DNA of 64,000 nucleotides, taken from contig NZ_SJFN01000010.1 in assembly GCF_004328075.1 (NCBI RefSeq), positions 1-64,000 on the forward strand, written 5' to 3'. The notes beneath the pieces are model-generated. The model had not been told where the DNA came from, searched no databases, and saw nothing but the letters and a program-made list of their open reading frames with translations. Made by a program: the position numbers and the translations under genes. This DNA comes from Siculibacillus lacustris (GTDB lineage: Bacteria; Pseudomonadota; Alphaproteobacteria; Rhizobiales; Ancalomicrobiaceae). Shown one piece after another: positions 1 through 64,000 of the stretch; position 1 is the first letter of the stretch; the number at the start of each line of letters is the position of its first letter.

Positions 1-179
1 GAACCGAGGTCGTCGGCATCTTCCCCAACGAAGATGCCATCGTCCGGTTGGTCGGGGCGATCCTGCTCGAACAGAACGACGAATGGGCCGTCCAACGCTC
101 CCGCTACATGACGCTGGAAACGATCGCCGCCATCGACGATGATCCTGCCGTCCTCGGCCTGCCGAACATGGCGGCCTGA
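1..179 (+). CDS. IS256-family transposase, C-terminal part (cut by window edge)
   Basis: The frame beginning at base 3 ends in TGA at 177-179 and reads ...[20 protein letters not shown]..., ending LGLPNMAA. This is the conserved C-terminus of IS256 (transposase mutator) transposases, including the NDEW and RYMTLET blocks. The catalytic DDE part lies outside the window, so it cannot be told whether the element is intact. The IS end follows directly downstream. Confidence 0.85.
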
Positions 180-216
180 GGACGCCGCCCATATCGGCGC
201 GCCCGCTGGCCACCGG

Positions 217-247
217 TCAGCTACACCACCTCTCGGGACACGATCGC
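217..247 (+). mobile_element. probable right terminal end of the IS256-family element
   Basis: About 40 bases after the transposase stop lies CAGCTACACCACCTCTCGGG followed by ACACGATC. CAGCTACACCAC...GGGACAC is typical of right ends of IS256-type elements in alphaproteobacteria. The left end is outside the window, so the inverted repeat and target duplication cannot be verified. The LysR stump begins within 10 bases, so the IS probably inserted at that gene's 3' end. Confidence 0.55.
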
Positions 248-254
248 CGGCGCC

Positions 255-359
255 TCACAGCGCCGCCGCCGAACTCAGTTCGGCGAAGAAGTCGATGAAC
301 ATGCGGATCCCGGTGAGTGACGGCGACGCCAGCATCGACGGGATCACCGCTATGGCTAG
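255..359 (-). pseudogene. C-terminal stump of a LysR-type regulator
   Basis: On the minus strand, 34 codons end in TGA at 257-255 and include VIPSMLASPSLTG followed by IRMFIDFFAEL. This matches the last helix of LysR effector domains (family pattern P...L...VRAFIDFLAE). An in-frame stop lies directly upstream and no helix-turn-helix or effector core remains, so this is a broken gene. It sits between the IS end and an AT-rich stretch (360-410). Confidence 0.6.
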
Positions 360-409
360 TCATATGCGTGAAAATTCCTAGAATAAAATACGATCATATG
401 CGGTTTTTC

Positions 410-997
410 TCACGACTTGAGAGATATATGTTTGCCAGCCAGAAGAAATTCCTCGATTTTTGACTTTGACCGGCAGAGAAAATCTTCGATCTGTGCAGCA
501 GTCAATCTACGTATCGGCGAGGGAAACACGGAGGGATCTACCACCTTCCCCCGAATACCGAGGAGACGGGCACCTTCCTTCGCGCCACAGTGAAGATAGA
601 CGAATTTCGGTTCAAACCCGTGATGGCGAGAAATCCGAGTCGCAGTATCATAGGTTAGAAGCGGCTTCGGCCCACCCATGGCCAAATTTTCGTTCTCTAT
701 AACTTTGTATAGTTCCTCAAATGAATTTACATCTTCAATAATTTTGACCATATTGAGCAAGCGCTGTTCAAGCTCAATGAGATCGATTTTCTTTATCCTA
801 AACTGATGGGAATGCTTTGTTCCGTTGACGCAGATTGATCTGACGGCGAAGGAGATGCCTTCCGAGAGACATGTTCCCATCGGAATTTCACCGTCACACC
901 AACAATTGGCGCAGGGATCGATGGTGCCTCCCGCGCCATACTGCGAAAGATAATCACTTACGAAACAATCGAGGGCGTCTTCCAACTCCTTAGGCAT
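410..997 (-). CDS. AT-rich conserved hypothetical protein, 195 aa
   Basis: I cannot name this protein. It starts at ATG 997-995 behind a strong Shine-Dalgarno (GGAGGTGGAGAC), and the start lies inside the isochorismatase gene, 40 bases before that gene's stop, so translation is probably coupled. An N-terminal Cys cluster (DPCANCWCDGE) is followed by a C-terminal half reading LLTYDTATRIS, KFVYLHCGAKEGARLLG and LTAAQIEDFL. That second half recalls a recurring family of uncharacterised bacterial proteins. GC is far below the neighbours and codon use includes ATA, TTA and AGA, which suggests transfer. Existence is well supported; function is unknown. Confidence 0.8.
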   Translation of the reverse strand: MPKELEDALDCFVSDYLSQYGAGGTIDPCANCWCDGEIPMGTCLSEGISFAVRSICVNGTKHSHQFRIKKIDLIELEQRLLNMVKIIEDVNSFEELYKVIENENLAMGGPKPLLTYDTATRISRHHGFEPKFVYLHCGAKEGARLLGIRGKVVDPSVFPSPIRRLTAAQIEDFLCRSKSKIEEFLLAGKHISLKS

Positions 998-1554
998 GTC
1001 TCCACCTCCTCCGCCGTCACCAACCGACAAAAATCCGCGGCCAGCGTCGCCATGTGCACGCGGTGGACCTCCTTGGCCGGGATGATCCCGTCGCCGAACG
1101 GATCGGGCAGGTCCGAACAGTCGCAGGCGTCGGCCACGCAGACCATGTCCCAGCCCATGTTGGCGCCGACCCGGATGGTCGTCGACACGCACATGTCGCT
1201 GGCCCAGCCGCAACAGACCACGGTCGTCGCGCCCAGCCGACGCAGGCGCAGGTCGAGGTCGGTGCCGATGAAGGCGGCGTTGACCGACTTGACCACCAGC
1301 CCCTCCCCCGGTCCGGGCGCGAAGCCGGGACGGAAGGCGTTGCCGGGATGGTCGGGCCGGAACCACGACTCGGCGTCGACCGAATCGTGGCGGACGTGAA
1401 TGATCGGCCGGCCGGCGGCGCGGAAGGCGGCGATCACCCGCAGGGCGTTGGCGTCGAGGTCGGGGTTGCCACGGGCCGGCCGCCCCGGCAGATCGATCGC
1501 CCGCTGCATGTCGATCACCACCAACACCGGCATCGCGCCCAGATCCGTCGTCAT
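958..1554 (-). CDS. isochorismatase-family cysteine hydrolase, 198 aa
   Basis: The start is ATG 1554-1552 behind AGAGGAGACGAAGCG; an in-frame upstream extension lacks coding character. The catalytic triad of the family is present: Asp15 (VVIDMQ), Lys89 (VVKSVNAAF) and Cys122 (SDMCVSTT), preceded by a WASD loop. Members hydrolyse isochorismate, nicotinamide or other amides, and the substrate cannot be read from the sequence. The last roughly 15 residues are encoded in DNA shared with the overlapping AT-rich gene, so the natural C-terminus may have been altered at that junction. Confidence 0.85.
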   Translation of the reverse strand: MTTDLGAMPVLVVIDMQRAIDLPGRPARGNPDLDANALRVIAAFRAAGRPIIHVRHDSVDAESWFRPDHPGNAFRPGFAPGPGEGLVVKSVNAAFIGTDLDLRLRRLGATTVVCCGWASDMCVSTTIRVGANMGWDMVCVADACDCSDLPDPFGDGIIPAKEVHRVHMATLAADFCRLVTAEEVETCLRSWKTPSIVS

Positions 1555-1730
1555 CGCTTCGTCTCCTCTCGGCGCCACGCGCCCGATCTCCGCCGGCGGG
1601 GAAGCCGCGTGCGCCCCGCCTTTATCGCGCCGACGATCCGACGCACAGTAGCCCATGTCGCGAGCCGGCTGAATCGGCCCGATCGCCGAAACCTTGCGAC
1701 ATCGAGTTCCCCCAACGCCCGCGAGAGCCC

Positions 1731-3500
1731 ATGCGCCGTCCGATCCGCCGCCTTCCCGCCGTCGCCCTCCTCGGCCTCCTCGCCGCGACTGCGCCCGCCT
1801 CTGCGGCGACCCGCCCGGCGGTCGAAGCCGAACACGGCATGGTGGTCTCGGCCAATGCCCTGGCGAGCGCGGTCGGCGCCGAGATCCTGCGGGCCGGCGG
1901 CAATGCCGTCGATGCCGCGGTGGCGGTCGGCTATGCCCTGGCCGTGGTCGATCCGTGCTGCGGCAACATCGGCGGCGGCGGCTTCCTGACCCTGCGGCTC
2001 GCCGACGGCACCGCCCGCTTCGTCGACTTCCGCGAGACCGCGCCTGCCGCCAGCGTCCGCGACATGTATCTCGACGCCGCCGGCCGGCCGAACACCGACG
2101 CCAGCCTCACCGGCTGGCGCGCCTCGGGCGTGCCCGGCACCGTCGCCGGCCTCGATCTGGCGCTCGCCCGCTGGGGCAGCAAGCCGCGCGCCGAGGTGAT
2201 GGCCCCGGCGATCCGGCTGGCCCGCGACGGCTTCGTCCTCGCCCGCCCCGATACCGACATCCTCGCCCGCGGCACCGCCCGCCTCGCCGCCGATCCGGAA
2301 GCCGCGCGCCTGTTCCTCGCCCCCGGCGGCGGCACGCGGGCGCCCGGCGACCGGCTGATCCAGAGCGATCTCGCCGCCACCCTGGAGGCGATCGCCGCCG
2401 GCGGGGCGGAGGCCTTCTACCGCGGCCCGATCGCCGCCAAGGTCGCCGCGGCGATGCGCGCCCACGGCGGCACGCTGACCGAAGACGACTTCGCCGCCTA
2501 TCGCGCCGTCGAGCGCGATCCGATCCGCTGCAGCTATCGGGGCCATCGGCTGATCACCGCGCCGCCGCCGTCGTCGGGCGGGGTGACGCTGTGCCTGATC
2601 CTCGGCGTGCTCGAGGGCTGGGACATGACCGCCGCCGGTTGGCACTCCGCCGCCGCCGTCCACCGCACGGTCGAGGCGATGCGCCACGCCTTCTATCTGC
2701 GCAACACCCTGCTCGGCGATCCCGACTTCGTCACCGTACCGGTCGAGCGCCTGCTGGCGCCCGCCCATCTCGCCGCCTTGCGCGCCCGCATCGAGCGCGA
2801 CGGCGTGCTGCCCTCGGCCGCCCTGCCGGCGATGCCCTCGACCCTGGAAAAACCCGAGACCACCCACTATTCGGTGGTCGATGCGAGCGGCTCGGCAGTC
2901 GCCGTGACCTTCACCGTCAACGGCGCCTTCGGCGCGGCGGTGGTGGCGCCGGGCACCGGCTTCCTGCTCAACGACGAGATGGACGACTTCACCGTCAAAC
3001 CGGGTACGCCCAATCTGTTCGGTCTGGTCCAGGGCGAGGCCAACGCCATCCAGCCGGCCAAGCGGCCGCTGTCGTCGATGACCCCGACCATCGTCGAAAA
3101 GGACGGGCGTCTGGAGATGGTGCTCGGCAGCCCCGGCGGCTCGCGCATCGTCTCGATCGTCGCCGAGACCCTGACCAACGTGATCGATCACGGCATGCGA
3201 CCACAGGACGCGGTCGACGCGCCGCGCTTCCATCATCAATGGCTGCCCGACGAGATCGCCCACGAGCCCTTCGCCCTGTCGCCCGACACCGTCGCGCTGC
3301 TCAAGGCGATGGGCTATCGCCTGGTCGAACAGACCCCGTGGGGGGCCGCCGAACTGGTGCAGACCGGGCCGGCGGAGGCGAAATCGGCCGATCCCGCCTC
3401 CTCCGGCAACGATTCCGCGGCCTCCGGCCGGCTGCTGCCGGGTCGGCTCTACGGCGCCTCCGACGATCGCCGGCCGGCCGGCGCCGCGGTCGGGAACTGA
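1731..3500 (+). CDS. ggt: gamma-glutamyltransferase (gamma-glutamyltranspeptidase)
   Basis: The 589-residue precursor has an N-terminal signal peptide (hydrophobic core to about residue 25, ending ASAA), indicating export to the periplasm. Self-cleavage and catalysis use Thr377 in ETTHYSVVD. The substrate-loop motifs PLSSMTPTIV and GSPGGSRI follow in the small subunit. Length and layout match the family (large chain about 376, small chain about 213 residues). It releases glutamate from glutathione and other gamma-glutamyl compounds. The TAXI-TRAP genes lie 163 bases downstream on the same strand and might import a product, but this link is only inferred. Confidence 0.95.
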   Translation: MRRPIRRLPAVALLGLLAATAPASAATRPAVEAEHGMVVSANALASAVGAEILRAGGNAVDAAVAVGYALAVVDPCCGNIGGGGFLTLRLADGTARFVDFRETAPAASVRDMYLDAAGRPNTDASLTGWRASGVPGTVAGLDLALARWGSKPRAEVMAPAIRLARDGFVLARPDTDILARGTARLAADPEAARLFLAPGGGTRAPGDRLIQSDLAATLEAIAAGGAEAFYRGPIAAKVAAAMRAHGGTLTEDDFAAYRAVERDPIRCSYRGHRLITAPPPSSGGVTLCLILGVLEGWDMTAAGWHSAAAVHRTVEAMRHAFYLRNTLLGDPDFVTVPVERLLAPAHLAALRARIERDGVLPSAALPAMPSTLEKPETTHYSVVDASGSAVAVTFTVNGAFGAAVVAPGTGFLLNDEMDDFTVKPGTPNLFGLVQGEANAIQPAKRPLSSMTPTIVEKDGRLEMVLGSPGGSRIVSIVAETLTNVIDHGMRPQDAVDAPRFHHQWLPDEIAHEPFALSPDTVALLKAMGYRLVEQTPWGAAELVQTGPAEAKSADPASSGNDSAASGRLLPGRLYGASDDRRPAGAAVGN

Positions 3501-3663
3501 CGTTGCGGCAGGCGCTCGGGCGCCGCGCACGACGCGCCCGCTCCTCGCACCCTCTCCCGAGGGCAGCGAACCGGGTCTGACGCTTTGACAGGCGCTTTCC
3601 GCCCGTGCTTCATTCATCGCCACGAGCGCCGCGCCCGCCGGTGGCTCGCCCAGGGAGACCCCC

Positions 3664-4677
3664 ATGAACACGAAGACCGTCACCCGTCTGGCCGCCGCCG
3701 CCGTCGGCGCCGCCACCCTTCTCGGAGCCACGTTCGCCGTCGGCCAGCAGATGGCCTTCTTCCGGATCGGCACAGGTGGCACCGCCGGCACCTATTTCCC
3801 GATCGGCGGCCTGCTCTCCAACGCCGTGTCGAACCCGCCGGGCAGCCGTGCCTGCGCCGACGGCGGCGCCTGCGGCGTGCCCGGCCTGATCGCCACCGCG
3901 GTCGCCACCAACGGCTCGGTCGCCAACATCAACGGCATCGAATCGGGTGCGCTGGAATCCGGCCTGACCCAGTCCGACGTGGCCTATTGGGCCTATTCCG
4001 GCACCGGCGTGTTCGAGGGCAAGGCCAAGATCGAGAACCTGCGCGGCATCGCCAATCTCTATCCCGAGACCATCCATCTGGTCGCCCGCAAGGGCGCCGG
4101 CATCAAGTCGCCGGCCGACCTCAAGGGCAAGCGCGTCTCCCTCGACGAGCCCGGCTCCGGCACCCTGATCGACGCCCGCATCGTTCTCTCCGCCTACGGC
4201 CTGACCGAGAAGGACGTCAAGGCCGAGTACCTCAAGCCCAACGCCTCGGGTGACCGGCTGCGCGACGGCGCGCTCGACGCCTTCTTCTTCGTCGGCGGCT
4301 ATCCGACCGGCGCGATCTCCGAGCTCGCCACCTCCTCGGGCATCGAACTGGTGCCGATCGCCGGGCCGGAAGCCAAGAAGATCCTCGCCGACTTCAAGTT
4401 CTTCGGTCCCGACAAGGTCCCGGCCGGCACCTACAAGGACGTCGAGGGAGTCGAGACGGTCTCGGTCAACGCCCTGTGGGTGACCAGCGCCAAGCAGCCC
4501 GAGGACCTCGTCTACGGCGTCACCAAGGCGCTGTGGAACGACAACAGCCGCAAACTGATGGACGCCGGCCACGCCAAGGGCAAGCAGATCCGCAAGGAGA
4601 CCGCGCTCGACGGCATCGGCATCCCGCTGCATCCCGGCGCCGAGAAGTTCTACCGCGAGGTCGGCCTGCTGAAGTGA
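3664..4677 (+). CDS. TAXI-family TRAP transporter solute receptor
   Basis: A 337-residue periplasmic binding protein with a signal peptide (about residues 1-27). The TAXI signature is clear: FRIGTGGTAGTYFPIGG near the N-terminus, then NINGIESGALESGLTQSDVAYWA and LKGKRVSLDEPGSGT. The start ATG follows AGGGAGACCCCC. TAXI receptors capture a small anionic solute (glutamate, 2-oxoglutarate and others in characterised cases) for the TRAP permease encoded 139 bases downstream. The ligand cannot be assigned. No gene lies between the pair. Confidence 0.95.
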   Translation: MNTKTVTRLAAAAVGAATLLGATFAVGQQMAFFRIGTGGTAGTYFPIGGLLSNAVSNPPGSRACADGGACGVPGLIATAVATNGSVANINGIESGALESGLTQSDVAYWAYSGTGVFEGKAKIENLRGIANLYPETIHLVARKGAGIKSPADLKGKRVSLDEPGSGTLIDARIVLSAYGLTEKDVKAEYLKPNASGDRLRDGALDAFFFVGGYPTGAISELATSSGIELVPIAGPEAKKILADFKFFGPDKVPAGTYKDVEGVETVSVNALWVTSAKQPEDLVYGVTKALWNDNSRKLMDAGHAKGKQIRKETALDGIGIPLHPGAEKFYREVGLLK

Positions 4678-4816
4678 TCGTCGCTCCGGGGCGGCGTGCC
4701 CGGCGCGCCGCCCCTCCGTCGTCGCCCGTCCGCCGCTCCCGATCGACGCCCACGCCGCCGCCGATGGGCGCGGCCGCGCACGGGCGATCGCCGCCTCTCG
4801 AAAGCGTGGAATCCTC

Positions 4817-6844
4817 ATGTCCCAATTCGAACTCGACGAGAGCAAAGCCCGTGAACTCGAGGAGAAGTTCGATCCGGAGATTCGATTCCGTCCGCTCGCG
4901 CCGCTCGGCGCCTGGGCGGTCGGGGCGGCGCTGGTCTGCCTGTCGCTGTTCCACTATTACACCGCCGGTTTCGGCCTGCTGCCGGAGCTGATGCACCGCG
5001 GCGTCCATCTGTCCTTCGTGCTCGGCCTGATCTTCCTGGTGTTTCCGCTGATCGGCTATCCGGACCACGCCGAATCCCGCTGGTATCGGCCGCTCGGCAT
5101 CCCGCTCTACGACTGGCTGCTGTTCGTCCTGGCGCTGGTCAGCGTGATGCACGTGCCGCTGATCCCGCTCGACGACCTCGCCTTCCGTATCGGCAATCCC
5201 TCGACCACCGACGTGATTCTCGGCGCCACGCTGATCGTGCTGCTGCTCGAGGCGACGCGCCGCACCATCGGCTGGCCGCTGCCGGTGATCGCCATCGCCT
5301 TCATGGCCTATGCGATCTTCGGCCGCTCGATCCCCGGCATCCTGGTCCATCCCGGCGCCACCCCGGCGCAATTGGTCAACCACCTCTACCTGACCACCCA
5401 GGGCATCTACGGCGTCGCCATCGGCGTGGTCGCGACCTACGTCTTTCACTTCGTGCTGTTCGGCGTCTTCGCCACCCGCATCGGCCTCGGGCAATTGTTC
5501 CTCGACTGCGCAGCCTGGGTCGCCGGGCGCTACGCCGGCGGGCCGGCCAAGGTGTCGATCTTCGGCTCGGCGCTGTTCGGCATGATCTCGGGCTCGTCGG
5601 TGGCCAATGCGGTGACCGTCGGCTCGCTGACCATCCCGATGATGGTCCGCCTCGGCTACAAGAAGCACTTCGCGGCCGCCGTGGAATCGACCGCCTCGAC
5701 CGGTGGCCAGATCACCCCGCCGATCATGGGCGCCGCCGCCTTCCTGATGATCGAATTCCTCAACCTGCCCTATACGACGATCATCATCGCGGCGATCGTC
5801 CCGGCCTTCATGCATTTCCTCGGGGTGTTCTGTCAGGTCCACTTCGAGGCCAAGCGCGACGGCATGCGCGGCCTGACCCCGGAGGAAATGCCGGACATCA
5901 AGGCCGCCTTCGCCCGTGACTGGCCGACGGTGATCCCGCTCCTCGGCCTGCTCTACATGCTGTTCGCCGGCTTCACGCCCTACCTCGCCGCCTTCACCGG
6001 CATCACCCTGTGCATCCTGGTCGGGCTCTTGAACCCCAAGCGGCGGATGAAGCCGCTCGAGATCTTCGAGGGCCTGCGCGACGGTGCGAAATACGCGCTG
6101 GCCGTCGGCGTCGCCTCGGCCACCGTCGGCATCGTCGTCGGCGTGGTGACCCTGACCGGCGTCGGGTTCAAGATCTCGTTCATCGTCACCTCCGCGGCGC
6201 TCGACTACGCCCAGATGGTCGCCTCATGGCTGCCGGCGGCGATCATGACCACCCAGACCCTGACGCTGATGTTCACCCTGATCCTCACCGCGATCGTCTG
6301 CGTCATCATGGGCTGCGGCATCCCGACCACCGCCACCTACATCATCATGGTCACCGTCGCCGCCCCTGCTCTGGGCCTGCTCGGGGTCGAACCGATCGTC
6401 GCCCATTTCTTCGTGTTCTATTACGGCGTGCTCGCCGACATCACGCCACCGGTGGCGATCGCCGCCTATGCCGCCGCGGCGATGGCCGGCGCCGACCCGT
6501 TCCGCACCGGCAACACCGCCTTCCGGCTGGCGCTCGGCAAGGCGCTGGTGCCCTTCGTCTTCGTGTTCTCGCCGTCGATGCTGCTGGTCGCCAAGGGCTT
6601 CACCTGGAGCGAGTTCGTGCTGGCCACCGGCGGCTGCATCCTCGGCATCGTGCTCCTGTCGGCGGCCTTCTCCGGCTACCTGCTGACCCGCACGCGGGTC
6701 TGGGAGCGCACCCTGCTCGCCGTCTCGTCGATCCTGCTGATCGCTCCGGAGATCTGGTCGTCGGTGATCGGTCTGGTCCTGGTCGCCCCGGTGATCGCCA
6801 CCCAGTGGATCCGCCGCGACGGCCTCGCCGCCGCCCCCGCCTGA
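4817..6844 (+). CDS. TRAP transporter fused permease (DctQ-DctM type)
   Basis: A 675-residue polytopic inner-membrane protein in which the small four-helix subunit (about residues 25-180) is fused to the large DctM-like subunit, as usual for TAXI-TRAP systems. Conserved DctM stretches include FGMISGSSVANAVTVGS, TASTGGQITPPIMGAAAF and MGCGIPTTATYI. Uptake is expected to be driven by a sodium or proton gradient with no ATPase. It forms an apparent two-gene unit with the upstream receptor and ends at a hairpin shared with the convergent reductase gene. Confidence 0.95.
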   Translation: MSQFELDESKARELEEKFDPEIRFRPLAPLGAWAVGAALVCLSLFHYYTAGFGLLPELMHRGVHLSFVLGLIFLVFPLIGYPDHAESRWYRPLGIPLYDWLLFVLALVSVMHVPLIPLDDLAFRIGNPSTTDVILGATLIVLLLEATRRTIGWPLPVIAIAFMAYAIFGRSIPGILVHPGATPAQLVNHLYLTTQGIYGVAIGVVATYVFHFVLFGVFATRIGLGQLFLDCAAWVAGRYAGGPAKVSIFGSALFGMISGSSVANAVTVGSLTIPMMVRLGYKKHFAAAVESTASTGGQITPPIMGAAAFLMIEFLNLPYTTIIIAAIVPAFMHFLGVFCQVHFEAKRDGMRGLTPEEMPDIKAAFARDWPTVIPLLGLLYMLFAGFTPYLAAFTGITLCILVGLLNPKRRMKPLEIFEGLRDGAKYALAVGVASATVGIVVGVVTLTGVGFKISFIVTSAALDYAQMVASWLPAAIMTTQTLTLMFTLILTAIVCVIMGCGIPTTATYIIMVTVAAPALGLLGVEPIVAHFFVFYYGVLADITPPVAIAAYAAAAMAGADPFRTGNTAFRLALGKALVPFVFVFSPSMLLVAKGFTWSEFVLATGGCILGIVLLSAAFSGYLLTRTRVWERTLLAVSSILLIAPEIWSSVIGLVLVAPVIATQWIRRDGLAAAPA

Positions 6845-6869
6845 CCCGCGACACCTCACACGATACGAA

Positions 6870-6903
6870 AAGGGCCGGCGATCCCGCGGATCTCCGGCCC
6901 TCG
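6870..6903. terminator. bidirectional hairpin between convergent genes
   Basis: AGGGCCGG and CCGGCCCT form an 8-bp stem around a 15-base loop. It is flanked by AAAA on the left and a T-containing tract on the right, and lies between the TRAP permease stop and the reductase stop. Confidence 0.7.
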
Positions 6904-6928
6904 TCTGTTTCGGACGGCGGCGACGGCG

Positions 6929-8107
<1,179 letters not shown>

Positions 8108-8428
8108 TCACGCCTGACGTTCGGGGATCTCCACCACCAGACCGTCGAGGGCCTCGGTGACCTTCATCTGGCACGACAGGCGCGAGGTCGCGCGCACGTC
8201 CCAGGCGAAGTCGAGCATGTCCTCTTCCATCGGCTGCGGCGCGCCGACCTTCTCGTACCAGGCCGGATCGACCCACACGTGACAGGTGGCGCAGGCGCAG
8301 GCACCGCCGCATTCGGCCTCGATGCCGGGCACGCCGTTGCGCACCGCCGTCTCCATCACCGTCGCGCCGATCTCGGCCTCGACGACGATTTCTTCCTGAC
8401 GATAGGGAACGAAGGTGATCTTGGGCAT
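8108..8428 (-). CDS. 2Fe-2S ferredoxin, adrenodoxin type
   Basis: 106 residues from ATG 8428-8426, the start that gives the usual MPKITFV N-terminus. Cluster ligands are Cys40, Cys46, Cys49 and Cys86 in the C-x5-C-x2-C...C arrangement of adrenodoxin/putidaredoxin-like ferredoxins ([11 protein letters not shown], then LSCQ). The acidic EEDMLD patch is the usual partner-binding surface. Such proteins pass electrons in Fe-S assembly or to monooxygenases. The reductase gene next door supports a redox pair. Confidence 0.93.
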
Positions 8429-8535
8429 CGGGCACTCGGACGGACGGGGGGGACGGGACGGACGACGCGATCTCGCGACCGCCACGGCGCCGCATCGCTC
8501 TGCCGCGCTGCACATGGGGCCGAACACCGTCCTCG

Positions 8536-8964
8536 TCAAGCGCGATTGCGCAGCCGACCCTCGTCCGCCGCCTTGGGGGCGAACAGGCGATCGACGAAAC
8601 GCGCCACCTCCTCGACCGCCGCGGCGAGGTCGCCGATCAGAGCCGCGGCGTCCGGGGTCTCCGGCGCGGTCGCCTCCAGGAGCTCGACCAGAGCCGCCAC
8701 GCGCCGCGCTCCGATGCCGCTCGCCGAGCCCTTGAGCCGATGGAGCGCCGCATCGCGCCGGGCGAGCGTCTCCGGCCGGGTCGCCTCGGCGACCAGCCCC
8801 GCCCCGTGCTCGACGAACAGCCGCAGCACTTCGCGCTCGAGCTCGATCGATCCGAAGGTCTGGCGCGCCAGATGGACCAGATCGATCGGCGCCCGCCGCT
8901 CCGGCCCCTCGTAGGCGACGGCTGCCGCCGTCGCGATCCGTCGTTCGCTGGTCTCCCCGATCAT
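8536..8964 (-). CDS. Hpt-domain phosphotransfer protein
   Basis: 142 residues from ATG 8964-8962. The phosphoacceptor is His75 in [14 protein letters not shown], the canonical HxLKGSA motif of histidine phosphotransfer domains, within a predicted all-helical bundle (about residues 30-135). No kinase or receiver domain is attached, so it would act as a relay between separate proteins. No sensor kinase gene is adjacent. The partner is unknown and need not be encoded nearby. Confidence 0.82.
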
Positions 8965-9244
8965 GGTCGTCACGCGCTCCCTCGCATCCCCGTTCGGCCG
9001 AGTTTGCGGCGGTGAAGCTGAGGAAGCGTTGCGGTTCGCCGCGCGCCCGCGCCTGCCGCTGCGTCGTTCGATCGGCATGGTGAGCGAAGGATGAACGGTG
9101 CAGGCTCGCGGCGGCGCAACCGGGCTCGCCCTGCCGGCCCGCGCGTCGCCCCGGAAACGTTGGGAATTCGCCTCCGCGGAGCGGCCGCCGTCCACAGTCG
9201 TTAACGATGATCGGCGAAAGGCGGGTCGCCCTGTTTCATCTTCG

Positions 9245-9259
9245 TTAATGTGCCGTTAC
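9245..9259 (+). promoter_or_regulatory. CtrA-like box (TTAA-N7-TTAC) in the 514-base gap before the GPR-like gene
   Basis: The region 8965-9478 has no recognisable gene. It contains TTAATGTGCCGTTAC, one mismatch from the CtrA consensus TTAA-N7-TTAA, 220 bases before the giant gene. A second lone TTAA lies at about 9200. An open frame continues upstream of 9479, but that stretch lacks the protein's composition. Functional binding is unproven. Confidence 0.35.
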
Positions 9260-9478
9260 CATTCGGCTGCGGCAATCTGTGGGGAGACGACCGTCCGGTT
9301 GCGTCCGGACGTCCCGTTTCCTCGAGCCCGGCCTTCGGGACTTCGTGTGAGCGAGCGGACGCTCCCACGCGGTCCGAGCCCCGGCACGGACCCGAGGTCT
9401 AGCCTGCTCGCGCGTTGCGGGCCGGCTCGCCCGGGCGGACCGGTTAGTACGGTGTACGGACGCGAGGCGACTACGACC

Positions 9479-12400
9479 ATGGCGACCCATCCCACGAAGA
9501 CTCTCGACCCCGTCGAAGCGGCCCTGACCGCGGTCGAAGAGGCCCTCAAGCTCGATCTCGAAAGCACGCCCGGACCGCTTCCCGATCCGGTCCCCGGCGT
9601 CAAGAGCGAGCCGCGGTTGGAGACGCCCTCCGAACGCATCGGTCGATCGATGGAGGCCGCCCTCGCCGAGCCGGCCGCGCCCCCCGCTCCGGTCCCGGGC
9701 GCGACCCCGCGCCCGCCGGCGCGCAGCGAAAGCCGCCGCCGCGCCGAACCGGCCGAAGCCGACCCGATCACCCAGCCGCGCGCCCCCGCCAACGACGATC
9801 GCCGCTCGACCGGTGGGCTCGCCCATTCGCTCGCCCAGGCCCGCTCCGGCGGCCCCTATTGGCTCGCCACCTTCGTTTCGCTGATCTGGATCGCCGGCGG
9901 CGGCTGGCTCGCCTGGACCGCCTTCGGGCGTGACCTCGGCCCGGCGCCGTCGCTGTCCACCCTCGTTCACGAGCCCCGCCTGGTCTGGGCGGCGCTGGCG
10001 ATCCTGTTGCCGGTGGCGATGATCTACGCCTTCGCGGTGCTGCTGCGCCGGGCGCGCGAACTGCGCCTGACCGCCCGCACCATGACCGAGATCGCCCTGC
10101 GTCTCGCCGAACCCGAGAGCAACGCGCAGGAAGCCGTGGTCTCGGTCGGCCAGGCGATCCGCCGCGAGATGGCGGCGGTCGGCGACGGTCTCGAGCGGGT
10201 CGTCGCCCGCGCCGGCGAGATCGAGGTGATGGTCCACAACGAAGTGTCGTCGCTGGAACGCGCCTATGGCGAGAACGAGCTGCGCATCCGCTCGCTGATC
10301 GAGGAACTGGTCAACCAGCGCGAAGCCATCGTCAACAATTCCGAGCGCGTCCGTGCCTCGATCACCGGCGCCCACGAAGCCTTCGCCGGCGATCTGATGA
10401 CCACCCGCGACCGCATCGCCGAGGCCACCGATCAGGCCACCCGGACGCTGGTGTCCTCGCTCTCCGACAAGGGCGAAGAGATCAACTCCCGCCTGACCAA
10501 CACCGTCGAAGGCGTGGTGTCGCTGCTCGACACCCGCGCCGGCGACGTCGTCGAGAAGCTCGCCGACACCGGCCGCTCGGTCACCGACGGCCTCACCGCC
10601 GCCAGCCAGATCGCCGCCGAGACCCTGTCGATGAAGGGCTTCGAGCTCACCGACACGCTGAACCGCACCGGCGACCAGATCATCGTCAACCTGACGAGCC
10701 GCACCGAGTCCCTGACCGACACCGTCCGCACCCTCGGCGACAGCCTGTCGGTGACCTTGGCCGAGCGCACCGACACTCTGTTCTCGACCCTCTCCGAGCG
10801 CACCGACACGCTGTCGACCCGCCTCTCCGACGGCACCCGACTGCTGGTCGGCACCCTCGGCGACCGCACCGACGAGGTCACCCGCACCCTGTCGGAGACC
10901 GGCGAGCGCATCGTCGGCGACCTGACCCGCCACACCGGCGCCCTCACCGAGACCGTGCGCACCATGGGCGACACGCTCACCGAGCGCGCCGAGACCGTCA
11001 CCCGGACGCTGGCCGAGACCGGCAACACCCTGATCGGCACCCTGTCGGAGACCGGCCATTCGCTGACCGACAGCCTGTCGACCACCGGCCAGCTGATCGC
11101 CGACACCATCCAGGACCGCGGTCGCGAGGTGAACACCGAGCTCAAGACCCGCGCCTCCGAGATCGACGCGACGCTGTCGCGCACCGGCACCGAGGTGGTC
11201 GAGATGATCTCCTCGCGCGGCCACGAGGTCGCCACCACCCTGGCCACCGCCGGGCGCGAGATCAATCAGGTGTTCGGCGACCGCTCCCGCGAAGTCACCG
11301 AGACCCTCACCCGCACCGGCGGCGAAGTCGTCGACGCCATCGCCGAACGCGCCAACGAGGTCGCCGAAGCGCTCAAGGGCACCGGCCAGTCGCTGGTCGT
11401 CGACCTGTCGCTGCGCGGCGCCGAGATCACCGAACGCCTCGACGAGACCGGCACCAAGATCGCCGAGACCATCTCCTCGCGCGGCGGCGAGTTGGCCGAC
11501 CGCCTCGGCTCGACCGGCGAGAAGATCTACCAGTCGATCGTCGTCCACGGCGCCGAACTGGAGAAGCGCCTCGGCGAGACCGGCCGCAGCCTCGACGACC
11601 TGCTCGAGAACCGCGCCGTCGGCTTCCGCGCCAGCCTCGACCAGTCGCTCGCCGGCGTCGGCGACGAACTCCTGCGCCGCACCACCGACCTCGCCGAGCG
11701 GCTCGGCCGCGCCGGCTCCGAGGTCGCCCGTCTGGTCGCCACCCAGGGCGAATCGGTCACCGAACGCATGACCGAGACCGGCGCCCGCATCGCCGACACC
11801 CTCACCGAGCGTGGCGCCGGCGTCACCGCCGCCCTGTCGGGCCACCTCGACACCCTCCACCAGATCGTCGACGTCCGCGCCGCCGGCCTCGTTTCCGAAC
11901 TCGACGGCCGCACCGCAGCGATGCGCGACCTGCTCGACCATCGCTTCGTCGCCGTCACCGACACTCTGGCGGCGCGCACCGCCGCCCTCGCCGACAGCCT
12001 CGACGACCGCACCGCCACCCTCGGCCGGGTCATCGACGAGCGCACCGGCGTCATGTCGACCGCCCTCGAAGAGAAGCTGTCCGGCTTCGGCCGCTCGCTG
12101 GAAGGCAAGGTCGAAGAGATCGGCGGCGCCCTGGACGCCCGCGCCGTGACCTTCGCCGACACCGTGGTCCGCCGCGCCGGCGAACTCACCGAGAACCTCG
12201 ACGCCCGCACCGCCGCCTTCGCCGAGACCGTCGACGTGCGCGTCCGCAAGATCGACGAGGTCCTCGACCTGCGCGGTCGGGTGATCTCCGAGACTCTGAT
12301 GGAGCGCACCCGCGACATCGCCGCGACCCTGGCCAACGGCCGGACCCAGGTCACCGATGCCTTCGACGCCCGCATGGACGAGGTCGGCCGCGTGCTCACC

Positions 12401-15049
12401 GCCCGCACCGACGAGGTCAGCGAACACCTCGCCGACCGCGTCGCCGAGATCAACGGCACCCTCGGCGCCCGCATGATGGAGGTCGCCGACACCCTCGATC
12501 AGCGCACCGCCGCCCTCGACCGGATGGTCGGCGACCGCACCACCTCGATGGTCGACACCCTCGCCCGCACCGTCGCCGAGGCCACCGGCTCGCTCGATCA
12601 GCGCACCGCCATCCTCGACCGGATCCTCGACGAGCGCCTCGGCGCGATCACCGAGACCCTCGGCTCGCGGCTCAACGCCGCTACCGGTGCCCTCGACGAG
12701 CGTACCGGCACCCTCGACCGGGTCCTCGCCGAACGCCTCGGCGCCATCACCGAAACCCTCGGCACCCGCCTCGACGCCGCCACCGGCGCCATCGACGAGC
12801 GCACCGGCACCCTCGACCGCCTGCTCGGCGAGCGCCTCGGCGCGATCAACGAGACGCTCGGCGCCCGTCTCGAGGAGGCCTCCGGCACCCTCGAGGCCCG
12901 CACCGCCGCCTTCGACCGCGTCCTCCAGGAACGCACCGCGGCGATCACCACCACCATCGGCCGCACCGCCGCCGCCGCCGCCGGCACCCTCGACGAGCGC
13001 ACCGCCACCCTCGACCGGGTGATGGGCGACCGTGTCGCGGCGATCGCCACGACCCTCGGCGCCGAGGCCGAACGCGCCGCCCAGATGGTCTCCGGTTCGC
13101 TGGAGACCGCCGCCCAGCGCATCGGCACCACCACCGAAGCCCTGGAGCGCACCATCACCGGCCACACCGGCGCGGTGGTCGACGAACTCGACCGGCGCAC
13201 CCGCGAACTCGACGAGATCCTCGGCGGCCGCGGCGCCGCCCTGGTCGCCGCCCTCGCCGCCCGCTCCGACGAATTCGCCGCCCGCGCCGGCGAGGTCTCG
13301 CGCTCGCTCACCGAGACCGTCGACGGCCGCGTGCTGGAGATCACCGACAAGATCGGCACCGCTCGCGACATCCTGGTCGAGAGCCTCGACCGCAAGGGCC
13401 GCGACCTCACCGAGGCCGTCGCCCGCCAGGGCCTCGACGCCACCCGCATGGTCACCGAGGCGCGCGAGCGTCTGGTGTCGGCGATCGACGAGAAGAGCCG
13501 CGACGCCGTCGGCGCCGTGGCCGACGCCAGCGATCGCCTGCGCGACGACATGGGCACGCTGCTCGAACGCCTGACCAACGCCAACCTGACCCTGCATGCG
13601 GTGCTCAACCGCGCCGGCGAGAACCTCGACCTGATCGAGAAGAACCTCGGCGGCCGCACGGAAGAGGTCCGCGGCGTGGTCGAAGGCGCCCTCGCCGAGA
13701 CCCGCGGCGTCACCGAGGCGGTCTCCGCCCAGGTCGCCTCGCTCAAGGACACCTCGCGCACCGTCCTGCGCGAAGTCGCCGACCTCACCGAACGCTTCGA
13801 CGGTCAGGCCCGCACCCTCACCGCCGCCGCCTCCCTGGTCGGCGACGCCAACCGCGTGCTCGAGACCACGGTGGAAGAACGCCGCCGCAGCCTCGAAGAT
13901 CTCGCCGCCGGGCTGGTCGACAAGACCCAGTCGGTCGAGACCATGATGCACGCCTTCGCCGGCCTGATCGGCGACACGCTGAACACCGCCGAGACCCGCG
14001 CCCGCGACGTCGGCGCGGCGCTGACCACCGGGGCCGAACAGGCGATGCGCGCCGTGCTCGGCCAGCTCGACACCCTGCGCTCGACCGCCGGCGTCGAGGG
14101 CCAGCGCTCGGCCGAAGCCCTGCGCGCCGCCCAGAACGCGATGATCGCCGAGATGACCCGCGCGGTCGGCGAGACCACCGCGCGCTTCGGCGAAGCCACC
14201 GAGAAGATGCGCGAGGCCGCCCGGATGATGCAGGGCGAGCTCGCCGCGACCCGCGACGAGCTGCGCCGCGGCGTCCTCGAGCTCCCCAAGGAGACCGAGG
14301 AATCGACCGCCCAGCTGCGCCGCGTCGTCTCCGACCAGTTGAAGGCGCTGGCCGAACTGTCGAGCCTGGTCGGCCGTCAGTCGGCGACCTTCGACGTGGC
14401 ACGCAGCGCCGGCTCCGGCCGGGCCGCCGCGGTCGCCGCGCCGGTCGCCGAGAGCCCGCGCTGGGAGGCCCCGCGCCGCCCGGTCGCCCCGCCGGCGCCC
14501 GTCGCCCTCGACGTCGCGCCGCCCGCCCCCGAGCCGCGTCGCCCGGCGCCGATCGCCCCCTTCGCGAGCCTCGCGCGCGAACCGGTGGCGCCGCCGCCGC
14601 CCGCCCGTGACGACGGTGGCCGCGGCGGCTGGGTCTCCGACCTGCTGCGTCGCGCCTCGCGGGACGAGGAGCCGGTGCCCCCGCCCCCGGTGCTGCGCCC
14701 GACGGCGATCGTCGACAGCCTCAATTCGCTCTCCGGCGACATCGCCCGGGCGATCGACGACGAGGCCTTCGTCGACCTGTGGGACCGCTACCGCCAGGGC
14801 GAGCGCAACGTCTTCACCCGTCGCCTCTACACCCTGAACGGCCAGCAGACCTTCGAGGAGATCCGTCGCAAGTATCAGCGCGACGGCGAGTTCCGCAGCG
14901 CCGTCGACCGTTACGTCGCCGACTTCGAGACCCTGCTCGGCGAGGCCACCCGCTCGACCCGCGATCCGGAAGCTGCCCGCTCGTACCTCGGCTCCGACAC
15001 CGGCAAGGTCTATACCCTGCTCGCCCATGCCAGCGGCCGCCTCGACTGA
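9479..15049 (+). CDS. giant membrane-anchored 11-residue-repeat coiled-coil protein, GPR/RgsE-like polar growth factor
   Basis: 1856 residues from ATG 9479. The order is a Pro-rich N-terminus (1-120), two membrane helices (about 125-147 and 167-188), about 1400 residues of coiled coil, a Pro/Ala linker, and a conserved C-terminal domain from about 1758 (WDRYRQGERNVFTRRLYTLNG...YVADFETLL...DTGKVYTLLAHA). The helix is built of 11-residue units of pattern xERxxxxxxxL; between about 12,600 and 13,050 they form near-exact 33-residue sets such as DERLGAITETL. This architecture fits the apolipoprotein-like growth pole ring protein GPR of Agrobacterium (RgsE in Sinorhizobium), needed for unipolar growth. 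Assignment rests on architecture and the C-terminal domain. Confidence 0.8.
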   Translation: MATHPTKTLDPVEAALTAVEEALKLDLESTPGPLPDPVPGVKSEPRLETPSERIGRSMEAALAEPAAPPAPVPGATPRPPARSESRRRAEPAEADPITQPRAPANDDRRSTGGLAHSLAQARSGGPYWLATFVSLIWIAGGGWLAWTAFGRDLGPAPSLSTLVHEPRLVWAALAILLPVAMIYAFAVLLRRARELRLTARTMTEIALRLAEPESNAQEAVVSVGQAIRREMAAVGDGLERVVARAGEIEVMVHNEVSSLERAYGENELRIRSLIEELVNQREAIVNNSERVRASITGAHEAFAGDLMTTRDRIAEATDQATRTLVSSLSDKGEEINSRLTNTVEGVVSLLDTRAGDVVEKLADTGRSVTDGLTAASQIAAETLSMKGFELTDTLNRTGDQIIVNLTSRTESLTDTVRTLGDSLSVTLAERTDTLFSTLSERTDTLSTRLSDGTRLLVGTLGDRTDEVTRTLSETGERIVGDLTRHTGALTETVRTMGDTLTERAETVTRTLAETGNTLIGTLSETGHSLTDSLSTTGQLIADTIQDRGREVNTELKTRASEIDATLSRTGTEVVEMISSRGHEVATTLATAGREINQVFGDRSREVTETLTRTGGEVVDAIAERANEVAEALKGTGQSLVVDLSLRGAEITERLDETGTKIAETISSRGGELADRLGSTGEKIYQSIVVHGAELEKRLGETGRSLDDLLENRAVGFRASLDQSLAGVGDELLRRTTDLAERLGRAGSEVARLVATQGESVTERMTETGARIADTLTERGAGVTAALSGHLDTLHQIVDVRAAGLVSELDGRTAAMRDLLDHRFVAVTDTLAARTAALADSLDDRTATLGRVIDERTGVMSTALEEKLSGFGRSLEGKVEEIGGALDARAVTFADTVVRRAGELTENLDARTAAFAETVDVRVRKIDEVLDLRGRVISETLMERTRDIAATLANGRTQVTDAFDARMDEVGRVLTARTDEVSEHLADRVAEINGTLGARMMEVADTLDQRTAALDRMVGDRTTSMVDTLARTVAEATGSLDQRTAILDRILDERLGAITETLGSRLNAATGALDERTGTLDRVLAERLGAITETLGTRLDAATGAIDERTGTLDRLLGERLGAINETLGARLEEASGTLEARTAAFDRVLQERTAAITTTIGRTAAAAAGTLDERTATLDRVMGDRVAAIATTLGAEAERAAQMVSGSLETAAQRIGTTTEALERTITGHTGAVVDELDRRTRELDEILGGRGAALVAALAARSDEFAARAGEVSRSLTETVDGRVLEITDKIGTARDILVESLDRKGRDLTEAVARQGLDATRMVTEARERLVSAIDEKSRDAVGAVADASDRLRDDMGTLLERLTNANLTLHAVLNRAGENLDLIEKNLGGRTEEVRGVVEGALAETRGVTEAVSAQVASLKDTSRTVLREVADLTERFDGQARTLTAAASLVGDANRVLETTVEERRRSLEDLAAGLVDKTQSVETMMHAFAGLIGDTLNTAETRARDVGAALTTGAEQAMRAVLGQLDTLRSTAGVEGQRSAEALRAAQNAMIAEMTRAVGETTARFGEATEKMREAARMMQGELAATRDELRRGVLELPKETEESTAQLRRVVSDQLKALAELSSLVGRQSATFDVARSAGSGRAAAVAAPVAESPRWEAPRRPVAPPAPVALDVAPPAPEPRRPAPIAPFASLAREPVAPPPPARDDGGRGGWVSDLLRRASRDEEPVPPPPVLRPTAIVDSLNSLSGDIARAIDDEAFVDLWDRYRQGERNVFTRRLYTLNGQQTFEEIRRKYQRDGEFRSAVDRYVADFETLLGEATRSTRDPEAARSYLGSDTGKVYTLLAHASGRLD

Positions 15050-15078
15050 GGCGCCCGCGGCAAGGCCCGAAAACCGAA

Positions 15079-15104
15079 CGGCCGCCCCGAGGGGCGGCCG
15101 TCGT
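15079..15104. terminator. hairpin between convergent genes
   Basis: CGGCCGCCC and GGGCGGCCG form a 9-bp perfect stem with a CGAG loop. It lies between the stop of the GPR-like gene and the stop of the convergent lipoprotein gene. The 5' flank is A-rich (GAAAACCGAA), so it may serve the minus strand better. Confidence 0.7.
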
Positions 15105-15142
15105 CGTATCGAGAGGTGAGGATCGGGCGCGCAGGAAGCGGA

Positions 15143-15739
15143 TCAGCGCGTGATGGTCGGCACCGCTTCGGCGAGCAGGCGCGCCAGCAGCCGGTCGAAG
15201 GCGGCGGTGACCGCGACCGCGGTGTCGGCGCCCACCGGCTCCGTACCGCGCAGATCGGCAGCGGCGAGGATGCGGCCGCTGCGGTCGTCCATGACCTTCA
15301 GCGCCAGCGCCGCCACCACCACCTTCTCGGCCGAGCGGTATTCGAAGCTGCGGATTTCCAGCAGCGCCTGCCGGTCGGAGGCGACCCCGAGGCCCGGCCG
15401 CATCGCCGCCCGCACCCGCCCGGAGGCGTCGAGCGTCGCCACCAGCCGCGACTGGATCAACCGCGGCAGCCGGTCGGCCCACTGGGCGCCGGCGTAGTTG
15501 GCGATCTCGTTGTCCGCCGAGCGCACCACGATGCGGTCGCCGTCGAGCGCCTTGTCGGCGATCGGATCGGGCACCAGCACCTGCAGTTGGCGACCCGCGG
15601 CGGCCCGCGCGCTCGCCGCCGGCGGCGAGAAGTCGAAGGTTTCGAGCGGCGTCGAACCGCCCAGCATCGAACAGGCCGAGAGCCCGGTCGCGAGGCCGAT
15701 CACCGCCACCCCGCGTAGCATCGCCGATCGGCCGATCAT
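15143..15739 (-). CDS. ABC-type transport auxiliary lipoprotein (PqiC/MlaA-cluster type)
   Basis: 198 residues from ATG 15739. A lipoprotein signal ends in the lipobox LSAC (Cys at about residue 23), so the mature protein is lipid-anchored in the periplasm. The following domain (ADNEIANYAGAQWADRLPRLIQ...) matches the auxiliary lipoprotein family that accompanies MCE transporters. It overlaps the upstream MCE gene by 4 bases (ATGA), so it is the last gene of a four-gene operon. It probably helps lipid transfer at the outer membrane. Confidence 0.88.
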   Translation of the reverse strand: MIGRSAMLRGVAVIGLATGLSACSMLGGSTPLETFDFSPPAASARAAAGRQLQVLVPDPIADKALDGDRIVVRSADNEIANYAGAQWADRLPRLIQSRLVATLDASGRVRAAMRPGLGVASDRQALLEIRSFEYRSAEKVVVAALALKVMDDRSGRILAAADLRGTEPVGADTAVAVTAAFDRLLARLLAEAVPTITR

Positions 15740-16836
15740 CGCCGTCCTCCCTGATATTCCGGCGTCGATCCGCCCTGGCCGCCGAAGATCACCCGATTCG
15801 GGGCGCGATCGAAATTGCCGACCGCCCGATCGATGGTACCGAGCGTGCGCCGCCCTTCGGTCACGAAGTCCTTGAGATCGCGCATGCCCGATCCCGACAG
15901 CCGGGTCACGCCCGCGGTGATCTCGCCGAACTGAACCTGGAGCGAATTCGCCGTTTCCTTGATGCTCTTCGCCGCCGCGGTCGCCTCGTCGAGGAAGCCC
16001 CCGGCCTTGAGGATCACGCCGCGGCCCTCGTCGGAGCCGGCGATGCCGTCGATCTTGGCGAGGATGCCGTCGACCCGCTTCGAGGCCTCGTCGAGGCGCG
16101 CCACCATCGCGTCGGCATGATCGACGATCGAAGTGATCTTGGTCCGGTCGACCGACCGCACCAACTCGTCGACGTCCGCCGTGAGCGTCTCGATCCGGCC
16201 GCCGACCTTGGTCAGGGCGTCGCCGGTCGAGCTCATCGAGGCGAGGAAGCGATCGACGCCGTCGGAATTGCGGGCCAGCGCATCGGAGAAGGTCTTGACG
16301 TTGCGCACCGTGTCGCCGACCGCCGCCGAATTGTCCTTGATCAGCTGTTCGACGTTGCCGACCGCCCCGTCGACCTTGCCCAGCACCCGCTGGGCACTCT
16401 CGATGATGTCCTGGACCGAGGAGCGCTCCGCCCACATCAGCCGGTCCTTGTCGTCGAGGGTCAGGATCCGCTCGGCCCCTTGCGAGCCGCCCCAGATCTG
16501 CACCGTGGCCAGCCCCGTCAGGCCCTGGTAGCCGAGCGAGACGTGGGCGTCGCGCTTGATCGGCGTCTCACCGTCGACCATCACCTGGGCGATCACCTGG
16601 CTCGGATCGTCGGGCGCGAAGGACAGCTTGGTCACTTGGCCCACCTTGATGCCGTTGAAGGTGACGCTGGCGCCGGTCACCAGACCGGACACCGAGCCGG
16701 GGAAGAGCACCGTGAGGTGGGCCTGCCGGTCGCTCTCGTTGCCGCGCAGGAGCCAGAACGCCGCGACGAACCCGGCGGCGATCACCAGGAGCACGAACAG
16801 TCCGACCGTGACGAGATTGGCGCGCGTTTCCATCAA
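15736..16836 (-). CDS. MlaD-family (MCE) lipid-binding protein
   Basis: 366 residues: one N-terminal membrane helix (about 8-30, LVTVGLFVLLVIAAGFVAAFW), then an MCE domain (LTVLFPGSVSGLVTGASVTFNGIKVGQV), then a long helical tail rich in heptads to about residue 330. MCE proteins form a periplasmic ring that carries phospholipids to or from the inner-membrane permease. The tail is longer than in E. coli MlaD and resembles the tunnel-forming helices of larger MCE proteins. The stop overlaps the lipoprotein start, and its own start overlaps the ATPase stop. Confidence 0.93.
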   Translation of the reverse strand: MMETRANLVTVGLFVLLVIAAGFVAAFWLLRGNESDRQAHLTVLFPGSVSGLVTGASVTFNGIKVGQVTKLSFAPDDPSQVIAQVMVDGETPIKRDAHVSLGYQGLTGLATVQIWGGSQGAERILTLDDKDRLMWAERSSVQDIIESAQRVLGKVDGAVGNVEQLIKDNSAAVGDTVRNVKTFSDALARNSDGVDRFLASMSSTGDALTKVGGRIETLTADVDELVRSVDRTKITSIVDHADAMVARLDEASKRVDGILAKIDGIAGSDEGRGVILKAGGFLDEATAAAKSIKETANSLQVQFGEITAGVTRLSGSGMRDLKDFVTEGRRTLGTIDRAVGNFDRAPNRVIFGGQGGSTPEYQGGRR

Positions 16837-17633
16837 TTTCCCCGTGCAGTCGCGCCGCGGGCCCGGGCGCCGCGGAAATAGGCCTTCACCCAGGGGTGGT
16901 CGAAGGTGAGCATGGTCGACATCGGGCCGATCACCAGGACCTTTCGATCACCCAGCACGGCGATGCGGTCGCACACCGACCGCAGGCTGTCGAGGTCGTG
17001 GGTCACCATGAACACCGTCAGGCCGAGGGTGTCACGCAGTTTGGCGATGAGATCGTCGAATTCGCCGGCGCCGATCGGATCGAGGCCGGACGTCGGCTCG
17101 TCGAGGAAGACGATCGCCGGATCGAGCGCCAGCGCGCGGGCGAGACTGGCCCGTTTGATCATGCCGCCGGAGAGTTCGGACGGGAACTTCGCCCCGGCAT
17201 CGGGCGGCAGACCGACCAGCGCCAGTTTGATTCGGGCGAGATCGTCCATCAGCCCCTGCGACAGCTTCATGTGCTCGCGCATCGGCACCTGGATGTTCTG
17301 CAACACGGTCAGCGACGAGAACAGCGCGCCGTGCTGGAACAGCACTCCCCACGACCGTTCGATGCCGGTACGGGTGGCCGCGTCGATGGCGTCGAGGTCG
17401 TGGCCGAACACTTCCACGGTGCCGCCGCGGCGCGGGTTGAGCCCGAGGATGGTGCGCATCAGCACCGACTTGCCGGTGCCCGAACCGCCGACGAAGCCGA
17501 GGATCTCGCCGCGCTTCACGTCGAGGTCGAGCCCTTCGAGGATCAGTTTGTCGCCGAAGCCGACGGTGATGTCGCGCACCCGCAGGATCGGTTCGTCGGC
17601 GGCGAGATCGCCGGCCGGATCGTCGGTGGTCAT
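16833..17633 (-). CDS. MlaF-type ABC transporter ATPase
   Basis: 266 residues. Walker A is GGSGTGKS (residues 49-56), the signature is LSGGM, and Walker B is IVFLDEPTSGLDP, followed by the H-loop MVTHD. The LSGGMIKR form and the close permease gene place it with the Mla/Ttg2/Mkl ATPases that energise lipid movement with MlaE and MCE proteins. It starts one base after the permease stop (TGA-C-ATG) and overlaps the MCE gene by 4 bases, so tight translational coupling is expected. Confidence 0.94.
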   Translation of the reverse strand: MTTDDPAGDLAADEPILRVRDITVGFGDKLILEGLDLDVKRGEILGFVGGSGTGKSVLMRTILGLNPRRGGTVEVFGHDLDAIDAATRTGIERSWGVLFQHGALFSSLTVLQNIQVPMREHMKLSQGLMDDLARIKLALVGLPPDAGAKFPSELSGGMIKRASLARALALDPAIVFLDEPTSGLDPIGAGEFDDLIAKLRDTLGLTVFMVTHDLDSLRSVCDRIAVLGDRKVLVIGPMSTMLTFDHPWVKAYFRGARARGATARGN

Positions 17634-17634
17634 G

Positions 17635-18810
17635 TCACACCCCCACCGCGGCGTAGAAGATCGCGAAGATGCCGTCGACGACGATCACCATGAAGATCGA
17701 CTTGACCACCGAGACGGTGGTGCGGGCGCCGAGCGACTCGGCGCTGCCGGCCACCTGCAGCCCTTCCGAACAGGCGACCAGACCGATGATCATCGCCATG
17801 AACGGCGCCTTGGCGATGCCGACCAGGAAGGTCCGCAGTTCCACCGCCGCGGCGAGGCGCTGCAGGAAGGTCTCGGTCGGGATGCCGCCGTAGACTTGGC
17901 ACACCACCGCCGCCCCGAAGATCGAGGCGAGATCGGCGAGGAAGGTCAGGATCGGCAACGCCACCATCAGGGCGATCAACCGCGGCACCACCAGCACCTC
18001 GACCGGATCGAGGCCGATCACCTGCAGGGCGTCGACTTCCTCGCGCATCTTCATCGATCCGAGCTCGGCGGTGAAGGAACTGCCCGAGCGGCCGGCGACC
18101 ATCACTGCGGTGAGCAGCACCGCGATCTCGCGCAGGGTCAGCACCCCGACCATGTCGACGACATAGAGATCGGCGCCGAAGCGGCGGAAATAGAACGCTC
18201 CCTGCTGGGCGATGATCGCCCCGATCAGGAACGACATCAGCAGCACGATCGGTGCGGCGTTGACGCAGGTCCGCTCCAACTGATGGATGAAGGGAATGAA
18301 GCGGACCCGCGAGGGATGACGGATCGCCGTCACCAGCACCAGCGCGACGCCGCCGAGCAGTTGCACCACCAGCGCCGATTCCGCGGCGAGCGACACACCG
18401 TAACGGCCGAGCGCTGTGAGGAAGCCGACGATCGGCGACAGCTTCGGGGGCAACACCTCGGGCGCCTGCACCGCGGCCCGGATCTCGTCGAGCAACACCC
18501 GCTGCGGCTCGGCGAGGCCGATCCGGCCGATCCGCTCCTCCGGCACCGTCGCGGTCAGGCGGTCGAGCAGCAGCGCTCCGGCGGTGTCGATCTGGCCGAC
18601 GTCGGTGAAGTCGAAGTCGATGCGCGCCAGAGCGGTCGCGGCCGGCGCCTCGAGCGTGGTCACCATCTCGGCGACCCGCTGTTCGAGCCGGCCGGCGGTC
18701 CGGATCGTCCAGTCGCCACCGAGCACCAGCCGGGCACCGCCCTCGGTCGGATCGAACGACCATCCCGGTTCCGTCGGCGACCAGCGTACGCGACGCGATC
18801 CGAATCCCAT
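17635..18810 (-). CDS. MlaE-family permease with N-terminal STAS domain
   Basis: 391 residues from ATG 18810 with GGGAG five bases upstream; a GTG two codons earlier is an alternative. An N-terminal STAS-like domain (about residues 15-115, LARIDFDFTDVGQIDTAGALLLD) replaces the separate MlaB protein of enterics. The permease follows, with signatures GSSFTAELGSMKMREEVDALQVIG and LDPVEVLVVPR. It is the first gene of the operon permease-ATPase-MCE-lipoprotein and sits in the inner membrane. Confidence 0.93.
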   Translation of the reverse strand: MGFGSRRVRWSPTEPGWSFDPTEGGARLVLGGDWTIRTAGRLEQRVAEMVTTLEAPAATALARIDFDFTDVGQIDTAGALLLDRLTATVPEERIGRIGLAEPQRVLLDEIRAAVQAPEVLPPKLSPIVGFLTALGRYGVSLAAESALVVQLLGGVALVLVTAIRHPSRVRFIPFIHQLERTCVNAAPIVLLMSFLIGAIIAQQGAFYFRRFGADLYVVDMVGVLTLREIAVLLTAVMVAGRSGSSFTAELGSMKMREEVDALQVIGLDPVEVLVVPRLIALMVALPILTFLADLASIFGAAVVCQVYGGIPTETFLQRLAAAVELRTFLVGIAKAPFMAMIIGLVACSEGLQVAGSAESLGARTTVSVVKSIFMVIVVDGIFAIFYAAVGV

Positions 18811-19145
18811 GTCCACTCCCGTCCGACCGATGCCGGAGCATCAGTGAAACCATTTGGCGCGACGATCGTTCCATCGATTCGGATTCGAGCGTCCCGTATG
18901 TCGCGCCCGTCGCCCGGAACGACACGGCGCGGCGGACCGCCCTGCCCGAAACGCAGGCGAGCCATCGCCTTATGCATGGGGCTCGGCTAAGGTTCGCCCT
19001 TGTCGGCCGCAGCCCGCGCCCCGTATGAATCCGAGCCCGGAGTGTGACGCCGCCGGGCATCCGCCACAAGCGGGCCTCGAGCTTTCGTCGTACCCTGTGA
19101 CATCCGAACGACAGACCTCCCCTCGGCCGCATCCGGAGACCCGCC
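18811..19145. other. 335-base divergent intergenic region
   Basis: This gap separates the mla-type operon (minus) and dgcN (plus), so it should contain two promoters. I see no convincing sigma-70 pair, RNA gene or small gene. The last 20 bases before dgcN (CATCCGGAGACCCGCC) provide its ribosome-binding site. Confidence 0.6.
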
Positions 19146-20168
19146 ATGGAACTCGCCCGCCCCTATCTGCTGTTTCTCGGCGACGTCCCCGATGCGCTCG
19201 CGGCCAAGACCGCGCTCGGCATCGTCGACTGGCGCCCCGAGTGGTGCCTCGGCCAGCATCGCCTTCCCGGCTGCGCCGCCGACGCCAAGATCCCCGACCT
19301 GACCATCGCGGAGGCCGCGAAGGCCGGCGCCAAGACCATGGTGGTCGGCGTGGTCAATGCCGGCGGGGTGCTGCCCGAACATTGGATCGCCTCGATCGTC
19401 GCCGCCCTCGAGGCCGGCCTGGACGTCGCGACCGGCCTCCACGTCCGCCTCGCCTCGATCCCGGCGATCGCCGAAGCCGCCGCCAAGCACGGCCGCAAGC
19501 TGCATGACGTACGCCACACCTCCGAGCGTTTCGCCACCGGCAAGGGCACCCCGCGCAGCGGTCTCCGGCTGCTCACCGTCGGCACCGACTGCTCGGTCGG
19601 CAAGAAGTACACCGCGCTGGCGCTGGAGAAGGAGATGCGGGCCCGCGGCTTCGATGCCGACTTCCGCGCCACCGGCCAGACCGGCGTGTTCATCTCCGGC
19701 CGCGGCGCGGCGATCGACGCAGTGGTCGCCGACTTCATCTCCGGTGCCGTCGAATGGCTGTCGCCGGCCGCCGCTCCCGGCCACTGGGACGTGGTCGAAG
19801 GCCAGGGCTCGCTGTTCCATCCCTCCTTCGCCGGCGTCAGCCTCGGCCTCCTGCACGGCGCCCAGCCCGATGCCTTCGTGGTCTGCCACGAGCCGACCCG
19901 CACTCGCATGCGCGGCGTCCCCCACGCCCTGCCGACCATCCGCGAGGTGATCGACCTGACCGTCGCCTGCGGCCGTCTGACCAATCCGGCGATCGCCCCG
20001 GTCGGCATCGCCATCAACACCCAGGCCCTCGACGAGACCGAAGCCCGCCGCGTCTGTGCCGAGGCCGAGGCCTTCCACGGCCTGCCGGCCTCCGATCCGG
20101 TGCGCTTCGGCGTCGCCCCGATCGTCGACCGGCTCCAGGCCCTGTTCCCGGCGGGACGGCGGAAATGA
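19146..20168 (+). CDS. dgcN: DUF1611 protein, D-glutamate N-acetyltransferase DgcN
   Basis: 340 residues. The DUF1611 family has a Rossmann-like N-terminal half (YLLFLGDV...GIVDWRPEWCLGQHRLPGC) and a P-loop-like C-terminal half with GTDCSVGKK (146-154) and VEGQGSLFHPSFAGV. In characterised cases DgcN acetylates D-glutamate, and its partner DgcA racemises N-acetyl-D-glutamate to the L form. The dgcA gene overlaps it by 4 bases (ATGA), the arrangement known for that pathway. Together they would let the cell use D-glutamate, for example from peptidoglycan. Confidence 0.88.
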   Translation: MELARPYLLFLGDVPDALAAKTALGIVDWRPEWCLGQHRLPGCAADAKIPDLTIAEAAKAGAKTMVVGVVNAGGVLPEHWIASIVAALEAGLDVATGLHVRLASIPAIAEAAAKHGRKLHDVRHTSERFATGKGTPRSGLRLLTVGTDCSVGKKYTALALEKEMRARGFDADFRATGQTGVFISGRGAAIDAVVADFISGAVEWLSPAAAPGHWDVVEGQGSLFHPSFAGVSLGLLHGAQPDAFVVCHEPTRTRMRGVPHALPTIREVIDLTVACGRLTNPAIAPVGIAINTQALDETEARRVCAEAEAFHGLPASDPVRFGVAPIVDRLQALFPAGRRK

Positions 20169-21151
20169 CCCTCGCCCTCGACGTCGCGATCGAAACCTTC
20201 CCGATCGCCGGCAGTTTCACCATCGCCCGCGGCAGCCGCACCGAAGCGGTGGTGGTGACCGCCACCATCACCGACGGGCGCGTTCGCGGTCGCGGCGAAT
20301 GCGTGCCCTATGCTCGCTACGGCGAGACCGTGGAGGGGGTCGCGGCGACCATCCGCGACATCGGCGCGGCGCTGGCCGAGCCCGGCTTCGACCGCGCCAA
20401 GCTCGCTCGCCTGCTGCCGGCCGGCGCCGCCCGCAACGCCCTCGACTGCGCCCTGTGGGACTTCGAGGCCAAGCGCAGCGGCGTCGCCGCCCGCATCAAG
20501 GCCGGCGTCGTCGAGCTGCAGCCGCTGGTCACCGCCTATACCCTGAGCCTCGGCAGCCCCGAGAGCATGGCCGCCGCGGCCGCCGTCGCCGCGTCCCGCC
20601 CGCTGCTCAAGGTCAAGCTCGGCGGCGAGGGCGACCCCGAACGCATCGCCGCGGTGCGCGAAGCCGCCCCCGAGGCGCGGATGATCGTCGACGCCAACGA
20701 GGCCTGGCGGGAATCGACGCTGGCCGCCAATCTCGCCGCCTGCGAGGAGGCCGGCGTCGAGCTGATCGAACAGCCGCTGCCGGCCGGCGAAGACGATGCG
20801 CTGATCGGGCTCGCGACCCGCATCGCCGTCTGCGCCGACGAGAGCCTGCACGAGGCCGGCGATCTCGCGGGCCTCCGCAACCGCTATACGGCGATCAACA
20901 TCAAGCTCGACAAGGCCGGCGGCCTGACCGAGGCCTTGCACATCGCCACCGAAGCCCGGCGCCTGCGCTACCGGGTGATGGTCGGCTGCATGGTCGGCAC
21001 TTCGCTGGCCATGGCGCCGGCCCTGCTGGTCGCCCAGGGCGCCGACTTCGTCGATCTCGACGGCCCGCTGCTGCTCGCCCGCGACCGCCATCCCGGCCTC
21101 GTCTACGACGGCTCCCTGGTGGCGCCGCCGCTCCCCGCCCTGTGGGGCTGA
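20165..21151 (+). CDS. dgcA: N-acetyl-D-glutamate racemase DgcA (enolase superfamily)
   Basis: 328 residues from ATG 20165, coupled to dgcN by ATGA. Enolase-superfamily residues are all present: Lys149 and Lys151 of the KxK motif (LLKVKLGG), metal ligands Asp176 (IVDANEAW), Glu202 (LIEQPLP) and Asp225 (CADES), and the second catalytic Lys247 (INIKLDKAGG). This set defines the muconate-lactonising/dipeptide-epimerase group, so L-Ala-D/L-Glu epimerase is the alternative name. Pairing with dgcN favours DgcA. Confidence 0.87.
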   Translation: MTLALDVAIETFPIAGSFTIARGSRTEAVVVTATITDGRVRGRGECVPYARYGETVEGVAATIRDIGAALAEPGFDRAKLARLLPAGAARNALDCALWDFEAKRSGVAARIKAGVVELQPLVTAYTLSLGSPESMAAAAAVAASRPLLKVKLGGEGDPERIAAVREAAPEARMIVDANEAWRESTLAANLAACEEAGVELIEQPLPAGEDDALIGLATRIAVCADESLHEAGDLAGLRNRYTAINIKLDKAGGLTEALHIATEARRLRYRVMVGCMVGTSLAMAPALLVAQGADFVDLDGPLLLARDRHPGLVYDGSLVAPPLPALWG

Positions 21152-21154
21152 GAT

Positions 21155-21181
21155 CCGAGGGGCCGGCAACCGGCCCTTCGG
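21155..21181. terminator. hairpin terminator of dgcNA / MFS gene
   Basis: CCGAGGGGCCGG and CCGGCCCTTCGG pair over 12 bp (one G-T) around a CAA loop. It begins 4 bases after the dgcA stop and lies between convergent genes. Confidence 0.75.
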
Positions 21182-21203
21182 CTGACGCTCGCCGGCCGAT
21201 GCC

Positions 21204-22376
21204 TCATCGGCCCGGGCGTGGAACCGGCCGCGCGAGACCGATCGTCACCATCGCCGTACCGGCCGCCGCCACCACCGCCATCGCCCAGAACGCCCGCCCG
21301 CCCCAGGCCGCGTAGAGCGGCCCGGAGGCGACCATCGCCGTGGCCATGGCGAGGCCGTTGAGCGAGGCCAACATGCCCTGGACGGTCGCCGCCCGGCGAT
21401 CGTCGACGGTCGCGGTGATCAACTGGATGGTGGCCAGATGAACCGCCGCGAAGGTCAGGGCGTGCAGCCCCTGGAAGGCCACCCACAGCGGCATCGAGGC
21501 GCCGATCAGCGGGAACAGCAGCCAGCGCGCCACCGCCCCGGCCGCTCCGAGCGCCATCAGGCCGCGGGCGCCGACCGCCCGCAGCGCCAGCCCGGAGAAG
21601 GCGAACAGCAGGATCTCGCCGATCACCCCGGTCGACCACAAGACCCCGACCTGCGATCCGGAGAAGCCGAGCGTGCCCCAGTAGAGGCTGGCGAAGGTGT
21701 AGAGCATGGCGTGGGTCGCCTGCAGCAGCGCCGAGCCGATCGCCAGGGCCGCCAGCCGCCGGTCGGCGACGAGGTCGCACAGAATCTCGCGGGTCGGGGT
21801 CGCCGGCGCGCGCGCAGGCTCGCCCGCCGTCCGGTCGCTCGGCACCAGGAATGCGGCGGCGAACTGCATCAGCATGCCGATGGTCAACAGCCGCAACACC
21901 ACCTCCGACCCCGAGGCCGCGACGATGCCGCCGACCCAAAGGTTGGTGACCACGAAGCTGATCGACCCCCACACCCGCATCCGCCCGTAGACGCCCTCGC
22001 CGCGTCGCGCCACCGACACCGCCACCGCGTCGCTGACCGGGGTGATGCCGTTCCAGAACGCCCAGGTCGCCAGGGTCGCCAAGAGCAGCGTGCCGAAGCC
22101 GGTCGCCGGCCACAGCGCCGCGACTCCGGCCAGCGACAGGAAGGCATAGAGCACCAGCGCCCGCCGGCGATCGCCGAGTCGGTCGGCGAACAACCCGAGC
22201 AGGGAGGCGGTGGTCACCCGCAGAATCATCGGCAGCGCCGTGAGGATGCCGATTTCCGCGCCGCTCAACCCCCGTCCGGCCAGAAAGACCGGGAAATAGG
22301 CGAGTGCGACCGACGACGGGACGAACGAAGCGGCGAAAAAGCCGGCGACGCGCGCGGCCGTGGACGAAATCAGCAT
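21204..22376 (-). CDS. MFS transporter, HcaT (3-phenylpropionate carrier)-like
   Basis: 390 residues with about 12 predicted membrane helices. The N-terminal block FPVFLAGRGLSGAEIGILTALP, the loop GLFADRLGDRRR and VYGRMRVWGSISFV are characteristic of the MFS_1-like group that includes HcaT and LacY-like nucleoside/sugar carriers. It is convergent with dgcNA and divergent from the CheZ-like gene, so it stands alone transcriptionally. The substrate is not deducible from the sequence. Confidence 0.85.
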   Translation of the reverse strand: MLISSTAARVAGFFAASFVPSSVALAYFPVFLAGRGLSGAEIGILTALPMILRVTTASLLGLFADRLGDRRRALVLYAFLSLAGVAALWPATGFGTLLLATLATWAFWNGITPVSDAVAVSVARRGEGVYGRMRVWGSISFVVTNLWVGGIVAASGSEVVLRLLTIGMLMQFAAAFLVPSDRTAGEPARAPATPTREILCDLVADRRLAALAIGSALLQATHAMLYTFASLYWGTLGFSGSQVGVLWSTGVIGEILLFAFSGLALRAVGARGLMALGAAGAVARWLLFPLIGASMPLWVAFQGLHALTFAAVHLATIQLITATVDDRRAATVQGMLASLNGLAMATAMVASGPLYAAWGGRAFWAMAVVAAAGTAMVTIGLARPVPRPGR

Positions 22377-22396
22377 GTCGATTGCTCTGATTTTTA

Positions 22397-22426
22397 CGAA
22401 CTCCTAAACTTTCCCTAGGAGATTCG
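22397..22426. promoter_or_regulatory. inverted repeat in the MFS / CheZ-like divergent promoter region
   Basis: CTCCTA (22401-22406) and TAGGAG (22416-22421) form a perfect 6-bp inverted repeat, extended by CGAA and TTCG outside with one bulge. It lies 20 bases upstream of the MFS start. A TATAAC hexamer at 22432-22437 may be the -10 of the CheZ-like gene. It could be an operator or part of a 5'-UTR hairpin. Confidence 0.4.
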
Positions 22427-22504
22427 TTTCATATAACACCGTGCCGGCAGCGTCCCTCGGTGTCGATACGCGTTCCGTCCGTTTCTTCGAAGGCGATCAC
22501 ACCC

Positions 22505-23626
22505 ATGACGACCTCTCAGGCGGTCACCCCGCTGGCCATCGAAGACTACGACGCGATCGAATCGGCGGTCATGGAGACGTCCCGCGGGCGCTGGTTCCTG
22601 GCGGAATATGCCCGGCGCAACCGCAACGCCGACACCGGCGCGATCCTCGGCACGCTGGAGCGCCTGGAACGCACCATCCGCCGCGACCGCGCGGTGCCCG
22701 ACATCGACCGCATCCGGTTGGACCTCGCCGACATGGCCGAGGCCATCTCCCGCACCAAGCAGGAGATCGCCCAGATGAAGATCGAGACCGAGCACGGCGG
22801 CCGCTTCGCCGACGCCAGTCACGAGCTCGACGCCATCGTCAGCCAGACCGAGAACGCCACCAACGAGATCCTGCTCGCCGCCGAAGGCATCCAGGAGGCG
22901 GCCTGGACGCTGCGCGAGGCCGGTGGCCTCGACGAGCTCTGCGACAAGCTCGACACCCACGCCACCGACATCTACACCGCCTGCTCGTTCCAGGACCTGA
23001 CCGGCCAGCGCACCCGCAAGGTGGTGACCGTGCTGCGCTATCTGGAGAGCCGCATCACCTCGATGATGAGCATCTGGGGCCTCGGCGAGGCCGACGTGCC
23101 CGAGGCCGCCTCCGGCGCCGCCCCGGTCGGCCCGACCGACGCGCGCCCCGACGCCCATCTCCTCAACGGTCCGCAGTTGCACGGCCAGGGCATCGAGCAG
23201 GACCACGTCGACGATCTCCTGGCAACCGAGCCGTCCGCCGCCGACACCACCGACTTCGACCGCATCGACGACGGCGGCTTCGACGCCATCGAGCGCGACC
23301 CCGTCGCCGAGGCCGAGCTCGACGACGACCGCGAGCCCGACATCTTCGCCGACGACGACGCGTTCGATCTCGCCGCCGCGGACGTCTTCTCCGCCGAGGA
23401 CGCCTCGCGCGTCGTCGCCACCCTGGAAGACCAGGCCGATGCCGACGACGACGTCGAGAGCGGCGGCCGCACCCTGACCATCACAGTCGGCAACACCCTG
23501 CGCACCGTCGAGACGGTCGCGGCGGTCGCCACCGCCGCCGAGACCGCCCCGGAACTGGCGGTGGTCGCCAGCGAGGACCCCCTCGCCGCCCTCGAACCGC
23601 GCCGCCGCATCGTCACCTTCGGCTGA
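22505..23626 (+). CDS. CheZ-like CheY-P phosphatase (alphaproteobacterial type)
   Basis: 373 residues from ATG 22505; a GTG at 22460 is an alternative. A helical N-terminal two-thirds carries the CheZ active-site block SFQDLTGQRTRKVV, with Asp164 and Gln168 equivalent to E. coli CheZ Asp143 and Gln147. The remainder (about 205-350) is an acidic, low-complexity tail rich in Asp, unlike the short CheZ C-terminus. It should dephosphorylate a CheY-like receiver in the cytoplasm. No chemotaxis operon is adjacent, although two chemoreceptors lie 34 kb away in the window. Confidence 0.78.
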   Translation: MTTSQAVTPLAIEDYDAIESAVMETSRGRWFLAEYARRNRNADTGAILGTLERLERTIRRDRAVPDIDRIRLDLADMAEAISRTKQEIAQMKIETEHGGRFADASHELDAIVSQTENATNEILLAAEGIQEAAWTLREAGGLDELCDKLDTHATDIYTACSFQDLTGQRTRKVVTVLRYLESRITSMMSIWGLGEADVPEAASGAAPVGPTDARPDAHLLNGPQLHGQGIEQDHVDDLLATEPSAADTTDFDRIDDGGFDAIERDPVAEAELDDDREPDIFADDDAFDLAAADVFSAEDASRVVATLEDQADADDDVESGGRTLTITVGNTLRTVETVAAVATAAETAPELAVVASEDPLAALEPRRRIVTFG

Positions 23627-23779
23627 CGCGGGCGCGCCGCCCCCTTCCCTTCGTGATCTGCGCGGAGCAGAGCGCCCGGAGGCGCGACCGCCGACGGTCG
23701 CCACCGCGTCGGTGCCCTGGACATCGCGACCCGATTGCGCCCCCACCGGGCCATTTCGGCACGATCAAACCAATCAGTC

Positions 23780-23808
23780 TTGACTTATCGATTAGTCGCC
23801 ACTAACGT
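23780..23808 (+). promoter_or_regulatory. promoter of the arsR-SRPBCC operon with overlapping operator
   Basis: TTGACT (23780-23785) and TAACGT (23803-23808) are separated by exactly 17 bases. The inverted repeat TTAGT-CGCC-ACTAA (23792-23805) overlaps the -10, a typical site for autorepression by an ArsR protein. The ATG at 23815 lies only 7 bases past the -10, so the transcript may be leaderless. Confidence 0.6.
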
Positions 23809-23814
23809 TTCCTC

Positions 23815-24165
23815 ATGATCCACGATGCCTCGCTCGATGCCGTCATGCGCACTCTCGCCGATCCGACCCGACGGGCGGTGTTCGAACACATCGTGCGGGC
23901 GCCGGAGATCAGCGTCGTCGAATTGACCAAGGGCAGCGGCGTCACCCAGTCGGCCGTCTCGCAGCACCTCCGGGCGCTGAAACTGGCCGGATTGGTCAGC
24001 GACCGCGCCCAGGGACGCAACGTCTTCTATCGCGCCGCGCCGCAAGGGCTCGAGCCGCTGGTCGACTGGATGAGCCATTACGGCGTGTTCTGGCGCCAGC
24101 GCTTCGCCGATCTCCGCACTCTGCTGAAGGACATCGATCATGACCAGCGTCCCACCGATCCCTGA
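23815..24165 (+). CDS. ArsR/SmtB-family transcriptional regulator
   Basis: 116 residues forming a winged helix-turn-helix. MRTLADPTRRAVFEHIV is the family's opening helix pair, and GVTQSAVSQHLRALKLAGLVSDRAQGRNVFYR is the recognition helix plus wing. No Cys-based metal site (CxC) is visible, which places it with the metal-independent ArsR subgroup that is habitually paired with SRPBCC genes. It overlaps the SRPBCC gene by 26 bases. The likely target is its own promoter through the inverted repeat over the -10. Confidence 0.92.
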   Translation: MIHDASLDAVMRTLADPTRRAVFEHIVRAPEISVVELTKGSGVTQSAVSQHLRALKLAGLVSDRAQGRNVFYRAAPQGLEPLVDWMSHYGVFWRQRFADLRTLLKDIDHDQRPTDP

Positions 24166-24625
24166 GACGCACGACATCGTCGTCGACGAGGTCTTTGCGC
24201 ACACGCCGGCGGCCATCTGGAAGGCGCTGACCTCCGGCGCTCTGATGGCCCGGTGGATGATGGCCCCGTCGGGGTTCGAACCGGTCGTCGGTTGCCGGTT
24301 CACCTTCCAGACCACCCCCGCCGGCGCCTGGGACGGCGTCATCCGCTGCGAGATCCTCGAAATTCGCCCCTGTGAGCGCTTCGTCTATCGCTGGTGCGGC
24401 GGCCACGAGGACAACGTCGGCTACGGCTCGAAACTCGACACGGTGGTGACCTGGACGCTCGCCGAGGTGGCCGGCGGAACCCGCCTGCGTCTGGTCCACT
24501 CCGGCTTCGTGCTGCCGACCAACCAGACCGCCTTCCAGAGCATCGGCGGCGGCTGGAAGACGGTCGTGGCGCGCCTGATCGCCACCCTCGACCCGCCCGA
24601 TGATCCGACGGGCCCGCAGCCCTGA
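24140..24625 (+). CDS. SRPBCC (AHSA1-like) ligand-binding domain protein
   Basis: 161 residues with the START/AHSA1 fold signature: FAHTPAAIWKALTSGALMARWMMAP at the N-terminus, a central GCRFTFQT...WDGVIRCEILEI, and a C-terminal helix GWKTVVARLIATL. The fold makes a deep hydrophobic ligand pocket; no catalytic residues can be assigned. Its 26-base overlap with arsR makes co-translation likely. ArsR-SRPBCC pairs are common in alphaproteobacteria, and their physiological ligands are mostly unknown. Confidence 0.9.
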   Translation: MTSVPPIPETHDIVVDEVFAHTPAAIWKALTSGALMARWMMAPSGFEPVVGCRFTFQTTPAGAWDGVIRCEILEIRPCERFVYRWCGGHEDNVGYGSKLDTVVTWTLAEVAGGTRLRLVHSGFVLPTNQTAFQSIGGGWKTVVARLIATLDPPDDPTGPQP

Positions 24626-24645
24626 CCGACGAAAGGACCGTCGCC

Positions 24646-25059
24646 ATGACCCGACCCTTCACCGGCGGCTGCGCCTGCGGCGCGCTGCGTTACGAAATCA
24701 CCGCCGAACCGTCGATGGCCTTCGCCTGTCAGTGCCGCCAGTGTCAGCACGACAGCGGCACCGGTCATGCCTCGATCCTGAACTTCCCGCGCGCCGAAGC
24801 CGTGGTCCACGGCGACGCGACGCGCTGGAGCGAGGTCGGCGACCTGGGCACGGTCAAGACCCACGCCTTCTGCCCGACCTGCGGATCGAAGGTCTTCACC
24901 ACCTTTCCCGATCTGCCGGATTTCTTCGCGGTGCGCGCCGCGAGCCTCGACGATCCGAGCCGTTTCCAGCCCACCATGGTCCTGTGGACGGCGAGCGCCC
25001 AGCCCTGGGATCGCATCGACCCCGAGCTCACGGCCTTCGAGAAGATGCCGCCGCGCTGA
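24646..25059 (+). CDS. GFA-family (glutathione-dependent formaldehyde-activating-like) protein
   Basis: 137 residues with the zinc-binding pattern of the GFA/Mss4-like fold: GGCACGALRY near the N-terminus, CQCRQCQ (about residues 28-34) and FCPTCGSKVF (about 84-93). The name comes from Gfa of Paracoccus, but most members have no proven formaldehyde activity. It follows the SRPBCC gene by 20 bases on the same strand and is probably part of that operon. Confidence 0.88.
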   Translation: MTRPFTGGCACGALRYEITAEPSMAFACQCRQCQHDSGTGHASILNFPRAEAVVHGDATRWSEVGDLGTVKTHAFCPTCGSKVFTTFPDLPDFFAVRAASLDDPSRFQPTMVLWTASAQPWDRIDPELTAFEKMPPR

Positions 25060-25097
25060 AACCGCAGCACGGGCGTCGCGCGCAGCGGCGCCCGCGC

Positions 25098-25496
25098 CTA
25101 GTCTTCGAAGCGGCTGGAGGGATCGCGATCGCGCTCGTAGTGGCGTGCGAGCGGGAACGGCGGCAGCCACGATTCGCGGCGCACCGTCCAGTTCTCGTAG
25201 GTCGGGGTCAGTTGGTCGGGCGCGTCGAGCGATCCGAGGTTCACCTCGACCTCGTCGCCGCTGCAGGCGAACACCGACGAGCCGCAGCGCGGACAGAAAT
25301 GCCGCCCGCCATAGGCGCGGGTCTCGCCTTCGATCGTCACCGCCGCTTGCGCGAAGATCGCCGAGGCGTGGAACAGCGCGCCGTGGAACTTGCGGCAATC
25401 GAGACAGTGGCAGAGCCCCACCCGATAGGGCCGCCCCGTCGCCACGAGGCGGACGTCGCCGCACAGACATCCGCCGGTGAACGGGCCCATCGCCAT
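25098..25496 (-). CDS. second GFA-family protein
   Basis: 132 residues from ATG 25496, with GGAGG 5' of the start. Zinc ligands appear in TGGCLCGDVR, LCHCLDCRKFHG and FCPRCGSSVF. It is convergent with the other GFA gene 38 bases away and shares only the metal-site blocks with it, so this is not a recent duplication. Role unknown beyond the fold. Confidence 0.88.
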   Translation of the reverse strand: MAMGPFTGGCLCGDVRLVATGRPYRVGLCHCLDCRKFHGALFHASAIFAQAAVTIEGETRAYGGRHFCPRCGSSVFACSGDEVEVNLGSLDAPDQLTPTYENWTVRRESWLPPFPLARHYERDRDPSSRFED

Positions 25497-25626
25497 CGCC
25501 TCCGCGCCGAGGGTTCGAGATCACCGGAGTCTAGCGCGCCGCAACGCTCGCGCAACCGCCGGCAACCGACGCGGGGGGACTTCGCGGCCGCGTCGCCGCC
25601 GAGGCGGCCGACGGCCCCTCCCCGCC

Positions 25627-26670
25627 TCAGGCCGCCGCCTGCATCGCCCGGCGCCGGGCTTGCGCCGCCTCGATGTTGTCGAGGAACTGGCGGGTCGAGT
25701 GTTCCCAGGTATAGGCCGACGCCACCTCGACTGCGTCGCGACGGTTCAGGGTCAGCGCCCCGCGCACCGCTTCGCCGAGATCGGTCGAGAGCGCCCCGCC
25801 GCGCGTGCCGCCGACGATGTCGATCGGCCCCATCACCGGATAGCCGGCGACCGGCACGCCCGAGGACAGCGCCTCGACGATGACGTTGCCGAAGGTGTCG
25901 GTCCGCGACGGGAATACGAAGACGTCGGCCGCGGCGTAGTGGCGGGCGAGATCGTCGCCGACCTTGGGGCCGAGGAAATGCGCCTGCGGATAGCGCCGGC
26001 GCAGGGACTCGAGCTGCGGCCCGTCGCCGATCACCACCTTGGAGCCGGGCATGTCGAGATCGAGGAAGGCCTCGAGGTTCTTCTCCACCGAGATCCGGCC
26101 GACGTTGAGGGCGATCGGCCGCGGCAGGTCGCGGTAGACGTCGGCGACGTCGTCGCGCGGATGGAACTGGCCGATGTCGACACCGCGCGACCAGATCGCC
26201 AAATTGGTGAAGCCGCGCGCCGTGAGATCGGCCCGCAGCGTCTCGGTCGCCACCATGCAGGTCAGCCCGGTGTTGTGGAACCGGCGGAGCATCGCATAGG
26301 TGAAGCGCTGCGGGATCGGCAGCCGCGCCGAGACATATTCGGGAAAGCGGGTGTGGTAGCTGGTGGTGTAGCCGGGCGAGCGGATGTCGAGCGCCGCCCG
26401 CCGCGCCATCAGTCCGAGCGGCCCTTCGGTGGCGATGTGGATGTAGTCCGGCCGCATCGTCTCGATCCGCCGCCGCACCGCCCAACCGTGGGTCAAGGAC
26501 AGCCGGATCTCCGGATAGGTCGGGCACGGCAGAGTGCGATATTCGAGCGGCGTCAGGAAGTCGACGTGGATGTCGAGCTTCACCAACTCTTCCGCCAGAC
26601 GTTCCAGGGATCGAACCACGCCGTTGATCTGGGGATGCCAGGCATCCGTCACGATGAGAAGTCGCTTCAT
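25627..26670 (-). CDS. GT4 glycosyltransferase, probable diacylglycerol glycosyltransferase (Agt-like)
   Basis: 347 residues from ATG 26670, which overlaps the upstream phosphoesterase stop by 4 bases (ATGA). The GT-B fold is shown by an N-terminal VTDAWHPQINGVVRS, the donor-site stretch VGRISVEKNLEAFL and the EX7E-type region FPSRTDTFGNVIVEALSSGVP. In Agrobacterium a GT4 enzyme (Agt), encoded directly after plcP, glycosylates diacylglycerol under phosphate starvation. The same order, coupling and upstream PHO-box candidate support that role here. Sugar donor specificity cannot be read from the sequence. Confidence 0.78.
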   Translation of the reverse strand: MKRLLIVTDAWHPQINGVVRSLERLAEELVKLDIHVDFLTPLEYRTLPCPTYPEIRLSLTHGWAVRRRIETMRPDYIHIATEGPLGLMARRAALDIRSPGYTTSYHTRFPEYVSARLPIPQRFTYAMLRRFHNTGLTCMVATETLRADLTARGFTNLAIWSRGVDIGQFHPRDDVADVYRDLPRPIALNVGRISVEKNLEAFLDLDMPGSKVVIGDGPQLESLRRRYPQAHFLGPKVGDDLARHYAAADVFVFPSRTDTFGNVIVEALSSGVPVAGYPVMGPIDIVGGTRGGALSTDLGEAVRGALTLNRRDAVEVASAYTWEHSTRQFLDNIEAAQARRRAMQAAA

Positions 26671-27470
26671 GCCGCCGCGAGTGCCTCGGGTTCCGCTTCG
26701 GTCGCCGTGGCTCCCTGCGCCGGTTGCTGCCAGGTGATGAGTTCGAAGGTGCCGTCGTGGTTCTCCACCACCGCCGTGCAGCTCTCCACCCAGTCTCCGG
26801 TGTTGATGTAGGTCAGGCCGTCGTCGGTGCGCATCACCGCGTGGTGGATGTGGCCACACACCACCCCGTCGGCGCCGATCCGCGCCGCTTCAGCGCTGAG
26901 CGTCGACTCGAAGTCGCCGATGAAGTTGACGGCGTTCTTGACCTTGAGCTTGGCCCAGGCCGACAGCGACCAATAGGGAAAGCCCATCCGCCGCCGCGCC
27001 GCGTTGAGCCAAGTGTTGATCCCGAGCGCCGCGGTATAGGCCCAGTCGCCGAGATAGGCGAGCCACTTGGCGTGGCGCACCACCACGTCGAACTGGTCGC
27101 CGTGGATGATCAGGAAGCGCCGCCCGTCGATCGCCTCGTGCAGGCAATGGTCGGCGACTTCGATCATGCCGAAGTGCGAGCCGACATAGTCGCGCAGGAA
27201 CTCGTCGTGGTTGCCGGGTACGTAGACGATCCGCGCGCCCTTGCGGCCTTTGCGCAGGATCTTCTGGACCACGTCGTTGTGGGCCTGCGGCCAGTACCAC
27301 GACCGCTTCAGGCGCCAGCCGTCGACGATGTCGCCGACGAGGTAGATCGTCTCGGCGTCGTGGTACTTCAGGAAGTCGATCAGCAGTTCCGCCTGACAGC
27401 CGCGTGTCCCGAGATGGATGTCGGACAGGAACAGTGCATGGAAGTGCCGCATCTCTGCTCGTGCCGTCAT
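26667..27470 (-). CDS. plcP: metallophosphoesterase of the LpxH/PlcP family, probable phospholipase C PlcP
   Basis: 267 residues with the full calcineurin-like metal set: SDIHLG (16-21), GDIVDGW, PGNHDE, HGDQFD and CGHIHHA. Automated naming would be UDP-2,3-diacylglucosamine diphosphatase. However, the rhizobial protein of this type next to a GT4 gene is PlcP, which removes the headgroup of phosphatidylcholine to give diacylglycerol during phosphate limitation. The operon with the glycosyltransferase and the PHO-like box 54 bases upstream favour PlcP. A second possible start is Met7. Confidence 0.72.
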   Translation of the reverse strand: MTARAEMRHFHALFLSDIHLGTRGCQAELLIDFLKYHDAETIYLVGDIVDGWRLKRSWYWPQAHNDVVQKILRKGRKGARIVYVPGNHDEFLRDYVGSHFGMIEVADHCLHEAIDGRRFLIIHGDQFDVVVRHAKWLAYLGDWAYTAALGINTWLNAARRRMGFPYWSLSAWAKLKVKNAVNFIGDFESTLSAEAARIGADGVVCGHIHHAVMRTDDGLTYINTGDWVESCTAVVENHDGTFELITWQQPAQGATATEAEPEALAAA

Positions 27471-27523
27471 GACCGCGACCCCGGAGTTCCGAAATTCTTC
27501 GATGTCCGAAGAACACGAGTCCG

Positions 27524-27541
27524 ATCACGGTTTCATGACGG
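27524..27541 (-). promoter_or_regulatory. candidate PHO box upstream of plcP
   Basis: Read on the minus strand the site is CCGTCAT-GAAA-CCGTGAT. This is two 7-base repeats at 11-base spacing, with 6/7 and 5/7 matches to CTGTCAT and an A-rich spacer as in PhoB sites. It lies 54 bases before the plcP start, in the 91-base gap after the TRAP receptor gene. Confidence 0.6.
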
Positions 27542-27561
27542 TAACGGCCGTCACGATCGCT

Positions 27562-28653
27562 TCAGCCGAAGCGCGCCGGCAGGAACGGCGCCAGGCTGGC
27601 CTGCGCCCAGGCCGCCGTCCGGGTCCGCGCCGCCCGCCACGAGGCGACGATCCGGCCCGACAGCGCGTCGCGCGCCGCCACTTCCGAGAGGATCTCGTCG
27701 GCGACCCCGCGCGCCCGGACCAGCACGTCGCCGGGCAGGCCGAGCACACGCACCCCGTGCACCCCGACCAAGGTCTCGAGCGCCGTGGCGTTGTTCCACT
27801 CCGCCTGTCCCAGCGCCGTGGCGTGCTCGTCGCGACAGGCCGCCGCGACGATCGCCGCGAGGTCGTCGGGCAGGGCCGACAGCGCCCGCAGCGACACCAG
27901 CGCCTCGCCGGTGCCGTTGGGCTTGTCGAAGCCGGGGCCGTAGTAGAATTTGGTCAGGCGGTGGAGGCCGACCGCCAGATCCGAATGCGGCGCCAGCAGT
28001 TCGGCGGCGTCGACCACCCCCGACTGGAAGGCCGAGAACACCTCGCCCGGCGGCAGCGCCACCGGCGTCGCCCCCATCCGGCGAAACACTTCGCCGCCCA
28101 GGCCGACGATGCGGATCTTCAGCCCCTTGAGGTCGTCGAGCCCGGTCACCTCGCGGCGGAACCAGCCGGCCATCGACAGGCCGGTGTTGCCGGCCATGAA
28201 CGGCTTGATGCCGTGGCCGCCGTAGAGCTCGTCCCACAGCGCCTGACCGCCGCCGTGATCGATCCAGGCGAGGTGTTCGAGCGGCGTCAGGCCGAACGGC
28301 GCCGAGGTGAAGATCGGCGCCGCCGCCATCTTGCCGGCCCAGTAGAGCGAGGCGGTGTGCGCCATCTCGGCCGTGCCGCCGGCCACCGCGTCGAAACATT
28401 CGAGCGCCGGCACCAGTTCGCCCGCCGCATAGACCTTGACCGTCAGCCGTCCGCCCGACAGCCGGCCGATCGCCTGGGCCAGCCGCTCGGCCGAGACCCC
28501 GGGCCCCGGCAGGTTCTTCGGCCACGACGTGACCATCTTCCATTCGATCGCCCCGGCGGCGATCGCCGGGCTGGCGAGGCCGGTCGCCGCAACCCCGGCG
28601 ACGGCGCCGGCACCCGCGGCGAGGATCCGGCGGCGGGTGGTGGATTCGGTCAT
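27562..28653 (-). CDS. TRAP transporter DctP-type substrate-binding protein, TakP-like, Tat signal
   Basis: 363 residues from ATG 28653. The N-terminus TTRRRILAAGAGAVAG is a Tat-type signal, then the mature protein begins near EWKMVTSWPKNLPGPG. Shared blocks with the 2-oxoacid receptor TakP include SGGRLTVKVYAAGELVPA, EMAHTASLYWAGK and LKGLKIRIVGLGGEVFRR. The pocket segment differs (AAELLAPHSDLAVG). It has no permease genes beside it and follows thiD by 35 bases, so it probably belongs to the TPP-riboswitch operon. Confidence 0.88.
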   Translation of the reverse strand: MTESTTRRRILAAGAGAVAGVAATGLASPAIAAGAIEWKMVTSWPKNLPGPGVSAERLAQAIGRLSGGRLTVKVYAAGELVPALECFDAVAGGTAEMAHTASLYWAGKMAAAPIFTSAPFGLTPLEHLAWIDHGGGQALWDELYGGHGIKPFMAGNTGLSMAGWFRREVTGLDDLKGLKIRIVGLGGEVFRRMGATPVALPPGEVFSAFQSGVVDAAELLAPHSDLAVGLHRLTKFYYGPGFDKPNGTGEALVSLRALSALPDDLAAIVAAACRDEHATALGQAEWNNATALETLVGVHGVRVLGLPGDVLVRARGVADEILSEVAARDALSGRIVASWRAARTRTAAWAQASLAPFLPARFG

Positions 28654-28688
28654 GAGCGTCGTCCTCGTCGTCGCGGTCGCGTTCGCGG

Positions 28689-29492
28689 TCAGGATTGCCA
28701 CCAGGCGTGGAAATGGTCGACCGGGCCGTGGCCGTGGCCGATCGCCAGCCGGTCGGCGCCGCGAATCGCCATGGTGAGATAGGCCTTGGCGGCGCGCACC
28801 GCGCGCACCAGGTCGAGTTCGCGGGCGAGCCCGGCGGCGATCGCCGCCGACAGGGTGCAGCCGGTGCCGTGAGTGTTTTCGGTCGCATGGCGCGGCGCCG
28901 TCAGCCAGATCGCCTGGCCGCCGGCGAGCAGCAGATCCTCGGCCTCGGTGCCGGTGCCGTGGCCGCCCTTGAGCAGCACCGCCTGGGCGCCGAGCTTGAG
29001 CAGCGCCTCCGCCTGCACCAGCATCTCGGCGCGATCGCCGGCCGGCGAACGCTCGGTCAGCCGCGCCGCCTCGTGCAGATTGGGGGTGATCAGCGTGGCG
29101 CGCGGCATCAGGACCTCGCGCAGCGTCGCCACCGCCTCGGGCACCAGCAGCAGGTCGCCGCTGGTCGCCACCATCACCGGATCGAGAATCACCTGGGCGA
29201 CCCGCCAGCGATCGAGCCCTTCGCGCACCGCCCGAATCACCTCGGGCTGCGACAGCATGCCGATCTTCACCGCATCGACCGCGATGTCGGAGAACACCGC
29301 GTCGATCTGCGCCGTGACGAAGCTCGCCGGCACGTCGAACACGCCGGAGACCCCGAGGGTGTTCTGGGCGGTCAGCGCGGTGATCACGCTCGCACCGTAG
29401 ACGCCGAGCGCCGAGAAGGTCTTGAGGTCCGCCTGGATGCCGGCGCCGCCGCCCGAATCGGAGCCGGCGATGGTCAGAGCGATCGCCGTCAT
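28689..29492 (-). CDS. thiD: hydroxymethylpyrimidine/phosphomethylpyrimidine kinase
   Basis: 267 residues of the ribokinase-like ThiD family: [17 protein letters not shown] at the N-terminus, VMVATSG in the middle and the anion-hole/catalytic block [18 protein letters not shown] near the C-terminus. It phosphorylates HMP and HMP-P to HMP-PP for thiamine synthesis. The start overlaps the thiE stop by 4 bases (ATGA), so it is the third gene of thiM-thiE-thiD under the TPP riboswitch. Confidence 0.95.
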
Positions 29493-30163
29493 CGCCGCTC
29501 CTCCTCGGCGCGCCGGGCGATCAGCGCCGCATCGACCACCCGGCGCAGACGCAGGGTCGCGGCGCGCGGGTCGTCGGCGAGGAAGATCTCGCCGATCGCC
29601 GCGATGCCGTCGGCCCCGACCGCCACCACTTCCGCCGCATTGGCCGCGGTGATCCCGGCGATCGCCCCGACCGGCAGATCCGGCCGCAGCGCCCGCACCC
29701 GCACCGCCAGTCGCGCCAGACCGACGAGGCCGAGCGGCGGCTCGGGATTGACCTTCGACAGGGTCTCGAACACCCCGCCGATGCAGACGTAGGACAAGAG
29801 GCCGAGCGGCGCCGCGTCGACGTGTTCGGGGCTCTTGATGGTGAGCCCGAGGATCGCGTCGGGACCGAGCAGGCGGCGCACGTCCTGGGCCGTCATGTCG
29901 TCCTGGCCGACGTGCACGCCGTCGGCATGGGCGACCATCGCCACGTCGACCCGATCGTTGACGATCAGCGGCACCTTTGCCCCGGCGATCGCCTTGAGGA
30001 TGTCGCGCGCCCGCTGGACCATCAGCCGGGTCGACGCCTCCTTGTCGCGATATTGCAGGAGGGTCGCGCCCCCTTCGATCGCCGCGGCGGCGAGAGCGGC
30101 GAGCGATCGTCCGCGCGAACGCGACGGGTCGAGGATGGCATGGCAACGGATGTCAGGAATCAT
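29489..30163 (-). CDS. thiE: thiamine phosphate synthase
   Basis: 224 residues, TIM-barrel ThiE. Motifs are [10 protein letters not shown], the pyrophosphate site [26 protein letters not shown] and the C-terminal GIAAIGEIF. It joins HMP-PP with hydroxyethylthiazole phosphate to make thiamine phosphate. Both ends are coupled by ATGA overlaps, to thiM upstream and thiD downstream. Confidence 0.95.
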
Positions 30164-30966
30164 CGGATTTTCGCCCGTTCGATGAGGGATTGCCCGTCGA
30201 GCGCATGGAGCGCATCGAGAATGTCGACGGCGAAGGATCCCGGCCCCTTGGCCGTGGTCGCCGCCACTTCGCCGGCCACGCCGACCACCACCAGCGCCAC
30301 CGCGGCGGCCAGCACCGCATCGGGCTCGACCGCCCGGAACGCCGCCGCCACCGCCGTCGCGGCGCAGCCCATCGCCGTCACCCGGTCCATCAGCGGATGG
30401 CCGTTGGCGATGCGGATCAGCCGCCGCCCGTCGGTGACGATGTCGACCTCGCCGGTCACCGCCAGGGTCGTCACGTCGTGGACCGCATGGTCGCGCACCG
30501 CCCCGTCCTCGGCGTCGGTACCGGCCAGCGCCCGGAATTCCGCGCGATTGGCATGGACCAGGGCGGGTTCCATCTCGATCAGCCGGCGCGCGAAGGCCAG
30601 CCGCCCGGTGGAGATCTCGACCTTGACCGGATCGAGGATCCACGGCACGCCGGCCTCCTTGGCGACCTCGATCGCCGTCAGCCCGGCGTCGCGCCGCACC
30701 CGGTCGAGCATGCCGAGATTGATCAGCAGCGCGTCGGCGCTGGCCACGAAGTCGGGGATCTCTTCCGGCGACTGGGTCATCGACGGTTCGGCGCCGGCCG
30801 CCAGCAGCATGTTGGCGGTGAAGGTCAGCGCCACCGGCGAGGTCAGCACGTGGACCCGCGGGCGCCGGGCGCGCAGCCGCTCGACGATCGCCACCACCCC
30901 GGCCGCGGTGAGCAGGGGGCGGGCGCCGAGGCCGGCATCGGGCACGGGGGAACCATCGTCGCTCAT
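30160..30966 (-). CDS. thiM: hydroxyethylthiazole kinase
   Basis: 268 residues from ATG 30966. The ThiM signature blocks are present: PRVHVLTSPVALTFTANMLLAAGAEPSM, PWILDPVKVEIS and the catalytic MGCAATAVAAAF. The Cys of the active site is in AMGCAAT. It salvages thiazole by phosphorylation. As first gene behind the TPP riboswitch it marks a salvage-type operon: thiM, thiE and thiD are present, but the de novo genes thiC, thiG, thiO and thiS are not in this cluster. Confidence 0.95.
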   Translation of the reverse strand: MSDDGSPVPDAGLGARPLLTAAGVVAIVERLRARRPRVHVLTSPVALTFTANMLLAAGAEPSMTQSPEEIPDFVASADALLINLGMLDRVRRDAGLTAIEVAKEAGVPWILDPVKVEISTGRLAFARRLIEMEPALVHANRAEFRALAGTDAEDGAVRDHAVHDVTTLAVTGEVDIVTDGRRLIRIANGHPLMDRVTAMGCAATAVAAAFRAVEPDAVLAAAVALVVVGVAGEVAATTAKGPGSFAVDILDALHALDGQSLIERAKIR

Positions 30967-30969
30967 CTC

Positions 30970-31055
30970 AATCCCTCCGCCGGCACGACCCGGATCAGGT
31001 TCGAGGGGTTGGCCGCGCCTCTCAGCCCGGGTCTGCCGGGCACCCCCATGAGATT
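30970..31055 (-). ncRNA. TPP (THI-box) riboswitch upstream of thiM
   Basis: Read on the minus strand, the conserved cores are all in order: GGGGGTGC, then GGGCTGAGAGG, then ACCCCTCGAACCTGATC, then GGGTCGTGCCGGCGGAGGGA. The 3' end of the fold contains the GGAGG that is also the thiM Shine-Dalgarno, and CTCA at the 5' side can pair with TGAG next to the ATG. TPP binding would therefore hide the ribosome-binding site, which implies translational control of the thi operon. Confidence 0.95.
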
Positions 31056-31204
31056 TCGATGAGTTAATCCGCCGGGCGGGGCTTGGCAAGGGCCGGCCGC
31101 CGCGGAGATCTCCCCGCCCGATGCCGGTCTCCTCCGCAACCCTCCCCTCTTGCCCTCGCCCCCCGCATCTGATGGACTGGACACGTCATCGAAAGGCCCT
31201 GCCG

Positions 31205-31441
31205 ATGAAACCCTTCTTCGTCCTCGTCAAGTGCAGTCTCGGACGCTCCTACGAAGTCGCGACCGCGCTCGCCGATGCCGAGATCGCTTCGGAGATCTAT
31301 TCGATCGCCGGCGATCACGACCTGATCGTCAAGTTCTACGTCGACGACGCGACCGATATCGGCCACTTCGTCAACGAGAAGGTGCATCCGATCCCCGGCA
31401 TCGTCGACACCAAGACGCTGATCACCTTCAAGGCCTTCTGA
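31205..31441 (+). CDS. stand-alone Lrp/AsnC ligand-binding (RAM) domain protein
   Basis: 78 residues from ATG 31205. The sequence [43 protein letters not shown] is the effector domain of Lrp/AsnC regulators, with the DHDL ligand motif but no DNA-binding part. Such single-domain proteins form rings that bind amino acids and may mix with full-length Lrp proteins. It precedes pgi by 91 bases on the same strand and diverges from the riboswitch operon. Confidence 0.87.
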
Positions 31442-31532
31442 AACCGTCGGAAAGCCCGCCCCGGCGTCGGCTCGCGGCGCCGAACCCCCGCGTGGCGCCC
31501 CCGCCCGCCCAGAGCCAGCGGAAGATCTGACC

Positions 31533-33179
31533 ATGACCGATTCGCGCTATTACGCTTTCCAGGGTCTGCGCAACCACGCGCGCCTGATCCAGTCGGTCCA
31601 CATGCGGGATCTGTTCGCCGCCGACCGTCACCGCTTCGCGCGATTCTCGGTCACCCACGACGATCTCCTGCTCGACTATTCCAAGAATCTGATTACCGAC
31701 GAGACCCTCGATCTCCTGCTGCAGCTCGCCCGGGCCAGCGACGTCGAGGGCTGGCGCGCCCGCATGTTCGCCGGCGAGGCGATCAACGCCACCGAGAAGC
31801 GCGCGGTGCTCCACGTCGCGCTGCGCAATCCCGGCCAGCGGCCGCATTTCGTCGACGGTCGCGACGTCTCCGGCGACGTCGAGGACGTGCTGGTCAAGAT
31901 GGGCGTGTTCGCCGAGGGCGTGCGCGCCGGCCGGCTGGTCGGCGCCACCGGCAAGCCCTTCACCGACGTGGTCAACATCGGAATCGGCGGCTCCGACCTC
32001 GGCCCGGCGATGGTCACCCTGGCGCTCGCCCCCTATCACGACGGCCCCAAGGTGCATTTCGTCTCCAACGTCGACGGCGCCCACATCGCCGACACGCTGA
32101 AGCCGCTCGATCCCCAGACCACCCTGTTCCTGATCGCCTCCAAGACCTTCACCACCCTCGAGACCATGACCAACGCCGCGACCGCCCGCGCCTGGATCGC
32201 CGATTCGCTCGGCGAGGCGGCGGTCGGCGCGCATTTCGCCGCGCTCTCGACGGCGATCCCCAAGGTCAAGGCCTTCGGCATCGCCGAAGACCGCATCTTC
32301 GGCTTCTGGGACTGGGTCGGCGGGCGCTATTCGGTGTGGTCGGCGATCGGCCTGCCGGTGATGATCGCCGTCGGCGAGGCCGACTTCCGCGCCTTCCTCG
32401 ACGGCGGTGCCGCCATGGACGAGCATTTCCTGGCTGCGCCGCTCTACGCCAACATGCCGGTGCTGCTCGCCCTGATCGGCGTGTGGTACCGCGACCAGAT
32501 GGGCTTCGCCACCCAGGCGGTGATCCCCTACGACCAGCGCCTGTCGCGCTTCGCCGCCCATCTGCAGCAGCTCGACATGGAATCGAACGGCAAGCGGGTG
32601 AGCAAGAACGGCGAGCCGGTGCTCCGTCCGACCGGCCCGGTGGTGTGGGGCGAGCCCGGCACCAACGGCCAGCACGCCTTCTTCCAGCTGATCCACCAGG
32701 GCACCGACGTGGTGCCGGTCGACTTCCTGCTCGCCGCCGAGCCGCACGAGAACCTGTCGGACCACCACGCCAAGCTGGTCGCCAACTGCCTCGCCCAGTC
32801 CGAGGCGCTGATGGTCGGCAAGAACGAGCGCACCGTCCACGCCGAGCTGGAGGCCTCCGGCCTGCCCAGGCCGGAGATCGACAAGCTGCTGCCGCACAAG
32901 GTGTTCCCCGGCAATCGCCCGTCCAACACCATCCTCTACCGCAAGCTCGACCCCTTCACTCTCGGCCGCCTGCTCGCCCTCTACGAGCACAAGGTGTTCG
33001 TCCAGGGGGTGATCTTCGACGTCAATTCCTTCGACCAGTGGGGTGTGGAACTCGGCAAGCAACTCGCGGTCGACCTCTTGCCGATGGTCAAGGGCGACGT
33101 CGAGACCGAGGGCAAGGACCCCTCGACCACCGGCCTGCTCGCCCACTTCCACGCCCTGCGCGGCAGCGGCGGCGCCTGA
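31533..33179 (+). CDS. pgi: glucose-6-phosphate isomerase
   Basis: 548 residues, the normal length for bacterial Pgi. Signature 1 is [18 protein letters not shown], signature 2 is the C-terminal [32 protein letters not shown], and the substrate loop is [14 protein letters not shown]. It interconverts glucose 6-phosphate and fructose 6-phosphate in the cytoplasm. The start ATG follows GCGGAAG. The lipoprotein gene begins 94 bases downstream. Confidence 0.97.
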
Positions 33180-33273
33180 CCGCCGCGCCTCCCGCGTCGC
33201 GCGCCGCGGCGATCGCCGACGCGTCGCCGCCGGCGCCGCGTCCCGTCTTCGCCCGCGTCGAGAGGATGAAGCC

Positions 33274-33801
33274 ATGACCCTGTCCGCCCGCCCGACCCGT
33301 CGCGCCGTGCTCGGCGCCCTCGCCGCCGCCCCGCTCGCGGCCTGCGCGACCGGGGCGCCGGCCCCGGCGGTGCGCCGCTTCCGCGCCGTCACCATCGACG
33401 CCGGCCCCTTCGCCGCCAAGGGCGTGCCGAACTACGCCGCCCGCGTCGCCGAGGCCGCGCGCGCGGCGATTCCGTCAGCCTTCGCCGGGCGCCTCGATCC
33501 CTCCGACCGCAACGCCCCGACCCTGGTGATCGAGATCGCCGGCGTGTCGCTCGCCGCGTGGACCGGCAGCGGCCGCAGCCCGTTCACCATGGGCGTGGGA
33601 GCGGGCGACGCCACCGACTGGATGGACGGCGCCCTGGTGGTCCGCGCGCCCTCCGGCGCGGTGATCGACCGCCGTCCGCACATCTCGTCGCGCGCGGCGG
33701 CGTCCTCGGGCGCCTGGTACGACCCGGAGAACGAAACTCGCCGCATGCGCGACCTCGCGGCCCTCTACGTCGCCTGGGCGGCGAAGGAATACGGGGACTG
33801 A
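33274..33801 (+). CDS. hypothetical lipoprotein, 175 aa
   Basis: Starts at ATG 33274 after AGAGGATGAA. A twin-Arg-like N-terminus (TRRAVLGALAAAPLAAC) ends in the lipobox LAAC with Cys24, so export and lipid anchoring are expected. The rest (VTIDAGPFAAKGVPNYAARVAEAARAAIP..., GRSPFTMGVGAGDATDWMDGALVV) is predicted alpha/beta with a Gly/Asp-rich middle. It is unrecognised beyond a resemblance to small periplasmic DUF4136-like lipoproteins. It lies after pgi, but no functional link is evident. Confidence 0.75.
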   Translation: MTLSARPTRRAVLGALAAAPLAACATGAPAPAVRRFRAVTIDAGPFAAKGVPNYAARVAEAARAAIPSAFAGRLDPSDRNAPTLVIEIAGVSLAAWTGSGRSPFTMGVGAGDATDWMDGALVVRAPSGAVIDRRPHISSRAAASSGAWYDPENETRRMRDLAALYVAWAAKEYGD

Positions 33802-33841
33802 GGCCGGCGCCTTCGGGGACGAAGCTGTGCCGAAAATGCGA

Positions 33842-33867
33842 AGAGCCGGGCATCGCTGCCCGGCTCT
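33842..33867. terminator. hairpin terminator between the lipoprotein gene and ilvC
   Basis: AGAGCCGGGCA and TGCCCGGCTCT form an 11-bp perfect stem with a 4-base loop. On the minus strand it is followed by TTCGCATTTT, so it can end ilvC transcription; on the plus strand TCGTGTCTTCTC follows. Confidence 0.8.
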
Positions 33868-33915
33868 CGTGTCTTCTCGCGTCGCGGCAATCAGGGCTGC
33901 CGCGGTCGCGCGTCG

Positions 33916-33955
33916 GTTCTTCGCCTCGTCGACCAGCTCGTTCTTGCCGATCCCC
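33916..33955 (-). repeat. degenerate second copy of the ilvC 3' end
   Basis: These 40 bases match the true ilvC terminus at 34003-34042 at about 36 of 40 positions, with an offset of 87 bases (29 codons, same frame). Translated on the minus strand it reads GIGKNELVDEAKN against the real [13 protein letters not shown]-stop, and the copy has lost the stop codon. A perfect 9-bp hairpin (33957-33977, GCTCGGGCC-ACC-GGCCCGAGC) lies between the copies. Confidence 0.75.
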
Positions 33956-33999
33956 CGCTCGGGCCACCGGCCCGAGCAGAGCAGCAATCGTGGAGCGGC

Positions 34000-35094
<1,095 letters not shown>

Positions 35095-35096
35095 GG

Positions 35097-35720
35097 TCAT
35101 GGCGCCCCGTGGAGCACGAGGAACTGTCGGGTCGCGCGGACCGCATCCGCGCGGATCGTCTCGGGGTCGAGGGTCATCCGGTCGCCGAGCAGCAGCCGGA
35201 TCTGGACGTCGCGGGAGATCAGCCCGAAGAAGGTGCGGAACGCCGTCTCGACGTCGTCGAAGGCCAGCAGCCCCGCCGCTCTTCCTGCCACCAGCACCGG
35301 CTCGAGCCGCCGGCCCATGGCGAAGCGGCCGTTGGCGAGAACGATCGCCCCGAGCGTCGCTTCCGCCGCCGCCTGGCCGATCGCCACCCGGTTGAGGGCG
35401 ATCGAGGTGTCCGAGGCGATCACCGTCAACCAGTTGACGGCGAATTCCTCGAGCCGCGCGGTCAGCGTCGCCCGGTCGAGGCGTTCGCCGTCGATCGGGC
35501 CGACCCGCACCCGCGCCGCCTGCCAGCGCACCGTCGCGGCGAGCAGGCCGTCGCGATCGCCGAACCACTTGTAGAGCGTCTCCTTCGAGCAGGCGGCGCG
35601 GCGCGCCACCGCCGTCATGGTCAGCCGGTCGCCCGCCTCGACGAGCAGCCGCAACACGGCCTCGAGAACGCCCATCTGGCGCTCCGTCAACCCCGTGTCC
35701 TCGCCCGCCGTCGTCCGCAT
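35097..35720 (-). CDS. TetR/AcrR-family transcriptional regulator
   Basis: 207 residues. The N-terminal helix-turn-helix (about 15-60) reads VLEAVLRLLVEAGDRLTMTAVARRAACSKETLYKWFGDRDGLLAATV, the standard TetR pattern. The C-terminal domain ends in FFGLISRDVQIRLLLGDRM, like the AefR-type ligand domain. The ligand is unknown. It is divergent from the CBS-domain gene, with a palindrome in between as a possible operator. It lies directly upstream of ilvC, but control of ilvC by it is only a guess. Confidence 0.9.
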   Translation of the reverse strand: MRTTAGEDTGLTERQMGVLEAVLRLLVEAGDRLTMTAVARRAACSKETLYKWFGDRDGLLAATVRWQAARVRVGPIDGERLDRATLTARLEEFAVNWLTVIASDTSIALNRVAIGQAAAEATLGAIVLANGRFAMGRRLEPVLVAGRAAGLLAFDDVETAFRTFFGLISRDVQIRLLLGDRMTLDPETIRADAVRATRQFLVLHGAP

Positions 35721-35849
35721 CGTGTCTCCTCGGGTCCGACCGCGCCGGAGGGTCTCGCTCGCTCGTCGGCGCCGCCTCGCGCCGCCCGCGCCGTCCGTTT
35801 CCGGTCCGAACGCCGCCGAGATCCGCCCCGTCTGGGCCCCGCCGCGTCT

Positions 35850-35867
35850 CCGTACCGTACGTTACGG
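35850..35867. promoter_or_regulatory. 18-bp near-palindrome, candidate TetR operator
   Basis: CCGTACCGTACGTTACGG is symmetric at 16 of 18 positions and lies 130 bases upstream of the tetR start, in the 444-base gap 35721-36164 that separates it from the CBS gene. Size and symmetry fit a TetR-type site. No other feature is visible in this gap. Confidence 0.45.
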
Positions 35868-36164
35868 TTCCCGTGTAACCGAAGCCGGCGGCCGCGGCAA
35901 GGGCGCGTCGTGAAATTCGACCGGGGACGGGAAAGCGGGGTGCGCGCACGGCGCCGGACGGGGCGGATCGGCGGATCGGACACGGGGACGACCGAAGCGC
36001 CGGCGGGACCGGCGCGGGGACGACTGCAGCGCCGGCGGGAGCGGGCGGGTTCCCTTTCGCCGGATATGCCCCATATTGGGAAGACGACCCCCTTCGACGC
36101 CCGCCCGGCCGAACGCCGTTCGCCCACCTGCGGCTTCGCCCGCGACAGCTCTTGGAGGCTCCCC

Positions 36165-36716
36165 ATGGCCGGATCGCCGCCGCACCGAGGCTCCGACGAG
36201 ACCGGCGTCCTGGCGTCGCGCCAAGCGATCCCGGAAGCGCAGCACCCGCGCGTCACCGAACCCACCGCGCGGTCGGTGGCGGCACGATCGAACGCGCAAG
36301 ACGTCGCGATCGTCGACGCCGACGCCACCGTCCTCGATGCGCTGAAGGTGATGGCCGAGCGCGACACCGGCGCCGTCGCGGTGATGTCGCCGGTCGGCCT
36401 CGTCGGCATCTTCACCGAGCGCGACCACGCCCGCAACGCCCTGCTCGGCAACCGCACCGCGGCCAACACGCCGGTGGTCGACCTCGTGCCCGGGCCGCCG
36501 GCGACCGTCGCGCCGGGCGATGGCCTCGGCCGCTGTCTGGCGGAGCTCGCCGAACGGCGGGCGACCCATCTGGCGGTGGTCGACGCCGGTCGCGTGGTCG
36601 GCCTCCTCGCCGAGGCCGATCTCCTGGCGGCGCGGGTCGCCCATCACCAGCGGATCTTCCACGAGACCGAGATGGATCAGAAGCTGTTGTTCCTGCGCGG
36701 CACCTACAGCTGCTGA
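36165..36716 (+). CDS. CBS-domain pair protein
   Basis: 183 residues from ATG 36165 with GGAGG upstream. Two CBS motifs follow a polar N-terminus: VAIVDADATVLDALKVMAERDTGAVAVMS...GIFTERDHARNALL and VAPGDGLGRCLAELAERRATHLAVVDAGRVVGLLAEADLL. Such pairs bind adenosine nucleotides and signal energy state. The C-terminus ends FLRGTYSC. No fused catalytic domain is present, so the controlled target is unknown. Confidence 0.9.
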   Translation: MAGSPPHRGSDETGVLASRQAIPEAQHPRVTEPTARSVAARSNAQDVAIVDADATVLDALKVMAERDTGAVAVMSPVGLVGIFTERDHARNALLGNRTAANTPVVDLVPGPPATVAPGDGLGRCLAELAERRATHLAVVDAGRVVGLLAEADLLAARVAHHQRIFHETEMDQKLLFLRGTYSC

Positions 36717-36756
36717 TCCGCGGCCGCGCCGCGGTCGTCCCGGCCCGGTGCGATCC

Positions 36757-38349
36757 TCAGTGTTTGATCTTGTAGAGCTGGAAGCCCTTGCCGTCGTGCA
36801 CCAGATCGAGATTGCTGGGGTCGGGATTGTCGGCCTCGCGCTCGGTGTAGAGCACGAAGACGAAATCGTCCTCGTCGGTCCACTTGTCCCAGAAGTGGTC
36901 GCGCGGCGCCTCGTCGTCGTGGACGTAGGAGGTCGCGACCAGCTGCGAGATGGTCGGCGGCACCCCGTCCTCGGTGTCGACCTGCGCCCGGAAGGCGCGG
37001 CGCACCGTCATGATCTGCTTGCCCTTGACCGTGAAGGCGGTCGAGACCAGCGCCGAGCGCTCGATCATCGCCACGCAGGGCGCATGACTGATCGCGTCCT
37101 GCTCGGCCTGGGTGCCCTTGGGCTCGTCGGCATAGGCCACCAGGATCTTGGCACCGCGCGGCACGTCGACCAGCGAAGCGCGGAAATCGTCGTAGATCGC
37201 CCCGATCCGCGACCACTGCAGCGCCACGTCGCCGACCCGGAGCAGCGCGAAGCCGATCACCAGCACCAGGAAGCCGGCACGGCTCCACTTGTCTTCCGGA
37301 TCGAGGCGGACGAAGCCGACCAGCATCACCAGGAGCGCCACCGGCAGGCGCTGGTCGGCCATGTCCGAGCCGAACAGCGTATAGGGCATCGCCAGGAACA
37401 CCGCCGCGCCGAAGGCGGCGAGCGGCACCACCGCCCCGTGCGCCGACAACAGCCGCTTGTGGATCGCCCAGCCGAAGGCCGCGGCGGCGAGCCACAGCAC
37501 GGTCAGGTCGTAGGCGTCGGTATAGGTGCGGAACACCATCGACAGCCCGTCCATCTTGCTCTGCGAGAACCAGGCGTATTCGCCGGCGAGCGTCCAGGTC
37601 GAACTCGACAGCAGAACCGGCACCAACGGCAGCACCGGCACGATCAGCACCACCAGCGACCGCACCAGCCGCCGATCGAAGGCGAAGCGCCGGCTGGCCC
37701 AGGCCCAGGTCTCGAAGGCGCCGATCGTCACCCCATAGAGGCCGACCGCATAGAGATGGCAGACGTAGAGGACTACGCAGAACACCGCCGAGACCGCCAT
37801 GCGGACGATCGGCCGGCTATTCTGCAGGGCGATCCAGAAGGCCAGGCCCCAGGTCGCGACGCCGACACCGATCAGGTAGTTCATCAACCCGATCAGGAAG
37901 ACGCCGTTGTAGAGGATCACGAAGGCGGTCAGCGGGAACGGATTGAACCGGCCGTAGAGCGCCCGATGCACCGCCATCGGCCCGGTCACCAGCGACAGGA
38001 TGGTCAGCATGGTGAAGACCTGCCCGGCCCGGTAGATGTCGACCACCCGCGCCAGGATCGGCACGACGATGTCCATCGCCAGATTGGGGATCGGCTGCCA
38101 TTCGATCTTGTAGAACTGGTCGAGATGGACGTCCTTGCCCTGCACCGCGATCACGTACATGCGGGCGAGGTGGTTGACGTAGTCCGACAGCGGCGGCACC
38201 GCCACCTGGAACACCGGCACCAGGACGATCGCCGTCAGGACGACGAAGGCGATCGAAAATTCGTGGGCGAGCAGGAACTCGACGACGGCATTCCGCCGGC
38301 GTGCACGGTCGGACGTCGGCGAGGGTTCGCGAGCACTGAGTTCGGTCAT
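36757..38349 (-). CDS. large polytopic membrane protein, possible GT-C glycosyltransferase fold
   Basis: 530 residues from ATG 38349. About ten membrane helices fill residues 25-390, then a soluble C-terminal domain of about 130 residues. The first periplasmic loop reads PPLSDYVNHLARMYVI, with the acidic residue and His typical of loop 1 in GT-C enzymes, but no family signature is complete. Function is not recognised. It follows ilvN by 179 bases and is unlikely to belong to branched-chain synthesis. Confidence 0.72.
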   Translation of the reverse strand: MTELSAREPSPTSDRARRRNAVVEFLLAHEFSIAFVVLTAIVLVPVFQVAVPPLSDYVNHLARMYVIAVQGKDVHLDQFYKIEWQPIPNLAMDIVVPILARVVDIYRAGQVFTMLTILSLVTGPMAVHRALYGRFNPFPLTAFVILYNGVFLIGLMNYLIGVGVATWGLAFWIALQNSRPIVRMAVSAVFCVVLYVCHLYAVGLYGVTIGAFETWAWASRRFAFDRRLVRSLVVLIVPVLPLVPVLLSSSTWTLAGEYAWFSQSKMDGLSMVFRTYTDAYDLTVLWLAAAAFGWAIHKRLLSAHGAVVPLAAFGAAVFLAMPYTLFGSDMADQRLPVALLVMLVGFVRLDPEDKWSRAGFLVLVIGFALLRVGDVALQWSRIGAIYDDFRASLVDVPRGAKILVAYADEPKGTQAEQDAISHAPCVAMIERSALVSTAFTVKGKQIMTVRRAFRAQVDTEDGVPPTISQLVATSYVHDDEAPRDHFWDKWTDEDDFVFVLYTEREADNPDPSNLDLVHDGKGFQLYKIKH

Positions 38350-38528
38350 GGCACCGGGAAGGTCACGGGAGGAAACGACGGCGAGTGCGGGACTGACCGC
38401 ATCCGCACGGCGCATTTACGACGAATCGCCGCAGCTTTCCGCACGTTTCCGTGATTCTACCCGAGAATGTTTCCAATCGTGGCACCGGCGACGCAGTCCG
38501 CCCGGTCGGACCGCGCCGCCGTCCCGCC

Positions 38529-39065
38529 TCACATCGCGTCCGGCCCGCGGGCGATCGCCGCCACGCCGGTGCGGCTGTATTCGACCAGACCGAGCGGCCG
38601 CATCAGAGCGACGAATTCGTCGATCTTGTCGCCCTTGCCGGTCAGTTCGAACACGAAGCTCTCGGTGTTGGCGTCGACCACGCGAGCGCGGAAGGCGTCG
38701 GCGAGCCGCAGCGCCTCGACCCGCGCCTCGCCCTTGCCCTTGACCTTGATCAGCGCCAGCTCGCGCGCCAGCACCTTGGCCGACACCGTGAGGTCGACCA
38801 CCCGGTGCACCGGCACCAGACGGGCCAACTGGTTCTTGATCTGCTCGATCACCATCGGCGTGCCGGTGGTGACGATGGTGATGCGCGACACGTGGGCCTC
38901 GTGCTCGGTCTCGGAGACCGTGAGGCTCTCGATGTTGTAGCCGCGGCCGGAGAACAGGCCGACGACGCGCGCCAGCACGCCGGGTTCGTTGTCGACGATC
39001 ACCGAAAGGGTGTGCGTCTCGGGGGCCTGGTGAATGTAGGCGGAGGGATAGTGGGAGGTGTTCAT
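38529..39065 (-). CDS. ilvN: acetolactate synthase small (regulatory) subunit
   Basis: 178 residues. The N-terminal ACT domain reads HTLSVIVDNEPGVLARVVGLFSGRGYNIESLTV, and the C-terminal part has the ALS_ss_C pattern (ARVVDANTESFVFELTGKGDKIDEFVALMRPLG). It binds valine-type effectors and stimulates IlvB. The gene lies 101 bases after ilvB and shares the attenuator-controlled transcript. Confidence 0.97.
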   Translation of the reverse strand: MNTSHYPSAYIHQAPETHTLSVIVDNEPGVLARVVGLFSGRGYNIESLTVSETEHEAHVSRITIVTTGTPMVIEQIKNQLARLVPVHRVVDLTVSAKVLARELALIKVKGKGEARVEALRLADAFRARVVDANTESFVFELTGKGDKIDEFVALMRPLGLVEYSRTGVAAIARGPDAM

Positions 39066-39166
39066 GAGATGGTCGCCGTTTCAACTGGAGAGAAGGGAAG
39101 AAGGAGAGACCGCCGGGCCGGCGCGATCGTCGAGGAGCGCCGCGCGGCGCCCCCCGTCGCGCCCGC

Positions 39167-40927
39167 TCACACCAGCATCTTGCCCTTCTCGTCGATCACC
39201 GAGCCGATGTCCTCGACCGCCTCGCCGAACAGCATCTCGTTGTGCGCCTTGCCCGACGGGATCATCGGGAAGCAGTTCTCCGCCGGATCGACGATGCAGT
39301 CGAAGATCACCGGCTTGTCGACCGCGATCATCTCGGCGATCGCCGCGTCGAGATCATTCGGCTTCTCGCAGCGGATGCCGACCCCGCCGAAGGCGTCGGC
39401 GAGCTTGACGAAGTCCGGCAGCGCCTCCGAATAGCTCTCCGAATAGCGCCCGCCGTGCAGCAGCTCCTGCCACTGCCGGACCATGCCCATGTAGTGGTTG
39501 TTGAGGATGAAGATCTTGATCGGCAGCCGGTACTGCACCGCCGTCGAGATCTCCTGCATGGTCATCATCACCGAGGCCTCGCCGGCGATGTCGACCACCA
39601 GCGACTTCGGATGGGCCATCTGCACCCCGACCGCCGCCGGGATGCCGTAGCCCATGGTGCCGAGCCCGCCGGAGGTCATCCAGCGGTTGGGCTCGTCGAA
39701 GCGGAAGAACTGCGCCGCCCACATCTGGTGCTGGCCGACCTCGGTGGTGATGTAGGTGTCGCGGCCGCGGGTCGCCTCGTAGAGGCGCTGGATCGCATAT
39801 TGCGGCTTGATCACCGTGTCCGAGGCGCGATAGGCGAGGCACTTGCGCGCCCGCCACGCCTCGATCTTGCCCCACCACGCCTTCAGCGCCTTCTTGTCGA
39901 CCTCCGGCTGGGTCGACTTCCACAGCCGCAACATGTCCTCGAGGACATGGGCGACGTCGCCGACGATCGGGCAGTCGACCTTGATGATCTTGTTGATCGA
40001 CGAGGGATCGATGTCGATGTGGATCTTCTTGGCGTGCGGCGCGAAGGCGTCGAGCCGCCCGGTGATGCGGTCGTCGAAGCGCGCGCCGACGCAGACGATC
40101 AGGTCGGCGTCGTGCATCGCCATGTTGGCTTCGAGCGTGCCGTGCATGCCGAGCATGCCCAGGAACATGTCGTCGTTGGCCGGATAGGCGCCGAGCCCCA
40201 TCAACGTCGAGGTGATCGGGAAGCCGGTGGTCCGGACCAGTTCGCGCAGCAACTGGCTGGCGATCGGCCCGGAGTTGATGACGCCGCCGCCGGTGTAGAA
40301 CACCGGCCGGTGGGCCTTGCCCATCATCGTCACGGCGTGGCGGATCGCCTCGAGATCGCCCTTGATCTTCGGCCGATAGGTCTTGTGCTGGATGTTCTTC
40401 GGTCCGACGTAGGTGCCGACCGCAAACTGGACGTCCTTCGGGATGTCGACCACCACCGGGCCGGGCCGGCCCGAGCGGGCGACATGGAAGGCCTCGTGCA
40501 GGATCCGCGACAGGTCCTCGATGCGCTTGACCAGCCAGTTGTGCTTGGTGCAGGGCCGGGTGATGCCGACCGTGTCGCATTCCTGGAAGGCGTCGTTGCC
40601 GATCAGATGGGTCGGCACCTGACCGGTGATGCAGACCAGCGGAATCGAATCCATCATCGCGTCGGCGAGCCCGGTGACCGCGTTGGTGGCACCCGGACCG
40701 GAGGTGACCAGCACCGCCCCGACCTTGCCGGTCGAGCGCGCGTAGCCTTCCGCGGCATGGACCGCGCCCTGCTCGTGGCGGACGAGGACGTGGCGGATCT
40801 TCTCCTGCTTGAAGATCTCGTCGTAGATCGGCAGCACCGATCCGCCGGGATATCCGAACAGGACGTCCACACCCTGATCGCGCAGGGCGGTGATCACCAT
40901 TTCCGCTCCGGTCATCTGCCGTGACAT
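39167..40927 (-). CDS. ilvB: acetolactate synthase large (catalytic) subunit
   Basis: 586 residues from ATG 40927. ThDP-enzyme features are the catalytic Glu region RHEQGAVHAAEGYARSTGK, the FAD/intersubunit stretch VGARFDDRITGRLDAFAP and the ThDP-Mg site GEASVMMTMQEISTAVQ followed by NNHYMG. It makes acetolactate and acetohydroxybutyrate. An in-frame extension to 41002 falls inside the terminator of the attenuator and is rejected. The leader peptide and terminator upstream regulate it. Confidence 0.96.
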   Translation of the reverse strand: MSRQMTGAEMVITALRDQGVDVLFGYPGGSVLPIYDEIFKQEKIRHVLVRHEQGAVHAAEGYARSTGKVGAVLVTSGPGATNAVTGLADAMMDSIPLVCITGQVPTHLIGNDAFQECDTVGITRPCTKHNWLVKRIEDLSRILHEAFHVARSGRPGPVVVDIPKDVQFAVGTYVGPKNIQHKTYRPKIKGDLEAIRHAVTMMGKAHRPVFYTGGGVINSGPIASQLLRELVRTTGFPITSTLMGLGAYPANDDMFLGMLGMHGTLEANMAMHDADLIVCVGARFDDRITGRLDAFAPHAKKIHIDIDPSSINKIIKVDCPIVGDVAHVLEDMLRLWKSTQPEVDKKALKAWWGKIEAWRARKCLAYRASDTVIKPQYAIQRLYEATRGRDTYITTEVGQHQMWAAQFFRFDEPNRWMTSGGLGTMGYGIPAAVGVQMAHPKSLVVDIAGEASVMMTMQEISTAVQYRLPIKIFILNNHYMGMVRQWQELLHGGRYSESYSEALPDFVKLADAFGGVGIRCEKPNDLDAAIAEMIAVDKPVIFDCIVDPAENCFPMIPSGKAHNEMLFGEAVEDIGSVIDEKGKMLV

Positions 40928-41002
40928 GGGGGTCTTCTCCGGTCTCGTCTGGGCCCCGCGGGGCTTCGCTTCTGGCTTCGGGATGGTCGGTATCGCAGGC
41001 AA

Positions 41003-41028
41003 TAAAAAAGGCCCCGATGGGGGGCCTG
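41003..41028 (-). terminator. intrinsic terminator of the ilvB attenuator
   Basis: Minus-strand sequence GGCCCC-CCAT-CGGGGCC is followed by TTTTTTATT. It lies between the leader-peptide stop (41060) and ilvB (ATG 40927), exactly where an attenuator terminator belongs. Confidence 0.88.
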
Positions 41029-41059
41029 GATCCGCGCGCTCGCTCTCGTACCGGAAACC

Positions 41060-41116
41060 TCAAGGGCTCCCAGCGGCGGCGCGCGGCAGAATTACGAGGA
41101 CGGTGGTGCGCGACAT
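41060..41116 (-). CDS. ilvB leader peptide
   Basis: An 18-codon frame from ATG 41116 to TGA 41062-41060 encodes MSRTTVLVILPRAAAGSP. Five consecutive codons specify Val-Leu-Val-Ile-Leu, the three end products of the pathway. AAGGA lies upstream, a promoter lies 29 bases before the start and an intrinsic terminator follows the stop. Ribosome stalling at these codons when charged tRNA is scarce should allow read-through into ilvBN. Caulobacter ilvBN is known to be attenuated, so this fits the class. Confidence 0.88.
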   Translation of the reverse strand: MSRTTVLVILPRAAAGSP

Positions 41117-41151
41117 GGGTCGGCGTTTCCTTGAGCGAACGTTACGGCGCG

Positions 41152-41180
41152 ACGGTAGACGCAGAGCCGCGAAGGGTCAA
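41152..41180 (-). promoter_or_regulatory. sigma-70-type promoter of the ilvB leader
   Basis: On the minus strand TTGACC (41180-41175) and TACCGT (41157-41152) are 17 bases apart. The -35 overlaps the miaA stop codon, so ilvBN has its own promoter immediately after miaA. Transcription would begin near 41145, about 29 bases before the leader ATG. Confidence 0.6.
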
Positions 41181-42121
41181 GGCCTCCCCGCCCGCTCGAG
41201 CGCGGCGAGGCTCGGACTTTGGTCGAAGGCCGCATCCACCCGCGTCCAGTCCCCCATCCGTCCGCGCAGCCAGGTCGACTGGCGTTTGGCGTATTGGCGG
41301 GTCTCGAAGATCGCCAACTCGAGGCCGCGCGCCGCATCGATCTCGCCGGCCGCCACCCGCGCCAGGGCAGAGACCCCGATCGCCCGGGTCGCCGGCAGGG
41401 CGGGGTCGAGGCCGAGGGCGGCGAAGCGCGCCGCCTCCTCGATCGCCCCCTCCCCCATCATCTGCCGCAGCCGCGCTTCGATGCGGGCGTGCAGCACCGC
41501 CCGTTCCGGCTCGACGATCAGCCGCAGCGCCGTCTCGGGCCGCACCAGCGGCGCCGGCCGCGGCCCCGCCTGCCAGGCGGCGAGCGGCCGGCCGGTGGCG
41601 TCGATCACCTCGAGCGCCCGGGTGATGCGCTGGCTGTCGCCCGGCTCCAGCCGCGCCGCGCCGACCGGATCGCGCCGGGCGAGCTCGCCGTGCAGCGCCG
41701 GCGCGCCTTCGGCTGCCGCCCGCGCCCGCCAATGGGCACGGATTTCGTCCGGGATCGCCGGAACTTCCGCCAGACCGCGGGTCAGCGCCTCGAAATAGAG
41801 CCCGGTGCCGCCGACCACGATCGCCGGTCGCCCCGCCGCCCGCAACTCCGCCAGCACCGGCGCGACGTCGGCCAGCCACTCGGCGACCGAATGGGCCCGC
41901 GCCGCCGGCACGTGGCCGTAGAGCCGGTGGGGCACCCGCGCCTCGTCGGCCGCGCTCGGGCGCGCAGTCAAAATCGTCAGTTCGGCGTAGACCTGCATCG
42001 AATCGGCATTGACCACCACGCCGCCCAGGCGTTCGGCCAGCCGCACCGCCAGTGCCGACTTGCCGCTCGCCGTCGGTCCTGCGATAAGCACCGCGCCCGC
42101 ACCTTCACCGCCCGTGGTCAT
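41177..42121 (-). CDS. miaA: tRNA dimethylallyltransferase
   Basis: 314 residues from ATG 42121. The P-loop GPTASGKS is at 15-22, then ADSMQVYAEL, the PHRLYGH region, VVGGTGLYFEAL and the C-terminal ETRQYAKRQSTWLRG that grips tRNA. It adds the prenyl group to A37 of tRNAs reading UNN codons. It is divergent from serB, and the two start regions lie within 90 bases of each other. The ilvB promoter -35 box sits on its stop codon. Confidence 0.95.
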   Translation of the reverse strand: MTTGGEGAGAVLIAGPTASGKSALAVRLAERLGGVVVNADSMQVYAELTILTARPSAADEARVPHRLYGHVPAARAHSVAEWLADVAPVLAELRAAGRPAIVVGGTGLYFEALTRGLAEVPAIPDEIRAHWRARAAAEGAPALHGELARRDPVGAARLEPGDSQRITRALEVIDATGRPLAAWQAGPRPAPLVRPETALRLIVEPERAVLHARIEARLRQMMGEGAIEEAARFAALGLDPALPATRAIGVSALARVAAGEIDAARGLELAIFETRQYAKRQSTWLRGRMGDWTRVDAAFDQSPSLAALERAGRP

Positions 42122-42206
42122 CGGCCGTCGGCCCTCGCCTCTCTCCTCGCACGCCGTGCGGCGCCGGCCGCGCGCCCGGCGGCAGATCATGAGCTTGTTC
42201 TCGATC

Positions 42207-43100
42207 ATGACCCATGTTGCAACCCTGATCTCGAGCCCCGCCGCCCCGGCCGTCGATGCGAACGTGATCGCCGCGGCGCGCGCCCGGCTCGGCGCCGGTG
42301 AGACCCGGATCCTGGCGGACGGCATCGCCGCCGATCTCGAATTCATCGCGGAAGCGGGCGCCGAGCGGGTGATCGCCGAGGACCTGCGCGCGCGGCTTTC
42401 CGCGCCGATCGACGTGGTGGTCCAGCCGGTCGCGGCGCGACGCAAGCGCCTGCTGCTCGCCGACATGGATTCGACCATGATCGGCCAGGAATGCATCGAC
42501 GAACTCGCCGATGAACTCGGCCTCAAGCCGCGCATCGCGGCGATCACCGAACGCGCCATGCGCGGCGAGATCGCCTTCGAGCCGGCCCTGCGCGAACGCG
42601 TCGGTCTGCTCGCCGGACTGCCGGCGAACGTCGTCGAGAGGGTCATCGCCACCCGCATCCACATCACCCCCGGGGCGATCGAACTGGTCGCCACCATGAA
42701 GGCCGCCGGCGCCTATACCGCCCTGGTCTCGGGCGGCTTCACGGTGTTCACCGGCCCGATCTCGCGGGCGATCGGTTTCCACGAGCATCGCTCCAACACC
42801 CTGGTCGAAGAGGACGGCCGCCTCGCCGGCCGGGTGCTGGAGCCGATCGTCGGCCAGGACGCCAAGCGCGCGGCGCTGCACGAGTTGTCGGCATCGAAGG
42901 GCGTGCCGCTGGCCTGGACGCTGGCGGTCGGCGACGGTGCCAACGATCTGGCGATGATCCGCGACTCCGGCCTCGGCGTGGCCTTTCACGCCAAGCCCAA
43001 GGTCGCGGCGGAAGCCCACGCCCGCATCGACCACGGCGACCTGACGGCGCTGCTGTACCTCCAGGGGTATGCGCGGGACGAGTTCGTCGGCACCCCATGA
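42207..43100 (+). CDS. serB: phosphoserine phosphatase
   Basis: 297 residues from ATG 42207, which gives the usual MTHVATL start; ATG 42189 is an alternative. The HAD catalytic motif I is LLADMDSTMIGQECIDELAD, motif II is ALVSGGFTVFTGPI, and motif IV is AVGDGANDLAMI. Residues 1-90 form the ACT-like N-terminal domain of the SerB2 type. It makes serine from phosphoserine. Orientation and neighbours (degP, miaA, ilvBN) match common Hyphomicrobiales synteny. Confidence 0.93.
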   Translation: MTHVATLISSPAAPAVDANVIAAARARLGAGETRILADGIAADLEFIAEAGAERVIAEDLRARLSAPIDVVVQPVAARRKRLLLADMDSTMIGQECIDELADELGLKPRIAAITERAMRGEIAFEPALRERVGLLAGLPANVVERVIATRIHITPGAIELVATMKAAGAYTALVSGGFTVFTGPISRAIGFHEHRSNTLVEEDGRLAGRVLEPIVGQDAKRAALHELSASKGVPLAWTLAVGDGANDLAMIRDSGLGVAFHAKPKVAAEAHARIDHGDLTALLYLQGYARDEFVGTP

Positions 43101-43113
43101 CCCCGTCGCGCCC

Positions 43114-43148
43114 GTAGGGTGCATGGAGCGCAAGCGACTTGCACCGGC
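43114..43148. repeat. REP-like palindromic element after serB
   Basis: GTAGGGTGCATGG...CTTGCACCGGC forms an imperfect stem (GGTGCA with TGCACC) 13 bases after the serB stop. GTAGGGTGCA...TGCACC elements are a widespread interspersed repeat type in bacterial genomes. Only one copy was noticed in this window. Confidence 0.4.
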
Positions 43149-43243
43149 TGCGTCGGCGTGGAACCGCCGCGGGGCACACTCGACCGCGCCCAGACGCGGT
43201 GCAACGCGCTCCGCTCGATGCCCCCCCGCCCCCGAAACGCGAA

Positions 43244-43267
43244 CGGCGCCGGATCGCACCGGCGCCG
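43244..43267. terminator. hairpin between serB and degP
   Basis: CGGCGCCGG and CCGGCGCCG form a 9-bp perfect stem with a 6-base loop. On the minus strand it begins 22 bases after the degP stop; no long T-tract is present on either side. Confidence 0.55.
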
Positions 43268-43289
43268 CTCGAAACGTCCGCCCGCCGGC

Positions 43290-44780
43290 TCACTCCACCG
43301 ACAGCGTCACGAAGCGCATTTCGCCTTCGGCGTTGGCGAGCAGCAGCAGCGCCCGCTTGCGGCCGTCCTTCTTGGCGGCGGCGAGGCGCGTGGTCACGTC
43401 GGCCACCGACTTGACCTCCTCCTGACCGACCTCGAGGATCACGTCGCCGGCGACGATGCGCTTCTCGGCGGCCGGCGAGTTCGGCTCGACCTCGGTCACC
43501 ACCACGCCCTTGGCGACGCCGTCCTTGATCTTGAAGCGCGCCCGCGTGGTGCCGTCGAGATCGGCGAGGCCGAGGCCCGCGACCTTGATCTCGGGCGGCG
43601 CCGCCGGGCCCTTGCCGGTCTTGTCGGCGGCCTGTTTCTCGCCCTCTTCCAGGCGTCCGAGCTTCACCTTGACGGTGATCTCCTTGCCCTTGCGCAGCAC
43701 CGTGACGTCGACGTCCTTGGCGATCGAGGTGTCGGCGACCATCCGCGGCAGCTCGCGCACGTTGGGCACGTCGCGGCCGTCGAACTTGACGATCACGTCG
43801 CCCGCCTGGATGCCGGCGGCGTCGGCCGGGCCCTTCTCGGTGACCCCAGCGACCAGCGCCCCCTTGGGCTCCTTGAGGCCGAGGCTCTCGGCGATGTCGT
43901 CGCTGACCCCCTGGATGCGCACCCCGAGCCAGCCGCGACGGGTCTCGCCGAACTGCTTCAACTGGTCGATCACCGCCGCCGCGGTCTTCGACGGCACCGC
44001 GAAGCCGATGCCGATCGAGCCGCCCGACGGCGACACGATCGCCGTGTTGATGCCGATGACGTCGCCGTACATGTCGAACAGCGGGCCGCCGGAATTGCCC
44101 TTGTTGATCGCCGCGTCGGTCTGGATGAAGTTGTCGTAGGGTCCGGCATTGAGCTCGCGGTTGCGCGCCGACACGATGCCGACCGTCACCGAGCCGCCGA
44201 AACCGAACGGATTGCCGATCGCCATCACCCAGTCGCCGACCCGCGCCTTGTCGCTGTCGCCGAACTTGACCGCCTTCAGCGTCTTGGTCGGCTTGACCCG
44301 GAGCAGCGCCAGATCGGTCTTCTGGTCGCGCCCGACCAACTCGGCCTTAAGCTTGGTGCCATCGGGGAAGTTGGCGATGATCTCGTCGGCGGAATCGATG
44401 ACGTGATTGTTGGTGACGATCAGCCCGCTCGGATCGATCACGAAGCCCGAACCGAGCGACTGGACCTTGCGCGGACCCGAGCCGCCGCGGCCCTGGTTCT
44501 TGAAGAACTCGTCGAAGAACTCCTGGAACGGCGAGCCGTCCGGGGCCTTTGGCAGCGGGATCTGTTTCTCGGCCGGCAGGGTCTGGGTGGTCGAGATGTT
44601 GACCACCGCATCGACCAGCGTCTCGGCGAGGTCGGCGACCGAAGCCGGGCCGGCGGCGGTCGGGGCCCCGGCCCAGGCGACCGGAGCCGCGACGACGGCG
44701 ACCAGCGCCGCCACCGCCACACCGCGCAGGCTCCGCGCCCACGGCGACGAAGATCCGAAGGGAAGGAAGATCTGGGTCAC
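43290..44780 (-). CDS. degP: Do-family periplasmic serine endoprotease DegP/HtrA
   Basis: 496 residues starting at GTG 44780 behind AAAGGAC; no ATG gives a plausible signal peptide. A signal sequence (to about residue 38) precedes the trypsin-like domain with His126 (TNNHVID), Asp156 (KTDLALL) and Ser230 (NKGNSGGPL). Two PDZ domains follow (about 285-375 and 400-490). It degrades or refolds damaged envelope proteins. It is the last gene after hflK, hflC and DUF2065, a conserved quality-control group. Confidence 0.95.
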   Translation of the reverse strand: MTQIFLPFGSSSPWARSLRGVAVAALVAVVAAPVAWAGAPTAAGPASVADLAETLVDAVVNISTTQTLPAEKQIPLPKAPDGSPFQEFFDEFFKNQGRGGSGPRKVQSLGSGFVIDPSGLIVTNNHVIDSADEIIANFPDGTKLKAELVGRDQKTDLALLRVKPTKTLKAVKFGDSDKARVGDWVMAIGNPFGFGGSVTVGIVSARNRELNAGPYDNFIQTDAAINKGNSGGPLFDMYGDVIGINTAIVSPSGGSIGIGFAVPSKTAAAVIDQLKQFGETRRGWLGVRIQGVSDDIAESLGLKEPKGALVAGVTEKGPADAAGIQAGDVIVKFDGRDVPNVRELPRMVADTSIAKDVDVTVLRKGKEITVKVKLGRLEEGEKQAADKTGKGPAAPPEIKVAGLGLADLDGTTRARFKIKDGVAKGVVVTEVEPNSPAAEKRIVAGDVILEVGQEEVKSVADVTTRLAAAKKDGRKRALLLLANAEGEMRFVTLSVE

Positions 44781-44912
44781 GAGCGACGTCCTTTCAGCAC
44801 GGGGAAGACACCGGAACGGCGGGACCGGGCGAGGCCCGGGAACCTTCGCCGTCCCGAAGGCAGCCATGGTTCGGCGGATCGGCGGCGCCACATGTCGCCG
44901 CCGCTCCTCGTC

Positions 44913-45116
44913 TCAGCCGCGCGCCGCCCAGACGATCGCCACGCCGGCCACCAGGGCCACGAGGCCACCGATCCGGAAGGCGTTGTCCGGCAGCATCCGC
45001 ATCTGCGCCAACAGGCGCTTCATCGGACCCGGGGCGGCCGCATAGACCGCCCCTTCGATCGCCAGCACCAGACCGACGGCGACGATCAGGTCGCGAGTTC
45101 CCGGACCGAGCGTCAT
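44913..45116 (-). CDS. DUF2065 small membrane protein
   Basis: 67 residues with two hydrophobic helices (about 8-28, LIVAVGLVLAIEGAVYAAAP; and 47-64, IGGLVALVAGVAIVW). The linker GPMKRLLAQMRMLPDNAFRIGG carries the DUF2065 pattern. It starts 4 bases after the hflC stop. This family almost always lies beside hflKC, so a role in the HflKC-FtsH complex is suspected but unproven. Confidence 0.9.
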   Translation of the reverse strand: MTLGPGTRDLIVAVGLVLAIEGAVYAAAPGPMKRLLAQMRMLPDNAFRIGGLVALVAGVAIVWAARG

Positions 45117-45120
45117 GGCG

Positions 45121-46074
45121 TCACGGCGCCGGTGCGAGCACGACCGCCGGCGGTCCCGCCGTCGGCGGCAGCGTCGGGGCCGCGGTCTTCGGCGTGATCA
45201 CCGCCCCACCCTTGGAATCGGTGAGGAAGCGCAGGAAGGCCGAGGATTGCGGCGACATCAGCAGGCGGGTGTCGGAGCCCTTCATCGACGTTTCATAGGC
45301 CTGCATCGACCGGTAGAACTGGAAGAACTCCGGATCGCGGTTGTAGGCCTCGGCGAAGATCTTGATCCGGTCGGCGTCGCCCGAACCGCGCACCCGCTCG
45401 GCGTCGCGCGACGCCTCGGCGAGCAGGATCTCCTTGTCGGCATCGGCCCGCGCCTTGATCCGCTGGCTCTCCTCCGAACCCTTGGCGCGCAGCTCGGTCG
45501 CTTCGCGCTGACGCTCGGTCTGCATCCGCTGGAACACCGCTTCCGAGTTCTTCTGCGGCAGATCGGCCCGGCGGATCTTGACGTCGATGACGTCGACGCC
45601 GATGCCCTTGGCTTCCAGATCGACCTGGGCCTTGATCTTCTCCATCAGCCCGGCGCGATCGTCCCGGACCACCGCGAAGAACGACGCGTCGGCGAGAACC
45701 GCACGCACCGCCGACGACACGAAGGTGTTGAGGCGCAGGTTGCCGCCCTGGACGGTGCGCACACCCTGATAGAACTGGACCGGATCGACGATCTTGTAAC
45801 GGGCGAAGGCATCGACGACGAGACGCTTCTTGTCCGAGGCGATCAGTTCCTGCGGTTCCAGGTCGATGTCGAGGATGCGCTTGTCGAGGTACTCGACGTT
45901 CTGGATGAACGGCACCTTGAAGTAGAGGCCGGGGGTGACCACGGCGCGGCGCACCTGGCCGAACTGCAGCACCAGGGCCTGGGTGGTGGGCGACACGACG
46001 AAGGCCGAGCTCACCGCCGCGATGAGCACGACGACGACGAGAATGCCGACGATTCCGAAGAATCCGGTCTTCAT
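45121..46074 (-). CDS. hflC: HflC, FtsH-protease modulator (SPFH/prohibitin domain)
   Basis: 317 residues: one N-terminal membrane anchor (about 5-25, GIVGILVVVVLIAAVSSAFVV), an SPFH domain (LVLQFGQVRRAVVTPGLYFKVPFIQNV) and a coiled-coil rich in Ala/Arg/Glu (about 185-260). With HflK it forms the cage around FtsH in the membrane. The start overlaps the hflK stop by 4 bases (ATGA). The C-terminal Pro/Ala tail is longer than in E. coli. Confidence 0.95.
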   Translation of the reverse strand: MKTGFFGIVGILVVVVLIAAVSSAFVVSPTTQALVLQFGQVRRAVVTPGLYFKVPFIQNVEYLDKRILDIDLEPQELIASDKKRLVVDAFARYKIVDPVQFYQGVRTVQGGNLRLNTFVSSAVRAVLADASFFAVVRDDRAGLMEKIKAQVDLEAKGIGVDVIDVKIRRADLPQKNSEAVFQRMQTERQREATELRAKGSEESQRIKARADADKEILLAEASRDAERVRGSGDADRIKIFAEAYNRDPEFFQFYRSMQAYETSMKGSDTRLLMSPQSSAFLRFLTDSKGGAVITPKTAAPTLPPTAGPPAVVLAPAP

Positions 46075-47207
46075 GGCTGGCCTCCGGTGCGCGGTTGCGC
46101 CTTGCGGGTGAGTTGATCGAGCGGCAGGTAGGGCTGGATCGCCCCCTCGCCCTTGCCCTGGTCGACGATCACCTTGTCCATGCCGGCGAAGACCCGTTCC
46201 ATGGTCTCGATGTAGAGGCGTTCACGCGTCACGTCGGGCGCCTGCCGATATTCGGTCAGGACCTTGGTGAAGCGATCGGCCTGGCCGCGCGCCTCTTCGA
46301 CGATGCGCTGGCGATAGGCCTGGGCCTGGGCGGTCACCGCCGCCGCCTGGCCGCGCGCTTCCGGGACGATCCGGTTGGCGTAGGTCTGCGCTTCGTTCGA
46401 CAACCGTTCGGCGTCGATGCGCGCCGCCTGGACGTCGCGGAACGAGTCGATGACCTGCACCGGCGGATTGACCTTGTGCATGTTCACGAGCCGGATCTCG
46501 ACGCCCGACTTGTAGGCGTCGAGGGTGTGCTGCATCAGATTCTTCACGTCGGTCTCGATGCGGCGCTGGTTCTCGGTGAGGATCAGCTCGATCGAGTTCT
46601 TGCCGACGATCTCGCGCATCGCGCTCTCGGCGATCGCCTTGACCGTGGCTTCCGGGTTCTGGATGTTGAACAGGAAGGCGCGGGCGTCCTTGACGTTCCA
46701 CTGCACCTTGAACGAGACGTCGATCATGTTCTCGTCGCCGGTCAGCATCAGGCTCTCGTCGGGGAGATCCTTGCCGGGGATGTTGCGGACCGTGTCCCAG
46801 TCGCGCTGGCCGACCGAGATCTCGCGGACCGCCAGGACCTTCGGCGTGAACACCTGACCGAACGGCGCCGGAACGTTGTAGTTCAGGCCCGGCGTGGTCT
46901 GGGCGGTCACCCGTCCGAGGATCAACTCGACCCCGAGCTCGTCGGGCTCGACCCGATAGAAGCCGGTCGCCGCCCACAGGGCCACCGCCGCCACCGCGGC
47001 GAGCGCCACGCCCTTGACGCCGAAGCCACCGAGACCGCCGCCCGACCCACCGCCACCCGGCAGCCAGTCCCGCAGCTTCTCCTGGCTGCGCCGCAGCAGT
47101 TCCTCGAGATCCGGCGGCTGATTGCCACCGGAGGGGCCGCGTGGTGGTTGACCCCAGGGCCCGCCGCCCTTCCATCCACCACCACCGTTCTGGTTGCTCC
47201 AGGGCAT
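46071..47207 (-). CDS. hflK: HflK, FtsH-protease modulator (SPFH/prohibitin domain)
   Basis: 378 residues from ATG 47207 with CAGAGGAAGCGAC upstream. The Gly-rich cytoplasmic N-terminus (MPWSNQNGGGGWKGGGPWG) is typical of HflK, followed by one membrane helix (about 68-88) and the SPFH domain (YRVEPDELGVELILGRVT). Partner of HflC. A 208-base gap with its own promoter candidate separates it from folA, so hflKC can be transcribed independently of thyA-folA. Confidence 0.95.
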   Translation of the reverse strand: MPWSNQNGGGGWKGGGPWGQPPRGPSGGNQPPDLEELLRRSQEKLRDWLPGGGGSGGGLGGFGVKGVALAAVAAVALWAATGFYRVEPDELGVELILGRVTAQTTPGLNYNVPAPFGQVFTPKVLAVREISVGQRDWDTVRNIPGKDLPDESLMLTGDENMIDVSFKVQWNVKDARAFLFNIQNPEATVKAIAESAMREIVGKNSIELILTENQRRIETDVKNLMQHTLDAYKSGVEIRLVNMHKVNPPVQVIDSFRDVQAARIDAERLSNEAQTYANRIVPEARGQAAAVTAQAQAYRQRIVEEARGQADRFTKVLTEYRQAPDVTRERLYIETMERVFAGMDKVIVDQGKGEGAIQPYLPLDQLTRKAQPRTGGQP

Positions 47208-47318
47208 GTCGCTTCCTCTGCCGGATCGTCCTCGGGCGGTCCTCGCCCCGCATCGTCCGCCGGCGGATACACATCCCCCGTCGGTCGTCGCGGTCGGCGG
47301 CGCCGAAGCTCGGGAAGG

Positions 47319-47347
47319 GTTATAGGTATCCGCCGGGTCGGTTTCAA
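47319..47347 (-). promoter_or_regulatory. promoter candidate of hflKC-degP
   Basis: On the minus strand TTGAAA (47347-47342) and TATAAC (47324-47319) are separated by exactly 17 bases. GTTGAA plus CCTATAA also resembles the heat-shock (RpoH) promoters of alphaproteobacteria, which would suit membrane proteases. The resulting 5'-UTR would be about 105 bases. Confidence 0.6.
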
Positions 47348-47415
47348 CGGAGCGACACGACTTCCCCGCCCGCGAACGTCGCAAGAACGCGGAAATCGTG
47401 AAGATCACGCGATGT

Positions 47416-47934
47416 TCACCGGCGTCGCAGTGTGACGAAGGCGAAGTCGGCCTCGTCGCGCTCGGTCCGCACCCCCGCCACCCGCGCCGTCTCCCGCCAC
47501 TCGGCCGGGTCGAGGACGGGGAACAGCGCCGCCCCGCGCGGATAGGGTTCGAGCGCCACTTCGGTCAGTTCGATGCGGGTGGCGAAGGGCAGCGCCGCGG
47601 CATAGATCTCGCCGCCGCCGACCACCGCGATCGCGCCCGCCCCGCTCGCCTCGGCCACGCGACGGCCGATCGCGAAGGCCGCATCCAGCGAATCCGCGAT
47701 CTCGACCCCGTCGAGCACCAGATCCGGATCGCGCGACACCACGATGGTCGTGCGTCCCGGCAGCGGCCGGCCGATCGAGGCATGGGTGCGCCGCCCCATC
47801 ACCATCGGCAGGCCGAAGGTCAGTTCCTTGAAGTGCTTGAGGTCCGACGACAGGTGCCAGGGCAGCTTCCCGTCGCGGCCGATCACCCGGTTGGTGGCGG
47901 CGGCGACCACGAAGAAGATCTCCGGCGCGCTCAT
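47416..47934 (-). CDS. folA: dihydrofolate reductase
   Basis: 172 residues from ATG 47934. Family residues are visible: VVAAATNRVIGRDGKLPWHLSSDLKHFKELT (Met20-loop region and catalytic Asp), VVMGRRTHASIGRPLPGR and VVGGGEIYAAALP. It reduces dihydrofolate made by ThyA, whose gene lies two genes upstream in the same transcription unit. The start overlaps the GNAT stop by 4 bases (ATGA). Confidence 0.96.
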   Translation of the reverse strand: MSAPEIFFVVAAATNRVIGRDGKLPWHLSSDLKHFKELTFGLPMVMGRRTHASIGRPLPGRTTIVVSRDPDLVLDGVEIADSLDAAFAIGRRVAEASGAGAIAVVGGGEIYAAALPFATRIELTEVALEPYPRGAALFPVLDPAEWRETARVAGVRTERDEADFAFVTLRRR

Positions 47935-48476
47935 TCGCCCCTCCCCTCGCCGTCCTCGAAGTCGGAGAGCCCGAGCGACACCGCCTCGTTGCCGCGCCGT
48001 CCCTCGGCGAGTTCGACCAGCGCCGCGTCGGTGACCCGGAACACCGTCCATTCGTCCATCGAGATCGAGCCGAGCGACTTGTAGAAGGCGATCGATGGTT
48101 CGTTCCAATCGAGCACCCACCATTCGAAGCGCCCGAGGCCCTCGTCGACGCAGCGCTTGGCGAGATGGCGCAGCAGCGCCTTGCCGATGCCGTGGCCCTG
48201 GTGCTCCGGCTCGACGAACAGGTCCTCGAGGTAGATGCCGTGGCGACCGCGGAAGGTCGAGAAATTGTAGAACCACATGGCGAAACCGACCGGCACGCCG
48301 TCGAGTTCGGCGAATTCGCAGAACACCCGCGGGTTGTCGCAGAACAGCGCGTCGTCGAGCATCGCCTCGGTGGCGACCAACTCGTGGTCGAGCTTCTCGT
48401 AGGCCGAGAGTTTCTGGACGAAATTCAGGATCAGGCCGGCTTCCCCCGGCCGGGCGGAACGGATGGTCACGGTCAT
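47931..48476 (-). CDS. GNAT-family N-acetyltransferase (SAT1-like)
   Basis: 181 residues from ATG 48476. The acetyl-CoA site is LEDLFVEPEHQGHGIGKALLRHLA (Q/RxxGxG/A), and WWVLDWNEPSIAFYKSLG is the diamine-acetyltransferase-like C-terminal signature. Substrate unknown; polyamine- or amino-acid-like amines are typical for this subgroup. It is wedged between thyA and folA with tight spacing (13 bases after thyA, ATGA overlap with folA). Confidence 0.9.
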   Translation of the reverse strand: MTVTIRSARPGEAGLILNFVQKLSAYEKLDHELVATEAMLDDALFCDNPRVFCEFAELDGVPVGFAMWFYNFSTFRGRHGIYLEDLFVEPEHQGHGIGKALLRHLAKRCVDEGLGRFEWWVLDWNEPSIAFYKSLGSISMDEWTVFRVTDAALVELAEGRRGNEAVSLGLSDFEDGEGRGE

Positions 48477-48489
48477 GTCGGGGCCTCGC

Positions 48490-49284
48490 TCACACCGCAA
48501 CCGGTGCCTTGATGTGGGGATGCGGATCGTAGTCGATCAGCGTGAAGTGCTCGAAGCGGAAATCGGAAAGCCGCGTGACGCTCGGATCGAGCCGCATCCG
48601 CGGCAGCGGCCGCGGCGTGCGGGCCAGCTGCAGCTCGGTCTGCTCCAGATGGTTCAGATAGAGATGGGTGTCGCCGAGCACATGGACGAAGTCGCCGGGC
48701 TCCAACCCGGTCACCTGCGCCATCATCATCGTCAGGAGCGCGTAAGAAGCGATGTTGAACGGCACGCCGAGGAACACGTCGGCGGAACGCTGATAGAGCT
48801 GGCACGACAGCCGCCCGTCGGCGACGTAGAACTGGAACAGCGCGTGGCAGGGCGGCAGCTTCATCTTCGGGATGTCGGCCGGGTTCCAGGCCGAGACGAT
48901 CAGCCGCCGGCTGTCGGGATTGCGCCGGATCTCCGCCTCGACCCAGGCGATCTGGTCGATGGTGCCGCCGTCCGGGGTCGGCCACGACCGCCACTGGTGG
49001 CCGTAGACCGGACCGAGATCGCCGGCTTCGTCGGCCCACTCGTCCCAGATCGACACGCCGTTGGCCTTCAGATAGGCGATGTTGGTGTCGCCCTTGAGGA
49101 ACCACAGCAGTTCGTGGACGATCGACTTCAGATGCAGCTTCTTGGTGGTCACCAGCGGAAACCCGTCGGCGAGATCGAAACGCATCTGATGGCCGAACAC
49201 CGAGCGGGTGCCGGTGCCGGTGCGGTCGGTCTTGACGGCGCCCTCGGCGAGGACACGGCGCATCAGGTCGAGATACTGTTTCAT
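48490..49284 (-). CDS. thyA: thymidylate synthase
   Basis: 264 residues from ATG 49284, exactly the length of E. coli ThyA. The nucleophile is Cys146 in [12 protein letters not shown], followed by [24 protein letters not shown]. The phosphate-binding [11 protein letters not shown] is at the N-terminus. It makes dTMP from dUMP with methylene-tetrahydrofolate and releases dihydrofolate for FolA in the same operon. Confidence 0.97.
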
Positions 49285-49418
49285 CGGACCCCACCTCGAA
49301 CCTCGAATCGCCGCTCGGGCGACCTTCGACACTTGAAGCCTCGCGACCCGTCCGGCAAGCACCCGGGCGTCGCATCGCCACCTGCCCGGCCACCGCTGCC
49401 GGAACCGAGGACCCGCCC

Positions 49419-49802
49419 ATGGCCATCGCCCACGTCGCCCTGTGGACACCCGATCTCGACGCTTCCGCCCGCTTCTGGGCCGACTGGTTCGGCGCCGAGG
49501 TCGGCGACGTCTACGAGAGCCGCCGCCGTCCCGGATTCCGCTCGCGCTTCGTCCGGTTCGCCGACGGACCGGCGATCGAACTGATGACCGGCCCCTGGCT
49601 CGCCGGACCGGCGCCGACCGAAGAGCAGGTCGGTTGGGCCCATGTCGCGATCACGCTCGGCTCCGAACCGGCGGTGCGCGATCTCGCCGAGCGTCTGGCG
49701 CTCGAAGGCTGTCTGGTCTCGCCGCCGCGCACCACCGGCGACGGCTTCTATGAGGCGGTGATCCGTTCGCCCGAAGGCGCATTGATCGAGATCACCGCCT
49801 GA
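49419..49802 (+). CDS. VOC (glyoxalase/bleomycin-resistance) family protein
   Basis: 127 residues with paired beta-alpha-beta-beta-beta modules: [31 protein letters not shown] and [21 protein letters not shown]...[18 protein letters not shown]. Metal ligands of lactoylglutathione-lyase-like proteins (His in AHVAL and AHVAI, Glu in LIEI) are retained. Substrate unknown. It is divergent from thyA and convergent with the LysR gene 11 bases away. Confidence 0.88.
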
Positions 49803-49813
49803 GCGCATCCGCC

Positions 49814-50764
49814 TCATTCCGCCGCGACCCGGACGCCGCCCGCCGCCAACTCCGCCTGGAAGCTCTGGATGATGTGGCCCATCAGCGCCTCGACCGCCGG
49901 GCCGGTGGCTCGCGAGGCCCGGATCATCTGAATTTCGTAGGATCCGATGGGCGGCAGCAGGTGGTCGTCGATCGGCACGATCTCGCCCTCGATGACGCTG
50001 CGCGGGATCGGCGCCACCGCGAGATCGGCGAGCACCGCCGCGACCTGGCCCACGTAGTGCTGGCTCGAATAGGCCACCCGGTAGGGGATGCCGGCATTGT
50101 CGAGCGTCTCCATCGCCTTCGACCGCCAGGAACAGGTGGTGCCGGAGACGGCGAGCGGCAGCGGCCGCTTCAGATGCGCCTCGCCCCACCGCGCCCCCGC
50201 CCACACCAGCCGCTCGCGATGGACCACCGTCCCGGTGATCGGGATCGGACAACCGAGCCCCGAACTGATCAGGACGATGTCCACCAGCCCCGCTTCGAGC
50301 CGCCCGGCCAGTTCGGTGCTGGGCCGGCAGTCGACGTCGACCTGGACATGGGGGTGACTGGCCGCGAATCGCGCCAGGATCGGCGGCAGGAAGCGCGTCG
50401 CATAGTCGTCGGGCGTGCCGAGCCGCACCATGCCGGCGGTGTCGGCGCAGCGGAAGCGCGCCAGCACCTCGTCGTTCAGCCGCAGGATCCGCCGGGCGTA
50501 GCCGAGCAGGTCGTCGCCGGCCTCGGTGAAGGCGACGTTGCGGCCGTCCTTGGCGAAGATCGGCCGCCCGACGATCTCTTCGAGCCGCTTCATCTGCATC
50601 GACACCGCCGACGGCGTGCGGAACACCGCCTGCGCCGCGCGGGTGAACGAGCCGGTGCGCTGGACCGCCACCAGGGTCTTCAGGAGATCGATCTCGAGCA
50701 TCGGCGCTCCGCTCGGTGCGACTTCGGCCACCGGTCTCTCGATGTCCTGCACGATCTCGTTCAT
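49814..50764 (-). CDS. LysR-type transcriptional regulator
   Basis: 316 residues from ATG 50764 (GAGGGGACG upstream); a start at 50791 is less likely. The helix-turn-helix (about 24-82) reads LLKTLVAVQRTGSFTRAAQAVFRTPSAVSMQMKRLEEIVGRPIF. The effector domain (about 110-300) has VRLGTPDDYATRFLPPILARFAASHPHV. It is divergent from a DUF1127-like small protein, with palindromes between, so that gene is the most likely target. The inducer is unknown. Confidence 0.93.
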   Translation of the reverse strand: MNEIVQDIERPVAEVAPSGAPMLEIDLLKTLVAVQRTGSFTRAAQAVFRTPSAVSMQMKRLEEIVGRPIFAKDGRNVAFTEAGDDLLGYARRILRLNDEVLARFRCADTAGMVRLGTPDDYATRFLPPILARFAASHPHVQVDVDCRPSTELAGRLEAGLVDIVLISSGLGCPIPITGTVVHRERLVWAGARWGEAHLKRPLPLAVSGTTCSWRSKAMETLDNAGIPYRVAYSSQHYVGQVAAVLADLAVAPIPRSVIEGEIVPIDDHLLPPIGSYEIQMIRASRATGPAVEALMGHIIQSFQAELAAGGVRVAAE

Positions 50765-50794
50765 GACGACGTCCCCTCGCCTTGTGGTCAATAT

Positions 50795-50838
50795 TTCTGA
50801 CGAGAATGATTAGTCCTTTTCGTTTGATTGATCAATCA
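50795..50838. promoter_or_regulatory. two palindromes between LysR and the DUF1127-like gene
   Basis: TTCT-GACG-AGAA (50795-50806) and the perfect 14-base palindrome TGATTGATCAATCA (50825-50838) lie 30-75 bases upstream of the LysR start, in an AT-rich patch of an otherwise GC-rich gap. Both are candidate regulator sites for the divergent pair. Confidence 0.5.
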
Positions 50839-50940
50839 CCCGATGCGATCGTCCGAACGTCGGCCGGACGATTTCCGGCTTCCCCCAGCCCCCCTGTTCC
50901 CCGGCGCGCGCCTCGGCCGCACCGAACGAGGAGTCGTGCC

Positions 50941-51204
50941 ATGCGCGATGCCGCTCTCGAGATCGCCCTCCGCGGCGACGACTTCGCCCTCTCCTACGGC
51001 GATCGGCTGGGCCGGGCGCTGGTCCGCCTGTGGCGCGACGTCACCGCCGCCGGCGGTCGCCGACCGGACCGACTCGACGGCCACGATCCTCGCCGCCTCG
51101 CCGATCTCGGCCTGTCGCCGGCCGATCTGCCGGTCGCGTCCGATCCCTTCGCGGCGGCGGGGCGCGGCTGGCCGGCCGGCGAGGACCGCTGGCGGCGACT
51201 GTGA
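50941..51204 (+). CDS. DUF1127-like small protein
   Basis: 87 residues from ATG 50941. The core RRLADLGLSPADLPVASDPF matches the C-terminal part of DUF1127 proteins (pattern LADIGLSRADI), preceded by a basic helix GRALVRLWRDV. Family members are short, RNA- or protein-binding regulators involved in phosphate, stress or sRNA control in alphaproteobacteria. Divergence from LysR is a recurrent arrangement. No obvious Shine-Dalgarno is seen. Confidence 0.7.
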   Translation: MRDAALEIALRGDDFALSYGDRLGRALVRLWRDVTAAGGRRPDRLDGHDPRRLADLGLSPADLPVASDPFAAAGRGWPAGEDRWRRL

Positions 51205-51299
51205 CCGAAGTGGGGACGGCGGTGCGGCGGAGCGGTCACGCCGCGGGTCTTTTTCGTCAGGCCCTTTCCCCGCCGCGACGGCTCACCTATATTGGGAGT

Positions 51300-51636
51300 G
51301 CCGTCGCAAGACGGCTATGGCGATAAACGAGCGGTGTAATACGCCTTTCGGACCCGGGGGCAGTACCCGGCGCCTCCACCCGAGCCCATCGGACGGTCCC
51401 AGGACGGATCGGCGGCGGTGGGTTCCGGCGGGGGCGAACTAGGATCGACGAGGGTCTAAAAACCGATCTTTTGCCCGGCATGATACCGCCGTTATCGGGT
51501 CAAACTATAGTTGCCAACGACAACTATGCTCCGGTTGCAGTGGCCGCGTGAGCGGTTTCTGACTCCGGTTACAAGTCCTGACGTGTAGCAGCGATCAGGC
51601 GGGGTTCGGAGGCACCCGGCAACAGAAGCCTCCACT
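51300..51636 (+). ncRNA. ssrA: two-piece (circularly permuted) tmRNA
   Basis: The acceptor piece comes first: GAGCGGTGTAATACGCC, then a T-arm-like CCGGG...CCCGG, then CGCCTCC-ACC at 51371-51380. That end pairs over 7 bp with GGGGGCG at 51430-51436, the 5' end of the coding piece. The tag frame (51513-51551) encodes ANDNYAPVAVAA-stop, the alphaproteobacterial type. A 6-bp hairpin GGAGGC...GCCTCC closes the 3' side (51608-51633). TATATT at 51288-51293 may be the -10. The full CCA is not encoded (ACCC). Exact ends are estimates. Confidence 0.92.
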
Positions 51637-51798
51637 TTCTCGTCCGTGAGGCGCGCCTGCGGTCTCCTTCGACCCGGCGGGCCGAAACGGAGCGACGATG
51701 GTCGCGGACTCATCCGAGCCTTTCGGTGGGGCCGAGATCGTGGATCGTGCCCGACCCCCGGCCGCCGTCCGGTGGCTTCCTCATCGAGTTCGAGACGC

Positions 51799-52359
51799 AT
51801 GACTCAGGATCTCATCCGCTACGACGTTCTGGTGCAGGAAGCCTTGCGCGGCGTCGTCCGCAAGGTGATCGGCGAAATCGCCAAGACCGGCCTGCCCGGC
51901 GATCACCATTTCTACATCTCCTTCGACACCGGCCACCCCGGCGTGCGCCTGTCGGGTCGTCTCCGGCAACGCTACCCGAGCGAGATGACGATCATTCTGC
52001 AGCACCAGTATTGGGAGCTGGTGGTCAACGAATCCTGGTTCGAGGTCGGCCTGTCCTTCTCCGGAATCCCCGAGAAGCTGCACGTGCCCTTCGCCGCGGT
52101 GAAGGGCTTCGTCGATCCGTCGGTCGAATTCGGCCTGCAGTTCGAGGTGCTGCACGAGGACGCCGTCGCCGAGGCGCCGGCGGCCGAACCCGAGGGCCCG
52201 CGTCTGGTGCCGGTCGAGGCCTCGACCATTCCGTCGATCGCCGCCGCACCACCGGCACCGACGCCCGCCGCCGCCGCCGAGCCGGTCGCCGAAGCCGTAC
52301 CGGACGTGCCGGCGACCGCGACGGTGTTGTCGCTCGACAAGTTCCGCAAGAAGCCCTGA
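51799..52359 (+). CDS. sspB: SspB-family ClpXP adaptor
   Basis: 186 residues from ATG 51799. The alphaproteobacterial SspB core is clear: IRYDVLVQEALRGVVRKVIGEIAKTGLPGDHHFYISFDTGHPGV and LQHQYWELVV...FSGIPEKLHVPFAAVKGFVDPSV. After a variable Ala/Pro linker it ends VLSLDKFRKKP, the short tail used to bind ClpX. It delivers ssrA-tagged proteins to ClpXP. The tmRNA gene ends 160 bases upstream, so the tag and its adaptor are neighbours. Confidence 0.94.
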   Translation: MTQDLIRYDVLVQEALRGVVRKVIGEIAKTGLPGDHHFYISFDTGHPGVRLSGRLRQRYPSEMTIILQHQYWELVVNESWFEVGLSFSGIPEKLHVPFAAVKGFVDPSVEFGLQFEVLHEDAVAEAPAAEPEGPRLVPVEASTIPSIAAAPPAPTPAAAAEPVAEAVPDVPATATVLSLDKFRKKP

Positions 52360-52382
52360 GGACGCGCTCGCCGGAGGCCGCG

Positions 52383-52580
52383 ATGGTCGAGATTCTGAGC
52401 CTCGCCAAGGCCCGCAAGGCGCGCGACCGCGCCGCCGAGCGTCGCACCGCCGAGGAGAATCGCGTCCGCTTCGGCCGTACCCGCGCCGAGCGCGACACGG
52501 CCGAGCGTGAATCCGCAGATGCCGCCCGCCGCCTCGACGGCCACCGCCGCGACGACGCCGGCGACGATCCGTCCGCCTGA
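52383..52580 (+). CDS. DUF4169 small protein
   Basis: 65 residues, highly charged and predicted helical: VEILSLAKARKARDRAAERRTAEENRVRFGRTRAERD. The N-terminal LxKARKA...R.AAEN..RFGRTKAE pattern defines DUF4169. It starts 23 bases after sspB and is usually found in this position in Hyphomicrobiales. Function unknown; the basic helix could bind nucleic acid. Confidence 0.85.
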   Translation: MVEILSLAKARKARDRAAERRTAEENRVRFGRTRAERDTAERESADAARRLDGHRRDDAGDDPSA

Positions 52581-52600
52581 TCCGCCGCGGGAGACTCCCG

Positions 52601-52804
52601 ATGGAAAAGCGCTCCATGACGATCGCCGGCCACCGCACCTCGGTGGCCCTCGAGCCGGAATATTGGCAGGTTCTCGAACGCATCGCCGCGGCCCGCGGCC
52701 GCACGCTGGCCACTCTGGTCGCCGAGATCGACGGCGCCCGCGCCCCCACCCGCAACCTCGCCTCGGCGATCCGCGTCGCGATCCTCACCGCCCCCGAACG
52801 CTGA
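52601..52804 (+). CDS. ribbon-helix-helix domain protein
   Basis: 67 residues. The beta strand RSMTIAGHRTSVALEPEYWQVLERIAAARGRTLATLVAEID is a ribbon-helix-helix (RHH_4) DNA-binding unit, followed by a C-terminal helix NLASAIRVAILT. It lies 20 bases after the DUF4169 gene, so sspB-DUF4169-RHH looks like one operon. Target DNA unknown. No toxin gene is adjacent, so an antitoxin role is unlikely. Confidence 0.88.
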   Translation: MEKRSMTIAGHRTSVALEPEYWQVLERIAAARGRTLATLVAEIDGARAPTRNLASAIRVAILTAPER

Positions 52805-52826
52805 CGCATCGGTCGGCGCGTCGCCG

Positions 52827-54062
52827 TCAGCCGCCCCACAGGGCGAACAGCGGCGTCGAGACGAACGCCAGGACGACGATCAGGCCCCGACGCGCGCCCT
52901 TTGCGAACGGCGCCGGCAGGCGATCGAGGCCGATCACCACGGCGAAGGCGAAGACCGGCCAGACCCCTAGAAAATAGCGCGGCTGGGCCTCCGACAGGAT
53001 TCCGGCGGCCCGGAAGTTCGACCAGCCGTGTAGGCCCACCAACGCCAGCACCACCGCGGTGGCGATCACCCCGGCGCGCGCGAGGTCACGGGTCCCGTCG
53101 TCCGCCCCACGCCCGCCGGGCAGCGCCGCGAGCGCCGACACGGCGAGGAGACCGAGCAGCGGCAGCACGTCGAGGCGGTGTTGGACGAAGGGGAAACGGG
53201 CGCCGAGCTCGTGGAAGAACCAGGCCGCGTAAATCCCGGGCGTGATCGCCGCCCGGGTGGCGTCGTCGGCGCGCAGGAACCAGTCGGGAAACGGATCGGG
53301 CAGCCACACCGGCGTGCCGAACTGCAACCACACCGCGGCGGTCGGCACCGCGCCGAGCACCGCGCCGGCGACGAGCCACGCCCCGGTGCGACCGAAGAAG
53401 GGCGCGTCACCGCGCCGGACCTCGAAGAGATGGGCGACGGCAAGGAAAGTGCCGGCCGCGACGAAGCCGTTGAGCTTGGTCCAGCCGATCGCCGCCAGCA
53501 CCAGACCCGCGAGCAGCGGCCGGCGTCGCGACCCCGCCCAGGCCCACAGCAGCAGCCCGACTTCGGCGACCAGCAGATCGTCGTTGTTGACCAGAGCGCC
53601 CATCTTGGTGGTCTCCGACAGGCCGAAGACCAGGATCACCAGCAGGACCTTGGCCTCGCCGCCGACGAGCCGGGCGGCGAGCGTCCGGGCGGTCAGCGTC
53701 AGCCCGCCGATCACCAGGGCGACGTCGACGAGGCGCAGCGGCAGCGGATCTCGCGGGAAGGCGCGGGTCAGCGGCGTCATCAGCAGGTGATAGAGCGGCG
53801 GGTGGGCGAGATGGTTGGTCGCGGTCGTCCACGTGACGAGATCGGGCGCCAGCACCCGGTAGCTGCCATAGAGCGGGAACAGGGTCGGATGCTCGGCCAG
53901 CGCCACGGCGAAGGAATAGTGCTGGATCTCGTCGAAGAGATTGCCGATCGGCAACCGCCAAGCCCCGGCCAGCAGATGGACCGTGAACAGCGCCGCCCAC
54001 ACCGGCAGCACCATCGCGGCGGGATCGAAGGGCGCGGACGCCGGCGATCGATCGGCGACCAT
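52827..54062 (-). CDS. polytopic GT-C-like (PMT/ArnT-type) membrane protein
   Basis: 411 residues from ATG 54062 with GAGGCGAGGG upstream. About ten membrane helices; the first periplasmic loop has the acidic motif FDEIQHYSF and then HLAHPPLYHLLMTP, both features of lipid-linked-sugar glycosyltransferases of the GT-C fold. No substrate or family signature allows a finer name. It starts 14 bases after the helicase stop on the same strand and may be co-transcribed. Confidence 0.72.
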   Translation of the reverse strand: MVADRSPASAPFDPAAMVLPVWAALFTVHLLAGAWRLPIGNLFDEIQHYSFAVALAEHPTLFPLYGSYRVLAPDLVTWTTATNHLAHPPLYHLLMTPLTRAFPRDPLPLRLVDVALVIGGLTLTARTLAARLVGGEAKVLLVILVFGLSETTKMGALVNNDDLLVAEVGLLLWAWAGSRRRPLLAGLVLAAIGWTKLNGFVAAGTFLAVAHLFEVRRGDAPFFGRTGAWLVAGAVLGAVPTAAVWLQFGTPVWLPDPFPDWFLRADDATRAAITPGIYAAWFFHELGARFPFVQHRLDVLPLLGLLAVSALAALPGGRGADDGTRDLARAGVIATAVVLALVGLHGWSNFRAAGILSEAQPRYFLGVWPVFAFAVVIGLDRLPAPFAKGARRGLIVVLAFVSTPLFALWGG

Positions 54063-54076
54063 CGCGCGCCCTCGCC

Positions 54077-56575
54077 TCAGATCGGGGTGACGAAGGCGTC
54101 GACGACGCGTTTGCGCCCCGCCCGATCGAAGTCGATCGACAGTTTCTCGCCGTCGACCTCGGCGACCGTTCCGTTGCCGAACTTCTGATGGAAGATCCGG
54201 TCGCCGACCACGAACTTGGGCTCGGCGGTGGCGTGGCTCTTGGCGATCAGCGTGCCCTCGATCACCTTGGCGCGGCGATCGTGCAGCGGATTGCCCCAAC
54301 GGTCGCGCGTCGGCGCCCGCTCCAACCGATCGTCGGCAAACCGCGGGCGGGCCGAATCGTCGAAACCGGAGCCGCGGCCGGGGGTGTCGCCGCCGAAGCC
54401 GGAGCCGCCGAGGCGTCCGTCCTTCTGCGATTGGGCGCGCTTCCAACCGGGCGTCGCATAGGTCGACCCGAAGGGTTCGGCCTGATCGAAGCGCGATCGC
54501 CCGTAGCCGCCGTAGCTCGACCCGCTCTGGCGGATCTCGACATGGGGCTCGGGCAGTTCGTCGAGGAAGCGCGAGGGGATCGACGACTGCCAGGTGCCGT
54601 GGATGCGGCGGTTGGTGGCGAACCACAGGGTGACGCGCTTCTTGGCTCGGGTCAGGCCGACATAGGCGAGGCGGCGCTCCTCCTCGAGGCCGGCGCGGCC
54701 GCCTTCGTCGAGCGAGCGCTGGTGGGGGAACAGCCCCTCTTCCCAGCCGGGCAGGAACACGCTGTCGAACTCCAGACCTTTTGCCGCGTGCAGCGTCATC
54801 AGATTGACCGCATCGAGGCTGGCGTCGGCCTCGGTGTCCATCACCAGGGAGACGTGTTCGAGGAACGCCGGCAGGCTGTCGTAGGCCTCCATCGAGCGCA
54901 GCAGTTCCTTGAGGTTCTCCAGCCGCCCCGGGGCATCGGCCGATTTGTCGTTCTGCCACATCTCGGTGTAGCCGGACTCGTCGAGGATGATCCCGGCGAG
55001 TTCGGTGTGCGACATCGCGTCGAGCTGGTCGCGCCAGCGCGCGAAGTTCTGTACCAGGGTCTTGAGCGCGCCGCGGGCCTTGGGCTTCAGTTCCTCGGTC
55101 TCGACCATGCGGCCGGCGGCGGCGAGCATCGGCACGCCCTGGAGGCGCGAGAAGGCGTGGATCTGCTGGAGGGTGGCGTCGCCGAGCCCCCGCTTCGGGG
55201 TGTTGACGATGCGCTCGAAGGCGAGGTCGTCGGCGACCTGGCAGGTCACCCGGAAATAGGCCAGCGCATCGCGGATCTCGGCGCGCTCGTAGAAGCGCGG
55301 GCCGCCGATCACCCGATAGGGCAGACCGAGGGTGACGAAACGGTCTTCGAACTCGCGCATCTGGAACGAGGCGCGCACCAGGATGGCGATCTCGTCGAGG
55401 CGGTGGCCCTGCCGCTGCAGCGCCTCGATCTCGTCGCCGATCGAGCGGGCCTCTTCCTCCGAATCCCAGGCATTGGCCACCACCACCTTGGCGGCGTCGG
55501 GGTCGTCGCGCTCGGTGAACAGCGTCTTGCCCAGCCGCCCCTCGTTGTGGGCGATCAGGTGCGAGGCGGAGGCGAGGATGTGGGTGGTCGAGCGGTAGTT
55601 GCGCTCCAGACGGATCACCGCGGCGCCGGGGAAATCGTGCTCGAAGCGCAGGATGTTGTCGACCTCGGCGCCGCGCCAGCCGTAGATCGACTGGTCGTCG
55701 TCGCCGACGCAGCAGACGTTGCGGGTGCCGACGGCGAGCAGGCGCAGCCACAGATACTGCGCGACGTTGGTGTCCTGATACTCGTCGACCAGGATGTAGC
55801 GGAAGCGGCGCTGCCAGTCGGCGAGCACGTCGGGGCGGTCGCGCCAGATCTTGACGACATGCAGCAGCAGGTCGCCGAAGTCGCAGGCGTTGAGCGTCAC
55901 CAGACGGTTCTGATAGGCGCGGTAGAGATCGCCGCCCTTGCCGCCGCCGAAGGCGCGGGCCTCGAGCGGCGGCACCTGATCGGGGGTCAGGCCCTTGTTC
56001 TTCCAGCCGTCGAGGAAGCTCGCGAACTGGCGAGCGGGCCAGCGCTTCTCGTCGATGCCTTCGGCCTGGATGACCTGTTTGATCAGCCGCAGCTGGTCGT
56101 CCATGTCGAGAATGGTGAAGTCGGAGCGCAGGCCGACCAGTTCGGCGTGGCGGCGCAGGATGCGGGTGCCGATGGCGTGGAAAGTGCCCAGCCACGGCAT
56201 GCCCTCGACCGCCGACCCGACCAGCCGGCCGATCCGCTCCTTCATCTCGCGCGCCGCCTTGTTGGTGAAGGTGACGGCGAGGATCTCGCCCGGCCGGGCG
56301 CGTCCGGTGGCGAGGATATGGGCGATGCGGGTGGTCAGTACCCGGGTCTTGCCGGTACCGGCGCCGGCCAGCACCAGGACCGGCCCTTCGGTGGTGACGA
56401 TCGCCCGCGCCTGTTCCGGATTGAGCCCGGCGAGATAGTCGCGCTCGGCCTCGACCGGCGAGCCGGCCGCGGCGGCGCGCGCCGCGATGCCGCCCGGGCG
56501 GTGCGGGGCGAGCGGGGCGGGGTCGTTCGGCCGGCGCGAGAGTGGGGCGTCGTCCGGATCGAAGGCATCGGTCAT
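54077..56575 (-). CDS. uvrD: ATP-dependent DNA helicase UvrD/PcrA
   Basis: 832 residues. SF1A motifs run in order: Q motif LNPEQARAIV, Walker A AGAGTGKT (70-77), motif II VDEYQDTN, motif III GDDDQSIYGWRGA, motif V LMTLHAAKGLEFDSVF and motif VI RRLAYVGLTRAKKRV. The C-terminus is a Tudor-like RNA-polymerase-binding fold (GDRIFHQKFGNGTVAEVDGEKLSIDF). It unwinds DNA 3' to 5' in excision and mismatch repair and in transcription-coupled repair. Confidence 0.95.
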   Translation of the reverse strand: MTDAFDPDDAPLSRRPNDPAPLAPHRPGGIAARAAAAGSPVEAERDYLAGLNPEQARAIVTTEGPVLVLAGAGTGKTRVLTTRIAHILATGRARPGEILAVTFTNKAAREMKERIGRLVGSAVEGMPWLGTFHAIGTRILRRHAELVGLRSDFTILDMDDQLRLIKQVIQAEGIDEKRWPARQFASFLDGWKNKGLTPDQVPPLEARAFGGGKGGDLYRAYQNRLVTLNACDFGDLLLHVVKIWRDRPDVLADWQRRFRYILVDEYQDTNVAQYLWLRLLAVGTRNVCCVGDDDQSIYGWRGAEVDNILRFEHDFPGAAVIRLERNYRSTTHILASASHLIAHNEGRLGKTLFTERDDPDAAKVVVANAWDSEEEARSIGDEIEALQRQGHRLDEIAILVRASFQMREFEDRFVTLGLPYRVIGGPRFYERAEIRDALAYFRVTCQVADDLAFERIVNTPKRGLGDATLQQIHAFSRLQGVPMLAAAGRMVETEELKPKARGALKTLVQNFARWRDQLDAMSHTELAGIILDESGYTEMWQNDKSADAPGRLENLKELLRSMEAYDSLPAFLEHVSLVMDTEADASLDAVNLMTLHAAKGLEFDSVFLPGWEEGLFPHQRSLDEGGRAGLEEERRLAYVGLTRAKKRVTLWFATNRRIHGTWQSSIPSRFLDELPEPHVEIRQSGSSYGGYGRSRFDQAEPFGSTYATPGWKRAQSQKDGRLGGSGFGGDTPGRGSGFDDSARPRFADDRLERAPTRDRWGNPLHDRRAKVIEGTLIAKSHATAEPKFVVGDRIFHQKFGNGTVAEVDGEKLSIDFDRAGRKRVVDAFVTPI

Positions 56576-56778
56576 CGCGGCGGGGGCTCGGATTGGCAGG
56601 GGATCGACACCGGACGGCCGCCCGGCTGATTCTCCCTTCGTTCACCCCCGACTATATCAGGGATGGCGCCACATTGCGGCAGAGGCGGCGCGCGGGCGAT
56701 CGCGAGGGCCACGGGCCGGTGCGCCCTCCCCTCGCCTGTCGACGGCGGCCGGGGCGGCGCACCGCCCCTCGATTGGAC

Positions 56779-56866
56779 AAAAAAAGACCGCTGGGCGTGC
56801 CAGCGGTCCAAGTCTTAGGGAGGAAACGCCCAAGGAGGGCCACCACCCCGAGGGGTGATGAGACTT
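56779..56866 (-). ncRNA. predicted small RNA, copy 1
   Basis: Minus-strand order: hairpin CAUCACC-CCUCGG-GGUGGUG, hairpin GCCC-UCCUU-GGGC, single-stranded GUUUCCUCCCUAAGACUUG, and terminator GACCGCUGG-loop-CCAGCGGUC followed by seven U. A second copy lies at 61743-61830. Differences fall in loops or keep pairing, while the UUUCCUCCC segment is identical, so the RNA is under selection. The CCUCC motif could bind Shine-Dalgarno sequences like CUCC-type alphaproteobacterial sRNAs. It sits in the 695-base gap before the first chemoreceptor and is transcribed away from it. Confidence 0.72.
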
Positions 56867-56878
56867 TAGTAGTAGTCG

Positions 56879-56895
56879 ATTGTGGCCAAATTGTG
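56879..56895 (-). promoter_or_regulatory. CACAAT direct repeats upstream of sRNA copy 1
   Basis: On the minus strand CACAAT-TTGGC-CACAAT, two identical hexamers 11 bases apart, lie just upstream of a conserved TACTACT. The same arrangement precedes copy 2. An 11-base period is typical of response-regulator sites. Confidence 0.5.
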
Positions 56896-57213
56896 CCGGC
56901 CCGCAAGAACATGCGTTTCAGCGGCGGATTCCGCCGAAACCGCGGGGGGCCGGTCGTTCGGCGCGCGGTCGCCCCCGCCGACGCGCCCGCCTGCCACCGC
57001 GGCGCGACGCCAACCTGCGGCCAAAAATCTACTTCGGCGTGTATGAAAAAGTTCGACCCACTCGGCGGGAAATGCTTGGCCGGTGGCCGGCAATTCGTCC
57101 CCCCGCAGAGCGACGACGCGTCAATCGGTGGCATGAGACTTGATGAAATCGCAATGTATACGAACAATGATCCATCATGAAACGAAAGTCTTGTTCGGCG
57201 GAATCTTAGGTCG

Positions 57214-57228
57214 TTAAGTCTGCGTTAA
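57214..57228 (+). promoter_or_regulatory. CtrA box before the first chemoreceptor gene
   Basis: TTAA-GTCTGCG-TTAA is an exact match to the CtrA consensus TTAA-N7-TTAA. It lies 43 bases before the ATG of the chemoreceptor gene, a position compatible with overlap of the promoter. CtrA controls motility genes in several alphaproteobacteria. Confidence 0.65.
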
Positions 57229-57270
57229 CCATGTTGATGTCTCCTGAAGTCTGAAACTGGAGCCCTCGAC

Positions 57271-59247
57271 ATGGTGTCGTCATTCTCGAATCTCAGCCTG
57301 CGCCTGCAGGTCGGCGCCATCGTCCTGGTCGTGCTGGCCGGTCTCGGGGTCGTCGGGGCGGTCTACCTCGACGGCCGGTCGCGCCAGACGGCGAGCCTCG
57401 GCGAGGCCGCGGTGGCGTCGGCGCTCGATGCCCGGGCGCAGACCCTGGAGATCGACCTCCTCCAGATGCGCCGGGCCGAGAAGAACTTCATCATCCGCTC
57501 CGATGCTGCCTATGCGCGGGAGAATGCGACGATCCGGGCCCGGGCCGAGGAGAATCTGGCCGGTCTGGTGCGCGAACTCGGCAACGGCCGCCATGCGGTG
57601 GTGGCCCCCAAGGTCGAGACCATCGTCAAGGGCGTGAAGGCCTACGGCACCGCCTTCGAGACCCTCGTGGCGGCGCGCGGGCGCCTCGGGCTCGATCCCA
57701 ACGCCGGGCTGGAGGGGAGCCTGCGCAAGGCCGCACACGAGGTCGAGGCGCAACTCGAGAGCTTCGACGACCTCGCCCTGAAGGTGCAGCTGCTGCAGAT
57801 GCGCCGCTCCGAGAAGGACTACATGCTGCGGCACGACCCGAAGATCGTCGAGCTCTTCGCCTCCCAGGCCAAGGCCTTCGAGGCGCGCCTGATGGCGGTC
57901 GATGCGCCCTTGGCGACCCGCACCGCGATCACCCAGGCGGTCGACCTCTACCGCCGCAGCGTCCTCGCCTGGATCGACGGCGATCACGAGATGGCGGTCG
58001 CCGAAAAGGCGATGCAACAGACCCATCGCGCCATGGAACCGGTGATCGACGACGTCGAGAAGACCGTCCAGGCGATCGCCGCCGCGGCCAAGGCCGACGC
58101 CGACGCGACCACCGCGGCGACCGATCGCAGCCTCCTGTGGACCTTCGCGGCGATCGTCGCGGCCCTGGTGGTCGCGTCCGCCGCGATCGGGCGGGCGATC
58201 TCCAAGCCGATCGGCACCATGACCGAGGTCATGACGCGGCTCGCCGACGGCGATCTCGAGGTGGCGGTGGCCGGGCGCGAGAAGACCAACGAGATCGGTC
58301 GCATGGCGCGGGCGGTCGAGATCTTCCGCGACAACGCCCGCGAACAGCGGCGGCTGGAGGCGGCCCAGGCCGGCGAGGCGGCGCGGGTGGCGGCGGAACG
58401 GCGGCGCGCGATGATGGACCTCGCCGACGCCTTCGAACGGCAGGTCGGCGGCGTGGTGTCGATGGTGTCGTCGGCGGCGACCGAACTCGAGACCGCGGCA
58501 CAGAGCCTGTCGGCCTCGGCCGAAGAGGCCTCGACCCAGTCGACGGCGGTGGCGAGCGCGTCGGAAGAGGCGAGCGCCAACGTCCAGAGCGTCGCGGCCT
58601 CGACCGAAGAACTCGCCACCACGGTGCGCGAGGTCGGCCGTCAGGTCGAGCGCTCGGCGTCGATCGCCGGCCGGGCGATGACCGAGGCGACCGAAGCGAC
58701 CACCCGCGTCCACGGCCTGTCCGGCGCGGCCGAACGGATCGGCTCGATCGTCCAGCTGATCGCCGAGATCGCCGGCAAGACCAATCTGCTGGCGCTCAAT
58801 GCGACGATCGAGGCGGCGCGGGCCGGCGAAGCCGGGCGCGGCTTCGCGGTGGTGGCCGCCGAGGTCAAGGGGCTGGCCGATCAGACCGCCAAGGCGACGG
58901 CGCAGATCGGCACCCAGGTCGACGCGATCCAGGCTTCGACCGGCGAAGCGGCGACGGCGATCGGCGGGATCGGACGGACCATCGAGACGATGAACACCAT
59001 CGCCGGCACCATCGCCGCGGCGGTCGAGGAACAGGGCGCGGCGACCCAGGAGATCGCCCGCAATGTAGCCCAGGCGGCGCGCGGCGCCTCGGAAGTCTCT
59101 TCCAACATCGCCGGCGTCAGCGATGCCTCGGCGTCGTCCAGCGCCGGGGCGGCCCAAGTCCTGGCCGCGGCGCAGGATCTGGGGCGCCAGTCCGAAGCGC
59201 TGCGCGGCGCGGTCGGGACCTTCCTCGCCGACGTCCGGGCGGCCTGA
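57271..59247 (+). CDS. methyl-accepting chemotaxis protein with HBM sensor domain (copy 1)
   Basis: 658 residues: membrane helix 1 (about 11-31), periplasmic helical bimodular (HBM) sensor (about 35-285) with the twin blocks [18 protein letters not shown] and [18 protein letters not shown], membrane helix 2 (about 287-310), HAMP (to about 363) and a signalling domain whose tip is [31 protein letters not shown] sensors bind small carboxylates in known cases. No CheB/CheR-docking pentapeptide is present; it ends FLADVRAA. A perfect CtrA box lies upstream. The tandem paralogue follows 498 bases later. Confidence 0.93.
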
Positions 59248-59745
59248 CCGCCGCGCCCGGCGGGTCGCCGCGCGCATCGCCCCCGCGGCCGGGGCGAACC
59301 GAGACGCCGACGGACGATCGCCGGCGGTCGCCGTTCCGCAGCACCGTCGTCGCGTGAGGCGCGACGACTTTCCGCGTCGTCGACCGAGCCCGACCGTCGC
59401 CACCCGCCGCAAACCGTCCCCTTGGACGTTTCGCGCAGCGCGAATTCCCGCGGTCTACGCTCCAGGGCGCCGCCCATTCGGTCGAAGTCTCGATGGAACC
59501 CACGGCCCATACCGACCGTGCCGTCCTTTCCCTCAGCGACATCGCGCGACGCCCGTTCGACATCGCGGAAAGTATTTCGCTTGTCACGGCACGACGACCA
59601 ACGTCAACCTCGTTTAATTTCGAGACATACGGACTATCAGACAGTTTTGCTTACGCAAATCAGGAAGATTTAACGCCCAATTCTGTAGAAATGAACGCTA
59701 CGGTAGGGGGCCTCCAATAAGCGCATTAGATTTTCAAATCTCGGA
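59248..59745. other. 498-base gap between the two chemoreceptor genes
   Basis: The first 330 bases are GC-rich without recognisable genes. From about 59,570 the composition turns AT-rich. A 75-codon frame (59493-59720) ends in TAA 4 bases before the ATT that aligns with the first receptor's start region. Its start lacks a Shine-Dalgarno and the protein is not recognised, so I do not call it a gene, but it could provide translational coupling. No terminator hairpin with a T-tract is evident. Confidence 0.5.
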
Positions 59746-61695
59746 TTGCGGATTCAGGTCGCGACGATCGTCGGCGTGGCGCTGGTCAGTCTAGTGGTGA
59801 TCGGCGCGGTCCATGTCGACGGACGGCGACAGCAGGACCTGATGCTCGCCGAATTGGATGCGGCGGTCGATTTCGCCGACCACATGCAGACCCTGGAGAT
59901 CGACCTGTCGCAGATGCGGCTGGCGGAGAAGACCTTCCTGGCGCAACTGGACGCGAGCCAGGTCCGCCGGCACGTCGAGATCCGCCAGCGGGTGGCCGCC
60001 AGCCTCGCCGGGATGGAAGCCGACGTCGGCAGCGGCCGTCGCCGCGATCTCGCACCGGCGATCGCCACGATCGCCGCCGGGGTGAAGGCCTATTACGCGA
60101 CCTTCGATCAGTTGGTCGCAGCGCGCACCCGGCTCGGCCTCGATCCCGATTCCGGCCTCGAAGGCGAGCTGCGGCGCAACGCCCACGACATCGAAGCGGC
60201 GGCCGCCGGCCTCGACGATCCGCGCGCCGAAGCGCTGCTGCTGCAGATGCGGCGGCAGGAGAAGGATTACATGCTGCGCCACGACGGCAAGTACGTCGAC
60301 GACTTCAAGGCGCGGGCGAAGGCGTTCCGCAGCCTGACGGCGACGCTGGACATGCCGGCGACGGTGCGGGCCGGCATCGAGCGGGCCGCGACCACCTACG
60401 AGGCCGGCTTCCTCGCCTGGGTCGACGGCGACCGGGCGATCGCCGCCGCGGAAAAGTCGATGATGCAGGTGCACGGCGAGTTGCTGCCGGTGATCGACGC
60501 CGCCGAGAAGAGCGTCGCCCGCCAAGCCGAGGTGGCCAAGGCCGAAGCCGCCGCGCGGACGGCCGCGACCGAGCGCCTGATGCTGATCGTCTTTGGCGCG
60601 GTCGCCGTCCTGCTCGCCGGGCTGTCGCTGATGATCGGCCGGGCGATCGCCGGACCGATCGGCGCCATGACCGGGGCGATGGACCGGCTCGCCGGCGGCG
60701 ACCTCGACGTGGTCGTGCCGGGCGGCGACAAGACCAACGAGATCGGCCACATGGCCAAGGCGGTGGCGGTGTTCCGCGACAACGCCCGCGAACGCCGGCG
60801 CCTCGAGGCGGAACGGGCGGGCGAGGTCAGCCGCGCCGCGGCCGAACGGCGTCGCGTCATGATGGAACTCGCCGATACCTTCGAACGCCAGGTCGGCGGG
60901 GTGGTGGCGACGGTCTCGGAGGCCGCGAGCCAGCTCGAAACGGCGGCGCAGACGCTGGCCGGGTCCGCCGATGCGGCCTCGGCCCAATCGATCGCCGTGG
61001 CCGGAGCTTCGGAAGAGGCGACCGCCAACGTCCAGAGCGTCGCGGCCTCGACCGAGGAACTCGCCACCACGGTGCGCGAGGTCGGCCGTCAGGTCGAGAC
61101 GTCGGCGTCGATCGCCGGTCAGGCGATGACCGAAGCCTCGGAGGCGACGACCCGCGTCCACGGCCTGTCGGGTGCCGCCGAACGCATCGGCTCGATCGTC
61201 CAATTGATCGCCGAGATCGCCGGCAAGACCAATCTGCTCGCCCTCAATGCGACGATCGAGGCGGCGCGGGCCGGTGACGCCGGGCGCGGCTTCGCGGTGG
61301 TGGCCGCCGAGGTCAAGGGGCTGGCCGACCAGACCGCCAAGGCGACGGCGCAGATCGGCACCCAGGTCGAGGCGATCCAGACCTCGACCGGCGAGGCGGC
61401 GGCGGCGATCGCCGGGATCGGCCGCACCATCGAGACGATGAACGCCATCGCCGGAACCATCGCCGCGGCGGTGGAGGAACAGAGCGCGGCGACCCGGGAG
61501 ATCGCCACCAATCTCTCCCAGGCGGCGCGCGGCGCCTCGGATGTCTCGGTCAACATCGAGGGGGTCAGCGCGGCGACCGCCGGCTCCAGCGCCGCATCCG
61601 CCCAGGTGCTGTCGTCGGCCCGCGACCTGACGCATCAGGCGGAGACCCTGCGCAGCGCGGTCGGCCGCTTCCTGTCCGACGTGCGGGCGGCCTGA
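59746..61695 (+). CDS. methyl-accepting chemotaxis protein with HBM sensor domain (copy 2)
   Basis: 649 residues counted from TTG 59746, the only standard start codon after the in-frame stop at 59704. Homology to copy 1 continues upstream through [11 protein letters not shown] to an ATT at 59725, so the real start may be ATT. Layout equals copy 1: helix 1, HBM sensor ([16 protein letters not shown] and [17 protein letters not shown]), helix 2 (about 283-303), HAMP and signalling tip [28 protein letters not shown]. The signalling halves are nearly identical and the sensors differ, so ligands probably differ. Confidence 0.9.
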
Positions 61696-61742
61696 AAACC
61701 GGCCGGCGGCGCCGTCCGCCGGCCCCGAACCGGCGAAATTCC

Positions 61743-61830
61743 AAAAAAAGACCGCTGGGTTTGCCAGCGGTCCAAGTCTTAGGGAGGAAACGCCCAAAGA
61801 GGGCCATCACCCCGAAGGGCGATGCGACCA
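61743..61830 (-). ncRNA. predicted small RNA, copy 2
   Basis: Minus-strand order equals copy 1: hairpin CAUCGCC-CUUC-GGGGUGAUG, hairpin GCCC-UCUUU-GGGC, identical single-stranded GUUUCCUCCCUAAGACUUG, and terminator GACCGCUGG-loop-CCAGCGGUC plus seven U. It lies after the second chemoreceptor, antisense to the direction of that gene but outside its frame, in the 348-base gap 61696-62043. Its terminator may also end the receptor transcript in reverse orientation (hairpin with A-tract). Confidence 0.72.
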
Positions 61831-61842
61831 AAGTAGTAAGTG

Positions 61843-61859
61843 ATTGTGTCGATATTGTG
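61843..61859 (-). promoter_or_regulatory. CACAAT direct repeats upstream of sRNA copy 2
   Basis: Minus strand CACAAT-ATCGA-CACAAT, 11-base period, followed by the TACTACT that is also present upstream of copy 1. Repeats and downstream motif are conserved whereas the spacer is not. Confidence 0.5.
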
Positions 61860-62043
61860 CCCGAGATTCGAAATCGTGCCGTTTCGATGCAGATTCATCG
61901 GACGTCTGATGAGCGTGTCGGCCGGCGCCTGCAGCGACCGCAGAGCAGGATCCGCCGACTCCGGCTTGACCCTTCCGACCCCCCGTGATTGATCGCGCGA
62001 GCACGGGCCGGCCTTCGCCGCGCCGACCGTCGAGGGGGGCGGC

Positions 62044-63102
62044 ATGAGCGAATCCCGCGGGCCGGGCCGAGCGGCATTGCAGTGGGCGGGGTTGGTCGGG
62101 TTGTCGGCGCTGGTCGCGACGCTGCTCGAGGAAGCCCACCTGCCGGCCGCCTTCATGCTCGGGCCGCTGATCTCCGGGCTCGTCGTACGTCTCTCGGGCT
62201 TCGAGCTGCGCGTGCCGCGAATCGCCTATCTGATGGCGCAATGCGTCATCGGCGGCATGATCGGCGCCGTCCTGACCCCGGCGATCATCCACACCTTCAC
62301 CTCGGAATGGCCGCTGCTGCTCGCCACGGTCGGCGCCGTGGTGGCGGTGTCGAGCCTGTCGGGCTGGGGCCTGTCGCGCGGCGGCATCGTGCCCGGCACC
62401 ACCGGCGTGTGGGGGTCGTCGCCCGGCGCGGCCTCGGCGATGGTGATCCTGGCGGAGGCCAACGGCGCCGACGCCCGCCTCGTCGCCTTCATGCAGTATC
62501 TGCGGGTGCTGTTCGTCGCCTCGGCGGCCTCGGTGGTGGCGGCGATCTGGATCGGCGACATGGCGCGCACCCCCTTCGTGCTGTTCCCCCTGCCCCATTG
62601 GCCGCTGCTGGCGACCACCGTCGCGGTGGTCGGCGGCTGCGGCGCGCTCGGCATCCTGTCGCGCGTTCCCTCGGGGGCGATGCTGGCGCCGATGTTCGGC
62701 ACGGCGATCCTCCACGGCACCGGGATGGCCAATTTCGAACTGCCGCCGAGCCTGCTGATTCTCGCCTATGCGATGCTCGGCTGGACCATCGGCCTCGGCT
62801 TCACCCGCGCCGCCCTCGGCCATGCCTGGCACGCCCTGCCGTGGATCGTCGCCTCGATCGTCGTGCTGATGGTGTTCTGCGGCGGGCTGTCGGTGGTTCT
62901 GGTGCACTTCCTCGGCATCGACCCGCTCACCGCCTATCTCGCCACCAGCCCCGGCGGGCTCGACACGGTGGCGATCATCGCCGCATCGACCCCGGTCGAC
63001 GTCGGCTTCGTGATGGCCATGCAGGCGGTGCGCTTCTTCGTGCTGATCTTGATCGGCCCGAGCCTGTCGCGCTGGGTGGCGGCCCACATCGGCCGCGCCT
63101 GA
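62044..63102 (+). CDS. AbrB-family membrane protein (ammonia monooxygenase regulator-like)
   Basis: 352 residues, about ten membrane helices arranged as two repeats, the Gneg_AbrB_dup (PF05145) design: LPAAFMLGPLISGLVVRLSGFELRVPRIAYLMAQCVIGGMIG and the second-half equivalent GAMLAPMFGTAILHGTG. GVWGSSPGAASAMVILAEANGAD and ATSPGGLDTVAIIAAS are the paired conserved loops. Despite the name, it has no DNA-binding domain and looks like a transporter. Substrate unknown. It is not related to the AbrB transition-state regulator. Confidence 0.88.
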   Translation: MSESRGPGRAALQWAGLVGLSALVATLLEEAHLPAAFMLGPLISGLVVRLSGFELRVPRIAYLMAQCVIGGMIGAVLTPAIIHTFTSEWPLLLATVGAVVAVSSLSGWGLSRGGIVPGTTGVWGSSPGAASAMVILAEANGADARLVAFMQYLRVLFVASAASVVAAIWIGDMARTPFVLFPLPHWPLLATTVAVVGGCGALGILSRVPSGAMLAPMFGTAILHGTGMANFELPPSLLILAYAMLGWTIGLGFTRAALGHAWHALPWIVASIVVLMVFCGGLSVVLVHFLGIDPLTAYLATSPGGLDTVAIIAASTPVDVGFVMAMQAVRFFVLILIGPSLSRWVAAHIGRA

Positions 63103-63153
63103 GCCGAGGGTGACCTCGCTTCGCCCGGCCGACCTCTGCTAGGGTCGCCGCCC

Positions 63154-63169
63154 GTCGGACCGGTCCGAC
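63154..63169. promoter_or_regulatory. perfect 16-base palindrome before the FAD-linked oxidase gene
   Basis: GTCGGACCGGTCCGAC lies 19 bases before the ATG at 63188 and close to a TGCTAGGGT element (63137-63145) that resembles an extended -10. It could be an operator or a 5'-UTR hairpin. Confidence 0.35.
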
Positions 63170-63187
63170 GCGCGACGAGAGGGCGAC

Positions 63188-64000
63188 ATGGGCGAAGGCA
63201 CGACGCAGCACCGCAACGACGCAGGCATCGCCACGGCGATCGGTATCCTCGCCCAACGGTTCGGCGAACGGCTGTCGACCGCGCCGTCGATGCGGGAGCA
63301 GCACGGCCATACCCTGACCTGGCTCGCCAATCAGCCGCCCGACGCGGTGGTGTTCGTGCGGTCCGAGGACGAGGTCCGCGACGCGGTGCGGATCTGCGCC
63401 GATCACGGAGCACCGATCATCCCCTTCGGCGCCGGCACCTCGCTCGAGGGCCACCTCAACGCCCCCTCCGGCGGCATCTCGATCGATCTCTCCGCTCTCG
63501 ACCAGATCGTCGCGGTCCATGCCGAGGACCTCGACGTGGTGGTCCAGCCGGGTATCCGCCGCAAGACCCTGAACGACCAGTTGCGGGACACCGGCCTGTT
63601 CTTCCCGATCGATCCAGGCGCCGATGCGACGCTGGGCGGCATGGCCGCGACCCGCGCCTCGGGCACCAACGCGGTGCGCTACGGCACGATGAAGGACAAC
63701 GTCCTGGCACTTCGGGTGGTCGATGCCCGCGGCGAGGTGGTGACGACCTCGCGCCGCGCCCGCAAGTCCTCGACCGGCTACGACCTGACCCGGCTCTACG
63801 TCGGCTCCGAGGGCACGCTCGGGATCATCACCGAGCTGACGCTGCGCCTGCACGGCCTTCCCGAGGCGATCTCGGCCGGCATCTGCCCCTTCGCCAGTGT
63901 CGCCGCGGCGGCGGAGGCGGTGATCCTGACCATCCAGTCGGGAATCCCGGTGGCGCGCATCGAGTTGCTCGACGAGGTGCAGGTGCGCGCCTGCAACGCC
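63188..64000 (+). CDS. FAD-linked oxidase, D-lactate dehydrogenase (cytochrome)/GlcD-like, N-terminal part
   Basis: 271 codons are visible from ATG 63188 (GAGAGGGCGAC upstream) to the window edge, with no stop. The FAD-binding PCMH fold is shown by IIPFGAGTSLEGHLNAPSGGISIDLSALDQI, FFPIDPGADATLGGMAATRASGTNAVRYGTMKDNV and GYDLTRLYVGSEGTLGIITELTLRL. This is the D-lactate dehydrogenase/glycolate oxidase GlcD group, which oxidises 2-hydroxy acids and passes electrons to the respiratory chain. The exact substrate needs the missing C-terminal half. Confidence 0.9.
   Translation, partial: MGEGTTQHRNDAGIATAIGILAQRFGERLSTAPSMREQHGHTLTWLANQPPDAVVFVRSEDEVRDAVRICADHGAPIIPFGAGTSLEGHLNAPSGGISIDLSALDQIVAVHAEDLDVVVQPGIRRKTLNDQLRDTGLFFPIDPGADATLGGMAATRASGTNAVRYGTMKDNVLALRVVDARGEVVTTSRRARKSSTGYDLTRLYVGSEGTLGIITELTLRLHGLPEAISAGICPFASVAAAAEAVILTIQSGIPVARIELLDEVQVRACNA

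Follow-up and report, generated by a model that had tools for sequence, protein, structure and literature searches.

What do two copies of a small RNA do on either side of a pair of chemoreceptor genes, and are they tied to these receptors? The question is raised by a 64,000-nt stretch of a Siculibacillus lacustris contig (hereafter the window), in which the gene order is sRNA–MCP–MCP–sRNA, both sRNA genes lying on the minus strand. A first-pass annotation had proposed a joint duplication of receptor and sRNA, and a link here between chemotaxis and post-transcriptional control. The analysis presented below settles the identity of the RNA and narrows the idea of chemoreceptors with private sRNAs: the two copies, called W1 and W2, are very probably carbon-regulating sRNAs of the alpha-r8 family that act in trans, arose as a pair by local duplication and have changed promoters, and the chemoreceptors are their neighbours, not established partners.

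The flanked genes encode chemoreceptors

The genes of the locus are the following:

54077..56575, minus strand: UvrD/PcrA helicase gene, conserved left flank (Pfam, relatives), which served to locate the orthologous site
57271..59247, plus strand: MCP1, chemoreceptor of 658 aa with an HBM-fold ligand domain, HAMP and MCPsignal (Pfam; McpS fold match)
59746..61695, plus strand: MCP2, paralogue of MCP1, 649 aa from a TTG codon, the real start being uncertain (Pfam)
62044..63102, plus strand: gene for an AbrB-family (PF05145) membrane protein, right flank (Pfam, relatives)

Both genes between the sRNAs encode chemoreceptors, as annotated, since Pfam finds MCPsignal and HAMP in each; MCP1 and MCP2 are identical at 425 of 649 residues. 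No Pfam match to the HBM domain was obtained in the flanked receptors. Nevertheless the HBM label given initially is right by predicted fold: the best four Foldseek matches of the predicted MCP1 ligand domain were McpS chains (2yfb/2yfa; E 1.0e-5 to 2.5e-5, probability 1.00, TM-score by target 0.71-0.72), followed by the TorS sensor domain (E 0.014). A CtrA-like box was observed at MCP1.

W1 and W2 belong to the alpha-r8 family by covariance model

56779..56866, minus strand: W1 sRNA, alpha-r8/MmgR family (RF00519 match 56771-56847; putative 5' end)
56779..56809, minus strand: W1 intrinsic terminator, GACCGCUGG...CCAGCGGUC and a run of 7 U (sequence and fold)
56817..56826, minus strand: W1 seed UUUCCUCCCU, anti-Shine-Dalgarno 10-mer (located by its complement AGGGAGGAAA)
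61743..61830, minus strand: W2 sRNA, alpha-r8/MmgR family (RF00519 match 61735-61811; putative 5' end)
61743..61773, minus strand: W2 intrinsic terminator (sequence and fold), facing MCP2 in convergent orientation, 47 bp from the end of the MCP2 stop codon
61781..61790, minus strand: W2 seed UUUCCUCCCU (located by search for AGGGAGGAAA)

The coordinates and strand first assigned to both RNAs were correct. W1 scored 65.9 bits and W2 61.3 bits against RF00519 (cmscan, Rfam; gathering score 41), the Rfam family suhB/mmgR, that is alpha-r8, which includes MmgR of Sinorhizobium and SisA-D of Caulobacter. RF00519 was the sole sRNA family above its cut-off within the window, a result that would extend to CcsR/cuckoo-type sRNAs only if Rfam includes a model for them. 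With model R1 the scores were 74.8 bits (W1) and 72 bits (W2), both being among the sequences used to build R1. On these sequence matches, W1 and W2 are new members of the already described alpha-r8 (MmgR/SisA) family. The first-pass annotation, which had named alpha-r14, CcsR and related families as candidates for an Rfam search, had missed both this assignment and the six copies in the genome.

Each predicted transcript is about 90 nt long and would end at the intrinsic terminator, a Rho-independent structure with a ten-pair stem and a U run. RNAfold gives three hairpins common to W1 and W2 (-45.1 and -41.6 kcal/mol). The UUUCCUCCCU 10-mer, the same in both, is unpaired and lies downstream of a weak hairpin; it is the core 10-mer of the family and its published anti-Shine-Dalgarno seed (PMC12559287), in agreement with the Shine-Dalgarno-pairing motif in a conserved structured sRNA deduced earlier. 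Seed and terminator arms are identical between the copies, as had been noticed, and the 16 differences lie elsewhere in a common 120-bp block. They include the loop changes UCCUU/UCUUU and CACGC/CAAAC, so that loop bases indeed differ while the hairpins are kept. The further argument, that compensated stem changes reveal selection on structure, stood in part: pairing is preserved at two changes in the 5' hairpin, but each replaces G-U by A-U or the reverse through a change on one side only, which makes thin evidence for covariation.

Copies of the sRNA in the genome and in the order

Six alpha-r8 copies are present in the genome, W1 and W2 included, and one of the others, on C13, adjoins the FGase gene. 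Matches were found in all 14 genomes of family relatives and, for RF00519, in 269 of the 297 genomes of the order; from the order-wide survey only this tally and the copy numbers were used. The neighbours of W1 and W2 are the UvrD gene, the MCP genes and the AbrB-like gene, with no FGase gene, as is the case for many alpha-r8 copies in relatives; an FGase neighbour is typical of the ancestral copy and is not required of paralogues. An exact 32-nt W-type pattern had no match in the genome contig collection, from which the genome that contains the window, like others very close to it, may be absent.

Sequences were fetched for 41 of the 44 matches in family relatives (all except two of G011 and one of G006, about 30 bits) and for the 24 of 38 matches in other families of the order that were above the cut-off. 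Alignment A1 contains 39 sequences, without L061, L069, L071, L073 and L076-L079; the weak copies L076-L079 were also excluded from the promoter counts and from the sRNA tree.

Predicted targets

MmgR-type sRNAs, present in most relatives of this bacterium, are known to adjust how carbon is stored and taken up. By analogy with these relatives, W1 and W2 would act together with Hfq, the unpaired UUUCCUCCCU pairing with Shine-Dalgarno regions of mRNAs, and mRNAs for the uptake or use of carbon compounds would be among the targets repressed in trans. The genome contains 27 start sites that match the seed, versus 8 for a reversed control pattern. A frame of at least 60 aa follows 22 of the 27 sites, and 20 of these 22 frames were scanned (all except L253 and L256); by raw count, seven of the 20 encode transporters or enzymes of carbon compounds (Pfam). 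Exact complements of the seed occur at eight sites: five are antisense to alpha-r8 copies, two are at start sites and one is antisense to a gene that we take to be pnp. No candidate for a CrfA-like sponge was present among these exact complements, the sole search type used.

Pairing energies with the seed stretch were predicted for 41 genes of the window; regions of the MCP and flanking genes were 20 nt longer than the 41 background regions, which favours the former. The AbrB-like gene beside W2 tied for the strongest pairing (-24.1 kcal/mol, imperfect and G+C-rich) and may be considered a candidate local target. MCP1 and MCP2 reached -17.7 and -15.1 kcal/mol (78-nt regions) compared with a median of -14.6 for the 41 genes (58-nt regions), at least eight of which had -18.1 or better.

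Is the sRNA tied to chemoreceptors?

The locus could be a dedicated chemotaxis module, in which each receptor arrived with its own sRNA controlling the receptor or chemotaxis post-transcriptionally. W1 and W2 both adjoin receptor genes, and the C20 copy lies 870 bp from the MCP gene of a PAS-MCP operon, a layout seen in four genomes. Three of the six copies in the genome (two of five separate loci) are near chemoreceptor genes; the rough post-hoc chance of two of five loci being within 1.5 kb of such genes is 0.019, hence this neighbourhood is not plainly random. Furthermore, 9 nt at the start site of one other receptor gene, which encodes a CZB-domain chemoreceptor (C38:34107), match the seed.

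Several results speak against such a module. The start regions of MCP1 and MCP2 contain no run complementary to the seed, and their predicted pairing is close to the median (see above). At the orthologous site of three relatives, a receptor of the same type is present and the sRNA is absent. Around the PAS-MCP operon the sRNA is found in four of the seven judgeable genomes and is absent in three. In other families of the order, none of the 24 alpha-r8 copies (of 38 matches) has an MCP gene within three genes, as judged with a home-made G+C-by-position gene caller that may be wrong in details and that called few or no genes on at least one side of L146, L150 and L153. General linkage to related receptors was also rejected: 80 loci were kept of 207 relatives and all 80 were searched with R1, with no sRNA at E <= 0.01; the best match (E 0.018, 20.6 bits) was 3.3 kb from the receptor, at L187. 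No link between alpha-r8 sRNAs and chemoreceptors appeared in the titles and abstract beginnings of the literature matches listed, subscription papers being outside this scope. In conclusion, a chemotaxis module is very unlikely, and the chemotaxis–sRNA link first proposed is not borne out at the receptor starts, in relatives or at related loci.

A 120-bp block is common to both sides of the receptor genes

Comparison of regions 56601-57271 and 61561-62044 by blastn revealed one ungapped block with 104 identities over 120 positions (E = 5e-39), consisting of the sRNA and its promoter; outside this block only chance-level matches were obtained (next best 19/22, E 0.039). The spacer between MCP1 and MCP2 gave at best a 10-nt match with W1 or W2 (blast, E 0.69), and no sRNA remnant was found in it (59248-59745; best 5.1 bits with R1, filters off). 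A single weak match relates the spacer to the sequence preceding MCP1 (30 bp, 80%, E 0.016), too little to indicate a larger duplicated block. Co-duplication of receptor and sRNA was therefore abandoned: 120 bp are common, no remnant was found in the spacer and three relatives have the receptor without the sRNA. We propose instead that the copying concerned about 120 bp, the sRNA with its promoter, and took place around a receptor site that was already present; the receptor, too, occurs twice in this genome. W1 and W2 are sisters in the sRNA tree, with a low support of 0.59 for these short sequences. The cytoplasmic parts of MCP1 and MCP2 are closest to each other (80% versus at most 71%); the MCP2 ligand domain is as near to G012 (50%) as to MCP1 (48%), and the receptor tree, with open forks, has no supported MCP1/MCP2 sister grouping.

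The small size of the copied block, together with the variable presence of the sRNA among related genomes at one same intergenic place, would also be expected of a passive by-product, small repeats with harmless strong terminators that spread by local duplication and have no function at this site. Nevertheless, the 16 positions at which the block changed leave the seed and the terminator arms untouched, the family is present in most genomes of the order and alpha-r8 relatives have proven function (PMC12559287), which renders this explanation very improbable. That W1 and W2 are part of a short coding frame or of the 3' end of a receptor mRNA is scarcely credible: long frames cross both copies, as they commonly do where DNA is rich in G+C, but both are antisense to the receptors, and inspection of the alignment of 39 copies shows indels of varied length with the 10-mer and the terminator stem preserved.

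The promoters of W1 and W2 share a double CACAAT element

56878..56895, minus strand: W1 upstream element CACAAT-N5-CACAATC, 11-bp direct repeat (genome pattern search)
61842..61859, minus strand: W2 upstream element CACAAT-N5-CACAATC (genome pattern search)

A PhaR-type box, YGCRNYGCR, is present upstream of 51 of 67 alpha-r8 copies (500 shuffles gave a mean of 9.4 and at most 18), and the PhaR N-terminal domain is encoded in all 15 family genomes. The PhaR/AniA box is common in alpha-r8 and does not define it. The survey suggests that most alpha-r8 copies in the order are connected to PhaR, the regulator that senses PHB, with exceptions that can be listed, and raises a small, testable question: why is the box missing from certain copies of a widespread carbon-storage sRNA?

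No such box is found upstream of W1 or W2. Their upstream element has only two matches in the 5.0 Mb genome, at W1 and at W2. Its reading as a sigma-54 promoter was rejected because GG and GC are wrongly spaced (by eye, against the consensus), and no regulator that would read the CACAAT repeat was found. Since W1 and W2 lack the PhaR-type box and possess this private element, they probably feed a different input signal into the same set of targets; the element could also have been just inherited with the duplication, without function. A bolder proposal is that W1 and W2 form a rewired alpha-r8 branch, free of PHB-sensing repression by PhaR and governed by another regulator through the 11-bp CACAAT repeat, so that carbon uptake is switched in step with the adjoining receptors, both being under motility or cell-cycle control. 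The cell would then change food when changing where it swims; we regard this as unlikely.

Comparison with known systems

The predicted ligand domain of MCP1 resembles that of McpS-type HBM receptors in fold, with an identity of only 14-15%. As for the sRNAs, W1 and W2 are like MmgR of Sinorhizobium meliloti in scoring above the cut-off of the covariance model, in the 10-mer and in the terminator layout. They differ from it in three respects: MmgR has no further copies in its own genome (PMC12559287) whereas W1 and W2 are among six; gel shifts show PhaR/AniA bound to the mmgR promoter (PMC12542648) whereas W1 and W2 have no such box; and they are placed elsewhere than at the FGase/suhB site.

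Caulobacter crescentus likewise has several alpha-r8 copies, SisA-D, which are scattered, have promoters unrelated to one another and include one at the FGase gene (PMC12559287). The present genome is similar, with six copies and the C13 copy at FGase, but W1 and W2, unlike SisA-D, form a local pair around receptors and have a promoter element in common. Their seed and layout agree with those of the experimentally studied SisA-D (PMC12559287). If the double element works, W1 and W2 would clearly exemplify sibling sRNAs whose inputs diverge while one seed is retained, a question left open by the Caulobacter work.

The two RNAs belong to a known family

The positions and the strand given to both RNAs in the first-pass annotation are exact in the sequence. 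The region contains the following features:

56779-56866, minus strand: sRNA copy W1
56878-56895, minus strand: CACAAT-N5-CACAATC, an 11-bp direct repeat upstream of W1
57271..59247, plus strand: chemoreceptor gene MCP1
59746..61695, plus strand: chemoreceptor gene MCP2
61743-61830, minus strand: sRNA copy W2
61842-61859, minus strand: CACAAT-N5-CACAATC, the same repeat upstream of W2
left flank: UvrD/PcrA helicase gene
right flank: AbrB-family membrane protein gene

A covariance search (cmscan, window against Rfam 15) assigned both copies to RF00519 (suhB, 'Makes More Granules Regulator RNA', mmgR; the alpha-r8 family), with 65.9 bits for W1 and 61.3 bits for W2 against a curated cut-off of 41 bits; they belong to an already known family and are not a new RNA. 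No other sRNA family exceeded its own cut-off in the window, and the remaining matches were two tmRNA models at one place (an alphaproteobacterial, permuted tmRNA gene, 51261-51636, 291.9 bits) and a TPP riboswitch (30955-31057, minus strand, 67.7 bits).

The homology of W1 and W2 is a single ungapped block of 120 bp (104 identities, E = 5e-39) that covers the transcript plus some 30 bp of its promoter, beyond which only chance-level matches were found. The first 33 bp of the block, at the probable start and upstream of it, hold nine of the 16 differences. Another directly follows this stretch, the 5' hairpin has three and the two loops together have the remaining three. GUUUCCUCCCUAAGACUU and the two arms of the terminator are unchanged, as had been claimed for the unpaired segment and the terminator stems. 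Two of the hairpin changes are one-sided exchanges between G-U and A-U, so that the pairing-preserving changes that had been described are real but make for thin covariation. In conclusion, W1 and W2 are members of an ordinary sRNA family, real and well conserved, in a locally interesting setting.

Distribution of alpha-r8 copies

The genome (5.02 Mb, 99 contigs) contains six RF00519 matches, five above the cut-off; R1, a covariance model built from 39 alpha-r8 copies, recovered the same six and one non-significant match (E 0.52). The weakest copy (G000:C11:100223-100297, 38.7 bits, below the cut-off) adjoins an aldehyde dehydrogenase gene; it keeps UUUCCUCCC, but the last base of its 10-mer (the unpaired anti-Shine-Dalgarno seed) is A, and the GCCC/GGGC hairpin is missing. 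All 14 same-family relatives carry RF00519 (1-6 matches each, E <= 0.001), as do 269 of 297 genomes sampled from the order, with up to ten matches per genome. Tandem copies about 200-310 bp apart were observed in five genomes (L040, L138, L141, L151 and L152, in G004, G015, G039, G037 and G032, respectively).

FGase adjoins 14 of 24 examined copies from other families of the order, SuhB lying mostly on the opposite side, and it also neighbours the C13 copy of S. lacustris. The FGase site is described as the ancestral place of alpha-r8 in PMC12559287, and Rfam's name suhB probably derives from this neighbourhood.

The promoters of W1 and W2

In S. meliloti, the PhaR motif has YGCRNYGCR as its core, and gel shifts show binding of the motif at mmgR (PMC12542648). 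Upstream of the alpha-r8 copies in loci L007-L010, L040-L075 and L135-L154, this core was found for 51/67 copies (mean of 9.4 in shuffled sequence, at most 18). The stricter TGCN3GCA was found for 37/67 (mean of 1.0 in shuffled sequence, at most 6). A PhaR N-terminal domain is encoded in 15/15 family genomes. These motif counts suggest that PHB sensing may be a common input of the family in the order. In contrast to the S. meliloti promoter, neither form was found upstream of W1 or W2; this loss is not unique to the pair, because the own copies C35 and C11 also lack the core, and 14 of the 16 copies without it are others than W1 and W2.

The CACAAT repeat lies directly upstream of TACTACT, and its only two matches in the genome are the W1 and W2 sites. 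As an 11-bp direct repeat, it is of the kind read by OmpR-type response regulators. A sub-group from two relatives (L067, L071 and L072; G003, G013) has much of the W2 CTTACTAC stretch and the 5' end in common, with a palindromic TGCATCGCA box in place of the repeat. By this comparison, the core promoter may predate the pair, and the element upstream of it was exchanged. The repeat is a candidate functional element, two such close copies being by themselves no proof of selection. The changed promoter is the novel part of W1 and W2, and the aspect that deserves bench work.

Alpha-r8 copies are probably not tied to chemoreceptors

MCP1 and MCP2 are 65% identical and have MCPsignal and HAMP domains. 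The ligand domain predicted by AlphaFold2 (six-sequence alignment A2) is all-helical (mean pLDDT 84.2, pTM 0.62), and its four best PDB matches are HBM chains of McpS with succinate or malate, which is consistent with the HBM label given to these receptors.

A CtrA-like box, TTAA-N7-TTAA, is present upstream of MCP1 (57214-57228); none was seen by eye upstream of MCP2. The putative MCP2 start is TTG 59746, no ATG, GTG or TTG occurring from the in-frame stop TAG (59704-59706) down to it; an ATT codon (59725-59727) lies near the place of the MCP1 start.

In favour of a tie between alpha-r8 copies and chemoreceptors are the position of W1 and W2 beside receptor genes and that of the C20 copy, which lies 870 bp away from the MCP of an adjoining PAS-protein/MCP-PilZ operon, an arrangement also present in G002, G003 and G012. 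The genome has about 46 MCP genes (48 matches, of which two are halves), and the chance of two of five loci lying within 1.5 kb of an MCP is roughly 0.019, for a test picked post hoc; the three-of-six version (0.0017) would require W1 and W2 to be independent, and they are not. However, the PAS-MCP operon is the sole MCP-flanked locus type among 45 copies (4/45; 41 from family relatives and four other own copies), and no MCP lies within three genes of any of the 24 strongest copies (of 38 matches) in 17 genomes from other families, three of these stretches having hardly any gene calls, or none, on one or both sides. The operon occurs in eight family genomes (identity at least 67%, one interrupted by a contig end); the sRNA lies beside it in four of the seven that can be judged and is absent from this place in G004, G008 and G009. 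The UvrD...MCP...AbrB stretches of G003, G008 and G009, which contain some other genes between, have one receptor of the MCP1/MCP2 type and no alpha-r8 even with filters off, and 0/80 loci with related receptors carry alpha-r8 at E <= 0.01. No run of seed complementarity occurs in the start regions of MCP1 and MCP2, and their predicted seed pairing is little stronger than that of the median window gene. Of the 41 window genes, the AbrB-like gene beside W2 (start region 62044) shares first place for predicted pairing with the seed stretch (-24.1 kcal/mol); the duplex is imperfect and G+C-rich, and we give little weight to this gene as a putative local target. We conclude that alpha-r8 copies are present or absent beside receptors without being tied to them. 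The link between chemotaxis and post-transcriptional control proposed in the first-pass annotation is not supported by the related-receptor loci, the three orthologous stretches and the receptor starts; the setting of W1 and W2 is no evidence for receptor-specific riboregulation.

Seed complements and comparison with known alpha-r8 RNAs

The exact seed complement, AGGGAGGAAA, has eight sites in the genome, five of which fall within alpha-r8 genes. Of the remaining three, two are the Shine-Dalgarno sites of an aldehyde dehydrogenase and a DUF1269 protein. The shorter match GGGAGGAA precedes a start codon at 27 sites, versus 8 for the reversed control pattern, an excess that strong Shine-Dalgarno sites alone would yield. 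Among 20 scanned frames downstream of seed-matching sites, seven encode carbon-compound transporters or enzymes: a TRAP transporter, a sugar-binding protein, an FGGY kinase, an aldehyde dehydrogenase, a short-chain fatty acid transporter, an enolase-superfamily enzyme and a GlgC-like nucleotidyl transferase. The others include a GntR regulator, HisG, a phage terminase, a PglZ protein, further proteins and a CZB-domain chemoreceptor without HAMP match (L264:1501-2881, G000:C38:34094), whose Shine-Dalgarno site is a 9-nt seed complement. The carbon genes, as a simple count of 7/20, would fit the known alpha-r8 role.

According to PMC12559287, S. meliloti with MmgR lacking the 10-mer over-accumulates PHB, and Caulobacter SisA-D, acting with Hfq, pair through their 10-mer with mRNA start regions and repress many genes, TonB-dependent receptors among them; the sponge CrfA removes the siblings on carbon starvation. 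W1 and W2 have the 10-mer of SisA-D and, by analogy, would probably use it with Hfq to pair with mRNA start regions and repress them, as in Caulobacter.
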